From Tetmemena sp. SeJ-2015 (Eukaryota; Ciliophora; Spirotrichea; Sporadotrichida; Oxytrichidae), in contig JAJKFJ010021168.1 of NCBI GenBank assembly GCA_027382625.1, positions 1 through 64,000 on the forward strand: DNA of 64,000 nt. The letters are read 5' to 3'. The position numbers and the translations under genes were made by a program. The notes under the pieces are model-generated. The model had not been told where the DNA came from, made no database searches, and saw nothing but the letters and a program-made list of their open reading frames with translations. This document shows, in pieces, positions 1-64,000 of this stretch. Every line of letters begins with the position of its first letter. Position 1 is the stretch's first letter.

Positions 1-2116
1 AGGATGGATCATGTAGTTATTTTTGAGTAATTTCGCGTTTGACTCGCATGATTATAAGTATTAATAAAGAAATTAATTATACACAACTTATTTTCACTTT
101 CTTATCATATTATGGGGTTTTGATTAGTGCAGCAAGCCGAGCAGGAATCATCTTGGCCTCCAGTGCAAGTCTTGCAAGAGTAGTGGCAGTCCTTGCAGAA
201 AGGATATACATTATTGCTCTGGTCATAAAACTGGTAGCTGAACCAAGGGCATGAGGAAACATAGCACTATTGCTACCAGAGCACATACCCTGAAGAACAT
301 TCAAGACACTGAGAAGTTATTTTTGAGTTGCACTTTGCGCAATTTGAGGCTGAGCATGCCTAAGTTTGAGCATATAAGTTATCTGGAGCAGTCAAGTAAG
401 TAATAAAGAGTCCACCATTGCTATCAACTTGGAGATTGGATCTGTGAGAGATGAAAGTGTATCTCTCTTTCGCAGATCCCACACTCATTAGGTTAATGAA
501 GAATCTAGTTGGATATATAGAATATAGATATAAAAATCATTACGAAATTAAAAAGTGGATAAGGCAAGACTGCAGTAGCTTGATTTATGTCATAGGCCTC
601 AACTGAGGATATTTAATCAGTAAAGTCTAGAAGGATAAGTGCGATATTAGGATTGTTATTTTGAGTTTGCCACTGCTTCTGAGAGTCTCTATGGGGAAGA
701 AAAGGCGAATTTATCAGAGCAAGCAAGTGAGGACCTGTGAAAGTTATCACTAAATCTAATGCCTTATCATCAGAAGGAGATCCAAAGATAATAAATCAAG
801 GTTTTTTTTTAATGATAAATTTAGCTTAAATTTAATTTCAAAGATCTTATTAACTCTAGAGAATTAACGAAAGTCAAATAATTTATGTTGCCATATAATT
901 TATTTTTACATCTAATGATAATGCTCTTTTCAATGTAGCCATTTTCACTCCTCATTCTATAATAGTAGATATCAGTTTGAGAAGAATTTGTGGTGTAGGT
1001 CGTGGAAAATGAGTTGAGTATTGCATAAACACTGCCACCATAGCACTCTAAGTCAGCCACGTAGTCCATATACTAATCGTTTCCTATCACTGATACCCAC
1101 ATAAAAAATATCCTCTTAGGATATAATTAACCTTAAAACAGTCTAGTTGCATAATTCCAGGCGTATCCTATCACAGCCACATTTGAATTGTCCTAACCCG
1201 GCAAATCCCCTGGCTAGTAGACTGTGCTTCCATGATACTTGTTTTTATTGATCTCTACTCCAATGTAGATTCTTTTGTTGTCTAGATCCACTCTCACTAC
1301 TCTCGCTATCTCCAATATCTAATATGAAAATGATAATTAATTATCCATGACAGTTGCGTCATTAGATTTGACAAAGTACTCAGTGAGGTTGTATTTGGTG
1401 TTAAATTTGGCAAGATAGTAACTCGCAATTGAGTTAGACTCCAGGTAAGAGCCTAGGATACCGACGACGTAGGTGTTAATTCCCCTGTAGACTCCGCTCC
1501 ATTTGCAATCCACGTACAAGTCGCCAGTAATCTCTAGGCCTGCATCCTTATCCACTGTCTTGTAGTCTTGAATAGATCCAAGTTAATAAAGATAAAGTAA
1601 TCTGTATATGGAATAAGTTCTTCAGCCTCATCATAAGTAAGCCTCATAACGCGAATCTCTTTTGAATCCTAGTGCAAAGCCACTACGTAGTCCAAAGTGC
1701 CTAGATTCTGGCACATGCCATAAACTAAGTATCCCTCTAAGTCGATATTTTTATAAGTCTATAATAAAAGTTAGGATTTGGGTGCACCAAAAGATGGTGA
1801 AATTAATTTTAACTTACCTATTCCGTAGTCTGGTTTGCATGGAAAGTCTTGTAGAACTAGAAATAGTTGTAGCTCATCACAGCTAAAGTGGGAATGTTAA
1901 CAACATGATAGAGCACAAATGAGATCCCCAAAAAAATAGTTCTGATAACTTACATAACCTTGAGAGTTGGTAGAGAGCTGTCTCGTCTACCTGCACCAAA
2001 CTACTTCGATCGTTGAAGCTGCTGTCAAAGTAAGCATGTTGGAATTGCAAAGCAGAGGTGTAAGCTTTCAAAGAGGTGGATTAAAGAACAGGGTCGTTGA
2101 TTAATCCATTCACTTG
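1..2116 (-). CDS. Large secreted/surface protein with Cys-rich repeats (3' part, runs off the window start)
   Basis: Not assigned to a named family. On the minus strand with TAA/TAG read as Gln, exons around 2116-1954, 1882-1818 and below 1758 encode beta-rich, Tyr/Asn-rich sequence with repeated short blocks such as 'VVALHQDS', 'YVVGILGS' and 'VAVIGYAW', which suggests a propeller-like ectodomain. Towards the window start it becomes Cys-rich ('CSASNCAKCNS', 'QCLECSSGY', 'CKDCHYSCKTC'), resembling the furin/GF-receptor-like Cys repeats common in ciliate surface proteins. Introns at 1883-1953 and 1759-1817 are GT..AG (71 and 59 nt). The frame is not clean everywhere (near 1585, between 1140 and 1080, and 820-500), so unrecognised IESs or indels are likely. 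No start codon is visible upstream of an in-frame TGA at 2117-2119, so a 5' exon or MDS is missing. The extracellular location is an inference. Confidence 0.5.
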
Positions 2117-3921
2117 TCAAGCATTCAATAAGCAGGCTATCAAAGCCAAACTCACTCTCAAAATAAAATATTTCTATATATTCAAAAGTAGTTTGAGTTG
2201 GCTACTCTTTAAGTTTCCTTTGTTTTTAGAAAGGAAAAGTCACCATAATATTTATAAATTTATTATTCTAAACCCAAATTAAAGAGATAAAGCCTTTTCT
2301 TTTTTAGCATGAGCTATTCATTTGATTATGAGATATGAGCTTTATTTATAAATTGATTTCTCACTTTTCTATTATAATATTTATTAAAGTAAAGAAGCCT
2401 ACTTATAAATAAAACTTATTATAGGTCAGAATTTAATAGAAAATAGAAGATAGTAGAAAGTAAAATAAATGGCAAGCAAATCGGTGACAGTTGAATTGTC
2501 AGGCTTCAAATATCTATAAATAATGTCTTTCTTGTGCAATTCTTTTGTTTAACTTTAAGAATTACAATAAATTTTTTATTTAGCAAAGTTTGGAAAAGTT
2601 TTCATAGAATTTTCCTTATCCAAAAATTAATTTAATAAAAAAATAAACCAAAATTAATTAATGATAACTGTTTTTTTATTTCTCAAGTTTATATCTCTGG
2701 CTTATATTGTTTTGAAAAGATGGAAGCATTGCTATCTCCTGATTATTTTTCCTTTCATAATATTTTAATTAACAATAGTGGCAAATTGATGAAGCTTTTC
2801 TAATAGCTTAAATAATCCAATATATATCAAAACTCCAAATATAAATAAATTTAAAGTTTAAGATAAGTAAAGTGAATACTACTGATTGCATTTGGCTAAG
2901 ATTGAGAGTACGATTAATGAGTGAAGTAGATTATTAGAGTTTGACACAGACCGCCTACTATCCCGAAAGTATATGATATAATCAAAGAAGTTCTAAACAA
3001 ATAGGATTAACAAAAAATTTTATGCGTTAAAAAGGAAATATTTCTAGGTTATTACAAAATAAATCCAGATTCCATTTGCTATCTTACTTTGCCGAATATT
3101 AGTTAGTGAGACTCAAGCCATAAAGATATCCGAGATATTGAAATACGAACAAGAGACAGATAGTTACGATACTCAAGTTTTCTCCCACATTAAGCTAATT
3201 TAAATTAGAAATCAAGGAATATCTTTACAAATTTAATGATGTCCCAGAATCTATTATTATTTTTTAGTTTGACGTTGGATTCATTTATTTATTTTTGAAT
3301 GACATCAGAACGACTGCATAACTTATTCCACTGATCAGCTGTAAGATGGATAGTACTCTCACCCAGTGAGTGTCTCTCTCTAGCTCGTGAAACTTTTCAA
3401 AACTAATAGCATTGATTTAGCTGAAAATTATTTTGGAGAGATGATATGGTCATTGGTACTTACTAGAAATTACTTTGATCTATCTGAAAGTTTGAATTTT
3501 AGATTAGGTTAGAGTTTTAAGCGCCCTCATTTTTATAAATGATTTGTTTGTTCTAAGAGTTTCCATTAGCTGTTATAGATTCTGACTTAATAAATTTAAC
3601 ATTTATTAAATTGTGGTAATTTTTTATCTATAACTTTATATTTCAGTTTAGATTCCTTAGAAGTTAATATTTACTTCGAAAGTATATTTTTAAAAAATTT
3701 TCAACCTTTTTAATGAAAATCATTTTGATTTTAAATTTTGTGACTAGAGCAAAGGTTGAGTATGCGTTTTTCCAAATATCTTGCTAATGGATTGGCTCTT
3801 TGTAACCTGTAGGAGAGGTCTTATATCAGCGAATATCAAATTCATTTTTATTTAATTAAGCAATTTGCAATTAAATACACATCAATTATATGCATCTACT
3901 AAAGATAACACCAATTAAATT
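2117..3921. other. Gene-poor AT-rich stretch
   Basis: About 1.8 kb of AT-rich sequence with no frame I can defend on either strand, even with TAA/TAG as Gln. No telomeric repeat, RNA gene or transposase is visible. It is probably inter-gene germline-limited DNA plus flanking untranslated sequence. Confidence 0.5.
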
Positions 3922-6105
3922 ATGATGAAGAACTAAAGAAATCTAATCTTAAAGAAATAGGAAGAAATCATGAGATCAATGCAAGCAACACCTCAGAGTC
4001 TAAATCCCAAGAAGCTCGAGCACTCAATGACCTCAGATCATGGATATGGCTACAGAGCTTCGGTTATGAGTTCAAAGAGGAAGAAAGAAAATCTTCATAG
4101 CCATGTTTTAAAAAAATTAATGGACTTCCACCCATTCCACAATCTAGTAAGCATATTAAAATTGAGGAGCGAGCTCTCACTGTACCCCTTAGTAAAAATT
4201 AGAGCACGCACTAGCATCAATAGAGTGCTGATAACATTCCAGCATTGAAGAAATCAGAAACCTTACATGCAAACCAATAATTGAAGGGAGTTTTCTAAAG
4301 ACATATGACAAAGAAGGAAATAGATGACTTGGAAAATGGAACGATGGAGGATTAATTAAACTTCATTTTCCAAGATGAGGTCTTAGTTAGACCTACATAG
4401 GAAATCAAGCTTAATATAAAGACTGCAGGTCTTAGAGGTCAAAACATGGATGATCCAGGCTTTATCAATCAGCCTACTTTAACTTTAAATAATAGTAGCT
4501 CTCCATAAAATTCAAGTCCTCTTCTAAGATTGAACAAGAGAAAATCTTCAACAAGTGCAAGCAATCCGAAGCATGTTAAGAAATTTTAGTAGAGAAAATC
4601 TTCTCAAGGAGGAGACTCTAAGATTTTTGGGATGAAGAGCCCTTCTATATCCTATTCTGCATCCTTCATTGCTACACCAATCGCTCTAGACTAGTCTCCC
4701 CATAATATAAACTAGAACCCTTTTTCTTCTCCTGAGAAAGAAGAAGACCACTATAACTTAATCAGATCTTCACTTGAAGGTTTAAAGGGAATAACTACGA
4801 TTAAGGTAATAAAGACTTTGGATGCTGATGGAGATGATAACATTGTTTAAGGTCTCGTCAGGAAGTCTAATAGAAGTCACTGATATAATAATTTTTAATC
4901 TTTTTATGCCACAACGCTGAGTAGAGCAGTGATATATCAGCTTTTGAGAGTTAAAGAGTTAAGAAGTCTCATCATCTTAGGAATCTCTAATATGCTTCTG
5001 GGGATATTCGAGGCAAATTCATCCACAAAAAGCTGAAATTAAGGCAAATATCTCTAGATCATAATCAAATTCAGGGTCCATAATCCAAGTATTAAATAAG
5101 CTAGCCACAGCATTTTAGAAATGGGAGCATGACTACTGCAACCACTAATTCATACTACTCTTCTCAATAGATTACATTTCTTTTTTTAGATTGGAAGTTA
5201 ATCAGCCAAAAATAAAAATGATCAGATTATTCAAGGGAATAATAGCAGTTTCGAGTAGATAGCTTTCCTGCAAACTCAGAAACCATATCATATTAAGGGC
5301 AAGATTTCTATCCTTGAAACTGAGGCAATAAATGAGGCTAACTGTGAAGAGACAAGAGAGAATTTTGCATACTCTGAAAAGTAGATTATGAGCCTGTTTT
5401 ATTAGAATAGGTTGTAGAATTTCCTCTCAAAAGAGAGATCGAAGCAAGACAAGCAAATTCTAGAGGAGAAAGTACAAGAAATTTTGAAAAGAAATGTCAA
5501 TAACTTCAACCTTTAATCAGAAATAGTGAAAGATACCTATTAAAAAAATGAGCCTAAGAATATAAAATTGATTTAATTTATTTAATTTATTAGGAATTAG
5601 CATCCCTAACGGGCATATAATACTTAATCGATTTAAAGTAATTCGCAGGCGCAACTCCTTGATCAGTTGTGCCACGTCACCGTGAAAGCCCATCGTCAAT
5701 ATAAAATTGAATTCTTATGTTTAACTGAGTTTATAGAATTTGTGGAGACTGAAACTATAAGAGAATATCAAGAAGAATTAAGCAAAGAACTAAAAACTCA
5801 AAATTAAATTAAGGATAGAACCTCCACCACAGGAGTAGGTAATCTCTAGCCACCTAACCAATAGAGAAATGATGTCTACGGAAGGTATTAAGATTGACGC
5901 GCAGCAGATAAAATCGATTCTTGAAGATTATATCAATAAAGATATTGTCAAAAATCAAACTTAATCTCCTTTACTGACATAGTTCAATGAATCTCCTGAA
6001 ATAGAAAATCTGAAATAACCTAGTATAGCTGAAAATTAAATGAAAATCGAAACTAAATTAAAATAATAAATGAAGAGTTGTAAAATGTTGGCCGATAAAA
6101 TGTGA
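3922..6105 (+). CDS. Ser/Gln/Lys-rich protein of unknown function, interrupted by three IESs
   Basis: No known domain recognised. The frame opens at ATG ATG (3922), continues through a Ser/Asn-rich low-complexity body (about 4130-4860), then jumps three IESs: 4862-4962 (pointer GAAGTCT), 5168-5186 (TAGATT) and 5559-5698 (pointer of 13 bp). With these removed the frame runs from about 4130 to the TGA at 6103-6105; the C-terminal part reads '..MMSTEGIKIDAQQIKSIL..'. One further one-base frame change is needed between the N-terminal reading ('MMKNQRNLILKKQEEIM') and the body near 4105-4140, perhaps in the A-run there. The protein is basic, disordered-looking and Gln-rich, like many ciliate regulatory proteins; no catalytic motif is seen. 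It may continue in the block at 6424-6930. Confidence 0.7.
4862..4969 (+). other. IES with 7-bp pointer GAAGTCT
   Basis: GAAGTCT at 4862-4868 recurs at 4963-4969. Removing 101 bp (one copy plus the spacer) moves the frame from the block ending in a TGA at about 4880 into the block beginning 'SHHLRNLQYASGD'. The pointer is read in the same phase on both sides. Confidence 0.85.
5168..5192 (+). other. Tiny IES (19 bp) with pointer TAGATT
   Basis: TAGATT at 5168-5173 recurs at 5187-5192. Excising 19 bp gives the in-frame junction 'SSQQIGSQSAKNKND'; without excision the frame stops at a TGA shortly after. T-rich interior. Confidence 0.8.
5559..5711 (+). other. IES (140 bp) with 13-bp pointer
   Basis: AATATAAAATTGA occurs at 5559-5571 and 5699-5711. 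The 140-bp removal changes frame, and the new frame runs open for about 390 nt to a TGA at 6103. The intervening DNA can be read through by chance, but that reading stops early at about 5897. Confidence 0.9.
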
Positions 6106-6423
6106 GCTTTGTAGCTCAATATGGAGCTTGTTCGATATCTCATTTAAAATTAATGTGAGTCTCTTCTTTAATCTTCTTTTTTGCGCCTCTTAACAGCGAG
6201 ATATTATGCGCACAACTACCTCAGACCAAATATCTACTTCATAAGAACTTTTTTCGCTTATAACTCTTGACTGAGCACTCCCACAAAAAAGTTGCAAGGA
6301 TAAATATTCTTAGAATTTTATGCTCTATCGAATAGTCTAATTATTATGCAAATTAGAGATAGTTGAACTGATAATCATTATACCCATTTTATTTCAAATT
6401 TTTCTCTTTTTTATTAAGTTCTC

Positions 6424-6930
6424 AGCTATAATGAGGATAGCGAAGGACAAGTATTTCTAAAATAGTAAGAGGATTAGAAGGAAGCAGTTTAATTGACAAA
6501 ATCGAGCATTATTTAAGATAAGAATTAAGAAGTAAACCATAGTGAGGAAGTCAAGCATAGCTAAGAAATGAACGTTACTATGCCCTTTCCTCATTCGATC
6601 TCTCCAATTAATCCCACAAGTGATAATTTCCTTTTCAGTGGGATGTCCCATGGTCCTATTCCTGCAGCTATCATAAGTTTATAAGAAGCTTATCAACCCA
6701 TAGCTTTGAATACAGCTCCTCTAAGCGGGAGATAAACTAGTATGCTTGACCAATTCAAAATTAACACTGTGAGAGACATCATTTAAGAAGAAAATAGAAG
6801 CAAACTTGACAGCAAAAGGGAAAATAAAATCTAAATAGAAGATGTAGATGAGTAAGCAATACCTAAACAACCTACTTTTAATCCTGACGAGGCTTTTGGA
6901 GAATTTGGAATACAAGATAATTATCAGTGA
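6424..6930 (+). CDS. Probable 3' continuation of the Ser/Gln-rich gene, or a separate start-less coding block
   Basis: A single frame of about 165 codons, rich in Gln, Ser and Pro ('NVTMPFPHSISPINPTSDN'), ends in TGA at 6928-6930. No ATG opens it. Its composition matches the preceding gene. GATA at 6094-6097 and 6436-6439 lies in the same phase in both blocks, 342 bp apart, so a 342-bp IES could join them and bypass the TGA at 6105; a 4-bp match is weak evidence. No domain recognised. Confidence 0.45.
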
Positions 6931-9193
6931 TCCACTTTTACTATTTTCTAAATTTTGATAAATTCGCTTTGGATTCTATCATTCTAATCCTCATCATAAG
7001 CTTAACTCTAATTTCAATTTCCTTCTGTTCTTATTTCCTCTTTTCCAATTCTTTGAAGCTAGGATTAGTCATCTTTTTTATTTATCTCTGATTTAACTTT
7101 CCATCATGCATAATCACATGTGCTTCCAGAGTATAGTAAAAACTATAGCAATTATAGCAAACTCTGATATTCTACAAAAATTAAGAGAGGAAGTTATCTT
7201 TACCTAGAACTTAGTATCTGAATCCGTATTTACCACATTCCATTAGCATTTGATGCTCCTCTAAATCACTTCTTCAATATCGAACATTGAAACATTTAAA
7301 TTTTCCTTAAGTTTTATCAAATCATGCTTTATTTAAAGCTCCTCTTAGTATTTATCTATGATGTCTTTGTCAATTATGAGTATGACATTTGGAATGAAGT
7401 ATTCAAAGTTCTAAATCTCTGGTAGCAGTTTAACATCCTTGATTTACTCTCCAGCTCTCGGCAGCTATCTGTATCTCTGAGGCTTGCGATAGATCGGTTC
7501 TAGATTGTAAATATTATTCTGGTTATTATTTCCAGAGCTTGAATTTTGATTCTTCTTGAAATCATTCTTCTTTGATAGCTTGTGAATCATCTCTTGATGA
7601 AACTCAGGAAGATCTTTCCGAATTTAGTGGTCCTCGATTCTGCAATATGCACCAGGACACACGAATTTAACTTGCTCCTTGATTGCTTTTTACTAAGAAA
7701 TCTAGAAAGTTAGATCAATAGATCTAGCATGTCTCTACCTCACTAACTTATCGATTGAGTCAAGAACGATTGAAGATTTCTCTAGGTCTTTCACGTAGGC
7801 GTGCTTTATCTGCAGCAATAAATTTTTGTTTGTAAGCTTATCAGAGATGAAGTCCAGGTAAATTACATCAACCTACTTCTTCTGTTTTTAAAGGAAACGC
7901 AAGTTTATGAAGTGCATGATCTCTCCTGTCATAGTTAAAAGATCAGAATAAGCAGTTTTACAATCCTTGGTAATATCGATGACTGTTCCATCCTTGTATT
8001 AGTCCTCCTCAATTGTGAACTACTGCTTTATAACAGGAAACTAATCCAGTTCATCTTAGATAAATACCTAGTTATAGAATAAGTCATACTGTACCTACTA
8101 TTCGTCTACAGGCAAATCGATAGTCTTCATATCGATTGGAGTTTTGAAAAATAGTCCATATACAGAGTCTCTAACCATATTTTCAAAAGACCTCTGAATA
8201 ACTACTCCAGGCTTTTGATTATAGACTGACTCATTTTCATTTTCTTAGTCAACACCACTAGATTACTATCGATTTGAGAATCTTGCTGTCTTCTTCTTAT
8301 CTAGTCCCTAGCGTTTGATCAGGTATGTGTTTGTCTCCATTAAATTTTGAATGAATTCCTTGTCTATCCTTATAATTGGGTTCTTTGACATCATTTTAAT
8401 TGATCCCGTTTAATGAGGGCTATCTAGTAACTTAAAAACGCAATTAAAAGATAGTCCAAAGTTGGAATGAGATCTATTGAAATTATTTGTTGACTCCGCT
8501 TTCTTCATAGACTTGTTGTTCTTAAGCTGCGTCATCATCTTCCCATCAATCTGTTGCTGACTTGAAATTGAGAAAAGCTTGTACCTATTTGAAGAGCTGT
8601 ACTCTAGCCTCAAAATAGAGGGATTTAAACCTCTATTGGGACAAAATCTCTAAATCATGAACATGCCTAAAACAGAAGTTTATTTGTTGAAGATAGCAAA
8701 TAATATCAATCACTTACATTTTTAATAACTCTTGTTAAACCTTTCAATAAGGGAGTTTGCAAAAAAGTCCAACTTAATATCGTTCTCTGTCTCATTGCTA
8801 AATTTGCTCACAGTGATAGGGTAAATATTTTTGGTGAGTTTAGATCTGCGCATAGCCATCTCTTGAAAACTAACTGCTAGTTCATGAATTTACTCAGGTC
8901 TAAGCTGTTAAGTCTTCAAGTAACCTCGGTTTAAAAATATAGAGAAAGAAGAATGGAATATAGTTGTCAGTATAGAAATAGGTTATTGGACTATCGTAAG
9001 TGCAGATGATAGTTTCTGGAATATTGAGCTTTATCTAACTCAACTCGTAGCCCTTGACTATTTCTTCCAGCGTCAAGAAAGTTTTCATTTAGCATCCGAA
9101 GGGTAAGGGAGGAGACTTTTTTATCATGTCCTTTAAACTTACTTGCTCAAGAGCTTAGTTTTTTCCTTTCTTAAATAAAGAGGGGAAATGCAT
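6931..9193 (-). CDS. Protein of unknown function, about 700 aa
   Basis: Opens at ATG 9193 ('MHFPSLFKKGKNQ'), with an intron at 8667-8717 (GTAAGTG..TTTTAG) and a probable 32-nt intron near 7173-7204. The centre is a continuous charged, Gln-rich frame of more than 400 codons between about 8400 and 7200. Two Cys-pair blocks, 'CPGAYCRIEDH' and 'RVCYNCYSFYY', could bind metal but match no family I know. A one-base frame change is needed near 8930. No TGA is met before the end of the convergent gene at 6930, so the 3' end is uncertain. Cellular role not assigned. Confidence 0.55.
8667..8717 (-). other. Spliceosomal intron
   Basis: 51-nt GTAAGTG..TTTTAG intron joining 'ERFNKSYQK' to 'CMFMIQRFCPNRG' in frame. 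Confidence 0.7.
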
Positions 9194-10343
9194 TATAAAG
9201 TATGATATCTTTTTGGTGGGGGAGAAAGAGTTCTGTTATAAGCCTCCTCCAAAGGAATTTCTCTAGGAAAATGGAAATAAGATAAGAATCATCTGGAAGC
9301 TTTGTAGGTTTTCTGGTTATAGACCTTCTAACTTCTTTGAGTAGAGAATTGATTTCTTCGTTGTTTACTAGAGGTGGTTTCCTGAATTGATTGTCAAAAG
9401 TGAAAATTAAGATTTTAAAAAGAAAAATTTACTTTAAATCAAGTGATAGAAACTTACAAAGTATACTGTTGCTAGTAGTCCATTTTATATTTTTTTATCT
9501 AGCAATTTAATTAAGCATTTTCTTAAATGAAAGATATGAAAGCATGGGTAGAGATCTCATTCCTCAACTTTGCAGATAAGAACAAAGGTAAGTAGAAGAC
9601 TCCTTAATAAAAGGAGAGAGAGTTACCTAAAAATGAACTTGAAAGTGGTGAGAGACGTATGATGATTTAAATTGGTTCCGTGTTTATGAAATCCATTGAT
9701 TTTAATCTTGTCCAATTCCTGACATCTCTCTCACACACTCATTTTCATTCTAGAGACTCTCATCTTCTCTGCATTTATAATTTAATATTTTAAAATTATC
9801 ATTTAATTTTGGGAGAAGCAAAGCTGAGTCATATTTAATATGCAAAAGCTGATACACACTGCATTTATTATCTACTCATTCACTTCACACTCTAGAAATA
9901 GAGGATGAAGATTTAATCAAAATTTAAATCAAAATTCATTCAATGATCGATATAATTCATAGAATAAAGTAAAGAAATGATTTCGATTAAAATACTAATA
10001 TAAAATGAAAAACTAGATAAAAATAACTTTTTAAAGAACAATATTTCCAACAAATACAAAAAAAATATTTTAAATCCTGTAAAATAATAGGAGTCCTTAA
10101 TTATATATTGCAATAAAGTGATAAAGTTTACATTAAAATATAAATATATAAAAAATTAATTGATAATGTGCTAATGGATGTACTAGATAGGAATTTTATC
10201 TGGATCTGTGCTCCGCCTCCTCGTTAATGTGATGATCAACATTCGATTTTAATTTTATTCACAGCTATAATATATCAAGAAGAGGGAATTGTTTATAATT
10301 ATTAAATTAAAATTTTAGTTTGAGTGACTTTGAGGATTTAAAG
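9194..10343. other. AT-rich intergenic region
   Basis: No convincing frame on either strand. It lies between the divergent start of the unknown minus-strand gene (9193) and the SPT5 start (10344), so it should hold both upstream regions and, after development, chromosome ends. No telomeric or promoter motif is clear. Confidence 0.5.
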
Positions 10344-13079
10344 ATGAGCAAGAGACTAGACAAGAAAACTAAGGTAAGTCCAAATTTCTGATCTTATGCC
10401 TTATGAATTGTTCCCTTTCTAATTTTTTAAATATTCTCTTTATTTATACTATAAAGATTTAAACATTCAGCTAGCTCTTTGACATAAATTAAATTTCTAT
10501 TCTGGTTTTGAGACGATGTTAAATTTCTGATATCATAGAAGATGAAAAAACTTAAGAGAAACTAAGACTACGACGATGAGGAAGAAGATTAGGACAGCTA
10601 CTCTGATGAGGAAGTTAAAATTCCTCAACGTAGAGGCAAAAAGAGAGGTAAGTGAATTCCGTTGAAAATTATAGAAAATTTTCTAAAGATTTTGAGTTTA
10701 AATAGAGACTAAATTTGTTGGCTTATAGATGATCGCAAACACAAATCTGGTAAATTCAGAGGCAGTAAGTTCATCGATATGGAAGCCGAAGAAGCCTCAG
10801 AGGCTGAGAGTGAGGATGATGGCGAGCTAAATGAAGAAGAGAGGGCTGTAAAGAGAGATCAGCATCAGAGCCAATACTATAAGGAAAGTGAACTTAAGCC
10901 AAGACAGAAAGGTCTAGACAAAACTATGATTGAGAAGATGGAGCAAAAGTATCAAGGCATGGAGGAGCAAGAAGAAGGCTAAGGTTATCTCAGTGATGCT
11001 TTTTAAGAAGATGAGGACGATATAGATGATGGAATGTTCCAAAATGCGAATCTTCCAAGTGTTGAGGATCCAAGCTTATGGCAGGTAAGAGTGAAGAGAG
11101 GTTGCGAGAAACAGGCAACTCTTCAACTCATGAACAAAGCCATTCACAAGGCGAGAGATGGCTAACACTTGAGCATTTTGAGTGTTACTTGCACTGATAA
11201 AGTCGAGGGCTTCATCTATGTTGAGGCATTCAAGGAGATCCATGTAAAGGAGGCGATTTCTGGCTTATCTGTTATCCTAGGTAGCAAGTGCTTGCTAGTC
11301 TCTAAAGAAGAAATGCCAGGCATCTATCAAAATGATAAGCAGCAAATTCAACTTGAAACTCATCAATGGGTCAGGATAAAGCAAGGTCTCTATATGAATG
11401 ATCTCGGCTTAGTTGAGGCTATCTAAGATGATAAGGTCTATCTCAGACTCATTCCTCGTCTTGACTTGAGTCAGCTTCAAAATAACTCAAAGCAAGGATA
11501 GTAACAGCAGAAAAAGAAGAAGGTAGTTTTCCAGAGACCTCAGCAAAGGATGTTCAATAGATCTCTCATCCCCAAAGAGCAAACAGTTGAAAGGGGCAGA
11601 TTCACAGGCTCTCTATTGAATGGAGAGTTTGACATTTACAAGCGCCAATATTTCAGACATGGATTCCTTTTCAAGCATTTCCCCATCAAGCAGCTTCAAA
11701 TTGATTATGTTCGTCCCACAATCGAAGAAGTTTAAACCTTTGCTCAGCACTTGAAAAAGAAAGATGACACCTAATCTAGCTTGATTGAAGATTCAATAAC
11801 AAGTGAGGAACTCTTGGCTAAAACTTTCATGTCTAAGGGCTCTGCAGATATCGGAAAGGGAGACAAGATAAGAATAGTGTAAGGTGATCTGACTGGCATG
11901 GATGGCTAAGTCATTTCTATTGAGAACTCAGATGTCTTGTTCAAACCCTCTATTGAAGATATTGGAGATCTCAGAGTCCCGATCGAAAATGTCTCCAAGT
12001 TCTTTGACCCTGGCGATCAAGTCAAAGTTTCTGACGGAAAATTCAAAGGTGAGACTGGTCTTGTTGTTAGCTTGGACGAAAAATTTGCAAGTGTTTCTCT
12101 CTCTAAGAACTTAAGAGAAGTTAGAGTCCTTGCTAATTGTCTAAAGTTAAAGACAGAGATTGATCAAAGTTTTATGCCAGAGGCAGGCTTGATAGATAAG
12201 ATGAAATTTGGATCTTATTCTGCAAATGACCTGATTAACTACAACTCAAAATATGTCGGAGTAGTTTTGAAGGTTGATGACGACTTCCTCAGGGTTATCA
12301 GCGATCAAGGGCAATTGCAGAATGTGAAGTACTCGGAGATTAACAAGAAGATCGATTATTCAAAAAGAACGACAGCCATTGATTCCCTTCGTAATACTAT
12401 CTACTCAGAGAATGTTGTCCGTGTCACTTAAGGCCGCTTTAAGGGCAAGAAAGGAGTGATTAAGTTCATCAATAAGAATACACTCTTCTTATGGGACAAA
12501 GAGTTTCATCAGAGCAATGGCTACTTTGTGGAGAACTCAAGAAATGTAGTCATTCTCGGAGATGAGCATATGAAGCAAGAAGACAAGGAAGGTGGCGCAG
12601 TTGCGAATTCAAACAGAAGATACAGAGATACTTTGAAGGGAAAGGAGATTTAGATCACAAAGGGTCCTTACAAGGGCTTCAGAGGAAGAGTCTGCAGGGC
12701 TGATGATCGCTTAGCTATAGTCGAGCTCAGCTCAAAGTGCCAGAAAATTCCTATTGAAGTTTCTCAAATCATAGAAGTTGATAAGAAAGAGTTGGGAGGT
12801 ACAACAAGAGGCGGCAGAGGAGGAGAGAGCGCCTATGGTGGTCAAACAGCGTATGAAGGTGGGAAAACTCCTATGCAGTACAACACTCCTTCCTACTATC
12901 CTCACAATACTCCAGGGTGGGGAGCTGGTGGCTCTCCAGCATTTGGCACAGAGTACGATCACAACAACGGTGGAATGTCTCCTGGATTTTCTAGACATGG
13001 CAGTGAGCACTATCCTAACAGACCTCAAACCCCTAAGGATAACTGGTAAGTTAAGACCGAAGGCGGCTTTCAAGGTTGA
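10344..13079 (+). CDS. SPT5: Transcription elongation factor SPT5
   Basis: SPT5 with SPT4 forms DSIF, which binds RNA polymerase II and controls pausing and processivity in the nucleus. Exons: 10344-10373, 10539-10647, 10729-13079, with GT..AG introns of 165 and 81 nt. The N-terminus is short and acidic ('DYDDEEEDQDSYSDEE'). Next comes the NGN domain ('DPSLWQVRVKRGCEKQA', about residues 150-250), then KOW domains ('GDKIRIVQGDLTGMDGQV', 'GDQVKVSDGKFKGETGLV', 'VVRVTQGRFKGKKGVI', 'QITKGPYKGFRGRV'), and a Gly-rich C-terminal repeat region with 'TP' sites typical of CTR phosphorylation. The frame contains many TAA/TAG codons at Gln positions and ends at TGA 13077. No IES is needed. Family assignment is firm from domain order and length (about 820 aa). 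Confidence 0.95.
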
Positions 13080-14104
13080 GAAGTAAGAGTTTGAAATATA
13101 GTAAAGGAGGGATCAAAAAATTTTGGAATTTATCGTGCTTCAAGAAATTTAATTTAGCTTTGAGAAACTTGAAAAAATAAACTTGAATTCATTCTAAGAG
13201 GTCATCTCTATTTATTAGATAGCAGAAACAAAGATATAATTAATATATTAAATATGTTCAAAGAAGGGGTGGATGAGGAACTTTACAATTAGTTTTTTTT
13301 AAAAAATATAGCTAAATTTTGTCCCCCCCAAATATGTATTCAATAGAGCCAACTGAGCTGAGAAATTTGCTTGGGCGACTCAAACTTCACTCTACCCTCG
13401 TACAGTCAAATGAATCCATCTTGTTAATGCGAACTAGTTCTCTTGAGATCTATTTTCAAATGGCGGAGATGAATTTACTTGCCTGACTTGCTGGTTGGCT
13501 ACTTTCAGAAATGCAAAGGAGAGATAATTTCACATTCTTAAACGAAATGGAAATTTTCATTCACTGCACTATGAGGAAGAGCCAAATAGAGTGAAGAAGG
13601 ATGCGATGATGATAAAATAGCTTACCAAACTTCTGAACTTCATTGAGGATAAACCCTTATCCAGTTCTGCTTCTGATGCATCCACTCTCAAATAACTCTT
13701 TTGCTCTCTATGGCATACATATATTCATCACACCCTTTAACTTGCTAAATTACACAAGATACGGTTTTTTGTGAAGCCATTTGGCTCACTATTAATGCAA
13801 TCAAATGATCTTAAAACATTATATTAATGCACTGTACTTATACACACTTGCAAAAATATGCTAAATGAAACGTGTGATTAGTACTTTACTTTTGGTAGAA
13901 TCTACTTCCTTATTTCAGTAATCAACACAGGCAAGATATGAAAATATTTAACATAAGTTAATCAACAGATTCAGATGTTGAATACAAATGTTAGACAAAT
14001 GGCATTTGAGTAATCATGCCTTTAAAATATAATAATGCTTGCAATATTGAGAGAGTTCATTATCCTATTCAAAATGAGAATTATTAATTTAAATTAAGAT
14101 TGAA
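13080..14104. other. Intergenic region
   Basis: About 1 kb, AT-rich, with no supportable gene. A C7 run occurs at about 13323, but there is no C4A4 repeat. Confidence 0.5.
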
Positions 14105-14621
14105 ATGCCGAACATTAAGACAATGAGAACTAGAAAAGCTCCCAAGGGATGGGATCTCTTAGAGCCTACTCTTACTGAGCTATAACTTAAAATTAGAGAT
14201 GGTAAGTTTTACTCAAATGAAAATTTTATGAGATATTTCTTAAATAAAGTTTAAATTTGTCTAATAAAATCTTATAGTGGAGAACGAACCAGTAGAGGGA
14301 AAAAGAAAGCCAGAGGTACTATGGCCAATCTACAAACTTCATCATCAAATGTCACGCTATGTTTATGAAGTTTACAAGAAAAAGGAGATTTCAAGAGAGC
14401 TCTACGAGTGGTGCTTGAGAGAAAGATGGGCTGACGCCTCTCTCATCGCTAAATGGAAGAAAAGTGGTTATGAAAAACTCTGCTGCCTGTAGTGTATTCA
14501 AAAAGGAGACAGCGCATTCGGAAAGGGCTGCATTTGCAGAGTTCCTAAAGCTTAAATGGAGGAGGAAAAGGTAGTTGAGTGCGTCAAATGCGGATGCAAG
14601 GGTTGCGCATCAGGGGACTGA
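14105..14621 (+). CDS. BUD31: BUD31/G10 splicing factor
   Basis: BUD31 is a small, highly conserved spliceosome component (NTC/B-act complex). ATG at 14105, one intron at 14202-14277 (GTAAGT..TTATAG) and TGA at 14619-14621 give about 147 aa, the family size. Diagnostic sequence: N-terminal '[12 protein letters not shown]', central '[20 protein letters not shown]', and the C-terminal Cys cluster ('YEKLCCLQC', '[10 protein letters not shown]', '[15 protein letters not shown]') that binds three Zn ions. In-frame TAA and TAG fall on Gln positions. No IES. Confidence 0.97.
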
Positions 14622-14678
14622 GCTTCCAGTAGTATAAATATATGGAATTGGGAAAACTTCAATCTAACAAATTTTCAA

Positions 14679-15517
14679 TCACCCTTCTGTCATAAATTTC
14701 TCTGTTCTAAATTATTTATGCATACTCATTTATCCAAATGCCGAACCATCCTAATGAATATTAATTTCTCTATCTTTATAATTACTTTGCTCTTACTGTA
14801 GACTCTTTCCGTTAGCCTTTTTGAGTAAAGTCTCGAAGAAGTTGACGACATATTTGCCAGTAGTAACAGCCTCCAGAGTGCTTAAGAAAATTTCCTTGAC
14901 TGCTCCTGGATTCTGCTCTAAGTAAGAAAATGGATCAACGTATTCAATAATGATGTTCAAGCCGATGAATCTAAATTTTATATAAGGGTTAATAAGTATT
15001 ATACCTTGATTTATATCCTCTAATCTTGAGTTACTCAATAAGTGGTAGGTATTACTGTCTGAGAACTTGCTTATCATCAATTGAATGAAGAATCTTCTTG
15101 ACTAGGGCTTTTGAGATTACTGCAACTGTACTAAAAATGGATCAAGCTTGATATATAAAGTACTTTAAAGGATGATCGAGGTGATTCAGAGACATCTAAT
15201 AAACTTTTTGAAGCATCAGTTGATCTCCACATCCAAAAATATCATTCATTTGGCTTTGAAGAATCTATAAATTAGGTTCAACAAACATTTCTTGAAAGTT
15301 TTAATCTTACAGAGAAGGCTTCAACTTTCTTAATTGATTCATTCTTCTCGCATGCTTCAATCATCTCATCAATCTTCACATAAAAAGCTTCTTCGTAATG
15401 CTTATTCACTTTCTCTGTTGAATCCAAATCTGCTATTTGAGTTGCTGTGGTGTCAATTTATGAGAGCTATTCAACTTCTGAATTAGATTGGGTGTTTTGG
15501 GTATCTGTCGATTCCAT
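14679..15517 (-). CDS. Small unknown protein with three short introns
   Basis: Opens at ATG 15517 ('MESTDTQNTQSNSEVEQ'). Three short GT..AG introns keep one frame: about 46 nt after 'KKVEAFS', about 34 nt after 'NHLDHPL' (it removes a TGA), and about 34 nt after 'IRGYKSR'. The product is about 220 aa: an acidic N-terminus followed by a helical domain ('LQSQMNDIFGCGDQLMLQ', 'VKEIFLSTLEAVTTGKYVV'). No family recognised. Its 3' end (TGA at 14679-14681) faces BUD31 about 58 bp away, a tight convergent pair. Confidence 0.65.
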
Positions 15518-15565
15518 CTATATTGAATTTTTAAGATTTGTCTTGCATAAAAAGTGAAAGTGAGT

Positions 15566-16100
15566 GTAAATCATTTTATGTTACCTTAATGTCTTTGATA
15601 GTATTGTATTTAATATAAATAACTAAGTAGATTTACCCTTCAATAAATACTTAATTAAGCCATTGAGATTCAATTAGATACAATTATTTTTGTATCTCTT
15701 AATAGATATCGAGAAAGAAGGTTAACTAAGTAGTGAAAACCAAATCCTTTTGTAGTAAATTTCTAGGTTGCTCATTGTTTTGAACTTAAAATAACTCAAG
15801 AGCAAATCAATTTCTGAGGAAGAGAAATCAAGTGAAGGCGGAAAAGACATTCTCAATGTTTTCACTGCCATCAATAACAAATTTACGGATAAGTACTGCG
15901 ACTTTGTTTACACTTATTTTATCAAAATAATATATTAAAATGATTACTTTCCTAACTCAATTCAAATCCCTAGTTTCTCAGGTAATATTTCTTAAACTAA
16001 TTAATTCATCATAGATTCAATTTTACGGGTCAGAAACCTTAGCTGCAAATATAGCCAATCACATTACTTAAATCAGCTTAAGAAACTTATAATTCTTTGA
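15566..16100 (+). CDS. Start-less coding block (displaced MDS?) with unknown product
   Basis: With TAA/TAG as Gln this is one uninterrupted frame of about 178 codons, from just after a TGA near 15560 to TGA 16098-16100. It contains no ATG at all. The sequence is helical and hydrophobic ('YLIKPLRFNQIQLFLYLL', 'KYCDFVYTYFIKIIYQND'), like HEAT/ARM-type helices. It looks like the 3' part of a gene whose 5' MDSs lie elsewhere. No family assigned. Confidence 0.5.
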
Positions 16101-16149
16101 ATTCTTATTCTTTTATTAATTTTTTGTAGAAAATGTAAATCTAAATTAA

Positions 16150-18082
16150 ATGGAAAGTTTAGCAGATTTAAAGGCCCATCTAGAATAACCCCTAGAGAGA
16201 ATAGATAATTTATCTCAAGAGATTACTCCAGTTTAAATTCTGAACATAAATATTGGAGTTTTGGGACATATAGATAGCGGTAAAACTTCGCTCTGCAAAG
16301 CATTAAGTACAATTGCTTCAACAGCAGGTTTTGATAAGAATCCCTAGTCTCAAGATCGAAAAATAACCCTTGATCTAGGTTTCTCAGCATTCATTATCAA
16401 GATGCCAGAATGGTTCAAAGAAAAACACTAATCCAAATTAAATAAATAGCAGGAGTATTTGCAGTTCACTTTAGTAGATTGCCCAGGTCATGCTTCTCTC
16501 ATGAAGACCATAATAGGAGGAGCTTCAATCATAGATATGATGATGCTCGTTGTAGATTGCTAGAAGCTTATATAAACTCAGACTGCTGAGTGTATAGTCC
16601 TCGGAGAAATACTCATGGAGAAATTAATAGTTGTCATGAATAAAATTGACATGCTTGGGCAGGGAGGAGATTCAAGTACCGAGGAGAAGAGAAGAGGGGA
16701 TTTGATTGAAGCATAGACTAAGAAATTGCGTTAAAGATTTGGCTTTACAAGATTTGGAAGCGAGGTGCCTATTATACCTATCAGTGCAAATCCTAGAGGA
16801 AATGAAGAGCCAAATAGTCAAGAGGAGTTGAAATAATCTGAAATTAGAGCTCCACCTACAGGAATAGACTCTTTAATTTCCTCCATTCTTAATAACTTAG
16901 ATATTCCAGAGAGATTGTCAAAGTAGATGCCATTCATGTTTTCAATTGATCACTGCTTTTAAATCAAAGGTTAGGGAACAGTTCTGACAGGCACTGTTCT
17001 CTCAGGCCAAGTCAAAGTAGGTGACACCATAGAATTACCAGCTTTAAAGCAAGAAAAGAAAGTGAAGAGCATGCAGATGTTTAGGAAACCTGTTTAATAA
17101 GCGAAATAAGGTGATAGAGTTGGTATATGTGTTGCTCAGTTGGATGCGACTCTAATAGAAAGAGGAATAGCATCTGAGCCAAGAAGTATTTAGAGCACGG
17201 ATCTCGTTGTAGCCTTGGTTAAAAAGATTCCCTACTTTACTGAGGAAGTTAAAAACAAGTCTAAATTCCATATAACTATCGGCCACTAAACAGTGATTGG
17301 CCAGTGTATATTCTTCACTGCAAAAGACCCTTCTGACATGGAAAACTTTTAAGCATCTTTCAATAAAGGCGCTCTTATCAATAACTAGAATATTGTCACG
17401 CTCGATACCAGTATTGAATATCAGTTCGTTGACTAAATATAAGCTTAGAAACTTACACAGTAGAAAAAGCCTTCATAGTAAGAGGAAGAGAAAAAATCAT
17501 CATCTTAGGAATAATCTATGGCTAAGGTTCCCATATACTACGCAGTCATTAAGCTAGAGAAGGAAATCTTTCTTCAGCCTTAATCTCTTTTAATAGCTTC
17601 AAAGCTTGATAAAGATATTGCTGTAAAGCAGTGCAGACTAGCATTTTATGGCCAGGTTATTTCCATTTCAAATTCTCATATTTAAGGAAACATTTTCTAA
17701 TTTCGTTATATTTTTTTAAAACCTGGGAAACTAACATGATTAACTCTACAACATTAAAATTTCAAAGGAGAAAGTGAAATACGGAAAAGTAGAGAGGGTT
17801 ATGTCTCGCACGCAAGTTCTAATCAAGGACTTATTCAAGAAAGAAACAGCAATCGAGGTCTTCATGAACAAGGCGGTTGTGCTCACAGAGTTATATTCAA
17901 TCGTTTAAATTAAGTTTGAAAATTTGTCAGGGAAGATTATTGGTACTTTTGGTAAAAGTGGAAAGTAGAAAGTTGATCTGGACAGAGACCTTACTGTAGA
18001 TGAAGCTGAAAGAATTATTAACTCTCAAGTAGAGCTCAAAGTCTTAGTTTATTCTAAAGAACTTGCAAAATTAAGAAAGTGA
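16150..18082 (+). CDS. EEFSEC: Selenocysteine-specific elongation factor (eEFSec/SelB)
   Basis: eEFSec is the GTPase that delivers Sec-tRNA to UGA codons. ATG at 16150. The GTPase domain has the P-loop 'GHIDSGKTS' (the eEFSec form), 'VDCPGHASLMKTI' as the G3 loop and 'NKID' as G4. Next is domain 2 ('GQGTVLTGTVLSG', 'VKVGDTIELP') and an eEFSec-type C-terminus ('LFKKETAIEVF', 'GTFGKSGKQK'). The protein is about 640 aa, close to the family length. A 13-bp IES at 17729-17741 (pointer AACT) must be removed to join 'FLKPGKL' to 'YNIKISKEKVKYGKV'. TGA at 18080. Presence of the gene implies that UGA is both the sole normal stop and a Sec codon here (inference from the family). No selenoprotein was recognised in the window. 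Confidence 0.93.
17729..17745 (+). other. 13-bp IES with pointer AACT
   Basis: AACT at 17729-17732 and 17742-17745. The insertion carries an in-frame TGA; removing 13 bp restores eEFSec in exactly the conserved region. It is among the shortest IESs in the window. Confidence 0.85.
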
Positions 18083-18106
18083 TAGATAATCAATTTATTT
18101 CAATGA

Positions 18107-19550
18107 TCTAGCTTTATTGTGCCGTTGGCATCAATATATTTGAATAATGAAACTTAGTAGATAGGTAAGAATTTACTTCATAGTTTAAAGAAATTTTTCA
18201 GAGAAGAAAAGTACTGTAAGGTCATTGAAACTTTGCTAATCATAGCATTTAAGTTCTTGAAAAAGAATCCTAAACTTGTGACTAGAGATTTCTCGGACTT
18301 ACTTTTCAAATTCTATAGCAGTCATGAATTTAATTTAAAATTGATGAACAGAATCCTTCAATACTCTCTCAGCTCATTAAACTTCTGAGCCTATCAGTGA
18401 AGCTAGAAATTTAAACTGGATCTCTATAAGATCAAAGCTTGCTTGAGAGAGTATCTGGCATCCTTTATCACTACTCAGATTGATTTTTGTATGATTTTTA
18501 TGTCAGACATGGAACATAAGGAGCAAGTGAGAATTGCAGTTTCTAAATCACTAGCCACACTCTTAGAGTTGATGAGAATCGAATAGGGATCAACTTTTAC
18601 CAGTTCACCTCAAACATTTAGAGCTTTCATTAAATTACTGAGTACCCTGATTCTTCTGCTTAATGATGAGTAGCCAGATATTCGCTACTACCTCTGCCAT
18701 AACGGCCTCACCAAGCTTATTCAAAATGAAAATGCAAACAACTTCACTATCTGCATATTTATATATGTATGTCGATATGTATATCTAGAATGGAGATGTT
18801 AACAGTGAGAGCATAGTTGTCAGCTTAAATGATGAGGTGGTTCAAGAACTACTGTTTGAAGATATCGCAGCTAAGGTATTGGCTCTTGGAAACTTAAAGT
18901 TTAAATTATTCTTTAACGAAGAGTTGCTACATATATTTGTCAATGAATTCTTAGTTACTTAAACCAATAAACAATTTGTATAATGTGTTGTAGAAATTGA
19001 GATATAGGTTTAGCAAATTATCAGGAAGCCATACAGAGAGCATTTAGAGAAGAACTTTGAAGACAAGATTTTCTTCTTTGAGCCAATCAACAAATTCTAT
19101 GATCTTCTATGGGTTAAGAAACTGGCTTTTAAATCTCTTCTCTCGATTCTTGAATAAAGGCCTGAGCTCAAAATTGCTACTGAAATAGATACTCAAGTAA
19201 CAGAAACCAGATTTGATTTAAATCATAGAATTTATTTAAAATTTTTCAAAGATATAAAGCTTTTATCTATTTTTAAATAAAATTCTTATCAAAATTATCA
19301 GAATTTTTTAAATCACAATCTTTTAATTAAAGTTATACTAAAAAGATTTAGAGAGCAATTTACTGAATTTTTCAAAAACGAAGAATATATTGCGTCAGAA
19401 CTCAACTGCCTATGAAAATATAGCACAAGACATGATGCTTTTAAGAATTCTGAAGGACCTTAGTACCTCAAGAGTTTGGAAGCTGAATTGGTCTCAGAAG
19501 AGTCTTCTTCAATCCAAATAGACAAAATGATACAGAGCTTGTTCAACTGA
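18107..19550 (+). CDS. HEAT-like helical protein block without a start codon, with three IESs
   Basis: A helical repeat protein ('CKVIETLLIIAFKFLKK', 'RIAVSKSLATLLELM', 'LSTLILLLNDEQPDIRYYL') that looks HEAT/ARM-like. Three IESs restore one frame: 18371-18400 (AGCT), 18748-18781 (TATCT) and 19385-19417 (AATATA); two of them remove in-frame TGAs. It ends at TGA 19548. Upstream the frame is open only from the TGA at 18104 and holds no ATG, so 5' MDSs or exons are elsewhere. The C-terminal block ('IFFFEPINKFYDLLWVKK') vaguely resembles the end of THADA proteins, and the THADA gene at 33-39 kb appears to end early, so this could be displaced THADA sequence. That is speculative. Confidence 0.55.
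18371..18404 (+). other. 30-bp IES with pointer AGCT, carries two in-frame TGAs
   Basis: AGCT at 18371-18374 and 18401-18404, same phase. Removal deletes TGA..TGA and joins 'LQYSLS' to 'QKFKLDLYKIKACL'. Confidence 0.75.
18748..18786 (+). other. 34-bp IES with pointer TATCT
   Basis: TATCT at 18748-18752 and 18782-18786. Excision shifts frame and joins 'NANNFTI' to 'QNGDVNSESIVV'. The interior is TATATATGTATG-like. Confidence 0.75.
19385..19423 (+). other. 33-bp IES with pointer AATATA
   Basis: AATATA at 19385-19390 and 19418-19423, same phase. Excision removes an in-frame TGA and gives 'NEEYSTRHDAFKNSEG'. Confidence 0.7.
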
Positions 19551-19714
19551 ATGAATGAGAATAACAAAAACCTTCACACATGAAAATTAATTCAACTTAA
19601 TGATTAACTATATATAAATTTTGATTATTTCTAAGAGATTTCATGAAAAAATAATTATGCAATACGATTTTCTTAGCTTCTAATTTCTATAGACTTTATA
19701 TGCATTTTCCCAGC

Positions 19715-20319
19715 TCATTTCTTAGCGTCTTCTTAATTTTAGTTTGCGTTTTTAGCATTTTCCTCTGCTTCTTTCTATGCATTGGCAATATCTTATTGAT
19801 CTGGGTTGAACTTGGATTAGTTAAGATCCTCTGGGAAGTCCTGCATTAAGTGCTCCTTTGCGAAGTAAATTTTCGACTGAATGTAGAATGATCCATACTT
19901 CTCATTGATATTTTTCTCATATAGTGTTTCAAAGCGCTATATAAAAAGAGTTAGCGACTTGAGATGCAGGGAGAAAGACAGGAGAGAGAGTTTTATTATA
20001 CTTACCTCCATGACATGCTTAGGATCAATCTCTTGAGCAACATCAATGGCTAAAATCTAGCATGCCTCTTCTCTAGTCATAGGCTTAACTATGAATCTAC
20101 CGAATGTGCTCTAAGCAGCTTTTCCAAAACCAGAGTTTTAAGCTCCAGCGCCTAATAAAAATGTCTTAGTCAATTGAAATGGAAAAAGAAATTGTCTGAC
20201 TTTAAAGGAAGTGTTGACCCTGACTTACTGTTCACAGATTTCTGGTAGGCCATGAAAACTGATTTAAGAGCTCTTCCTCCATAGTCAAGAATCAGTCTCA
20301 CTATTACTTAATTTACCAT
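19715..20319 (-). CDS. PAM16: Mitochondrial import motor subunit PAM16 (Magmas/TIM16)
   Basis: PAM16 is the J-like partner of PAM18 in the TIM23 import motor on the matrix side of the inner membrane. ATG at 20319 with two GT..AG introns of about 70 nt. Diagnostic motifs: N-terminal 'RLILDYGGRALKSVFMAYQK', then 'MTREEACQILAID' and 'FETLYEKNINEKYGSFYIQ' (the degenerate J domain, lacking HPD), and 'SKIYFAKEHL'. An Ala/Asn-rich tail follows and TGA is at 19715-19717. About 150 aa, slightly longer than animal homologues. No IES needed. Confidence 0.95.
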
Positions 20320-20658
20320 GTTATTTTCCGATTAACTATACAAAATATTTATTGCTTTCTAAGGCTGCCAATATTTTATTAACGAGAGAACAATTCATTG
20401 GAAAACAATTAAAAATCTGGTAATATCTCTCTTTAAATTTAGAGTTCATAAGAAATTATTATTGAAGGCGAGCACTGTGGAATTCTTTATCTGAGATAAA
20501 AAAATAAATTATTAGATTTAAGATGCTTGCTTTTCATTGAGCGGTTATAAGCTATTATGACTGTTATTATATCTCGCGAAAGTTTTTATCTTCATTATTG
20601 CTCCAATCGAGGTTCTGTGATTTCTAGACAGCAGCTGTTGAGGTGATTTAATACTTTA
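20320..20658. other. Intergenic region
   Basis: About 340 bp between PAM16 (start) and the next minus-strand gene (stop). AT-rich, no gene seen. Confidence 0.45.
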
Positions 20659-21571
20659 TCATAAAATAACAATGCATTACAAAATAGGTTAATTCCTAAA
20701 ATTTAAACAATAAGAATCCAAAACAGAGAAGGCTCCTCCTCTCCCTACTGTAGGAAGTTGAGTTTACCCATGCAATAACCTCTTAGACTCTGGAGATGCT
20801 GTTTTCAAGACTTTACTGCTTTCATTGAATTCCATGTCATGAATCTGTTCAAGGATAGTCAAGCTGCTTGGTGCATTTATAACAGTCTTATTCAAGTTAT
20901 CAGTTTAAGCGGGATTAATTTTAGTTAAAAATAATAAATAGGTAAGTTACAGCATCCTATTTCATTTCTTCATGCTCGTCAGAGCTCTTTTTCCTTCCAA
21001 GATCTATCTTTGAAGAGCTCTTCCTAATTCTTTAATAGATGTTAGCAAAGAAATCCTTCGCACTCTTCGAGTGTGACAACCTATTAACACTTTTGCGCTA
21101 TTCATCCAATGTTTGGTCATTAAATTAAGCGGTAACCCTGTTTTGCTAGGTAGCATTATGATTAAGCTGCTGCTTACTACTAATTTTAATTTCGCTTCTA
21201 TCCAAGCTTGAATTATCTAGATCGAATTCAAAATGCGAATCACTCATCTCAGTCTCTTCCTTTATTCGAGGAGAACTATGTATCTTATTCTCCTCTTAAT
21301 TCAAATTATCTAAGCTATTTACTATTTCCTAAGTTTATTCCAGAGGCTCCAAGTTCTCTACAAAATCTTAGTACTCTTAGATTCTAGCCACTGCATACTG
21401 CTAAGAGAGCTTGCTTATATTTATATGAGGGCAGTTTATAAACTCATGAGTCAACTCTAGATAATGAGAGATAAAGTTTGCCTTGAAAATCTTGGAATCG
21501 CAAATATGTAAGTTTCTTTCTATTAGGAGGCTGTCAAAAATGTTATTGCTTTCCTGGGAATCCTCAATCAT
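20659..21571 (-). CDS. Acidic unknown protein
   Basis: From ATG 21571 ('MIEDSQESNNIFDSLLIERN') one frame runs to TGA 20659-20661, with an intron at 20887-20950 (GTAACTTAC..AATAAG). Ser/Glu/Asn-rich with basic clusters ('RIRKSSSKIDLGRKKSSDE'). No domain recognised. The frame is also open upstream for about 50 codons ('NIWKFGLSYSIYAIHFDRF') to the edge of the GTA microsatellite, so the true start may lie beyond it, with the repeat in an IES or intron. Confidence 0.55.
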
Positions 21572-21715
21572 TATATTTGCTTAGTTTTTAATCAATCGTG
21601 AGTTTGAAATTTGGAACTTTTCTGTATCTAATAGGAAGCGATCGAAATGAATTGCGTAAATAGAATAACTTAATCCAAACTTCCAAATATTTTCGCTGAG
21701 TCGCTGTGGGGTGGT

Positions 21716-21958
<243 letters not shown>

Positions 21959-22018
21959 AGTACCCTGCACCCATGTAGCGAAATTTCTTTAATTCGAGCC
22001 ACCGACCCCAAATAGTGA

Positions 22019-22504
22019 TCAAATTTTTAATTAATCGCCAGCCGCTCCAATCTCTTAAATTTTAATCGACCACTTTTTAAATTAAAGGTGGCAGCCACCT
22101 CGACTTAGAATAATTAAATATTGCTAATTTCCAAATTTTAAATAAAAACAAACATGGAGTCGTTTTGCACTTGGAATGGAGTTCTTTTCATTTCTATCTA
22201 ATTGAGGTTATCGCATTCCTAATAAATTTAAGTTTCTACAATCAACCTAATTCACGACAATCGGCTCCTATAAGTCTTCTTTATATTCTTCTTGATGCTA
22301 CTGACTTTAATTTTGAAATTATTCATCATCATTATAGGAGGGATAGAAGTAATCATTGTTAATTTTAATTGTATTAGAATTCTGTCTGAACACAAAGTAC
22401 TAAGGAAGGATGGTCTTATATGTAAAGTCAAAAGCACAAACAGGCCAGTGATCTTTATCGCATTTGAAAAATGAAGTGGGATCCTTTATGCTTTGATCCA
22501 CCAT
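22019..22504 (-). CDS. Unknown Gln/Asn-rich protein
   Basis: Frame from ATG 22504 ('MVDQSIKDPTSFFKCDKDHW') to TGA 22019. The same frame is open further upstream through a hydrophobic stretch ('ITIIVWSIFIIFV'), which could be a membrane segment. The middle is low-complexity (DDEQFQNQSQQHQEEY). It may be the 5' part of the gene at 20659-21571, split by the microsatellite, but I could not find an in-frame pointer pair joining them. Function unknown. Confidence 0.4.
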
Positions 22505-22600
22505 CGACACCTTCTTATTTTTACTCACAAATATAATAAAAATAGACCATACGATAATAGTTATATAGAAATAGCTAGAACTTTGATATGAATTTTTACC

Positions 22601-24106
22601 TAGCTATATTTTACTTGGTCCTTGACTTTTTATTCAACTGTAAGATTTTGATAATTCTCTGCTCACTTAATTCTCCATCATTTTCCTCATTCCTCATTTT
22701 TGCTTCTACTTCTCTGAGTTCCTCGAAGGCCTCAGTCTGAGATTTATTTCTCATGATTTTGACCATTGTATTGGTTATCTTCTTAGTTTGCGCTATCTCG
22801 ATTATTCTATGGAAGAGGCTGAAGACTTGATTCGTTGGCTCTAGGATTTGGAACATGTCACCAATTCAAAATAAATTGAAATAGAAAATTCAAAGGTGGA
22901 TTAAAGATGTTAAATATCTTCGCAGTACATGATTTGATCTTAGAGGATGGAAATTAAGGCCACTCCTATCTTGAAGAGAGCCTTATGGCCTTATAGAAAG
23001 AACATATCTAGAAAACAAAGAGATGTCTATAAGAAAAGGATTAAGTAGGAATAATGATGATTACCAGCTCAGGCATGTTGTAAGTGAATAGACATACAAA
23101 CCATTGCACAAATAGCACAGAGGGATCAAACCCTAGAACACTGAACTACTTATAAAGTATTTTGAAGTCTAATTATTGCTCACATTATAATAAATATAAA
23201 GATAACTTATAATTTACCACAATTAATAGAGAAACTTCATAAAAACCTTTTGGTCTACGAGAACTCCAACCATCATTGAGTAGTAGTCAAAAGGTAAATA
23301 GTGTTCAATAATCATACAGAACACCCAAAATGATTCCTCCTCATTCAGGTACCTCCTCAATCTTCCCACAATAAAATTCATTCCTTGGCAATAGCCTATT
23401 GTAGGATTTCGTTTTATATAGGCTGATAAAATCCTCTCAATAGAGTCTTGAGTTGAAGCTGCTTTATAAAAGGGATCATTTGGAAAAGTTCTTTGCAAAT
23501 CCTAAATAACTTGAATCAAGAAGGAAATTTACAAGTTTAATTTGTCTGAAGTTGGGATTTGGATACTACTCAAAATTTTCGGTTAACTGCTTATAATAGT
23601 TTTCGTTATAACTTTTAAAAATTTTAAGATATAATTTACTTTTCAAATAAGATTTGGCGCCAGATGCTGTAAGCCAAAAATGTCCTCTCAAATTCTCAGG
23701 GATACCCATCAAGACATACTTAATCAAGTATTTTTTATCTTCCTTACTGAGGCACTACCTCTGTTTTAAGAACTTTCTGAGATCTCTCTCATCCTGCGAT
23801 CCCATTTTCGAATGAGGCTGCTTTAATTTCTATAGTAAGCTCCGCAGGATTTTAACTGAGAATACTTTCACTCTTAATGATCGAATTTGAAAATTTTTAG
23901 ACACTCTTTATGAGATCATAGCTTAGAGTTTACTCATTAGAAGTTCTTCTTGCAGAGTCATTCCTTCTTCTCTCTGGAAAGATCAAGTGCGAAGACACCC
24001 TCGCTGTTAATCCACCTGCTGAAGGGATTGGCGTCTTGCTTTTAGTTGAAGGCCTGCTACTTGAGTTATTATACACACCCTCTACGTCATTTGAACTCAA
24101 CATCAT
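22601..24106 (-). CDS. TBC-domain Rab GTPase-activating protein
   Basis: TBC proteins accelerate GTP hydrolysis by Rab GTPases on membranes. From ATG 24106 a Ser-rich leader (about 100 aa) precedes the TBC domain: 'GIPENLRGHFWLTAS', the Arg-finger-region block 'DSIERILSAYIKRNPTIGYC' directly followed by 'QGMNFIVGR', then 'WFVCLFTYNMP' and the C-terminal TBC helix. In canonical TBCs the Arg finger is in 'IxxDxxR'; here it is 'DLQRTFP', retained, as is the 'YCQGMN' Gln finger. Four introns of 28-50 nt are seen (for example GTAAATTATATC..TTTAAAAG). A frame change near 23830 between leader and domain is unexplained. The C-terminal end near 22600 is uncertain. Confidence 0.88.
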
Positions 24107-24329
24107 GTTATCGATTGAGACCTACTTTTATTTTATTTAGGGCTTATTTTAAAATTCAATATGAACCCGAAATTGTTATTTAAATATCAATATTAATCGA
24201 TTAAGGATATTTATTTTTTAAAAAAAAACTTATAATCTATTGAATAAAACCCACTAAAAATTTAATAGAACTAGATTTTCATAATTTACAAATAAATTCT
24301 AAGTCTTGAATAATTGCACTATCTTCCTT

Positions 24330-25369
24330 TGAAGTTATCAAATCAATGTTGCTGCTTATATCCTAAAACGTTAATTCAAGATTGCAAAATACGTATTAAG
24401 TACTATCAAATGAGTTTGGAAGCTAATTTAGGTTTTCAAGATCTGTATTTGAAGTCAATCTATCTTTTTATCTCTGCAAGTGATGATGGTATTCATGCAC
24501 AAATTCTCTTCAGCTCTCCTCAACCTGTATAGATATAAAAGCCAAATAGTTTTACCTCTTTCATCAAGAAATTCTAAAAATTTAATTGTAAATTGTTGTT
24601 CAAACTTTGCAGAACTTTTAACTTCTTCTTGAATTAATTCCTTTCGGTCTTTATTATTCCGATGCTCTCCAATAAGCTTTTACCTAGGGATATTTTCTAT
24701 ATTTAAGATGAGTTCTGGCTATAACCCGCAATACATAATTAATTAAGACTATAAATTTAAATTTGAGCAACGCTTCCGTCGCTTTCTTATTTTTTCAATC
24801 TGTACTTATTAGATCGTTTGTCTGATTTTAATTCAATTGAAGGATTGGTATTTTAGCTTAATCAAATTTTATCTCGTTTTATGTTGGATTTGTCATTTTT
24901 TGATTTATCAGATTTATCTGAAGTCTTAGCAAATTTGAGACCATTTTTAGCTTTAGCTGATAGTCGATGCAGCAAACTAAGACTTTTAGAAGATTTTTAT
25001 TCAGGAACTGTTTTCAATTACTCTGAAAGGGTTTTATTACTTGGTTTTAGGTCCAAAATTGGAATCTAAAGTGTCTATTAGCTCTGATCTATCTTTTAAA
25101 CATTTTTTCTATCGATTATTAGGGATCATATAATATTTTATTTAAAATAAAAATCCTATGTTACTTGACTCCTGAAAACTCATTTGAATAGATTCTTATT
25201 TCTCAACAGATGGATCTATATTATTTGGTGACATTTCAATAATCTCAAAATCTATATTTCCCTTATTTCTGGATTGATCACTCGCGTCTAAATTTAGATT
25301 CACTTCTTAAGCAATTTTTTCTTAATAAAGGTCTTTTTCTATTGAAGTGTCATAGATTTGTTCCATCAT
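24330..25369 (-). CDS. Unknown charged protein
   Basis: Opens at ATG ATG (25369) and reads about 120 codons ('MMEQIYDTSIEKDLYQEK') to a probable splice site near 25050. Further blocks ('SAKAKNGLKFAKTSDKSDKS'; 'RNNKDRKELIQEEVKSSAKF') follow, separated by likely introns ('GTAATAAAACC..', 'GTAAAACTATTT..'). Lys/Ser-rich, no domain recognised. Exon joins below 24950 and the stop are not resolved. Confidence 0.4.
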
Positions 25370-25496
25370 TGTGTAATTTTATATATAGAACTTTAAATTA
25401 TGCTTGAATAAGCATGCATTAAAATGAATTAGACAAGTTGTTAGTAGAAAACAAATACAGCACGAATAGACTATCAAAGAGTGGAATCATTTAAGC

Positions 25497-26822
25497 GAAT
25501 ATTTCTCTTAGATGTTCTAATTATGTGATTTAAGTTGCTCATCCCCCTCTTTTTTCTTTACCACTTTGCAGATCTTTTCGTAGAATTCGCAGAGCAACAA
25601 GGGATCATGCTTTTTAACTTCGCTATTGGTGTAATAAGTTTCTTGAGGCACTTATCCATTAGGTCTAGGTTGCCATGTTACAGTAACCAAGAGCCTGCCT
25701 TTCTCATATCTTGCTTTAGTTATCTCTTTAGGGAGATCAGTTTCAAAGCTGCCATTCTTAGGTAAGGAAGCCAAATCTGATTGTTAAGACATTGTTCTTT
25801 TACCTAGCAAGGTTTAAGATTGAGTATCTGTTGCTTTTAACCCAATAAAACTAGTCGTTTTCGCTATCATTGATTCATTTTGAGCCATAGCTGACGAATC
25901 AGAGTGTGTTGAAATAATCTGAGAAGACATATTAGTTGTTGGGACAATTACCCCATGCTCAAGATTGGAAAAAGTTGTTATCTTCTTATCAAAGCAAGAG
26001 TTGTGGGCATTTTATGCAACGAACTCTGCATCCTTTTCAAGCTTCTCTTTTTAATTTTCAGACATCTTATACTTTTCGAGATCTAAAAATAATTGTTAGT
26101 AAAGAGAAAAACTACTTACCTAATTTTCGATTAGGATGAGGATTGGTGATGACTTAGCTATCGGTGTTCAAATCATGAGGAAGGATCGCGTCAACCTGAA
26201 ACTTCTGATCTCTTGGCTTCATAAGTCTCTTTCTTTGAATTTTCTAACTTGAACTTTACAAAGGCACCTTAAGATCTTCATCGCCTAAATCTTTTTTTAC
26301 TGGTTGTGAATTCTACCCTTGGCTCTTCGAAGCTTAGTTTCTCTTCATTAACTACTGTTTAACACTCATGTAATAGTTCTACCCATTTTAAGAATCTACA
26401 AATCTCTCTTAAGTTAAGACAAATTTTGTACCTGCAGATTTCTAGCTTGCAGCTTTGTCTAGTTCCTATTGGCTAGTCTGCTGACTTAAGGCTTGCTTTC
26501 CATTTTTAGCATGGTTTGAATTCTTTGCATTACTTTCGTATGTGCCACACTCTTTCAAGCTTACTGGCTTGATTTTATTGAGCTCTGCCTCTCTAATCAA
26601 AGCAACATTGAAATTTTTGACAAGTTCTAATGCGCTACTTAGATTTGACAATGGCTCCCAAGTGGTCTCTAAGGTATCCCTCCATTTCACTTCGTAATAT
26701 TCTGTGCCGTCCTCTTGCACCGCTTTAGAGACTATTCTTTCCACTTCGTAGAGATCTTCTGCTTCTTACTCTTACTTCTCTTTGTGACTTTGGTTTTGCT
26801 AGTTCTTAGTGTTCTTAGGCAT
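25497..26822 (-). CDS. HP1-like protein: chromodomain plus chromoshadow-like domain
   Basis: HP1-type proteins bind methylated histone H3 and organise heterochromatin; in ciliates such proteins mark germline DNA for elimination (for example Pdd1 in Tetrahymena). ATG at 26822; one intron at 26083-26119 (GTAAGTAG..TTTTTAG, 37 nt); TGA at 25497. Residues about 25-80 are a chromodomain ('YEVERIVSKAVQEDG', 'EYYEVKWRDTLETTWEPLSN') with the expected aromatic cage positions (Tyr, Trp, and Thr/Trp near 'TTWEP'). A long Gln/Ser linker follows. The last ~70 residues ('GRLLVTVTWQPRPNG', 'PLLLCEFYEKICKV') resemble a chromoshadow domain. About 430 aa, larger than animal HP1. A role in DNA elimination is inference from the family. 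Confidence 0.85.
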
Positions 26823-27510
26823 TATTAAGGGAATTTGTGGTATCTTTCACTATGTGTGGCTACAAATTTGCAATTAAATATTGATTAACAAAATAATAAC
26901 ATAACAACTACACAACATCAAAGATACTCTAATTTTATTAAATATTTGTCCTTCAAACTTAAAATATAATTTAAATAAAAATTTAATCAACTCACTGGTG
27001 CAAAGATTCTCTTGTCTCTTAACTCATAATCAAAAATTTAGAGATATAAATCCCAAAAAATATTAATCTGAACAATTCATATAAAAATACTTATGAAGCT
27101 TAGAGTTATAAATATAGTTTTATATTTTACAAAAATAAGGCTAATGAAATTGAATAAATAATTGCGACTAGTAATAGTGAATAAATTATTTAGACATACT
27201 TCATGAAAAATAGAAGCATGAAATTTTCCCCACTTAAACTAGAGGTGAGTTAATTGTCTCAAAACTAGGCTCCTTTTCTGAATAATTAATCTCCCTTCTC
27301 CAGTTATTGCAAGCACCAACTAGCATCTTTCAGTAAAGAGTAGAGGGTAAGATGGACAAAAAGCATTCTTTTATTTCTTCTTATATTTCTTTGGCGGGAA
27401 TGTTTCTAACTCTAATCTACTGAACCTAGATTTGAAAATTTATTTAATAAGATTCTTATCAAAAAGAGATAATATTGTATTAAAATTCTAAATGCTTTTA
27501 TTTAAAGATT
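26823..27510. other. AT-rich intergenic region
   Basis: About 690 bp without a defensible frame. It precedes the plus-strand unknown gene and follows the divergent HP1-like start. Confidence 0.45.
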
Positions 27511-28416
27511 TGAAAAGAGGAAATTCGCATCCCCTAAAGCATATGTCTACCTAGAACTACTAAAAATCCTCCTAATAGCAATAATCTATCTCCAAATTTG
27601 AAAGAATTTGGCAAGCCGTTAAAGAGCCATAGAAATCCATAAACAGGGAATCCTTCGATGAATGAAGCATTAATCGAATCCTTGCAAAAGAAATATAGTG
27701 AAAAGTTTAGTATGTCAGAGGTGAGGACTCAAAACCAAAACGCTTCTTTAAATTGTGCATGTTGATTCTTATATTTAGCTTCTGTGTTACTAGGATCAGA
27801 TTTAGGCAGCCGAATATAAGAAGACATAGCTAGAAATGGCAAGCACATGAAGAATCTAATAGCCGTACAATTGCTTTATCTTTTATTGATAAAAGACATG
27901 GAGAGAGAAATAAAGAAGAAGTAAGAAGAGATCTGAAGGAAAAAGATGAGGCAACCTATAATTATATAGATATATTGTGTTTAACAGATTAAGATGCAAG
28001 AGTTTTAAAATATGTCGCCTCAAGTCTTTATTAAGGAGCAAGCTTTTTTATTTTCCTAAAATTTAAATTAATGATAATTATTTAGAGCTTCTTAAGTCTT
28101 ATTCCCTCCTAACAAGGTTTGTTTATATTGATTTATAGCTGATTGGAGGATCAAGAAGAGCCAATAAATTAGGTGCAACTACACTTAGGATAAATTAAAG
28201 TAGAAAAATGCGATACAACTCATGCAGCTGCACCAAATAGGCTCTCAGTATGTGGTGGACGAGCATGTTCATAAACTTAGTCCAAAGTAAAAATTTAAAG
28301 CTGAAAAGCTAATGCGTGGAATAAAGACTCAAAAAACAAAGATCAAAGATATACAAGTGATTTAATAGTATTAAAACAATATCACAGAACTATTTTTCAT
28401 ACAAAGGAAAAAGTGA
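27511..28416 (+). CDS. Unknown Gln/Lys-rich gene with several introns
   Basis: Coding blocks alternate with GT..AG introns. One block ends '..KYSEKFSMSE' before GTGAGG (27720-27810). The last block, from about 28141 ('DWRIKKSQQIRCNYTQDKL'), runs to TGA 28414-28416. Helical and charged, perhaps coiled coil; no domain recognised. The exon structure between 27810 and 28140 is not fully resolved. Confidence 0.4.
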
Positions 28417-28659
28417 ATTTAAATATTAAAATTTGTAAAGTGAGATGTATGCAGCAGTAGTTAATTAATTCAACCAATTAAATTTTGGCACACCCAAAAT
28501 ATAGAGATTTTTTTTTTTCAAAAGCATTGGAAACTCAAAAAAATTAATTTTAAGAGATTCCAATTAAAATAAGATCAAAATAAGTGTTGAATTAATCTAA
28601 ATTTAGTACTTCAGAACCTTATTGTAATCAATATTTAATTAAATGATTCCTTGTTTCCC

Positions 28660-31120
28660 ATGAGATAGAACATTAAAAAGGACCACCTGATCAGACTAAA
28701 GAAACTAAGACAGCTATCAAATCAGATGAAATTTAAAACTAAAAGGCCAAAGATGAGTTCAGATAAAACTTATTTAAAACTGAAATAAGCATAAACAATT
28801 TCTTTCGAAAAGTGTAATCTTTTTCTCCTCGTTAAGTACCCTTTTTTTTTATACTTTTGTTCTGTTAAGAAACCAAAGCCATATCTGTCCAGGTCTTAAA
28901 CTAATAATAAAATTCCTATTTTAATTAATTTTTAGTGTTATCAGGTTTAGCTCCATAGAAATTCGTGTCCAATAAACTGAGTGGTGACATCCAAGAAGTA
29001 ATTAACGAGGAATTATTAATAATGCATTATTTATAATTATAATTAGAAGAGAGAGCTGTAGTACTTGATCAGTTGCTTTTGTCTGCAGGCTCTAATATGA
29101 ACTCAAGGTCTTAGAATTTCCAAGCTCGACAAGAGAATAATTTAAACGCCACATCTTAGCCAATCCAACTTTCTAAGCTAGACAACAGAACTTCTATTTT
29201 TAAAGTTTTAATTTTCTCAATCAGCATTTTCTAAAGGGAAAAGCTATTATTTATATATTTAAGGGAACGTGTCTCTCCCAGATATTAGCAAGCATGTCAA
29301 AGAAGTCATAAAATAGACAGTTTAAATTACATGTTTTCCAAAATATATTCTCTTATTTTAAGTTAGCAATCATCCACATTCGAGGGCATTACTTGGCAAC
29401 CATAAACGACCAAGTCCTTGCTTGATAACGCTTCCCTAAAGCATTTCAACTCCAATGACATGAGAATAGTGTCATACGTGGAGCTACTCAAGCAGAAGCA
29501 ACAGTTGAAGTTAGAAGATATAAAAGTCAACAAGAAACAAACAGATAATGAAAGTTAGTACTCCGGAAAGTAGAGTGCGCACATTATTTCTCCCCAAGGA
29601 TTGCTTCAATTTATTTTTATGATCAGTCAAACAGAATTCTTTCAGATCTATGGACAGGAAGAATACGAAGAAATAGCAAACTCTCAGATGGATGGACTCA
29701 CTCAAGAACTCCAATAGTACTCCTTAGAAATTAAAGAAACGGATTTCTCAAGTATCCTAGTTCAAGTAGACTAGTTAAATAGGCATTAAAGAAAATGACA
29801 AACAACCTCTATTCAACTGCATTTTATTGTATATTGTACCTCACAAAATGAATTCAATTCAGCAGAAGATATAAAATTTGGAAAATTTGCAATACATTAA
29901 GCCTGCAAAGACTCAGAATCCGTCTTAATTCTCCAAGCAGCCTTCATTAAGTAAAGTATAGCACACATAGACATTAGTCACTTCGACGAATTTTAATGGA
30001 TAGGAAAGTTATTAAATTGAAATTTTTATGATAATAATAATCAATACTACTTTTAATTTAAAGTGTGCTATCCCCTCCTGTTGAATTGACTAAAGACGAG
30101 TAGCAAGAACTTTAAGACCAAATGCAGCAGTAGACTTTCTTTGAGGAAGATGAATATGACAAAAGAAACTAGGAGCTGTATTCCATGCTGAGAGACTACA
30201 AAGTGTGTGTAGTACCCGACTAGAAAATTATCACCATAGATAGACTTCCGGCCTTTAGCATAATTGAAGGCAACATCAAGTAAGAAGTGCAAGACAAGAA
30301 GACTGAATTTACTCAACAGTCAAAGTAGAAGTATCAGAATATAAACTCACTACATGGAACTACACAATTCTTCATGCAACTTAACACAGACGCACATCAA
30401 CATCTAAAGAAAAAAGGTAGTGACTACTTGTCAGAGAGCGTTTAGAGCAAGCGTTTCAATAGGATAACAGGGATTGGAGCATGCACGAGAGTGGAAACTC
30501 AGGAAGTACTTGAGAAGCGAATAAAGCAGATTTATCAGAAGGAAATAATCGAACAACAAGAGAATGAGGTGATTGATGAATTACTTGGGCCAATCCTTGA
30601 AAGAGAGATTCCTAACTTTAATTCACTACCGCCAATGAAGAGATTAGTTTTGGCTCTGAAAACTAAAGTAGGCTAAGAGGAACTTAAAAAGAGCATGAGT
30701 AACAATGACTATAACTAAAGGAAGACTTTTAGAGATGTGTTCAACTATTTATTGCATGATATTTTTGCTAACTAATACCATAAGATGTCAACTTTCAAGA
30801 AGAGAATAGGTCTGGAAGATGATTCAGTTAAGAACAGTCCAAGAAGGACGAGGAAAAGCAGAGAAGAAGAAAAGAAGTACCTTGAGAACTTGCCCCCAGA
30901 TCTTAGATTCTTCCATAAGTTCAAAAGCATCATTCGAAAATAGATAAGAAGTATGATAAACAACTCAACTTTAGAAAAAGCATATAAGCAGGAAAAGAGG
31001 AAGCTAGAAATAGATATTCTCAGAACTAATGAAAAGCATAAGGTCACTCAGTTCATCATTATCACTGGAATTTTTGAGATATTAATCTTTTAATTAAATA
31101 ATTATATCATTTTATTAATG
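28660..31120 (+). CDS. Large unknown protein, Gln-rich and helical
   Basis: Coding blocks at 28660-28835, about 28937-29215, 29365-29760 and 30070-31090 are separated by short likely introns (for example GTTATTAAATTG..TTTAAAG at about 30006-30060). Conserved-looking patches include 'GLLQFIFMISQTEFFQIYGQ' and 'TQFFMQLNTDAHQHLKK'; the C-terminal third is basic and helical ('KFKSIIRKQIRSMINN'). I considered a Sec7-like domain because of 'LNTDAH', but the rest does not fit. After 31090 the frame enters the AT-rich DNA that holds a large palindrome. No function assigned. Confidence 0.45.
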
Positions 31121-31824
31121 TACCTTTGCTTGATAAGAGTTAGTCTCTTATTATTAAAGTCATCAGGGTGAAGGTCAAAAAAGAGATAAACTTTTGAACA
31201 AGAAAGCTCAGGTTCTTTAGCTGTTTTAAAAGTGATATATAACTTTAAATTATGATTATAAATTAATGGCAGGTAGGCACGAGAAGATCAACAAGATTAA
31301 CAAGGAGAACGCACAGTCAAGACCTCCCTCTTCCCTCCCCCACCTCGCCCAACTCAGCGCTCACTCTGGCTTCCTAGTTCTTAGCCAAAGTCTCGAGTTT
31401 TGTGTTTTTTTGTTGTTGTGGAAGCTTTGAGTCTTTGGATTGATGAAATGTAGATTATTTATTGCAGTCAAGATGTTAATGAGCAGACTGTAGTTTGGAT
31501 TCTGTTTGAAGATCTCTCGAGTCAAACTTCGTTTGACACTTTGGCTAAGAACTAGGAAGCCAGAGTGAGCGCTGAGTTGGGCGAGGTGGGGGAGGGAAGA
31601 GGGAGGTCTTGACTGTGCGTTCTCCTTGTTAATCTTGTTGATCTTCTCGTGCCTACCTGCCATTAATTTATAATCATAATTTAAAGTTATATATCACTTT
31701 TAAAACAGCTAAAGAACCTGAGCTTTCTTGTTCAAAAGTTTATCTCTTTTTTGACCTTCACCCTGATGACTTTAATAAAAAAACTTTTAAAGAAATACTT
31801 TGAAATGAAATAATATATCATTTT
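31103..31824 (+). other. Candidate IES carrying a 628-bp palindrome
   Basis: TATATCATTTT occurs at 31103-31113 and 31814-31824, bracketing palindrome A. The repeat is AT-rich and the join gives an open frame of about 25 codons to a TGA but no conserved sequence, so this is weaker than the THADA case. Confidence 0.5.
31151..31778. repeat. Palindrome A: perfect 241-bp inverted arms with a 146-bp loop
   Basis: Arm 31151-31391 is the exact reverse complement of 31538-31778. Each arm is an AT-rich leader of about 116 bp, then an ATG (31267 on +, 31663 on -) followed by a much more GC-rich open frame ('MAGRHEKINKINKENAQSRP') running towards the loop. No homology between arms and flanking genes was seen. 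Confidence 0.97.
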
Positions 31825-31826
31825 CT

Positions 31827-33105
31827 TTTTCAACTCAAATCTATTTTCATTAATTTTATTTAACACTAGCAAATTATTCTGTTTCTCTCAATAATGAGTT
31901 AGAGGCGGATTAGGAAAATAGCAATGGCGCTTTGATATTAAGTGAAGACGGTCAGACTGCAAGATTTGTGGGTGATCCACGACCCCAGTACAGATATCAA
32001 TAGTTCAAAAGTAGAATAAAGCAACTAAAGAAACATTAAAAGAAACTAGAGCTTAAACAAACAAGGCATAAGCACAAAGAGCACCCAAATATTTCTGCAT
32101 GTTTATATTGATTAGGAAGGATTAGAGGTCAAGAAAGCAAAACTTTCAAGTTCTAATTTACGTGGAGCAAGCGAATTATTACTTTCCTAGAACTTGAAGG
32201 AGGTATTCTTGGAATCTCCTCATTTACCAAGAAAAGAGAAAGACAATCTTCAACTGTTGAGAAGCATTACAAGTAAGCTATCCAATTCAAATAGTCCTGC
32301 CAGTAAAGCTATAAGTTAAAAATTGAAAGAGGCTGCCAGCTAGTTTAACAAAACTTAGCAAACATTCAATCACAAGAGAAAGGAATCCAATTTCTTGAAT
32401 CTGAGCCAGGGGAAATCTTCTTAGAGAAAGAGCTCAAGCAAGAACATTCTTGCGTAAATGGATAAGCAAGGCAAAACGAGCTAAAACTATTTGGCAAGTG
32501 GATCTTTCGCTGGTAATAGTGTGCATTAAAATGGTTCAAGTTTTCGTCATATTATTTCGCCTTCTATTATAAGTTAGCGTAAGCACAGTTAGTTCAGGCA
32601 AAACTTCGATTTGATGAGTAGCAACTAGCCTGGCTCAGAATTGAATGCTCATTCTTCAGAGGATGACTTCGTCCAAGATGATGATGATGATGATGACGAT
32701 GACGACGATGATGATACAGATGAGGATGAGGATTTTGTGAGTTCCCAAGAGCTCTTAGATAATGTATTCTTCGATCGCAAGAACTATGGTTCCACTAGAA
32801 AGAACGGCAGTTTCACAAATAGGCGAAAGAATAGCCAGCTAAGGATAAACCCAGCAAGGGAGCAGCATCTTGGAAGAGAAACATTTCAACAAAGAATCAA
32901 TACCTTCGGATTGAGTGACATTAAATGGCATAGTGAAAGTAACAAGAGAAAAAGTGTCATAGGCAATCTAAATATAAATGGCATATCCTCTGCTATTAAA
33001 GAAAATGCAGCACCTACAAATAACACCCTCCTAAAGTTATCTACCAAGGTTTCAAAGCTTTTGGATGAGAGACTTCAATCGGAATTTTATCAAGCAAATT
33101 AGTGA
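31827..33105 (+). CDS. Unknown protein with poly-Asp tract
   Basis: One frame from about 31827 ('NELEADQENSNGALILSEDG') through the 16-bp IES at 32089-32104 to TGA 33103-33105. Basic first half ('FKSRIKQLKKHQKKLELKQ'), Ser/Asn-rich middle, then an acidic run of 13 Asp ('FVQDDDDDDD..TDEDEDFV', about 32665-32735) and a basic tail. No ATG lies in this frame near its 5' end, so the first exon or MDS is missing; an acceptor-like 'AACACTAG' precedes it. Possibly nuclear by composition; function unknown. Confidence 0.55.
32089..32109 (+). other. 16-bp IES with pointer ATATT
   Basis: ATATT at 32089-32093 and 32105-32109. Excision avoids a TGA and joins 'HKHKEHPNI' to 'DQEGLEVKKAKLSSS', from which the frame is open for about 330 codons. 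Confidence 0.85.
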
Positions 33106-33151
33106 TTTTAGTAAACAATTAATTTCATTTACTCAATATCTATACTAGTGA

Positions 33152-36100
33152 AATATTATAAGATTAAATGAGTACTTAGCCTGTCTTAGGAGCTTGAATG
33201 AGAACCTTAGAGATGCTGTCTGTTAATTGATAACTCCTATTGTTATTAAGATTAACAAAAACTCTTTACCCTATATTCTTTCCTCAGTAAGCTTGCATTG
33301 CTTCTAAACATAATAGTTACTATCTGACTCAGAGACTGGAAAGGAAATCCCCTTGACAACTCAGACACTCGATTAACTTCTCACGCTCATGAAAATTGCT
33401 CGCTCAAATAAGATGCTTGTGATTGACGATACTCACATCAGACTTGAATCAAAGTGCCAGCAAGCACTTCTTCAACTAAAGCCTGAGCTTCCAGAGTTCA
33501 AATTTCCTCATGAACATCTACTTAAGCTCACAAAGATAAGTTTTTATCATAGCTCGTAATGAGTGAGAACTTCAAGACAGGTCTGGACTGCATCGAAATT
33601 ATCGCCATGGAGGTCAAAGCTACTTAATCCATCACTAAATTCGAATTTGAAATGGTAAACAGATTCGTGCGCCATTGCTTGAGGACCACTTTCCCCGAGT
33701 TCAGACAGAAATACATTAAGGCTGTCAAGCAATTCGTTATCAGACTTAGAACTGCTTCAGACAAGGAGATTAAGAAGTATGCTTCAATTTTTAGGTTAAA
33801 AATTTATGTGAACAGCTAAAACAATGATCCCATGCCAGTCTAAGTAGCTGAGGTAGTTGACTTTTTGAAAAATCTTTTGGAGTTCATTGAGTCAAACTTG
33901 TACTTAGACAAGCCAGTGGAAGGGGCTCTTCCTTTGTTTGAGTTAGCTAAGATGGTTATGGAACTTTTTGGAGATTTCGAGTACAAGCTTAGGATAACTT
34001 CAGTTTTCCCTCCTTGCAGGCTACTTTCAAAGGCTGGACTACTGTTCAAGAGAGAAAACGAGACTGATTCAAAGAATGGCTTCTTCATTTTCCTCCTAAA
34101 CTCTCTGAAGAGTACTTGGACTCAAGTTAGAATGATGATGATAGAATATTCTTTCTTCTTAGATTATGAAGAATGTATAGCTTTGAGATTCTTTGCAGGT
34201 TCCCAGACGACTATCCTCTCTTTAATGATAAAAGCTTCGTTAATGATGTCATATTGCAAACTGCACTTGAATTAGCAAACAATCCTAAGGCTATGAAAAG
34301 CAAAATGAAGGATGTGATAAATTCAAAGGTTCAAGGATTCAAAATCAATTAAAATGTATATCTGTGTAGAGTCAAAAGTCCCCAAAAGAGTGATGCTCAG
34401 TACTTTAGTAAAAATAAATCTACTTTTTGGAGCAATCAGGTTAATAAGTTGAAGCTTTATTTTCTCTGACTTTTGCAATTGGTCCTCAATTTTACTAAGA
34501 GTTAGAAACTCTTAGACATTTTGATTATCCATCTTATTGTAGAATCCTTGTGGGAGCTTTAAGAAATCTCGTTCTAAGATTAGCTAGAGATTTACCAAGC
34601 TTTCATACTCTTCCAGCTTAATCTAAAATTCAATTGAGTCACCTAAGTTTGAATTCAAAGTTATTAGATCTAGTTCTTACTCAAGCTAAGTAAATAAACT
34701 ATTGTTTTCAAATAATATAGAGCTCTTTAATCTTTGATCTATTTTCTTCTAATTATTTAAGAGAGTCTGATAAGATAACCCAGTTCTAATTGATGTTGAA
34801 GCCACTCTTTGACAAAAGCTAATTGTCTATGGGTTCTGCCTTAATCTTCAAGGAATCGTATTCATCCTTGGAAGATTTATCTTGGTTTATTTTGTCAAGC
34901 CCATAGCTTTCAGCTTGCTTGGGAAAATTTCCTTCGAGAAAATAAAAGTTATAATAAGCTAAACAAAGATCTTCAGTGGTAATTTTGCCTATCTCCATAA
35001 GCTTTGAAATTAGCTGGTCTAGCTTTGAGAGATCAAATATGGACTTTTGCATCCACATTTTAAGCACCTTGATCACATCAATCTTCACATTTCTATACTA
35101 GTCCTTTGCTTTTACTTCACTTTACTACTAATTTTCTTTCTATTCTCTAGTCATCTAACTTGTTAGATTTTGGTATTTCAGAGAGTTTGAGAGCACTTCA
35201 AATAATTTAAGCATCACTGGAGCTATAAGAGGTTCAAATGCCTCGTGGAAGCTTGGGAATTACTAGTTATAAATCTTATTTTGCTATCTTTCGGCCATGC
35301 TTCTCTTAATCAAGTCATTTGCAAGATACACGAAAGCCACTTTCTTAGGCTTCCCGACATGCAATGCAAGGGTTGCCCATTTTTAAGCAATTTTAGGAAT
35401 GATAAAGGGGCATGAGGCGCATTTGTCATTATGAATTAAGAAACTTCCTGAATCTTAGTTTAGGAGGCCTCAATTTATCGCATCTATTCTTCGCACTGCC
35501 TTAATGATTACTAATTAATTGCATTTGCTTGAATGATTTGATCTTGATGCTAGACATTTTGGCTATTTAAGAATTAGTTGGGGGCTTAATTAAAACCCTA
35601 ATGAATTTACTGAATACTTTGATTTGCAAATTGAGTCTATTAGAAATTGCTGTCTGGTCTAAAATTAGTAGTGTAGGATGAATTCGTACCTAAGGGGTCA
35701 AAATCAGCACCATCATATTCCATTTACTCCTAGTTCTGTAACTCAGAAGATTAGTTGGGTATAGTAAAGCCTTATTCCATTTAAATATATGCGCACAAGT
35801 TTAGAATATGAAGCAATTATAATTAACAATTCTATTATAAATTTTAATAACTTTAATAATCTTCTAATTATAATCATTGCACTATCATAAGGCTATGCTT
35901 GCTGAAGCTTCAGCCATGTTTTTCAACTTACTATTCAAGAAATGCCTAAGCCACTTAAATTTCCTAGAGTTAGCCCCTGGTTAAGTTAATTTAACTACTC
36001 ATGACATGCAAATTCAGTTTTTGAGATTCATCCTCAATCTCATTAATGGCAGAGTGAAGACATTCTAAGTTCTGATTATATATAGATTTAAGTTACTTTG

Positions 36101-38913
36101 ATAAAGGAAGGCAAAAAAGAGGCTCTTCTGCATGGTCTTTTGTCATTCTTCAAGCATTTCTTCGATCACTTCACACTTCCTCCCTATGATAAACTTCCAA
36201 GAGATCATTTCCTCGAGTGGAGATCATTCGTAAAGGATCTGCTTTCTACTTGTCTTAACATTTCTCAAGTCTGCAAGGGACTTATTTCCAACAATAGACA
36301 TATATAAATGGGAAGAAGCTTGAGATTTGCTTCTTAAATGATTGAATGGCCTAATGAGTGATGCTGAAGGCGTTGATGGAGCAATCGGAGAGATAAAGGT
36401 AGATTGTAGAGGACACCCCATTAAGATGGATGGAATGGGAGAAGGAGTAGAGTATGAGGACTATGAGAATCTTATTTTAGTTGGAGTGTGGCTAGCAATT
36501 AAAGAAGACGGACTTCTACTTTTCAACTTACTCAAGTGGTTGTTATCTTCTATATTAATGATTCCTTTTATATGGTTAGAATTCCCTCTTAATAGAGAAG
36601 ATGACACCAAGCTTTTAGTAGATTCAGACATCCATCAACTGCATGTTATAATATTTTTAACTGTGTGATAACTTCTTGGATATGCTTTTCAATTTCAAGC
36701 ACAGAGGAGCCATTGAGAAGGCAGCAGAAACTTTCTCCCTCTTTTGTCAAAAGCTACTTCAACTGAATCCCCACAATCATGCTCACATTGAATCAAACTT
36801 ATTATGCCTTTTTATTTGACTGCGCTTACTACAAATCACTGCCTGGAAATATGCTTGATAAGGCTCTTGAAAAGATCACAACAGAAAACCTAAGTACCAT
36901 CCTTAGAAGGTCTGCAGGTATCCCACCTACTATAATTGCTATCCTCAGAGCTGAGCCAATCTCAAGTGAGCCTGTCCTTCTCAACAAAACTTATTTTAGA
37001 TAAAAATAGAGATTGCTTTAACTTTAGACTTCTTGCTTGAACTAGCAAAGAGCTAGAGTGATAAAGAAGATTCAAAGATTCATGCTCTCAATATCATGAG
37101 GTTCATCTTCTAAGATTTACATAGGATAATAATTTCGGTTTCTTAAATAGAACTGTAATAAGTGCTGGTTTTGAAATTGATTATTATATCTGAGAATTTA
37201 AAAGAAAATAATTCACAAATACATGCTCATTCTTGTTGGATTACCTTTGAATACTAGTTTAAATTAATAATTTTCGTTATAAATATATTAAAATGTCAGC
37301 CGCTGATGCCAGCCTCCCCATCTCTCAAAAAAAAAAACGCGATTTTACAGAGTTGGCACGGGAGGTCGACCCAGCCGGTTTGGCCACGGTGGCTCCAGCC
37401 TCGGCAGCGGCACTCAGCCGCCACCCTCCACAGCACTCCAGCTTGCTGACGAGGGAGCTGTCGCTCCAAGGATCCTCGGCCATCTTTAGCTCTCACCTCG
37501 GCAAGTCCGAGAGACCTCACCCAAGGTCAGTGAGAGAGCCGAGTCGTCAGCAAGCTGGAGTGCTGTGGAGGGTGGCGGCTGAGTGCCGCCGCCGAGGCTG
37601 GAGCCACCGTGGCCAAACCGGCTGGGTCGACCTCCCGTGCCAACTCTGTAAAATCGCGTTTTTTTTTTGAGAGATGGGGAGGCTGGCATCAGCGGCTGAC
37701 ATTTTAATATATTTATAACGAAATTATTAATTTAAACTAGTATTCAAAGGTAATCCAACAAGAATGAGCATGTATTTGTGAATTATTTTCTTTTAAATTC
37801 TCAGATATAATTACATTCCTCAAATTTTACTTTACTTTACTTTTCTTTACATCTTCTAAGATGCAATGCTTCGTCATGATGTGCAGAGATATATCACTCC
37901 AGCTATGATCCTCGCCACAGAGTCATTCTCTTCTAATTCTTGGTCCATCAGAAACTCTGCTCTCATGGCTTTCACTGCCCTGACTAAACGTATTCTCAAC
38001 AATCTACATGTCTAAGATTAATTTGAATAAGAAATTACACCATTAAGTATTTGTAGATCAAGACCTCTCTAGAACTAAGGGTCTTTCAGTTTTCGATTTC
38101 TTATCTAAGTATGAGGAGCTTAGCGAATACTTCATCTCTAAACTAAAGGAAGGACTTGCCATAGAAGGCAGAAAAATCAAGAAAGAGGATAAAGATAAGC
38201 AAGACTTAGTAATCTATAGCATCCTTCTTTTGATATCGAGACTTATCCCTTCTTTCTAACTAGTTGAGTAAGCAGAGGACGAGGAAAGTAAATAGAATGA
38301 AGATAAGCAGAGACAGCAAATCAATAGATTTGAGAAGATAACTGAGTATGTTTAGCTCATAAAGACTTATGGAAGCAATGCCACTTATTTTGTGAGAAAG
38401 ATTAGCGCGCAAGCTCTGCTACCATTAGTAAGGTTCGATTCCTATATCGATGAGATTCAAGCTTGCTTCTCAACAATTTAGCAATCAGTCTAAGAAGGCT
38501 AAAAGAAGCTGAGATAGAATCAAGCGCATGGCCTATTCATTAGGCTTCACTATAGAAATGTTTAGTGAGAGTAATTTTATAATCACGTCTTTGAGTCTGC
38601 ATACTTCTAATATAGAGATATTGTCACTAAGCAACTTGGTCCAGGTCACTACGCTGACTTACCTACTCAAAGATCAAGAGAGGAAGAAACAATTGCTTCT
38701 CTGTTTGAGAACTTCGACTTCGTCTAATATTCGATGTGCGAGAAAGCTAGCTACTCAAGAATTAGCTTAGCCCTCTATGTGAAGGCACTTTGCAAAGTTG
38801 TACTTAAATTAGGAGACTAGAGCCCTCTCGGAAAGAGTCAAGAATTCTTGCAAAGATATAGAACACGATTCGAGCTTCTCTTAATTATATAAGTTGAAGG
38901 TTACCTTATTTGA
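33152..38913 (+). CDS. THADA/Trm732-like HEAT-repeat protein (DUF2428), interrupted by many IESs
   Basis: THADA/Trm732 partners the FtsJ-type methyltransferase that 2'-O-methylates position 32 of tRNAs. After IES removal the frame carries the family core: 'ILRRSAGIPPTIIAILRAEP', 'KIHALNIMRFIFQD', 'SFSSNSWSIRNSALMAFTAL', 'RKISAQALLPLVRFDSYIDE' and 'QNQAHGLFIRLHYRN'. About 1,150 codons are visible. IESs: 33525, 34129, 34399, 34450 (1,453 bp, containing a complete reverse-strand gene), 36337, 37104 (746 bp, containing a palindrome), 38017 and perhaps 38564. One 32-nt intron (GTGAAG..ATATAG, near 36046-36077) is also present. Frame changes at about 36,550-36,640, 36,815 and 37,010 remain unsolved. 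No ATG is seen at the 5' end (open after the TGA at 33149), so an earlier MDS or exon is missing. It ends at TGA 38911, rather early for the family. Confidence 0.85.
33525..33555 (+). other. 26-bp IES with pointer AGCTC
   Basis: AGCTC at 33525-33529 and 33551-33555. Excision joins 'HEHLLKL' to 'VMSENFKTGLDCIEII' in frame and removes a TGA. Confidence 0.85.
34129..34175 (+). other. 41-bp IES with pointer AGAATG
   Basis: AGAATG at 34129-34134 and 34170-34175. Excision joins 'STWTQVRM' to 'YSFEILCRFPDDYPLF', restoring the THADA frame. Confidence 0.85.
34399..34410 (+). other. 8-bp IES with pointer AGTA
   Basis: AGTA at 34399-34402 and 34407-34410. Removing 8 bp joins 'QKSDAQ' to 'QKQIYFLEQSGQQ', the phase needed for the next IES junction. 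A sequencing indel is an alternative explanation. Confidence 0.6.
34450..35910 (+). other. 1,453-bp IES with pointer TGAAGCTT, enclosing a complete gene on the other strand
   Basis: TGAAGCTT at 34450-34457 and 35903-35910. After the 8-bp IES upstream is removed, excision joins 'FLEQSGQQVEA' to 'SAMFFNLLFKKCLSHL' in frame within THADA. The interior carries the CID gene at 34708-35557 on the minus strand. Confidence 0.8.
34708..35557 (-). CDS. CID-domain protein, RPRD/Rtt103-like, nested inside a THADA IES
   Basis: CID (RPR) domains bind the phosphorylated C-terminal repeat of RNA polymerase II. ATG at 35557 ('MSSIKIKSFKQMQL'). The CID is seen in 'EVSQFIMTNAPHAP', 'IPKIAQKWATLALHVGKPKK' and the diagnostic helix 'VAFVYLANDLIKRSM'; then 'VIKVLKMWMQKSIFD' and a Gln/Glu-rich coiled-coil tail with 'KIKAEPIDNQ', the layout of RPRD1/CREPT. 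Two one-base frame changes (about 35505 and 35415) are needed in the N-terminal part. TGA is at 34708, possibly followed by another exon. The whole gene sits between two pointer-matched THADA segments and on the opposite strand, so developmental excision of the THADA IES and retention of this gene must be compatible, for example by processing both from different copies of the locus. Confidence 0.75.
36337..36357 (+). other. 16-bp IES with pointer AATGA
   Basis: AATGA at 36337-36341 and 36353-36357. Excision joins 'SLRFASQM' to 'SDAEGVDGAIGEIKV' and avoids a TGA. Confidence 0.8.
37104..37862 (+). other. 746-bp IES with 13-bp pointer, containing palindrome B
   Basis: CATCTTCTAAGAT at 37104-37116 and 37850-37862. 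Excision joins 'HALNIMRFIFQD' to 'AMLRHDVQRYITPAMILATE', a junction inside the most conserved part of THADA. This is the best-supported large IES in the window. Confidence 0.95.
37183..37811. repeat. Palindrome B: near-perfect 270/268-bp inverted arms with a 91-bp loop
   Basis: Arm 37183-37452 matches the reverse complement of 37544-37811 with three differences (one A in an A-run, one T, one A/G change). As in palindrome A, each arm is an AT-rich leader of about 110 bp, then an ATG (37293 on +) and a GC-rich open frame ('MSAADASLPISQKKKRDFT') pointing to the loop. The sequence is unrelated to palindrome A. Confidence 0.97.
38017..38046 (+). other. 25-bp IES with pointer ATTAA
   Basis: ATTAA at 38017-38021 and 38042-38046. 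Excision joins 'LNNLHVQDQ' to 'VFVDQDLSRTKGLSVFDF' in frame. Confidence 0.7.
38564..38572 (+). other. Possible 6-bp IES with pointer AGT, spanning an in-frame TGA
   Basis: AGT at 38564-38566 and 38570-38572. Removing 6 bp deletes a TGA within otherwise open THADA sequence ('LHYRNVQ' to 'QFYNHVFESAYF'). A single-base error is equally possible. Confidence 0.35.
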
Positions 38914-38992
38914 AACAAGTGAATAAATTGAAATGCACGATTTAAACAGCTCTTACAAATTTCTTGAGTTAAAATTATTAACAATCTAAGTA

Positions 38993-39536
38993 TGCTTCTA
39001 CAAAGGACCTTGCAAGTAATCTTGTATTCTCGCTCTATATCTCGAGCTTTGAGACGATAAGCTGCACAAGAATTAAAGCAGCAAGCTCTTAGGGAATGCC
39101 TCCAGCAGCTAAAACCACAAATTGGCCGGATGAGCTACCAGGCACGTATGTGTCATCTTGGCAGTAGCTATAATCGTATTTCGCAGATCAAGTTACTCTC
39201 AAGGGACCAGCTTAGACTTAGACAAGTCAGGGTAAGAACGTCTTCGTGCTTTTCTACTTCGCCTGGTGTCACTCCTGCCAAGAGGAGTATCCCATCTTCA
39301 GAGACTCTTGGAATAGTATCATCTCTCAGTTCCCCGACTAGGTTTCCTTTGTGAAGGTAGACTTGGATAAGTGTGGAGATTTGAGAAAGGTGTTCCAGGT
39401 TAACAGATCACCCACCTTCGCATATTTAGGAACAGGAGGCCCTGCAAAGACAATTTTCTTCAATAAGTACAACAAGAAATTAACTCTCGAAAATATGACC
39501 AATTTTATTAAATCTCAGATTGTTATAGGATCGTGA
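38993..39536 (+). CDS. Thioredoxin-like protein with CHSC active site, probably organelle-targeted
   Basis: A thioredoxin fold is indicated by 'NVFVLFYFAWCHSCQEEY', containing a WCxxC redox motif (Trp-Cys-His-Ser-Cys), then 'VSFVKVDLDKCGDLRKVFQV' and a Pro loop 'RSPTFAYLG' (the cis-Pro position). An N-terminal reading from ATG 38993 ('MLLQRTLQVILYSRSISRAL') is Arg/Ser-rich and amphipathic, like a mitochondrial presequence, but a one-base frame change near 39085 is needed to connect it; otherwise the frame starts at ATG 39095 ('MPPAAKTTNWPDELPG'). TGA at 39534. Redox function is inferred from the motif. It begins only about 80 bp after the THADA stop. Confidence 0.7.
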
Positions 39537-39647
39537 GCCAATTTTAGAGCGTAAATTTATTTAATAAGCTAAGTTATTTCAAGTTATCTCGAGTAAAGAG
39601 ATTATATAGACACTTTAATTGAAAATTATCCTTAATAAAAGATTTTA

Positions 39648-40151
39648 ATGGTTGAAAGCTAGGAGATAAAAGCTGAGCTAAATGAAGATCCCGTATGGGA
39701 TTTGACTTCAGAGAAGTTCAAAGGCATAATCGAGAGATAACTAAGGAATATTCCCTAATAGAGTGATAGAGAGGGAGATATTCAAGAATTGAAGGTATTA
39801 AATTGGAACACACTTTGCCAGAGGTACACAGATGGATTTCATGAAGAAACTTAGAAATGGGTGACTTGGGACCATCGCTTTCCTTACATAAAGTAGTAGC
39901 TTACTTAATTAGCCCTTAATATCTTCATAATATGTCTTCAAGAGATAGATATGCAAGATGAGTACAACGATTTCTTGGCAACTTAGGGCTATGAAGGTTA
40001 TATAGGCATGAAAATTGATGGCATCATGGGGATTATTCATCCTTATTTGAGAACAAGTGAAATTGAAGCAGTCACTCCTGTTGAAAAGAGATTGTTTGAA
40101 AACTCTAAACCCTACTTTAAAATTACCAACATTATTCTAAAGAATAAGAAT
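39648..40151 (+). other. Nocturnin-like MDS1
   Basis: ATG to the first pointer GAATAAGAAT (40142-40151), which recurs inverted at 40753-40762 as the start of MDS2. Confidence 0.95.
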
Positions 40152-40979
40152 AGCTATAAAGAAATAAAGTTAGAATCCATTAAGAATATTTCAAATCTTA
40201 CAATTTTCATATTGAGTTTAACCAAAACTATCTGATTGGACACTTTCTTCACAAATTTTAAAGCACTTTATGGTTGTAAACACTCATCTAAAAGCTAAAG
40301 CGGAATTCAGACCTCTAAGGATAAACCAGGCTAACTTTCTTATCGGAGACTTATCTTCTCTAAATTTGCCTAATGAGGAGTTCACTCATGCTCTTCTTAA
40401 AAATGAAGATCCAGGTGAAGAGCCAATTAGTATCATCAAAACCAAATTTTAGAGCGCTCTTGAAGAAGCTTTTGGAGATGAGAGGAAACATTTCACCACT
40501 TTCTACTTCAGAGAAAGAAATGATAAAATATGTATGAAGGACGAAGATCTTGACAAAAAGAGATGCTTGCATTTTATCAGTAAATCAGATCATATGGCAT
40601 TAGTTGTATTTTTCTAGATTTTATGATTAATTAGCAAATTTACACTATTCGATCACACTTTATTAAAAATGGATCTTCATTGAAGTCGCCTGCAAGAAGA
40701 GTGAACTTTATATTATTTTTTAATTGCTCTCCAATAGATAGCACAGCCCATGATTCTTATTCATTCATAAAATATTATGTCAAAGTCAAACTAAGTCAGC
40801 TACATATTACCTTAAGCAATTTCTTTTAAAATTTTCTTCACAAGAAGACGAAAAAGCACTTCAAAATCTATTAAGAAAAGAGAAAGAGAGGGTGGAAGCG
40901 TTCAGAGAACTATCGACTACATCTTTTATTAAGGCAAGTCTGTTATAAAACCAATTGCTTATCTAGATGTGCCTAAGGA
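39648..40979 (+). CDS. Nocturnin/CCR4-family (EEP) nuclease, scrambled gene of nine MDSs
   Basis: EEP-family enzymes of the CCR4/nocturnin/Angel type are Mg-dependent phosphodiesterases (deadenylases or NADP(H) phosphatase). Read straight, the locus breaks repeatedly. Joined by pointers in the order of the nine MDSs listed below, it gives ATG to TGA with exactly 981 nt (327 codons). The joined frame carries the family motifs in order: 'LNWNTLCQRY' (Asn), 'ICLQEID' (metal-binding Glu), 'MVVNTHLKAKAEF' (NTH), 'LLAGDFNEDP' (GDFN, created by MDS6 and MDS7), 'RTIDYIFY' (MDS8) and 'SKSDHMALV' (catalytic SDH, MDS9). The family assignment is firm; which branch (nocturnin, CCR4 or Angel) is not settled. 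There is no leucine-rich repeat domain, so yeast CCR4-type is less likely. Confidence 0.95.
40228..40254 (+). other. Nocturnin-like MDS3 (27 bp)
   Basis: From CTATCT (40228-40233, shared with MDS2) to TTTCTTCACAA (40244-40254, shared with MDS4). Encodes 'YLIGHFLHK'. Confidence 0.95.
40260..40349 (+). other. Nocturnin-like MDS5
   Basis: From AAAGCACTT (40260-40268, shared with MDS4) to GGAGA (40345-40349, shared with MDS6). Encodes the NTH motif. Only 5 bp separate it from MDS3. Confidence 0.95.
40402..40518 (+). other. Nocturnin-like MDS7
   Basis: From AATGAAGATCCA (40402-40413, shared with MDS6) to AGAGAAAGA (40510-40518, shared with MDS8). Encodes 'SALEEAFGDERKHFTTFYF'. Confidence 0.95.
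40537..40626 (+). other. Nocturnin-like MDS9 (3' end)
   Basis: From AAGGA (40537-40541, shared with MDS8) to the TGA at 40624-40626. Encodes the catalytic 'SDH' motif. Confidence 0.93.
40670..40732 (-). other. Nocturnin-like MDS6 (63 bp, inverted)
   Basis: On the minus strand, from GGAGA (plus 40728-40732) to AATGAAGATCCA (plus 40670-40681). Encodes 'GEQLKNNIKFTLLAGDFNED', the GDFN metal-site motif missing from the plus strand. Confidence 0.95.
40736..40762 (-). other. Nocturnin-like MDS2 (27 bp, inverted)
   Basis: On the minus strand, from GAATAAGAAT (plus 40753-40762) to CTATCT (plus 40736-40741). Encodes 'NKNHGLCYL'. Only 3 bp separate it from MDS6. Confidence 0.93.
40833..40861 (+). other. 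Nocturnin-like MDS4 (29 bp)
   Basis: From TTTCTTCACAA (40833-40843) to AAAGCACTT (40853-40861). Supplies 'HKKTKKHF' before the NTH motif. Confidence 0.95.
40879..40979 (+). other. Nocturnin-like MDS8
   Basis: From AGAGAAAGA (40879-40887) to AAGGA (40975-40979). Encodes 'GGSVQRTIDYIFYQGKSV', the family's IDYI motif. Beyond 40979 lies a decayed copy of MDS9 sequence. Confidence 0.95.
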
Positions 40980-41133
40980 TGAAACAATAAATCCAAATTA
41001 AGAGATGCTGGCCACATATCAACTAGCCCTCAGATCATATGCAAGAATTTGTCACAAATTATAGAAATTATTGTAAATCAATTTAAAAAATACTGAAAGA
41101 CTTATTAGTCAATTTAACTCGTTAGTTCTTCCT

Positions 41134-41987
41134 TCACTTCTTTAATAATTTCAGCTTAATTTTCTTATTTTTATCCTCCTTTCTTTTCTATTAAAGCTGT
41201 TAATTCATTTTAGAATGCTAGGACTTAATCTAATTCCTGCTTTGACTCCACCTTGGTTTTTATTTTTAGAAGAGTCTGTTAGAACACTTCTTCTTGTTCA
41301 TCATCTTCTTCTTCTTAGAAAATTAAAATAAGAACTGTAAAGAGTCTGCTAACAGCAATGAGCTTTCAACAGAGGCCTTACAATAAGTAGCAAATTGCTT
41401 AGGATTCTAGTTAAGGCAGTCAAAAGCTTGCTAGTTGAAGTGGTTCATTTATTCTCCATCTCTGCATTAGATCATATGTCGACTCAATTCTTTGTTTTCG
41501 TATAATATCCTCCATATGAACTAGATCAGCTCTAAAACGAACCCATCATGGACTTTTTAGCAAGATTTGTTTTGCAGTAAATAGGAGTAGTCTACAACTC
41601 CAGTATCAAAGTCGATTAAAGGATGGTAGATCTTATTCAGAAACTTCACTCTTGGAAACTAGAAAGGAAATTTCAGAGGAAAGATCACGATGAATTTGAA
41701 GATACCACCTTCATAATAGCCACTGCGTACAATTAGAATTCCATGAAACTCTATTAAAATAAGTGTAAGATCACAGATTCTTTTTACTCATTATAGGTCT
41801 GTCTGCTTAAGGAATTTCTGGCGTCAATAGCATTCCACTTGGCAATCCAATGCTAATCAGAGTCTTGCTAACAATATAATTAATTAAGCTCAAATGGCTT
41901 ACTATAGCTAACTTAGTAGTACTTCTCTTTAAATTAAGAAAGCCAGCTCTGAACTATTTGCTTCTTTGTCGAACAATTCTGATGCAT
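41134..41987 (-). CDS. E2-like (UBC-fold) protein, probably an inactive variant of AKTIP/FTS type
   Basis: From ATG 41987, after removal of a 38-bp IES (pointer GAGT), the frame shows a UBC fold: 'FHGILIVRSGYYEGGIFKF', 'IFPLKFPFQFPRVKFLNKIY' and 'HPLIDFDTGVVD'. The HPN tripeptide is HPL, and the catalytic-Cys position after the 'G-x-[IV]' step is occupied by Asp-Tyr ('TGVVDY'), so it lacks the usual active-site Cys. This and the 'YEGGIF' block fit the AKTIP/Fused-toes class, which acts in dynein adaptor (FHF) complexes; the exact orthology is inference. The C-terminal half is Lys/Gln-rich. TGA is at 41134. Confidence 0.8.
41748..41789 (-). other. 38-bp IES with pointer GAGT in the E2-like gene
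   Basis: GAGT on the minus strand (plus ACTC at 41786-41789 and 41748-41751). Excision joins 'SRQTYNE' to 'FHGILIVRSGYY' in frame. Confidence 0.8.
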
Positions 41988-42130
41988 GCCTTTTCTTTTG
42001 ATTCATTTTATATTTAAATTTAAATTTATTTGTTTTTTATCTGTTTTTAATGTTGAATCACATTCTAGAGATTTAGAAAGTTGAATGGAAATAATTAGCA
42101 GCTTTTTTATTTGAGCAAGCGTCTCTAGGT

Positions 42131-45100
42131 TCAAAGTCTGGAAGTTGAATTCTTCTTTAAAAATAAAAATGTCTTGCTGTCTGTTCTCTCATGTTTTGAG
42201 ACTAGTGAGTCCTTAGCTTTTGGACTGCTTCCATTTCTTCTGAGTGAGTTAAATTTCAAATCATGAACATCTTCATCCATGCTATTAGTGCCTACCTTAT
42301 ATAAATGTACAGTTTAAACTTCATCCTGAGTGGTTGGCTATCTTGATCGCCATCCATAATCTTGGCGTTGGTGTTCTATTCTCTGGCTGAATTCATTCCA
42401 TAAACTAGATCAGTCTTCAAAACTTCTACATCATTGAATTAATTAATAAAGATATATGCATTTGATTGTATCATTCTAGACTTGATTTCTGGCCTTTTGA
42501 TTCCTCATCAAGTAGGCATCTTAGCTATCAGTCTAGATTTAACTAGTATCTTCAAAAGGGTTTCTATTAGGTCTATTTCTAGGTGAATCATGCTGGCTGC
42601 CCATTACTTGCTCATACAAGCCGTTAGAAACATTTAAACAAAATATTCATCTAGGATAAAAAAGCAAGATTATATAAAGCTAAATTGCTCTTCCTGGAAT
42701 GGCTAGAACTGTTAATTTTCTTAATTGAGTCATAGAAATTTTTTACTGGCCCAAAGAGAGAATCCCTTCCTTAAACTAACTAGACCTGGTTCTCTCCTAT
42801 TTTAGAAGTGAAATTCAGGGCTTTGCTTTAAATAACATTCATGGGTGTTGTTTACAGTGGATTCTCAGGTCTGTTTTCTTAAGTCCCTTGTACGAAGCTC
42901 TGGGTCAAAATAATAAGAATCAATAAGGTCATATTCCTGACCCCACCGTTGAGGGAATTAGACTGCAGAGTCATTCTTCTTTTTAGCTTTTAAACTGAGT
43001 CATTAAATACCTCTCTATCTGATTTCTGAATAGTCATCTTCCTTTCTGCTTTTGCAACTATAAATATAAATGAATCTGCATTTATAAACTTTGTTCCTGT
43101 AAGTTCCTTCTTCTTTGTCGTTCATTTAGTCATCACTGTCACTACTGGAAATTTGAGGAGAACCGTTAGCTCCTCTCATGAATTCCTTAGCATTCTTCAG
43201 AAAATATTCTAGGTCAGTGTCATCGTGCTACTACCCAACTGCGTTTAAGTTGATCTCCTGTATCTAGCCTCTTTGATTGGCAACAAACACTCTTCCTTGT
43301 TCAAGACTGATCTCCGATTCTAAACACACTATGTTAACAAATATCAACTATGAATTACCAAATCTATAGAAGTGAATGAGCTTTGAGTACTCAACAGGTT
43401 TAAGTGGTTTGCGAAGGTTGTAAGTAGGAATCTTATTTACTATAATGCGGTTGTTGTTAATCTCGCCCAGTTGATATAAATTGCGTAAGTAGTTGTAGCT
43501 CACTTCATTATCGTGTGGGATGAAGAAGTGCCTCACTTTACCACTAATCCTGGACCAGATATCTGCTAGTCTCCCATCTAAGTGCACAAATACTATGTAG
43601 TTGTAGAAGATGAAGAGATTTATGATCAGCAGACCTAGCTATATGATGAAAGTCAAGAAGTAACCAACAAACCCAGATGAACTTGACTTGTTATAATAGT
43701 TGTACAGCTTAAAGAAATCGCCTTCCCAATCTTGAACTGCGAAGTCTATCACTGCGATCAGGAAAAAGTCAAAGATAGTGGCCAAAGAAAACCAGGCAAT
43801 CAGACGACAAAAAGATCGAGGGAAGCAGTAGATATACTTTTGAGATAGATAGCAAACCAAAATCATCAAGCACAGTATAATGGTGTTTGAAAACACTCCG
43901 ATTGTAATCACTGCCACTTCTTGACCAATATTCCAGAATGCGTAATCAATATAAAGCTTGTACCAACTTAACTTAACACTAATGACAGGACAGTTCATCG
44001 CTTTCAGCATCAGGTACTGACCTAGATAGTGAAAGGTCATTCTCAACCATATGACTATGAATGCTATCAGCGTTGTCTCTATGAAATTGAAGAAAGCTAG
44101 TTTTCCCAATCCTAAATCACTCAAGAGCTCGCCAGTAACATACTGCATTTTCCTCATCGTCAAATCTTGAGCTTCATATGTGCTTCTTAAATCGTAGGAA
44201 CTTTGATTTACCTTATACTTATACCTATGATAGTCAATTTTGTCATCATCTCCATAGTAAACCTTCACCTATTAAGCTGCATTCAATTTATTGCTAATTA
44301 AATTTACTGAGGCTCTTCATCATTATCAAATTCACTATCATCAGAATCTTCTTGATTCCCTTCCTTGACTGTTTTCTCCTTCTCCTTCTCTTTTTTCTCT
44401 TCCTCTTCTTGAATCATCTTAAGTTCCTTATCTTCTTCCAATTCTTGCCCTCTCGTCTTATGCTTGCTCTTTTTCTTCTCTTTCGAGATTGGAACCTTAA
44501 ATTCAATTTTCTAGTTGTACATTTAGAAATCGACAAGTTCGAATTTCTTCACCTCTATGTACAAGTTAGCAAGCCACTCATCAACATTTCTGATATACTT
44601 CTTCTCAATATCTTTGAATTTATTGCTAGTGAAATCTATAGCTCCATTTAGCAGCGGTATCTTAAATTTTCCTTCGTTAATTTGGAAATCTCCATTCACT
44701 AGAGGGAATGCGCCCCAAGCTGCGATGTAATCGTCGTGCTAGGTTTAAGAAGAGAGCCAAATAAGCTCAAAGATGAGCACATTAGAAGGTTGTAAATTCA
44801 TGTTTGGAGGTACGATGAAGTAAATTTTGTGGCCACCAAACTTCATTTCTTCAGAATCGTGCTCAGCTTCGAATTTTACAAGCTTTGTATGCTATTTACC
44901 AAAGTCAATCCACACTTTCTCCAATTCCTACTAGCTGTTGGGTTTTGAAAGCGAACCTCCTTGAGGCTTATAGAGAGAATATCTGGCAATCTTATCGAAG
45001 TCAGCTCTTCTTTTTGCCTCTTCATCCCCTTCTTCGATTTAATTATGAGGATTGTTTACACCAGCGAGGTGTTAAAATGAGTTCTTTTGACCATTTGAAT

Positions 45101-46925
45101 TTGCATGAATTCTATGTAGATCATGATAAATAAACTAAGATTCAAAAAAATGATGTTCAAAATTTGTACCTGCTCCAAATTTAACATGTGCTTCTTTAAA
45201 AAAATTTTAATATCTAAAGCTAACTATTTAATTGAACTTCTTCGCCTTAATTATGATGATGAGTGTGTTTTTAGACTCCGTTTGCAGGATCTTCATCATC
45301 TGAATCATTCTAGAAATAAAAGAGCGATTTTTACTTAGAAAATTATAAGCCGCTTTTCTTCATCGTCTTAATGTATCTAGCCACTGTTGTAAATTTGGGA
45401 TCCATCCATTTGCATCATCGACGATCGATCTTGAACATCCTTGGCACTTGAGTACTTTGAGTTATTATGGAAGAGATCTCCGTTCTTCAACTTCTCCTGT
45501 TCTTCTAACCTTAACTTCTCCTCTTCACTTTACTTTAGCATTTCTTCTCTTTCTATTCTTGCTTCTTCCTCTGCTTTGACTCTGCTGCCATACTCTAAGA
45601 ACTTGTAGTACATCTTATTTTCAATCATCCTGTTAAGAACTCCTTTTATAATACTAAAAAATTACTCCGCATCTTACTACGTAGTTCCCCTTGGGCACTT
45701 TGTCCTTGAGTCCTCGAATCATCATACACTTTATTTCCACTGGCTGCGGAGTTTTTAACCACCTAGCTCCTATCTTCTAGTCTCTTATGCCCTCGAACAG
45801 CCTTCTCTTTTTATCGACATCTCTTTTATAAGGTGGGATCTTTCTTATTTGAGACTTTGAAGTACCTTCATTAGACATAATCTGAGCCTTTATTTTAGAG
45901 TTGAGCTTCCCAAATAGTCTGGTCAAAGCCCTCTCTCTTTCTTATGCTCTATAATACTGTTGACAAACTATATTAAAACTTACTTAAATTCATAATGAGC
46001 CTCTAATTCCTCAAGAGTAAGTCCCCTTTAGCCAGATCCCAGTAGCAACTCACTCTCGCTTTCTTTTTCATCCTTAAGTAGAGTGATCTTCTACTTCTCT
46101 ACCTTGCGCATTTGTTTTTCCAGCCTCTTGAGTTCATTAAACTCTATAATGGATTCCTTTTGCAGCATTTCCTATGGATCTAGATGCTCTATGTCCATCT
46201 CTTTAGACTGCATTTGAGATTCGAATATGTCCTCCAACTCTGTATAGTTGGTGTCCATTCTTTCCAGCTAGCTCTGAATTCCATTGATATCTCGCACAAG
46301 TCGCTTCTTCGAATGATCCTTGACCTCCTCCTCTACGTTATTAATTACTTTATCAGGGTCAGTCAAGTCGACTTGGAATATATTCAGCTCGTCCTCATCA
46401 ATGTCATCATCCCCTTTTCCTTTAGTATTCTTCTTCTTCTTTTTCTTTTTTCCGCCCTTGCCGTCTTCTTGCTCTTCAAGTGCTTTATGAACTTTCTAGA
46501 AGCGCTCTTAGTAGAACTTAGAGTACTAGGGCTATTCCCTCACATTTGAGAAGTTCATAGGCATATCTGCCACCAGACCCATTCCTGAATTGTTAGCACT
46601 GTCCTCTTTGTCATTCAGCAGGTTCAAATGGGACAGATTAGATTTGTTATGCATATCGTATCCTTGACCTTAACCGCCGATGTCTTCCTCAGCTATTATA
46701 GCCCTAGCATTTCCTAAAACTTCAGAGCCGATGACTGCGCTGTATTTCATAAAGTTTGCCTCAACAAAAATAAGAGAAATCACTTAGATTCTTAGATTCA
46801 GAAGCTAAACGAATTGCATTTTTGGAGCTGGGTCTGCTACCGATATCATCCTTCAAATTTTGAGTGAACTATTTTTAAAGGATGGACTTGGGAGTCTGCT
46901 CTCTGGAATTCGATTGCTGATTCAT
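42131..46925 (-). CDS. Very large membrane protein with coiled-coil N-terminus, C2-like region and several TM segments
   Basis: From ATG 46925 or 46750 the order is: a Lys-rich coiled coil ('GGKKKKKKKNTKGKGDDDID', then 'DINGIQSQLERMDTNYTELE'); a C2-like region ('PQPVEIKCMMIRGLKDKVPK', 'IWLSSQTQHDDYIAAWGAF'); an acidic linker; then at least five hydrophobic segments ('NFIETTLIAFIVIWLRMTF', 'VAVITIGVFSNTIILCLMIL', 'LIAWFSLATIFDFFLIAVID', 'VGYFLTFIIQLGLLIINLF'), and a soluble tail. IESs: 45643-45664 region (GGAGT), 45048-45247 region (TCATAATTAA), and a 39-bp segment at 44242-44280 joined at AG. Introns are also likely (for example 25 nt near 45,325). I do not recognise the family. The C-terminus below 43,000 has unsolved frame changes, so the lower boundary is approximate. 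Confidence 0.6.
45039..45256 (-). other. 208-bp IES with pointer TCATAATTAA
   Basis: On the minus strand TCATAATTAA (plus 45247-45256 and 45039-45048). Excision joins 'KHTHHHNQ' to 'IEEGDEEAKRRADFDKIARY' in frame. Confidence 0.88.
45639..45668 (-). other. 25-bp IES with pointer GGAGT
   Basis: On the minus strand GGAGT (plus ACTCC at 45664-45668 and 45639-45643). Excision joins 'KGNYVVRCGV' to 'LNRMIENKMYYKFLEYGS' and removes a TGA. Confidence 0.85.
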
Positions 46926-47207
46926 AAAGGGATTTGGAAGGGCTTTCTCAGAGAGCTTGCTTCGTTAACTAAGGCTGGGTCCTTCGATTCCACGATAAGA
47001 GCTCTTTGCGCTGGGAGTTTTATTAAGATTATAGAAATTAAAAAAAAATAAGAAAATGATTATCTCTGATGGAATACAATTATTTTGAATTAATTTATCA
47101 TCTCTATATTACTCAAAACAAATGAAGATATATTTTAAGGATGAGTTTAATTTGATGCTAAATCTTTTATTCATTGTATACTATCTAGAATTGGCCTTGG
47201 GTTTTCA

Positions 47208-47600
47208 ATGGCCACAAGTGGAGGAAGAGTAGGTATAACAGACTATGTCTGCTCTTTGAGATCTATCCTAGCATTAAAAAAAAAACTCACTAACAGCTTC
47301 CTCCTCTTGTTCCTCATGATGATGGCTGCTTGGTCTCACTCCTATTTCCTGAGCTTCATCATCTTCATTAAGGTCCAAATGCTGATCTTGATGATCCTCG
47401 TGATCGCTGTGTGAGTGCTCCCCTTCATTGTGCTCTTCTTCGAGTATGTTCTTCTCCTCTTCATTTTTGGAAGCTCTTAAGTCTCCTTCAAATTTGAGTG
47501 TAAATAACTTGAAACTTCTTCAGAAAAAGAAGAAATAAAGTGAAGGCTCTCTAATTACTTACCTCTCTTCTTTTTCTTTCCCTTCTTAAATAAAATTAAA
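47208..47600 (-). CDS. Small acidic His/Glu-rich protein
   Basis: Exon ending 'KEGKEKEERS' (about 47,585-47,560), an intron of about 46 nt (GTAAGTAATTAG..CTGAAG), then 'FKLFTLKFEGDLRASKNEEE', 'HSHSDHEDHQDQHLDLNEDD' and a TGA at 47208-47210. Very acidic with His clusters that could bind metal. No start codon is assigned and no family recognised. Confidence 0.4.
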
Positions 47601-48074
47601 GCAATTTATAGATATGATGGTAAATTATTTTCTTTGCTGCCTTTCTCTGGTAATTTTTAGTATCTGGTTGTTGTACTTTAAAATATTAATTTAACTTTTA
47701 CGTGTAAATATATTTAGACTTTGGAAATTGAATTGTAAGCACTCATAACACCACCAGAGTGCGTTTCCTGTTTTTGCTTTTAGCTTTTGTCTCTCCTTGC
47801 AGAACTCATTATTAAGTTTCTCTCTCTTATTTTGATTATAATAAGTCCACCTATATTTTATTACAACACATCCTATCTATAGTTACCAATTTATAATGAT
47901 GACAGTAGGTTTAGAAGAAGAAACTTATTGATAAAATTCTTTGGAAATGAATTAAGGAATAGTAGTTAGCAGTCTCCATATAGCACCATTGAAAGTTGAT
48001 AATTAAATGATATCATTAGAAAAATATGCATTTGAAAGTTACCTGTCAGTGCTAGATGAAATGATTGACTCTCA
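47601..48074. other. AT-rich intergenic region
   Basis: About 470 bp with no gene visible. Confidence 0.4.
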
Positions 48075-49918
48075 TCACAAAAGATACATGACTTCTGGCT
48101 TTTCATTAACCTCCTGAATATATTCCTAATTAAGTTGAGCTACCTCCCCATCTGATAGTTTCACGAAGTTCTTTTTAGCAGGCTTTGGAGCTACATTTGG
48201 CACTTAGCCATACCCATGAGCAGGAGGACCCGCTGCTGGAACTCCCCCGTAAACTGGAGGAGGCGCATAGCCCTAAGGAGGTGGATAGTACTATCCGTGT
48301 GCTGGACCTTGAGGAGGTGGGTAAGCCTGTTATTAAGGAATGGGAGGTGGTATTAAACCTTGAGCACTCTATTCGGGATTGGTAGGTGGCAGATGTGGCT
48401 GAGGAATAGGAGGTGGTGCCCTTGCTGGGAATTATTGGCCGTAAGGAGGAGCATGGACTGGTGGAGGAGGGTAGTATGGCTGCTGCATGGCGTAGGGATC
48501 ATAAGCGGCAGGTGGATAGCCTCCATAAGCAGGTTGGGGTTACTGATAGTACCCTTGGTAGTAGTTATTATAGTCGTATCCCTAATTAGCAGGAGGCACT
48601 CCATAGCTGCTTCCTGGAGAGGGGTGATGATAGTTTCCTCCGGCGCCTCCATAGCCACCTCCCTAGTTATAGCCACCATAACTTTGCTACTGGTGCTATT
48701 GATGGTGACCACCTCCATGGCCACCATGAGAAGGGCCTCCTCCAGCTCCTCCTTCTCTCCTCTGTATTGCATTTGCTTGGTTGATTCTCATTGGCTTTTT
48801 GAACAAGTAATGTCCCTGCATCTCTACCATTGCTCTTTGAGTTTCATCTTAAGAACTGAACTTTACAAATCCGTAGCCTTTTGAATAGCGAGTGACGGGA
48901 TCGACAATCACCTTTGCTTATGTCACACTTTGATAGCGCTTCTTAAATTCATTCATCAGCATCTAGTCATTCAATCAAATTAAGATATAATTTAATGAAA
49001 TTATGATGCTTAGTAAGTATTAATAATCCCAAATTTATAAGATAGATTGACGTTAGGGTCGAGATCACCAACGTAGATTTGAAACTCTCCTGGAGGCTGA
49101 GCTTGCTAAGGAGCTCCACCCATTCCTCCTTAAGGGCCCATCTATCCCATAGGTGGCTAATTCATTTACTGTCCAGGTCCACCTTGTCCCATCGGACCGC
49201 CGGGTCCCATAGGTCCAGGTCCCCTCAACCCTCCATTCCCATGTGTAGCCCAATTCAGTTTATAGCTTCTGCTTGTGCCAGGAATGGGAGATCCATTCAA
49301 AGTCAGGTAGACATTCTTTGCCACTTCATGATTTGGGAATTCCACAAACCCATACCCTATAATAAGTTCAGTTAATACATCTCATTTTCTTTATATATGA
49401 GTCTTACCAACAGGAGTATTTTTTAGCTTGTCTCTAATAAGTTTTACTGTTTGCACGGAGGCAATCTATTATAAATAAGGGAAATTAAGAAATCAACATG
49501 AGGTAAGGGCTTAATAAGATGTGAAATTATGTTCCTAACATGCGACTACTCCTCCACCTACCTCTCTTCCCCGCTTCAGAGCCACCATAATCTAAAATCC
49601 TCATTTAGTAAACAATCTCCAATCGACTCACTCAAAATTAGTTCACCTCTATGACAATAAACGCAACTTAAAAGAGCATTGAGTAATGCTGGAGAATTTG
49701 ATTCCCTCTCGCCATCCAACTTTGGGACCACTTCAAGGGTTCTAAATTTTAACTTTCTAATTTAATAATGCAGGCAATCTAAATCAGAAAATAAATGAGA
49801 GGTTGTTGAAGAGGCGGCATCATTAACTTACCCCACTAAATAAGCTTGCAACGTGAGTCTCGTCCATCCATGGCTCTACGTCTCCAATCCAAAGCGTCTT
49901 CGCTCCTAAGTCCGCCAT
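48075..49918 (-). CDS. RRM protein of the SECp43 (TRNAU1AP)/NAM8/RBP45 group with Pro/Gly/Tyr-rich tail
   Basis: ATG at 49918 opens 'MADLGAKTLWIGDVEPWMDE', the hallmark RRM1 start of this group. After introns the frame continues 'NTPVGYGFVEFPNHEVAKNV' and 'SYKLNWATHG', a Gly/Pro linker, then RRM2 ('EFQIYVGDLDPNVN', 'VDPVTRYSKGYGFVKFSSQD', 'KKPMRINQA') and a long Gly/Tyr/Pro/Gln-rich tail ('YYPPPPVHAPPYGQQ'), ending 'EVAQLNQEYIQEV..' at TGA 48075. SECp43 binds Sec-tRNA; NAM8/RBP45 proteins act in splicing or on poly(U) RNA. The two-RRM layout and 'KLNWATHG' slightly favour SECp43, which would pair with the eEFSec gene at 16-18 kb, but the low-complexity tail is more like RBP45. Confidence 0.85.
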
Positions 49919-50109
49919 CGCTATCTTTCCTTGTGTAATTACTAAAATTAATTATAAAGCGAGAGGCAACAACCAACAATTAATCTAATTTCTCTTTTGG
50001 TAGCTTTCTGTCTTCTAAATTTGTGTTTTAATTAATTCTCAATATTCACCTCAAATTATAATTAGACGTTCACTAATTAAAGATACATAGATCATCTTCA
50101 TCATCATCA

Positions 50110-53100
50110 TCAACTCAAATTCTTCCCTTGGGGGTGGCCTAATGTCGAATCTTGGGATTGATTAGGCTTCTTTTGGCTCAATAAGTTCAAGCCAGCATTG
50201 GAGTACTCCTTAGGGAGCAGAAGACTTAGGCGCAAAGAGAGTCCTCTCTTCAATGGGCTTTTTGTTTGGATACTTTTCTCTCCACTCTTTGTTGAAATAT
50301 CTGTCCTCCAAATCTATTTTAGTGAAGCCTATCAGATCTTAAACTAAAACTAAAGAAGATTAATCTGGGAAGTCAAAGCCATCATCATCCCAGCATTCAA
50401 TAGAAAGAGTTGAAGCTCCTGGAAGACTGCAAGGGATATCATATGAAGTGAAGAAGCCTGGATTACAAGTCTTTGGTCTCAGAGATTACTTATCGCTGAT
50501 AGTTGTAGTGCCTAGTTTTATAATGAGGTAAGGATCGCTAGTAGTTGTATCCTTTGGTGTTAAACTTTTCCCCTTTAAAACGTAAAGCCTAGCTATCAAA
50601 CTATAAATGGAGTTTTAAACACTCGCTCAAATACTTACTTCTTGGGGGTTATATACTCCTAAAAGCGCTTATCTAATTCTTTACTTTGCTGTGATTTATC
50701 CTTTATCTTTATGATATTCTTGAGGAGGCCTGTAGTCTCTAAAGTGTTAGCAACAGTTTTGGCCATGAATCCCATCTTTCCTCTTGTTTGTCCTCTCTTT
50801 ATCTTGTAAATATCGAAGGGCGGCTTTCCTATGGTATCTTCAAGTTCATCTTGAACAGTCTCTCTCTCTACAAGCCACTCTGGAGTTTCATTCAATTTCT
50901 CATCAGGCTAAGAATCATAGTCTTCTTAATTTTCCATGAACTTCGCTCTCTTTGGAGCCTTTTGAGCTTACTTGCTCTTTTATTTCTCCAGTTATATCTT
51001 CTACATAGACTCATCTAATTTCCTCTTCTTCTCTTCCTCCTCTTTTTGTTGATCCTCCTGTACTTTTCGCTTATATTCTTCTATCTGTTGCTTTTTCTTC
51101 TATTCTTTGATGGTCTTTGATAAATCCTCATGATCCTCTTTTTCCTGGCGCTTTTGGATACTGATAGTGCTCTTTGGCTTAGAAAGCCTTAAAGGGTTTT
51201 CATGGATATTCTATTCGAATAGATGTGCATTGGGGTCTTTAATAACACCTTCATTAGTGACATTGCTCAGTCCATCCGTTTAATTGGTAGCATGAGGCCC
51301 CTCTTATATGCTAAGAGGCAAGCCCTCTCCTTTCGTGCCTGGAATTGCATTAAGGTTAGAATTGAAATTTGATCTATTGGATTAGAAAGCCTTCATCTTG
51401 TCTCTCAACTGTATCTCATTCGTTTTTATCGGTTTATTAGACTATATAAAACAAAGATAGATAGATGAGTAAATACTTGTCCTTGCTAGGGCTTTTATTC
51501 TTAAATGCAGCAGTCGTCTTTTGAAAGTGTCTCAGCACTTTTCTGCAATACTTCTCTAGAGGTATATTCGCAACACCGAGAAGTCTGCTTCCTAAGAATC
51601 CCATCACATGATCGTAAGCATAAACTGTAAGCACAGGAGAAAAGTCCAACTCCAAGGGAACATCTATATCCAAAGAGAGTACTTCAAACAAGTTGCAAGC
51701 TCCACCAATCACTGCATGCTTGTTTGAAATTATAGGCTCCTTAGTGTCACCAGATATATCGAACTTGCAGTAGATCTTTTTCACTGGTAGCAGATTTATA
51801 GAGGGGATGATATCTCTGATACCTATCAAGGCTAAAGAAAGGACACCTGGAATAGTCTGAGGAGATATGTTGATCTTGTTTACTGGGAACTATAGAGGAT
51901 AATAAGATGCTACGAGTAATTACATATTCTCTCTCATGCAGAGGGATTATATCATAGCCAATAAGAATTTGCCCTTCTTTGGCTCCAGTGGCATCGAAAA
52001 TTAGATCATACCATTCCGGATCTTTGTGAGTAATGACTGTGCGCATTTTATGGTCGACTGGGCTCTCAATCTGCGAGGTCTTTTTCTCAAGATCTATCCA
52101 AACTCTTCCGAGCAAGTCTTTCTTCTCACCAAACAGACCCTAGTCTTCATCATAGATCAAAAGAGATATTCCTGGCTTAGGATACTACAAAGACATTAAA
52201 AGAGAAATGAGGTACATTTTTGTCATTAAAAGGAGGGAGGCTGACCACCATCTCAAGAGTTTCATAAAAGCCAGGATTCAATGTTGAAAAATTTGTAAAT
52301 ATTTTGAAATAATTTAAACTTAGATGTTTCATACTTTGTCCTAGACTTTGCTTTCTTTCCTTGACACCTCGCAATAACAAAAGGATCAGCAGCGCCAGTC
52401 TCATCAGCAGGTGGGAAGTCTCTGCCCATAAAGATATGCACATGAAGCAAGTAATCAACATAGTCTTCCTGAGATCTGAAGATATTCGCAGGAATCTGAT
52501 CTTCAATTTCACGAGCATACATCTTCACTCTAGCAGAAATTATTCCAGGAAATTGTTCATCGTCTAGCTTGTCTACGGATTTATCTTCTTCTAATAAGTA
52601 GCTCTCAATTTCGAACTTCTTTCCTTTAGTATTGAGAATGTCAGCAGCTTTAATTCTTTTAAAGCAGATCCTTGAACCTGGTTTTTAATCAGAAGCAAGA
52701 TAAATGATAACGTCGTATATGTCTTCAGCAACTTCAGGTGCTCTGATTTTTAAGTCTGGAAGCATCTAATTCCAAATGGCTCTCGAGTTATCATTCTTAA
52801 CGACATTTGATGTCATTTCATAAGGACCACAAGTGACATGGATGCAAAAGTCATCAAACTCAGGCAGTTCAATACCTTCATATAATGCTACCTTTAAAGT
52901 GTATTCAACTTCTCTAACATTAGGACTTGGATGGCCAGGAAACTTATAATCTATATGAGATTTAGTCTATATCTTGAGTGAATTATAAATTTGAGATCTT
53001 TGGTTCCACTCTTTGGGTTTTCTGCATTATTAGACTGGACACTATAAAGGAATCTTCCTCTGTAAGTCGAACCCTTTTCACCAAACTTTGTCATCAAATC

Positions 53101-54215
53101 TGCGTAGTCACCCTCTGCAGTAAGTTGTGGTCCGTAAAGATTAGCCCATCTTGGCCCCATGCTCTTGTTCATGATGTCTTTGAAGTTTATATAATGCGTT
53201 CCTACTCTCTTATCTGAGGCTAAATCATCATCCCAGATTTCAATTTTAATCTTGTTATTCATACATGGCACCTTGCATGCCAAAGAAAGTTCCTGATCGA
53301 ATTCTGGATTTCTATCATCATTGATCGTTTTCGACTCTGCTTTCGCCCCTGCAAATGATATCTTAAAGTAGGGATCCACATTATTCTGAACTAAATCAAG
53401 AGGAGCTAAATGCTCGGCTCTGTAAATTCCAAACTTTACTATATGCCCCGACATCTTCACACGACCTGGCGTGAATAACTTAATCTGACCGTTATCGTTT
53501 CTATCTTTTAGGTCTTTGGAGGGATCATGAGAAGGAGGTTTATCGCCAGGCCCAAGCACGTTTATAGTAAGCTTGAGAAATGCATTAATCGCTTGTGTCT
53601 CATCAGTTTTGTCTACCATAGCAACCCACATCCTGTAAAGCTCGTGATCCTTGTTCATCTTGTAAATGTAAGCGACATCAACTGTGAAATCTCCTATCAG
53701 ATTGTTACTGCCGATGAAATCGTGATCTAGTAGAGAAACCTTAATCATGCCAGTTTCTAAGTCATCCAATCTAAGACCGTTGAATTCAAAGAAGAGTAGT
53801 TCATTGAAAATGGGATTGTTCGTGCTGCTTTGATAGTTTGTCATCTTAGTTTCGCCCATTACTTCGACCTAATCAATTAACTTCAAACGAGACTCTTACC
53901 TCAATCATTGGATCAGGATTCTCTCCCTCAATATATTGTGCTAAGAGACCTCCTCCACCTGCTTTCTTTCCTTTAATATCTTTAGCCTCCAAAATGTGGA
54001 TTTGTATTCGATAGTCTCCAGGCTTCATTTCAATCTATTTAAAGGCTATTAGCAAACTGCAAACATGAACATTCTCTTCTTTTCTCATTAATCTTTCTTA
54101 CATCTAGTTGATCACTCTGCTCTTTTTTAGGTTGGTTCGCCTCTCGAGGTACTTTCTTCTTCTTATCATCTTTGTCATCATTCTTGAGAAGAGGTTGCTG
54201 TTCTTTAGCGCTCAT
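50110..54215 (-). CDS. Ferlin (multi-C2 membrane-fusion protein), main body
   Basis: Ferlins are Ca-dependent, C2-rich, tail-anchored proteins for vesicle fusion and membrane repair. ATG at 54215 ('MSAKEQQPLLKNDDKDDKKK'). C2 domains follow: 'GDYRIQIHILEAKDIKGKK', 'ISLLDHDFIGSNNLIGDF'-like with FerI-type sequence, 'GIYRAEHLAPLDL..VDPYFK', 'LLHVHIFMGRDFPPADETGA', 'LSLALIGIRDIIPS', and a last one ('ARLYVLKGKSLTPKDTTTSD', 'ECWDDDGFDFPD', 'GVLQCWLELIEPKEA'). Asp residues for Ca binding are kept in several. The body ends at 'RFDIRPPPREEFEL' at 50110-50118, where pointer TTGAGTTGA hands over to the inverted terminal segment at 54341. At least one IES (52281-52327, AACAT) and several introns interrupt it. 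A coiled-coil insertion lies near 51,000-51,200. Confidence 0.92.
52280..52328 (-). other. 43-bp IES with pointer AACAT in ferlin
   Basis: On the minus strand AACAT (upper copy ends in plus ATGT at 52324-52327, lower copy at 52281-52284). Excision joins 'KSRTKYET' to 'LNPGFYETLEMVVSLPPF' in frame. Confidence 0.8.
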
Positions 54216-54340
54216 AGTTGCTCACTGCTATTCTAATTGTTTTATTCCTATTTTGATTGAATAATTTTGAATTCATTAAACCTAACGCTTAAGTCCCGGC
54301 GAAGATTGCAACTACTATGATCTTATTTCATGTTAGAGAA

Positions 54341-55198
54341 TTGAGTTGAGGGTGATTGTTTATGAGACAAGGGACTGTGTATTCAGAGACGAAGTTACAA
54401 AGTGCAATGACCTATTCTTGACTGGAATCTATAATGGAAAGAAACTTGAGACTGACACTCACTGGCGTTGCAGGACTAAGGGATCATTCAATTGGCGTTG
54501 GAAGTATTAAGTGCATCTTCCTCTCGATCCTGATGAAGATTATGGAAAAGATGTGCTTCAACTTCAGATGTGGGATAGAGATGTAACTGACGCAAACGAT
54601 TTTAGCAATTTAAGTTCTTACAATTTTTATTTGGTAGGAGAAGCCTCCATCCTACTCAACGATGAGTCATTCAGGATGCTTGATAAGTAAAGCTTTTTGT
54701 AAGAACTAATTCGTTATAGGGTCTATAAGAGGAAACAGAGAATGACCATGAAGAAACTTATCGATCCTAAGAAGAATCTCACTACTGATAAGTTCTGGGT
54801 GGCTTTCACTCATCCGGAGTTTATGGACGCTAACGAGAACTATATACCTCAAGGCTATGCTATGATATCGATTGAAATCTTGCCAAAGCCTCTAGCTGAT
54901 GAGGTGCCTTGTGGAATGGGAAGGGATGCGCCTAATCAGCACCCTGTTCTTGCGGAGCCTCAAGGAAGACTATAATTTGTAAGCTTTGCCGATTTAGATT
55001 TTGATATTAATTAACTCACTCAATCTGTAGGATTTCTTCTCCCCTTGGAAGATGATAAAAGAACTTATTGGGCCTGAATTAGCTAGAAAGCTCTGTTGCA
55101 TCTTCTGCTGCCTCGCTTGCACAATTTTCATAGTATATTGGGGATTCTTTTTCGCTGGAGACATCTTAGGATCTTTAATTGCCTAAGCAGTTAAATGA
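54341..55198 (+). CDS. Ferlin C-terminal C2F domain and transmembrane anchor, inverted relative to the body
   Basis: Starts inside a pointer (TTGAGTTGA, 54341-54349) with no start codon, and reads 'ELRVIVYETRDCVFRDEV', 'GSFNWRWKYQVHLPLDPDED' and 'VLQLQMWDRDVTDANDF', which is the ferlin C2F signature (NFNWR-like, then QxWDxD..xANDF). After an intron of about 50 nt (54978-55031) comes 'FFSPWKMIKELIGPELARKL', the conserved ferlin pre-anchor sequence, then a Cys-rich TM segment ('CLACTIFIVYWGFFFAG') and TGA 55196-55198. Joined to the minus-strand body at the pointer it continues 'PPPREEFELRVIVYETRD' in frame. Orientation and position (beyond the gene's 5' end) mark it as an inverted terminal MDS. 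Confidence 0.92.
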
Positions 55199-55314
55199 TC
55201 ATTCAACAATTTTTCACACTTTACACTTTAAATTTTCTCTTGAGTGGAAGACAGTTGAGGATAGTAAATTCGATAATGCGAGTTAAATACTTAAATTACT
55301 ACTTGACTTTGATA

Positions 55315-56364
55315 TCATTTTACACGATTTCTCCTGCTAGATGTCTCCATCCAATCTTCCCCAGATGTCTTTATCTCTGATTTTGCTAGGATTGGTTGCT
55401 CTTTAACCACTACTTCTTATTTTAACTCAATTTTGGATTATTGTTGGCCATTTTCGATATATTCAGCTTGGTTCTTTGGTTTTTTCTGCTTCTTTTTCTT
55501 TTAAGTTGCCTCTTTTGAAGCAACATTCTAAGCGGGCTCAACAGCTGCTGCCTATTTTTCATGTTGTAATGCTTTTACATCAATAACTTTCTTGCTCTCT
55601 TCTCTTTATTAAGTGTTTTTCTGAACAGCCTCTTATCCATTTGAAGGTGCTGAATCTTACTCTTCTTAAGCCTTTCTCTTATTTTCTAATCTCTGTGACC
55701 TCCTAGGCTGCTGTTGCTTCTCTTCTAATACTTCTACCTGTTGCTGCTTTTCGCTAATCTATTCTTATTCTGAAGTGGTATCTTGAACTGGCCTGCTCTT
55801 TCTGGTCTTAACTTCTTAGAAACCATCATCAGTCATGCTTTTAGAGAGTTGAGGTTGGCTATTGACTTTAACTTATTCTGGCTGCTGTTTTTACACCTAC
55901 TGCACTTTAATTTGCTTGGGCTGCTCTTCTTTCACTTTAGGTTGTGCTGCCTGCTTCTTTGCTTTTGTATATAAATTCAAAGATAGAGTGCTTTAAAATT
56001 TGAACTATTATCTTTGTAGGACTGTTTTTAGTGACTGAGAGCGTATCCTCGAGATGGGGCTCTTCATCAATGCATTCTTGCATCTTGATGAGTTGCTGCG
56101 TCTTGTGGATTCTTCTCTCCTCTAAACTCTGCCTTCTCTGCTGCTCACTGCCATGAGTTCTCGGGGTTTCATCTCTAGTTTAAACTAAGACCACTTAACT
56201 AATAGAAGAAGATATTATGATAAAGTTGGTTGCTGGGAAATTGGTGCTTGTGTGGGCTTTGCTTAACTCTTTTCATGTTCAGCTGCTTGTTATTAAGTTT
56301 TGGTGGCTTGTGCCTTCTGGTTCTTTTCTTCTTCCTGGTTTCGCTTGTCTAACTAGTACACCAT
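55315..56364 (-). CDS. Gln/Lys-rich low-complexity protein
   Basis: From ATG 56364 ('MVYQLDKRNQEEEKNQKAQA') one frame of about 349 codons runs to TGA 55315-55317 with dozens of TAA/TAG Gln codons. Blocks: an acidic-basic coiled-coil start, 'VSSREGRVQRREESTRRSNS', 'DDGFQEVKTRKSRP', 'QQPRRSQRLENKRKAQEEQD', 'KKKKQKKPKNQAEYIENGQQ', ending 'SGEDWMETSSRRNRVK'. Two related 'DxGFQEVKTRKSR' / 'DWMETSSRRNRV' motifs resemble the short W/F..SRR elements of some RNA-associated proteins, but no family can be named. Confidence 0.6.
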
Positions 56365-56711
56365 TCATAAATTACAAACACACATGCACCGATCAAGACC
56401 TACTATTTATAATTGTTTGATGATTGCTGAGATTATGCATACGCCCAGAGCGAACACCCCAAACCACATGTGGAAGTTCTCCCATCGGCAATCACACACA
56501 AAATAATATGACAATTTCTCATTCACTTATTCATTCATTTTATTTTCTATAAATGTTGAAAAAGATTTGCTATCAAGCCCATATTATTTTATTTATTTTC
56601 AAGAATATATGAAAAGTACTATTATTCAAAGCAACTCTCATCCCTCCCTCCTTGCGGCTAGTGGAGAATTTAATGGATATAAATTAGATTGTATAATTAA
56701 TAATAAAAAAT

Positions 56712-58490
56712 ATGATTTCTAAAGCTGCAGCTCTCTTCCAGAGACACTCAGGCTCCGCTCAGACCAAGTACGCCGCCTTGACTGTCGCCCATCAGAGAAA
56801 CTTCGCAGGTGGCGGCCCCAAGAAGCCCCACATGCCTGCCACTACCACTGACTTCGACCTAGTTTTGGTCGGTATGTATATTTATATATAAGATTTTGCT
56901 ACTCAGCGAGTGAAGTCGCTCTCGAATCTTGTATTTCCTCTTCGTGGCTTCACTCGCGAGCTTATCATATCATTATATTGCAATATGCAATCCTGATTAA
57001 CATTATAAAAAATAAACATAGGAAAATGAAGACAGTGAAAATAATTATCATAATTTGTGCCAATTTTCGCAAGTGAATACTAAAGTGTTGATTTTTAGGT
57101 GGAATGAACGCTGCTGCTTTGACTAAATTCATCCAGCAGGATGGCGTTGACTACAAAATGGCTCTCATCACTGAGAACTCCAGATTCATCTTGCCCCAGT
57201 CTTACTTCGCTGTGTCCCACGGTCACATTGCCGAGCTCAAGCTTGAGAGTGGAGCCATCTCCGCCCAAGTCGAAGCCCTGGTCCAGAATCGATACCTTCG
57301 CCAGAGTCTCTGAATTCCTACCCAACGAGAACAAGCTCAGACTCTCCAACGGCAGAGAATACACTTACAAAGCACTCGTCCTCAACACTGGATTCTCCCA
57401 CTAGTCTAACTACATCGAGGGCCTCACTGAGATGGAGCACAACCCAGAGAGCAACGTCTTCGTGCACGCCATTGACAACAAGGAGCGCATCCACAGAAAC
57501 TACTACCACGGTTGGAACCACAACAACGGTGACTTCATCTGCTACTCTCCCAAGTTCCCATACAAGGGTGAAGGCACTGACTTCTACGCTCTCTACTACG
57601 AGCACTTCCTCCGCCAAGATATCCTCCACGGTAGATCTGCCCGCAATGCCAAGATCCAATACTGGACCCCCAACAAGGAGATCTTCAAGTTCCCTTATGC
57701 CAACGAGGTTGCTCTTGAAGAGTGCAAAAAGAGAGGAATTGAGGTCTACTTCGGATGGGAGATGATCAAGCTCCACACCACAGAGCACGGACAGAAGATC
57801 GCCACCTTCAAATGCGTTGAGACTGGACAGACCATTGAGAAGGACTTCTTCACTGCTGTTATTAACCCTCCCAGCAAGCCCCAGAGCGAGATTGTGAATG
57901 CAGGCCTTACTGATGCTGAAGGTTTGATCGATGTGAACCCATACACTCTCCAGCACAAGAGATTCGAGAACGTGTTCGCTCTTGGAGATTGCCTTGGAGT
58001 CAACAAACTCTCATATAATTGGTTCTGCGATTACTACACTTTCAGATAAAGTTTACCACTAGAACTCAGTCAGCTGCTTTCTATCAACTCCCCATCGTTA
58101 AGCAGAACGTGAAGCAGTTCTTGGAGGGTAAAGAAGCTCAACGGAATCTATGACGGCCGCACCTTCATGCCTTTCCTTTTGGGTCACTCCTATGCCTCCT
58201 CTTTCGAGCACTTGTATGACTTCGAGCCCACTGCCACCAACCACATGATCCCCCACTACGGTCTCTTCTCCAGATGGTATTTCGGCCGCATCATCAAGTC
58301 TCAGATGCAGCAGGGTGAGAAGCTTACCAGCTTCAAGAAAAACCACGGTCCCCCATACTGGAGCTTCGAAGCTAGATACTCCCCAGTCGAGAAGAACGAG
58401 TTCCTCCTCAGAAGACAGATCCCAGTCTCAGAGGTCAAGATGTTCGAGCCCAAGGTTAGAGTGGCCCACGACGAGCACCATCACCACTGA
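56712..58490 (+). CDS. Sulfide:quinone oxidoreductase-like mitochondrial flavoprotein
   Basis: SQR-type flavoproteins oxidise sulfide and reduce quinone at the inner mitochondrial membrane. ATG at 56712; Ala/Arg/Ser-rich N-terminus ('MISKAAALFQRHSGSAQTK') fits a mitochondrial presequence. An intron at about 56872-57099 splits the FAD-binding Gly motif ('FDLVLVG' / 'GMNAAALTKF'). Later: 'REYTYKALVLNTGFSH', 'FALGDCLG' (second FAD motif) and 'TRTQSAAFYQLPIVKQN'. A probable 47-nt intron lies at 57999-58045 (GTCAAC..TTTCAG). Two one-base frame changes remain, near 57284 and 58127. It ends 'VRVAHDEHHHH' with TGA 58488. Codons are strongly C-ending and GC-rich, unlike the neighbours, which suggests high expression. 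The SQR assignment rests on overall layout; sulfide-site Cys residues were not confirmed. Confidence 0.75.
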
Positions 58491-58682
58491 GGAAGCAGCT
58501 GAGGGTGTATTGCCCTTGCGCACTCACTCGCTTTATTTAAAATAATAAATAGCTAATAAATCCTCTCCATATTATTTAGTCACTCTCAATTATATCTTCT
58601 TCCCACTCTTCATTCTAAGAAGTTAGATGATTATGTTCGAAGAATTTTATTGGGGAAATTATAAATCATTAGAAGTATTGAG

Positions 58683-59619
58683 ATGTCTAAAAAGCCAGTG
58701 GACGCCAAGAAGCAGCAGGAGGAACTCAAGAAGAAAGAGGCAGAGGATAAGAAGAGACAAGAGGAGGAGAAGAAAGCTACTCAAAGCAAGAACCCATCAA
58801 CACTGACTGCAAGTGACTCTAAGGGTAAACTACCAACTAGCAATTTAATAATAGTTACTCTCTCTGTGTCTATGTGTGTGTATGTGTATTGATATAATGA
58901 AGCAATTAAAAGGGTGGTGCTCAGCCTGAGTAAAAGGATAAAAACGGCAAACCTATTAAAGGGAAGGAAGGCACATTTATAACTGACCATAAAACACAAG
59001 AGCAGAAGGAGGAAGAGGAACGACTACGATTGGAGGAGGAAGAGCGCATCAAAGAGGAAGAGGCAGAACTCAAGCGACTCGAAGAGGAACAGAAACAGAG
59101 GAAGCGTTAAGAATAAGTAAGTCTCAGACTTATAATAAACCCATCTCTCTTTCTCATTCTTCATAATTATTGCTTCCCTTGAGACTTATGTTAATCTTCT
59201 TGTTTTAGGCAGTGATATTTGAGAAGTACCTCGAGGACAGTGGTTTATCTCTCGCCTTCCAGATAATTATGGCCGAGGTGATCGCCAAGAAAATCCCAGA
59301 AGACCAGATCTTTTAATACACAGCACTCAGGTTAAGATAAATTGGGCAAGAGATGGACTAGATAGAGAGGAAGGCAGAGGAACAGGCAAAGAGACTGCAA
59401 GAAGAGTAAGAAAGAGCCAAATAATTGCAAGCGACTTAGGCTCACCCAAAGCCAGGACAGTAACCGCCGTAAGCCCAAGGCAAAGGACAACCTCAGCCTG
59501 CAGGAAAGGCACCTCCTGCTTAAGCCGGGAAGCCTGGTTAACAGCCTCCTGCTCAATAACAGTAACCACAGAAAGGCTAGCCTCCCGCACCTGCTGGTAA
59601 AGCTCCACCTAAAAAATGA
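58683..59619 (+). CDS. Coiled-coil protein with short conserved helix pair and Pro/Gln tail
   Basis: ATG 58683; introns at about 58830-58914 and about 59117-59209. The N-terminus is an extremely charged helix ('KKQQEELKKKEAEDKKRQEE', 'LRLEEEERIKEEEAELKRLE'). Then comes one conserved-looking segment, 'FEKYLEDSGLSLAFQIIMAE' and 'VIAKKIPEDQIFQYTALRLR', followed by a Gln/Pro/Ala/Gly-rich tail ending 'GKAPPKK' at TGA 59617. The conserved segment faintly resembles the helix pairs of Dpy-30/RIIa dimerisation modules, as found in axonemal proteins; this is a guess. Confidence 0.7.
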
Positions 59620-59774
59620 GGCTAAAGTATAATCTATATTATAAGCTTATTCATTTGATGTTGACTTTCTAATCCAAAGTAATTCATTTTCAAGTATAAT
59701 AATTTGAAAAGAATATGATAACAAGTCTTTAAATAAAAGTTCCCTTAATTCTTAGCTAAGTCATGCATTTACAT

Positions 59775-60392
59775 TCACGCAATTTTTATTACATGTGAAT
59801 CTGTTGAGGTAAAAAGATTTATTTAAGATTGTACTTGGGGACCTTAAACTTCTTTCTAGTGTAGGAAACCAAGTAACCTTAAGTATATTTATTATACTCC
59901 ATTAAAAGAGAATGTTGTAGTTTAGTCTTGCTGCTTCTTTAAAAAGGGAATCTCTTTGACTATTGGTTCTGGGAGCTCTCTGCTAGGGATCTATTTAATG
60001 GTCTCCATTTCGTGTTGAGGGTTTCTGTCCCAAGTGTCTGAATTCCACTAGCCCTGTACGGACTTCTTGCTCGACACTACCTTCACTGAGTTGTGATCAA
60101 GAGAGGAGTGGCCGAATGTCTGATTGAACTTTATCAAGTTGTGAAGCACCTCTTTATCGTCCATGGAGCGGAGTGGCTGGTCCTTCACAAACCCATTTAT
60201 ATAGGTGGAGGAGACGTAGGGGTGAGTGGTTTCTTCTCATGTAAACCTCCAACTTCAAATGCTGGTTCTTTTCAAGGAAGTCAACTAGCTGCTGAGATTT
60301 GAGAAGGTCGCGAACATCCTTGGGAAGAGCCGCCGAAAGTCGCAGAAATAAAGACGCAAGTTTTTGAGTTAATAAACACCTCTGCTAACCAT
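59775..60392 (-). CDS. MRPL43: Mitochondrial ribosomal protein mL43 (L51/S25/CI-B8 fold)
   Basis: mL43 is a thioredoxin-fold protein of the mitochondrial large subunit. From ATG 60392 ('MVSRGVYQLKNLRLYFCDF') the family pattern is clear: 'RDLLKSQQLVDFLEKNQHLK' followed by 'LEVYMRR', 'THPYVSSTYINGFVKDQPL', then 'VKVVSSKKSVQGQW', matching the mL43 'PSIQGxW' end. Three one-base frame changes (about 60345, 60300 and 60205) must be assumed, so either several tiny IESs or, more likely, local sequence errors are present. The C-terminal extension after 'IPFLKKQQD' is uncertain; the nominal TGA is at 59775. Confidence 0.82.
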
Positions 60393-60532
60393 TAAATTAT
60401 TTAATAAACTCTGCTGTCTTAGAGAAGAAAAAATAGTTATGATCTGCTAAAGGGTTTATTATAATTCCAATTACATTACAAGAATAATCAAATCGTAAGT
60501 AATCTTCACGTCTACAAAACATTCTATTTATT

Positions 60533-62343
60533 TCAAGCGCTTTCGAGAAGCTCCACAAGGCCTGGGTCTAGAGCCTATTCCTCGGATACATTTTGAGCAA
60601 TTGCCTGTGCAGTGTCGATATCTAAGTAATCAGCAAGGTAAAGGAGGAGTTGTAGATTTGCATATTTCCTTTGAGAGGGTTCTCCCTTGTGTCTTTTTAG
60701 AAAATCTTGGAAGTCCTTTTTAGTGGGCTGCTTGCCAAATCTATTGTGAACAGGGAAGTCATAGCTCTTCAAATAGTTATAGTCTTTCTTGGTCTTTGGC
60801 TGACCATTAGCAAGTGAGACGATGAAGAAGTCGGGCTCAAATTCCTTTGCAGGCTTACCCTCTTTAACGACTGAGGGTATCATCTCGTTGGCTGATCCCT
60901 CTCTGAGAGTCATTTTCTTACGAGACTCTGACTCTCCGAATATATTATCCCTTTCCAAAGCTTGGCACTGATCAGAGATCATATAGCACTCGATTCCTAT
61001 CTCAGATCCGTCTCCCTTGGGCTTCACCACCACTGTAACGAACTTGCTGACTTGGTATCCTTCAGGGTGTTCAACCTTGTATTGCTCCTGGTACTTAGCA
61101 ATCCTTCTTACCTCTTGAGAAGTGAGGAAAGTATCGTGATTAATTGAAGTGAAGATCCAACCAACTTTTTCAAGAGTAAGAGCTTCTGCAATCCTGTCTA
61201 CTTTAGTTGACAGAGGATCCTCCAATTCATTCACTCCGTTGATTTCTCCAATCTGAGGGGGTTCATAGAGTGCTTCAATATTCACTCTGACTCCTTCTGG
61301 ATAGTTGGGGTCCTCAGAGTAGTATCCATAGAGCCAAGCCATTCTTTGCTCCATGCAGCCAGTTTGCTGCCAGCTGCCCACAAACTGAGACATCTCTTGG
61401 AAATTCAAGAAGGAAACATAGTCAACATGTCTGAAAGATTATCTCTTCAATACAACAGCAGGAGGAAGACACTTGTTGCACATACCCTCTGGGAAGGGTT
61501 TGTGATTGGGGCACTTGTAGTTAACTTTGTAGCTAAACTGTTGCACAGGCATGCAGTTCTAGCATTTTTAGTCAGGCTTGTGCATACCCTTGCACTTTGC
61601 TTTCATCTCAGAAAGGAAGTGCTCAAAACTTTCGTGCTTCACATTTGCAACTTCTTGAGTTTAAAGGCAGTTGGAGCATTTCTCGTTAGGACCATGCTTA
61701 CATTGATGCTTAATTTCCTTCACCATATCCTTCGTCACTCCAAGACAGTTAATGCATTTTCCATTTGGACCATGACTGCAATTATTTAATCCTCTTTACT
61801 TCATTAATTCTTGAAAAATTTAAGATTGAATGAGATCTCTTGACTTCTTCCTCTGAAAGTGGCTTTGACTTGTTCTTATTGGGGCTGTTGTTTCCACCTT
61901 AAGTTGTAGTTCCGGGCCTTGTAGAGGTATCAATTTGTGTCTCTCCGCTGCTTGATTACCTTTTCAATTCTTCTGCCTACTGTTGTGAAATTTTTGGTTA
62001 AGTACCGCTCACAGCTGCAGCATTAAACTTGGTCTCCTAATTAGCAACATGCAACATATCTCCATTCCTATTTTATCACTTAGAATTTACCAGATTAAAT
62101 TTCTCGCCAAGAACTCTTTCTTGAATTTATCATCAGAATACAACTAAGATTATTCTCTCCACATTAGTCTTTGTGAAAGCTACATTCATTAACTTATTTA
62201 CTCTTTTTAGGGTATAGATTTCTTTCTCTGATTCCTAAACCCATTCTTTTTAATATTTCAATTTTTATGCTTATAGCTTTAGAAAAAGAGATGTTTGACT
62301 TACCTGCTTGCGAAACGACTCTCAGAATAATTGTATCACTCAT
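60533..62343 (-). CDS. NPL4: NPL4, cofactor of the CDC48/p97 unfoldase
   Basis: NPL4 with UFD1 recruits ubiquitinated substrates to CDC48. ATG at 62343 ('MSDTIILRVVSQA', the ubiquitin-like domain start), an intron of about 58 nt, and a Ser/Asn-rich linker. Then Cys/His Zn-finger repeats ('NNCSHGPNGKCINCLG', 'QCKHGPNEKCSNC', 'YKCPNHKPFPEGMCNKCLP') and the NPL4 MPN-like domain ('QRMAWLYGYYSEDPNYPEG', 'VGWIFTSINHDTFLTSQEV', 'FVTVVVKPKGDGSEIGIECY', 'EPDFFIVSLANGQPK'). The C-terminal helical part ends 'LDPGLVELLESA' with TGA 60533. The JAMM metal ligands are absent, as in all NPL4. The linker around 61,800-62,030 has one unsolved frame change. Confidence 0.93.
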
Positions 62344-62728
62344 TTTTGAATTAGATTTATAAAATTCTCTCTACTAAGATATTTGCTTTTTCATTGACGA
62401 TGTTTCAATACTCATCAACTGTATTCAAAAGGAGTTACTCCTGTGAAAATTAATATTATCATCATTTTTGAATTAGATTAATTCCTAATAAATTATAATT
62501 AGCCAAGTATATTTTAATTGGAGCAATTAATCTTAAAAGACGCTGGGGGTAATAATAAGTTTAGTAATATATTACTAATTAGAACTCTAAAAGATATACT
62601 TTACAAAAAGGTGTTGAGAGAATTGTAGAGTCTCATTGCTTGAAAGCTTGAAGAAAGACTCTGAAAAGTTGATTTCGTTGTTGAATAGTAAGATCTAAAG
62701 TCTTTATTAATGTGCATAAAGTAATAAA
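62344..62728. other. AT-rich region upstream of the NPL4 start and PheRS segments
   Basis: About 385 bp with no defensible gene on either strand. Confidence 0.4.
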
Positions 62729-62868
62729 TATGCTCGAGCTCACTGAAGAGGGAGCCCTCTATGCAGCAAAGGGAACCCCAGAATATCAATATGCCTCTGG
62801 TTTGGTTCTAAATACTCCCACCAATAAGGCTGAATACGATAAGTAGGTTGGTGCAGAATTAGCCAAAA
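62729..62868 (+). repeat. 140-bp duplicate of part of the PheRS alpha N-terminal segment
   Basis: 62729-62868 matches 63701-63840 with one difference in 140 bp (GAA/GAC). Flanks to the left are unrelated. To the right similarity decays but short matches persist ('ACTTTTGAAATAT', 'AAGAAAGTTCT'), so it looks like a recent copy attached to an older decayed one. It lies in germline sequence upstream of the scrambled PheRS gene. Confidence 0.97.
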
Positions 62869-63005
62869 GTTTTCAAGACAAGGAAGGTATCCTTCCGATA
62901 ACAGAGATCATCATCGACTGTGAAAGCACATAGGAATACAAAGAGCTGATAGCTTGAATATAAGGAATACTTTTGAAATATCAAAGAGATAACTTAAAGT
63001 CAGAA

Positions 63006-63520
63006 AGAAAGTTCTGATAAATGAACTACAGGAAAGCGATTACGAACAGGTCACTAAGGGAAGTAATTACTCTCCTGTCAGAGTAAAGCTGGAAGCAGAT
63101 CTAACATATGACATGATTAGAACTGGAGCTTGGAAAGATGCAAGATTCAAGAGCTATAACTTCAACTCTGTAGGTGTTGTTCCCGAGGGAGGTCACCTTC
63201 ATCCTCTCCTCAAGGTAAACCAGTTATCATGTGCTAAATAGGTATGTTAACAAAGTTAGTTTTAAGACAGCATTTCAGAGAGATTCTATTGGAGATGGGA
63301 TTCAACGAGATGCCTACTAACAGATACGTTGAGAGCTCTTTCTGGAACTTTGATACCCTCTTCTAACCACAGAGTCACCCTGCTCGTGATATGCACGATA
63401 CCTTCTTCCTCAAAAAGCCTACTCACTGCAAGGAATTCCCTCAAGAGTATGGACAAAGAGTCAAGGATATTCATGAGAACGGTGGATTTGGATCACTCGG
63501 CTACCAATACAAGTGGTTGA
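63006..63520 (+). CDS. FARSA: Phenylalanyl-tRNA synthetase alpha, catalytic-domain MDS (physically upstream of the N-terminal MDS)
   Basis: Cytosolic PheRS alpha charges tRNA-Phe with PheRS beta. The segment begins at AAGAAAGTTCT (63006-63016) and reads '[20 protein letters not shown]', '[20 protein letters not shown]', 'GHLHPLLKV' (class II motif 1), then after a short intron or IES (about 63215-63257) '[20 protein letters not shown]', '[20 protein letters not shown]', 'DTFFLKKP', ending '[12 protein letters not shown]' at about 63515. In the enzyme this part follows the N-terminal part encoded at 63513-64000. Motifs 2-3 are beyond the window. Confidence 0.92.
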
Positions 63521-64000
63521 AAAACTTGGAGCAGAGAAATCTGTGGAGCAGCACATCCTCACTCTCCTTCACGAAAAAGAGACAATTGAAGACACCCACG
63601 CACTTGCAAAGGAGTTGGGAATATCTCATGTTGAGCTAGATAAGACTCTTAAGAGTTTGTTGGTTGAAGAATACGTGCATCTACAAGTAATTGAAAGTAA
63701 AATGCTCGAGCTCACTGACGAGGGAGCCCTCTATGCAGCAAAGGGAACCCCAGAATATCAATATGCCTCTGGTTTGGTTCTAAATACTCCCACCAATAAG
63801 GCTGAATACGATAAGTAGGTTGGTGCAGAATTAGCCAAAATCGGTTTTTCCAAGGCTATGCAGAGGAAATGGGTGCAACTCGTCCCAGACAACAAGGAAT
63901 TGATCAATAGACTTGCTGAGAACCTTGAGGATACTGAAAAGGAACTACTTTTGAAATATAAGGAGAATGGAGACTTAGAAGCTCACGACAAGAAAGTTCT
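63513..64000 (+). CDS. FARSA: Phenylalanyl-tRNA synthetase alpha, N-terminal MDS (runs to the window end)
   Basis: Encodes the winged-helix N-terminal region: '[20 protein letters not shown]', 'HALAKELGISHVELDKTLKS', 'LELTDEGALYAAKGTPEYQY', 'IGFSKAMQRKWVQL'. These correspond to the eukaryotic PheRS alpha N-terminus, including the 'VGFSKAM..KW' motif. It ends exactly at the window edge in AAGAAAGTTCT (63990-64000), identical to and in phase with the start of the catalytic MDS at 63006. No ATG opens the frame here; the 5' end must come from another segment. Confidence 0.92.

Follow-up and report, generated by a model that had tools for sequence, protein, structure and literature searches.

A probable scrambled germline gene for a nocturnin/CCR4-type nuclease, divided into nine segments, in a hypotrich-type ciliate

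The locus and its neighbourhood

The window, that is the whole stretch of DNA that was analysed (64,000 nt), contains a locus of 1332 nt (39648-40979) in which the parts of a nuclease reading frame lie out of order and partly on the opposite strand. Nine segments (MDSs) can be delineated in the germline order 1-3-5-7-9-(-6)-(-2)-4-8. The odd-numbered segments follow one another in order, the even-numbered segments are displaced and two of them are inverted. The nearest neighbours look like ordinary eukaryotic genes: a thioredoxin frame, which ends 111 nt before the locus, and a UQ_con frame downstream. The features are as follows.

38910-39536, plus strand: thioredoxin frame
39648-40151, plus strand: MDS1, 504 nt including pointer 1; ATG start; N-terminal half with the NT and QE motifs
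40228-40254, plus strand: MDS3, 27 nt; pointers 2 and 3; placed by pointers and frame only
40260-40349, plus strand: MDS5, 90 nt with GGAGA as pointer 5; NTH at 40279-40287
40350-40401, plus strand: spacer between MDS5 and MDS7 in the GGAGA solution; open in the frame of the gene, with words in common with MDS6 and without GDF; GC 0.35, similar to segments
40402-40518, plus strand: MDS7, 117 nt; pointers 6 and 7
40537-40626, plus strand: coding part of MDS9, from pointer 8 to TGA; SDH at 40585-40593
40670-40732, minus strand: MDS6, inverted, 63 nt with GGAGA (40670-40707 with AGTTCACTC); GDFN at 40679-40690
40736-40762, minus strand: MDS2, inverted, 27 nt; pointers 1 and 2
40833-40861, plus strand: MDS4, 29 nt; pointers 3 and 4; placed by pointers and frame only
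40879-40979, plus strand: MDS8, 101 nt; pointers 7 and 8; IDYI at 40912-40923
40980-41078, plus strand: germline DNA after MDS8 that appears to hold a decayed copy of MDS9 in a shifted frame; TCAGATCAT recurs at 41030; PHINQPSDHM at 41012-41041
from 41134, opposite strand: UQ_con frame

The assembly to which the window belongs, as the first 64 kb of contig 2247, contains 67 matches to C4A4 repeats, 11 of which lie no more than 30 bases from a contig start, and 150 scored matches to DDE_3 transposases among 921 candidates. Together with the use of TAA and TAG as Gln codons, these features fit the germline of a hypotrich-type ciliate. Euplotes was rejected as the source because TAA and TAG, found in frame here, are stops in that genus; an oligotrich source might fit too, and partial germline data for one oligotrich are reported in passages of PMC10901763. 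A search of the assembly (146 Mb, 5213 contigs) at E <= 1e-3 revealed no further copy of the gene, either scrambled or unscrambled, and no somatic copy was found there. Other frames in the window include one close upstream of the locus that matches the C-terminal repeats of Trm732 (38008-38568, plus strand) and an unbroken frame of 805 amino acids that matches SPT5, with the NGN and several KOW domains (10662-13079, plus strand). An open frame under table 6 (15832-17739, plus strand) matches eukaryotic SelB, the selenocysteine elongation factor (euk_SelB_III, 1.7e-30), and TGA may therefore serve as both stop and selenocysteine codon in this organism.

Pointers and the joined frame

Each junction between consecutive segments is marked by a short repeat (the pointer), and both copies of all eight repeats sit where the segment order demands (8/8 junctions). 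Two candidates are listed for pointer 5, the one originally chosen and the alternative that we prefer.

Pointer 1: GAATAAGAAT, 40142-40151 (plus) and 40753-40762 (minus)
Pointer 2: CTATCT, 40228-40233 (plus) and 40736-40741 (minus)
Pointer 3: TTTCTTCACAA, 40244-40254 and 40833-40843
Pointer 4: AAAGCACTT, 40260-40268 and 40853-40861
Pointer 5, original choice: GGAGA, 40345-40349 (plus) and 40728-40732 (minus)
Pointer 5, preferred alternative: AGTTCACTC (9 nt), 40379-40387 (plus) and 40699-40707 (minus)
Pointer 6: AATGAAGATCCA, 40402-40413 (plus) and 40670-40681 (minus)
Pointer 7: AGAGAAAGA, 40510-40518 and 40879-40887
Pointer 8: AAGGA, 40537-40541 and 40975-40979

Further copies of CTATCT, GGAGA and AAGGA are present within 39500-41200. 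Joining the segments at these pointers, with GGAGA at the junction 5/6, gives 981 nt that encode 326 amino acids followed by TGA (40624-40626); this stop, codon 327, is the only in-frame TGA of the joined sequence. Four TAA and eight TAG codons are read as Gln, and MDS1 contains nine in-frame TAA or TAG codons and no TGA. The five alternative frames of this joined sequence carry between 2 and 17 TGAs each. The joined protein presents NT, QE, NTH, GDFN, IDYI and SDH in this order, which we take to be the motifs of the EEP nucleases. In the germline DNA the minus strand encodes GDFN (40679-40690), and IDYI (40912-40923) lies 3' of the stop codon of the gene. The original prediction, which was made from the sequence of the window, had described all of this: the eight pointer pairs, the 981-nt frame from ATG to TGA without internal TGA, the motif order upon joining, the germline positions of GDFN and IDYI, the displaced even segments with their two inversions and the three very short segments (here measured at 27, 27 and 29 nt), and the reanalysis reproduced it throughout. 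Introns and trans-splicing were considered as sources of the joins and rejected, as no join requires either.

Homology of the joined protein

Among solved structures the best match of the joined protein is nocturnin (E 3.9e-14), in a single alignment that spans residues 46-324 and crosses all eight junctions; in a comparison with nocturnin 75 of 296 columns are identical. The protein also matches the Pfam family Exo_endo_phos with 36.0 bits (7.9e-9), above the gathering score of 24.5 bits, and the three matches in a scan of NCBIfam are all far below cut-off. The assignment to the nocturnin/CCR4 family that had been proposed is thereby supported at the level of an EEP nuclease of nocturnin/CCR4 type.

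Three frames of the unjoined DNA stay below the Pfam cut-off. In a scan at E <= 1 the frame at 39648-40235, which comprises MDS1, reaches 12.8 bits for Exo_endo_phos, below the cut-off, and the frames at 40237-40533 and 40750-41361 have no match. Among solved structures the MDS1 frame alone matches Ccr4 (3.3e-6) and CNOT6, and nocturnin is not found at 1e-3. When nocturnin is compared directly with the raw DNA by tblastn, its N-terminal part is found in MDS1 (5.8e-5) and the MDS8 region with IDYI at 40885-40998 (2.5e-4, for a 1.5-kb subject). Weak hits follow: a stretch from MDS5 to MDS9 (0.027) and, at 0.37 each, the minus-strand GDFN peptide and a peptide resembling SDH that lies downstream of MDS8.

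Coherence of the joins

The repeats have to be judged against the repetitiveness of the locus itself. Within its 1332 nt, 45 pairs of identical 9-mers occur in direct or inverted orientation; the shuffle mean is 24, and 1 of 100 shuffles reached 45. A single pointer is unremarkable because identical 9-mers are abundant in the region, and at every junction further in-frame repeats of at least 5 nt exist. Repeat length was therefore rejected as proof: shuffles contain about half as many identical 9-mers, yet such repeats are common anyway. It is the homology of the joined product, and not the repeats alone, that demonstrates the coherence of the arrangement.

A blind solver aligned nocturnin to the raw DNA of 39648-41133 on both strands, with jumps permitted only between identical words of at least 5 nt. 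At a jump cost of 15 the solution contains pieces of segments 1, -2, 5, -6, 7, 8 and 9 in that order, i.e. seven of the nine, together with three spurious stretches, and the MDS1 piece ends at 40007. This solution scores 144; six other stretches of the window reach 37-58, six shuffled nocturnins 50-67 and the reversed nocturnin 49. The controls, which covered costs 15, 18 and 22, stayed well short of the score observed at the respective cost. The seven-segment solution appears at one of eight jump costs, and cost 15 was singled out after the outcomes of the others were seen. Low costs (6, 8, 10 and 12) overfit with many tiny pieces, the path at cost 12 holding segments 1, 5, -6, 8 and 9 in order, while costs of 18, 22 and 26 retain the strongest pieces only, so that MDS6 and MDS9 are lost and the path reads through from MDS5 to MDS7. 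The GDF-containing part of MDS6 is accordingly recovered at cost 15 and not at 18 or above, whereas MDS2 lies within a solver piece at both 15 and 18, a piece that overruns to 40645. MDS3 and MDS4 were never recovered by the solver.

Judged by a codon model that was trained on other long frames from the window, the joined frame comes first of the six for MDS1, 5, 6, 7, 8 and 9, with a tiny lead for MDS7 (0.132 versus 0.131). For MDS2, MDS3 and MDS4, which comprise 8-9 codons each, the joined frame is not at the top. Base composition separates segments from spacers: the GC content is 0.204-0.205 in the spacers (186 nt) and 0.357 in the segments (985 nt), in a comparison that left out the disputed 5/6 stretches, MDS6 and 40627-40669, which may be 3' UTR. 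AT-rich eliminated DNA between segments is a feature of scrambled spirotrich germline genes. Such observations also bear on the idea that an assembly error joined and flipped the fragments of an ordinary gene. The sequence stems from a single assembly and the inverted block is short, but an error of this kind would not place a repeat at each breakpoint, leave the spacers AT-rich and restore the frame at 8/8 joins, and we regard it as barely credible.

Ambiguity of the junctions

At five of the eight junctions (1/2, 3/4, 4/5, 6/7 and 7/8) no in-frame repeat exceeds the pointer in length. At junction 2/3, where the pointer has 6 nt, two in-frame repeats of 7 nt exist but insert 102 and 120 nt, and the original join is the best of eight that were scored. 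Shorter repeats score slightly above the 181 of the original solution at 7/8 (192), 1/2 (188 and 183) and 6/7 (183); the longer pointer was retained at these junctions despite those scores. At 8/9, with its 5-nt pointer, four 3-nt joins score 183-192 against 181 and were set aside, since repeats as short as 3-4 nt occur too often to permit a choice.

The junction 5/6 is also ambiguous. Besides GGAGA, the repeats AGTTCACTC (9 nt) and CTCTTCTT (8 nt) also give joins that are in frame and open, with products of 329 (990 nt) and 331 amino acids, respectively. In the comparison with nocturnin AGTTCACTC attains 59.0 bits, CTCTTCTT 56.8 and GGAGA 56.2, and the Smith-Waterman scores follow the same order (190, 185 and 181; another 5-nt join also reaches 185). 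ANGEL2 is matched best with CTCTTCTT (27.4 bits), then with AGTTCACTC (23.4), and is not found with GGAGA at 1e-3. Base composition can be compared as well. The 20-nt stretch GCAATTAAAAAATAATATAA, which is coding under GGAGA, resembles spacers with a GC content of 0.10, whereas the 29-nt stretch that it replaces, coding under AGTTCACTC, resembles segments with 0.34; the corresponding likelihood ratio favours AGTTCACTC over GGAGA by 68-71:1. The predicted peptide around the junction reads FLIG-DLSSLNLPNEEF-TLLAGDFNEDP with AGTTCACTC and FLIG-EQLKNNIKF-TLLAGDFNEDP with GGAGA; with CTCTTCTT it contains NEEFTHALLAGDFN.

The original solution, with GGAGA and a protein of 326 amino acids, is nested within the reading of the locus as a scrambled gene and does not compete with it. 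Its join is in frame and open, the Pfam score is 1.2 bits higher than that of the 329-residue product (36.0 versus 34.8), and the disputed stretch is also coding-like in the codon model (mean 0.31 versus 0.225 for the alternative), which does not separate the two. Against it stand the commonness of 5-nt repeats at the locus, the lower nocturnin score, and the composition of what would be kept and what would be dropped. We therefore consider this exact solution unlikely. From sequence comparison AGTTCACTC is probably the pointer, GGAGA has a minor chance and CTCTTCTT a smaller one still, and MDS5 more likely ends at 40387 (with AGTTCACTC) or 40398 (with CTCTTCTT) than at 40349. The predicted product accordingly has 326, 329 or 331 codons plus stop. 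Of the nine-segment solution the order and frame hold, while its 5/6 boundary was probably set too early, and the description of the gene as completely solvable was overstated, given that other in-frame joins exist and that the two junctions with 5-nt pointers, 5/6 and 8/9, are uncertain.

The stretch between MDS5 and MDS7

The ambiguity at 5/6 is linked to the nature of the DNA between MDS5 and MDS7, which shares AGTTCACTC and CTCTTCTT with MDS6 in the same order. The longest shared word (9 nt) is matched in 63 of 2000 shuffles and 58 of 2000 window stretches, and the chained words in 80 and 47 of 2000, respectively (p 0.02-0.04). Alignment scores are at chance level, with 102 of 500 shuffles reaching the local and 1059 of 2000 the global score. 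The stretch may thus be a relative of MDS6, judging from the ordered words. A spacer that shares words with the segment it displaces allows more than one join to keep the frame, and this sets a limit to the solving of scrambled genes from germline sequence only.

Could this stretch be used? If it were sometimes kept by alternative processing, the gene would yield a further protein that lacks the active-site motif GDFN. The read-through product without MDS6 is indeed open (328 amino acids, no GDFN), and passages of PMC4684698 describe alternative segment use in Oxytricha. The nocturnin score of the read-through product, however, is 159 compared with 181-190 for the joined versions, and open stretches are not rare under a code with one stop: 3465 of 4919 stretches of 17 codons sampled in the window are free of TGA, so that the open frame of the spacer is weak evidence. 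Such alternative processing appears very improbable, and the same holds for the more elaborate notion that the stretch is an alternative cassette and that a programmed inversion would set whether each somatic chromosome copy carries an active or an inactive nuclease.

Traces of duplication and decay

An apparent trace of a duplicated segment follows MDS8. The sequence there attains a local score of 51 against MDS9, compared with a shuffle mean of 27.8, and none of 500 shuffles reached it. With the comparison anchored at the pointer over 70 nt, a similarity as high as that of this flank to MDS9 occurs in 1 of 2000 stretches of the window and in none of 2000 shuffles; with a 40-nt anchor the signal is weaker (p 0.0255). 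Four scoring schemes gave 2, 5, 11 and 0 of 2000 shuffles and 0, 6, 17 and 0 of 1612 window stretches. The peptide PHINQPSDHM (41012-41041, plus strand) resembles PSFNYPSDHL of nocturnin at 60% over 10 residues (E 0.37), and since it is encoded in a frame other than that of MDS8, the copy looks decayed. The sequence after MDS8 hence looks like a decayed, frame-shifted copy of MDS9.

Traces of a further copy, in inverted orientation, are weak: the sequence after MDS2 compared with the start of MDS3, and that before MDS2 compared with the end of MDS1, give p values of 0.026-0.09. Five of 16 anchored comparisons fall below 0.05, those besides the MDS9 one at 0.022-0.0325; the signal before MDS4 was gone on retest (0.15 and 0.46), and the low retest values at 3-4 and 4-5 carry no weight, as the sequence compared there continues into the adjacent segment. 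Separate comparisons of spacers and flanks with segments include several at chance level, namely IES7-9 with MDS8 (297 of 500 and 796 of 2000 shuffles), IES1-3 with MDS2 (484 of 500), IES4-8 with segments 5-7 (493 of 500) and the MDS6 flank with MDS7 (434 of 500). IES2-4 compared with the MDS1-3 region was reached by 167 of 500 shuffles, and its reverse complement compared with the end of MDS1 by 111 of 500.

An apparent decayed copy and an abundance of short repeats are also what would be expected of a dead locus, in which partial copies of a nuclease gene, some in tandem and some inverted, are never unscrambled and the joins have been picked among many short repeats. The motifs are intact, though, 326 codons run without a stop, five of the eight pointers are the longest in-frame repeat at their junction, and the search of the assembly at E <= 1e-3 found the gene nowhere else. 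A dead locus is very improbable in view of this.

Interpretation

We put at about 90% the probability that the locus is a scrambled germline (micronuclear) gene of a hypotrich-type ciliate, encoding an EEP nuclease of nocturnin/CCR4 type in nine segments that are joined at pointers. While the somatic nucleus develops, the DNA between the segments would be removed and the nine segments joined, two of them after flipping. Each join would take place at a short repeat, one copy of which ends segment n while the other starts segment n+1. We infer that the cell uses these joins by an RNA-templated route; RNA-templated joining is known in Oxytricha. Seen in this light, germline sequence and one distant homologue were enough to recognise the gene as scrambled and to propose most of its joins, without recourse to the somatic genome.

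As to how the arrangement arose, the order and orientation of the segments suggest a local partial duplication that would have occurred once in inverted form, as the source of segments 2 and 6, and once in direct form, as the source of segments 4 and 8. The inverted copy is thus the most likely origin of segments 2 and 6, and the direct copy that of segments 4 and 8. The copies would then have decayed in complementary places, and as a consequence the odd segments would be needed from one copy and the even segments from the others.

Comparison with known systems

The motif order of the joined protein is that of nocturnin (PDB 6mal and 6bt1), yeast Ccr4, CNOT6 and ANGEL2, with which its sequence groups it in the nocturnin/CCR4-type class. 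A limited literature search found no paper on nocturnin together with Oxytricha. As a gene structure the locus is an ordinary, well-formed member of a described scrambling class that is known in large numbers. The pointer word 12345678 65 21 34 78 reduces to the empty word, with 12 and 56 as return words and 34 and 78 as repeat words; this class of words is described in passages of PMC5940158, according to which such operations explain 96% of the scrambled chromosomes of O. trifallax. Passages of PMC9797194 report that 13.6% of Tetmemena gene loci need translocations and/or inversions, that typical pointers measure 2-20 nt, and that the spacer between segments n-1 and n+1 is expected to resemble segment n.

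The odd-even genes of Oxytricha trifallax and Tetmemena sp. treated in these passages (PMC9797194, PMC5940158) have the same layout of odd segments in order and even segments displaced, and the pointers found here fall within their typical 2-20 nt; a reducible pointer word is shared with most scrambled chromosomes of O. trifallax. They differ from the present gene in that its even segments are not gathered in one cluster but split alternately into an inverted pair (6 and 2) and a direct pair (4 and 8). The exact order 1-3-5-7-9-(-6)-(-2)-4-8 was not encountered in the compared passages of the two papers.

The duplication-and-decay model of scrambling goes back to Gao et al. (2015), and support for it is reported in passages of PMC9797194. 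The apparent copy of MDS9 after MDS8 and the ordered MDS6 words in the stretch between MDS5 and MDS7 agree with the model as outlined there, whereas the pattern as a whole differs from it in asking for two source copies, one inverted, with weak traces, and one direct. The locus thus offers a compact case for the origin of odd-even genes by duplication and decay, and one that suggests two source copies of opposite orientation.
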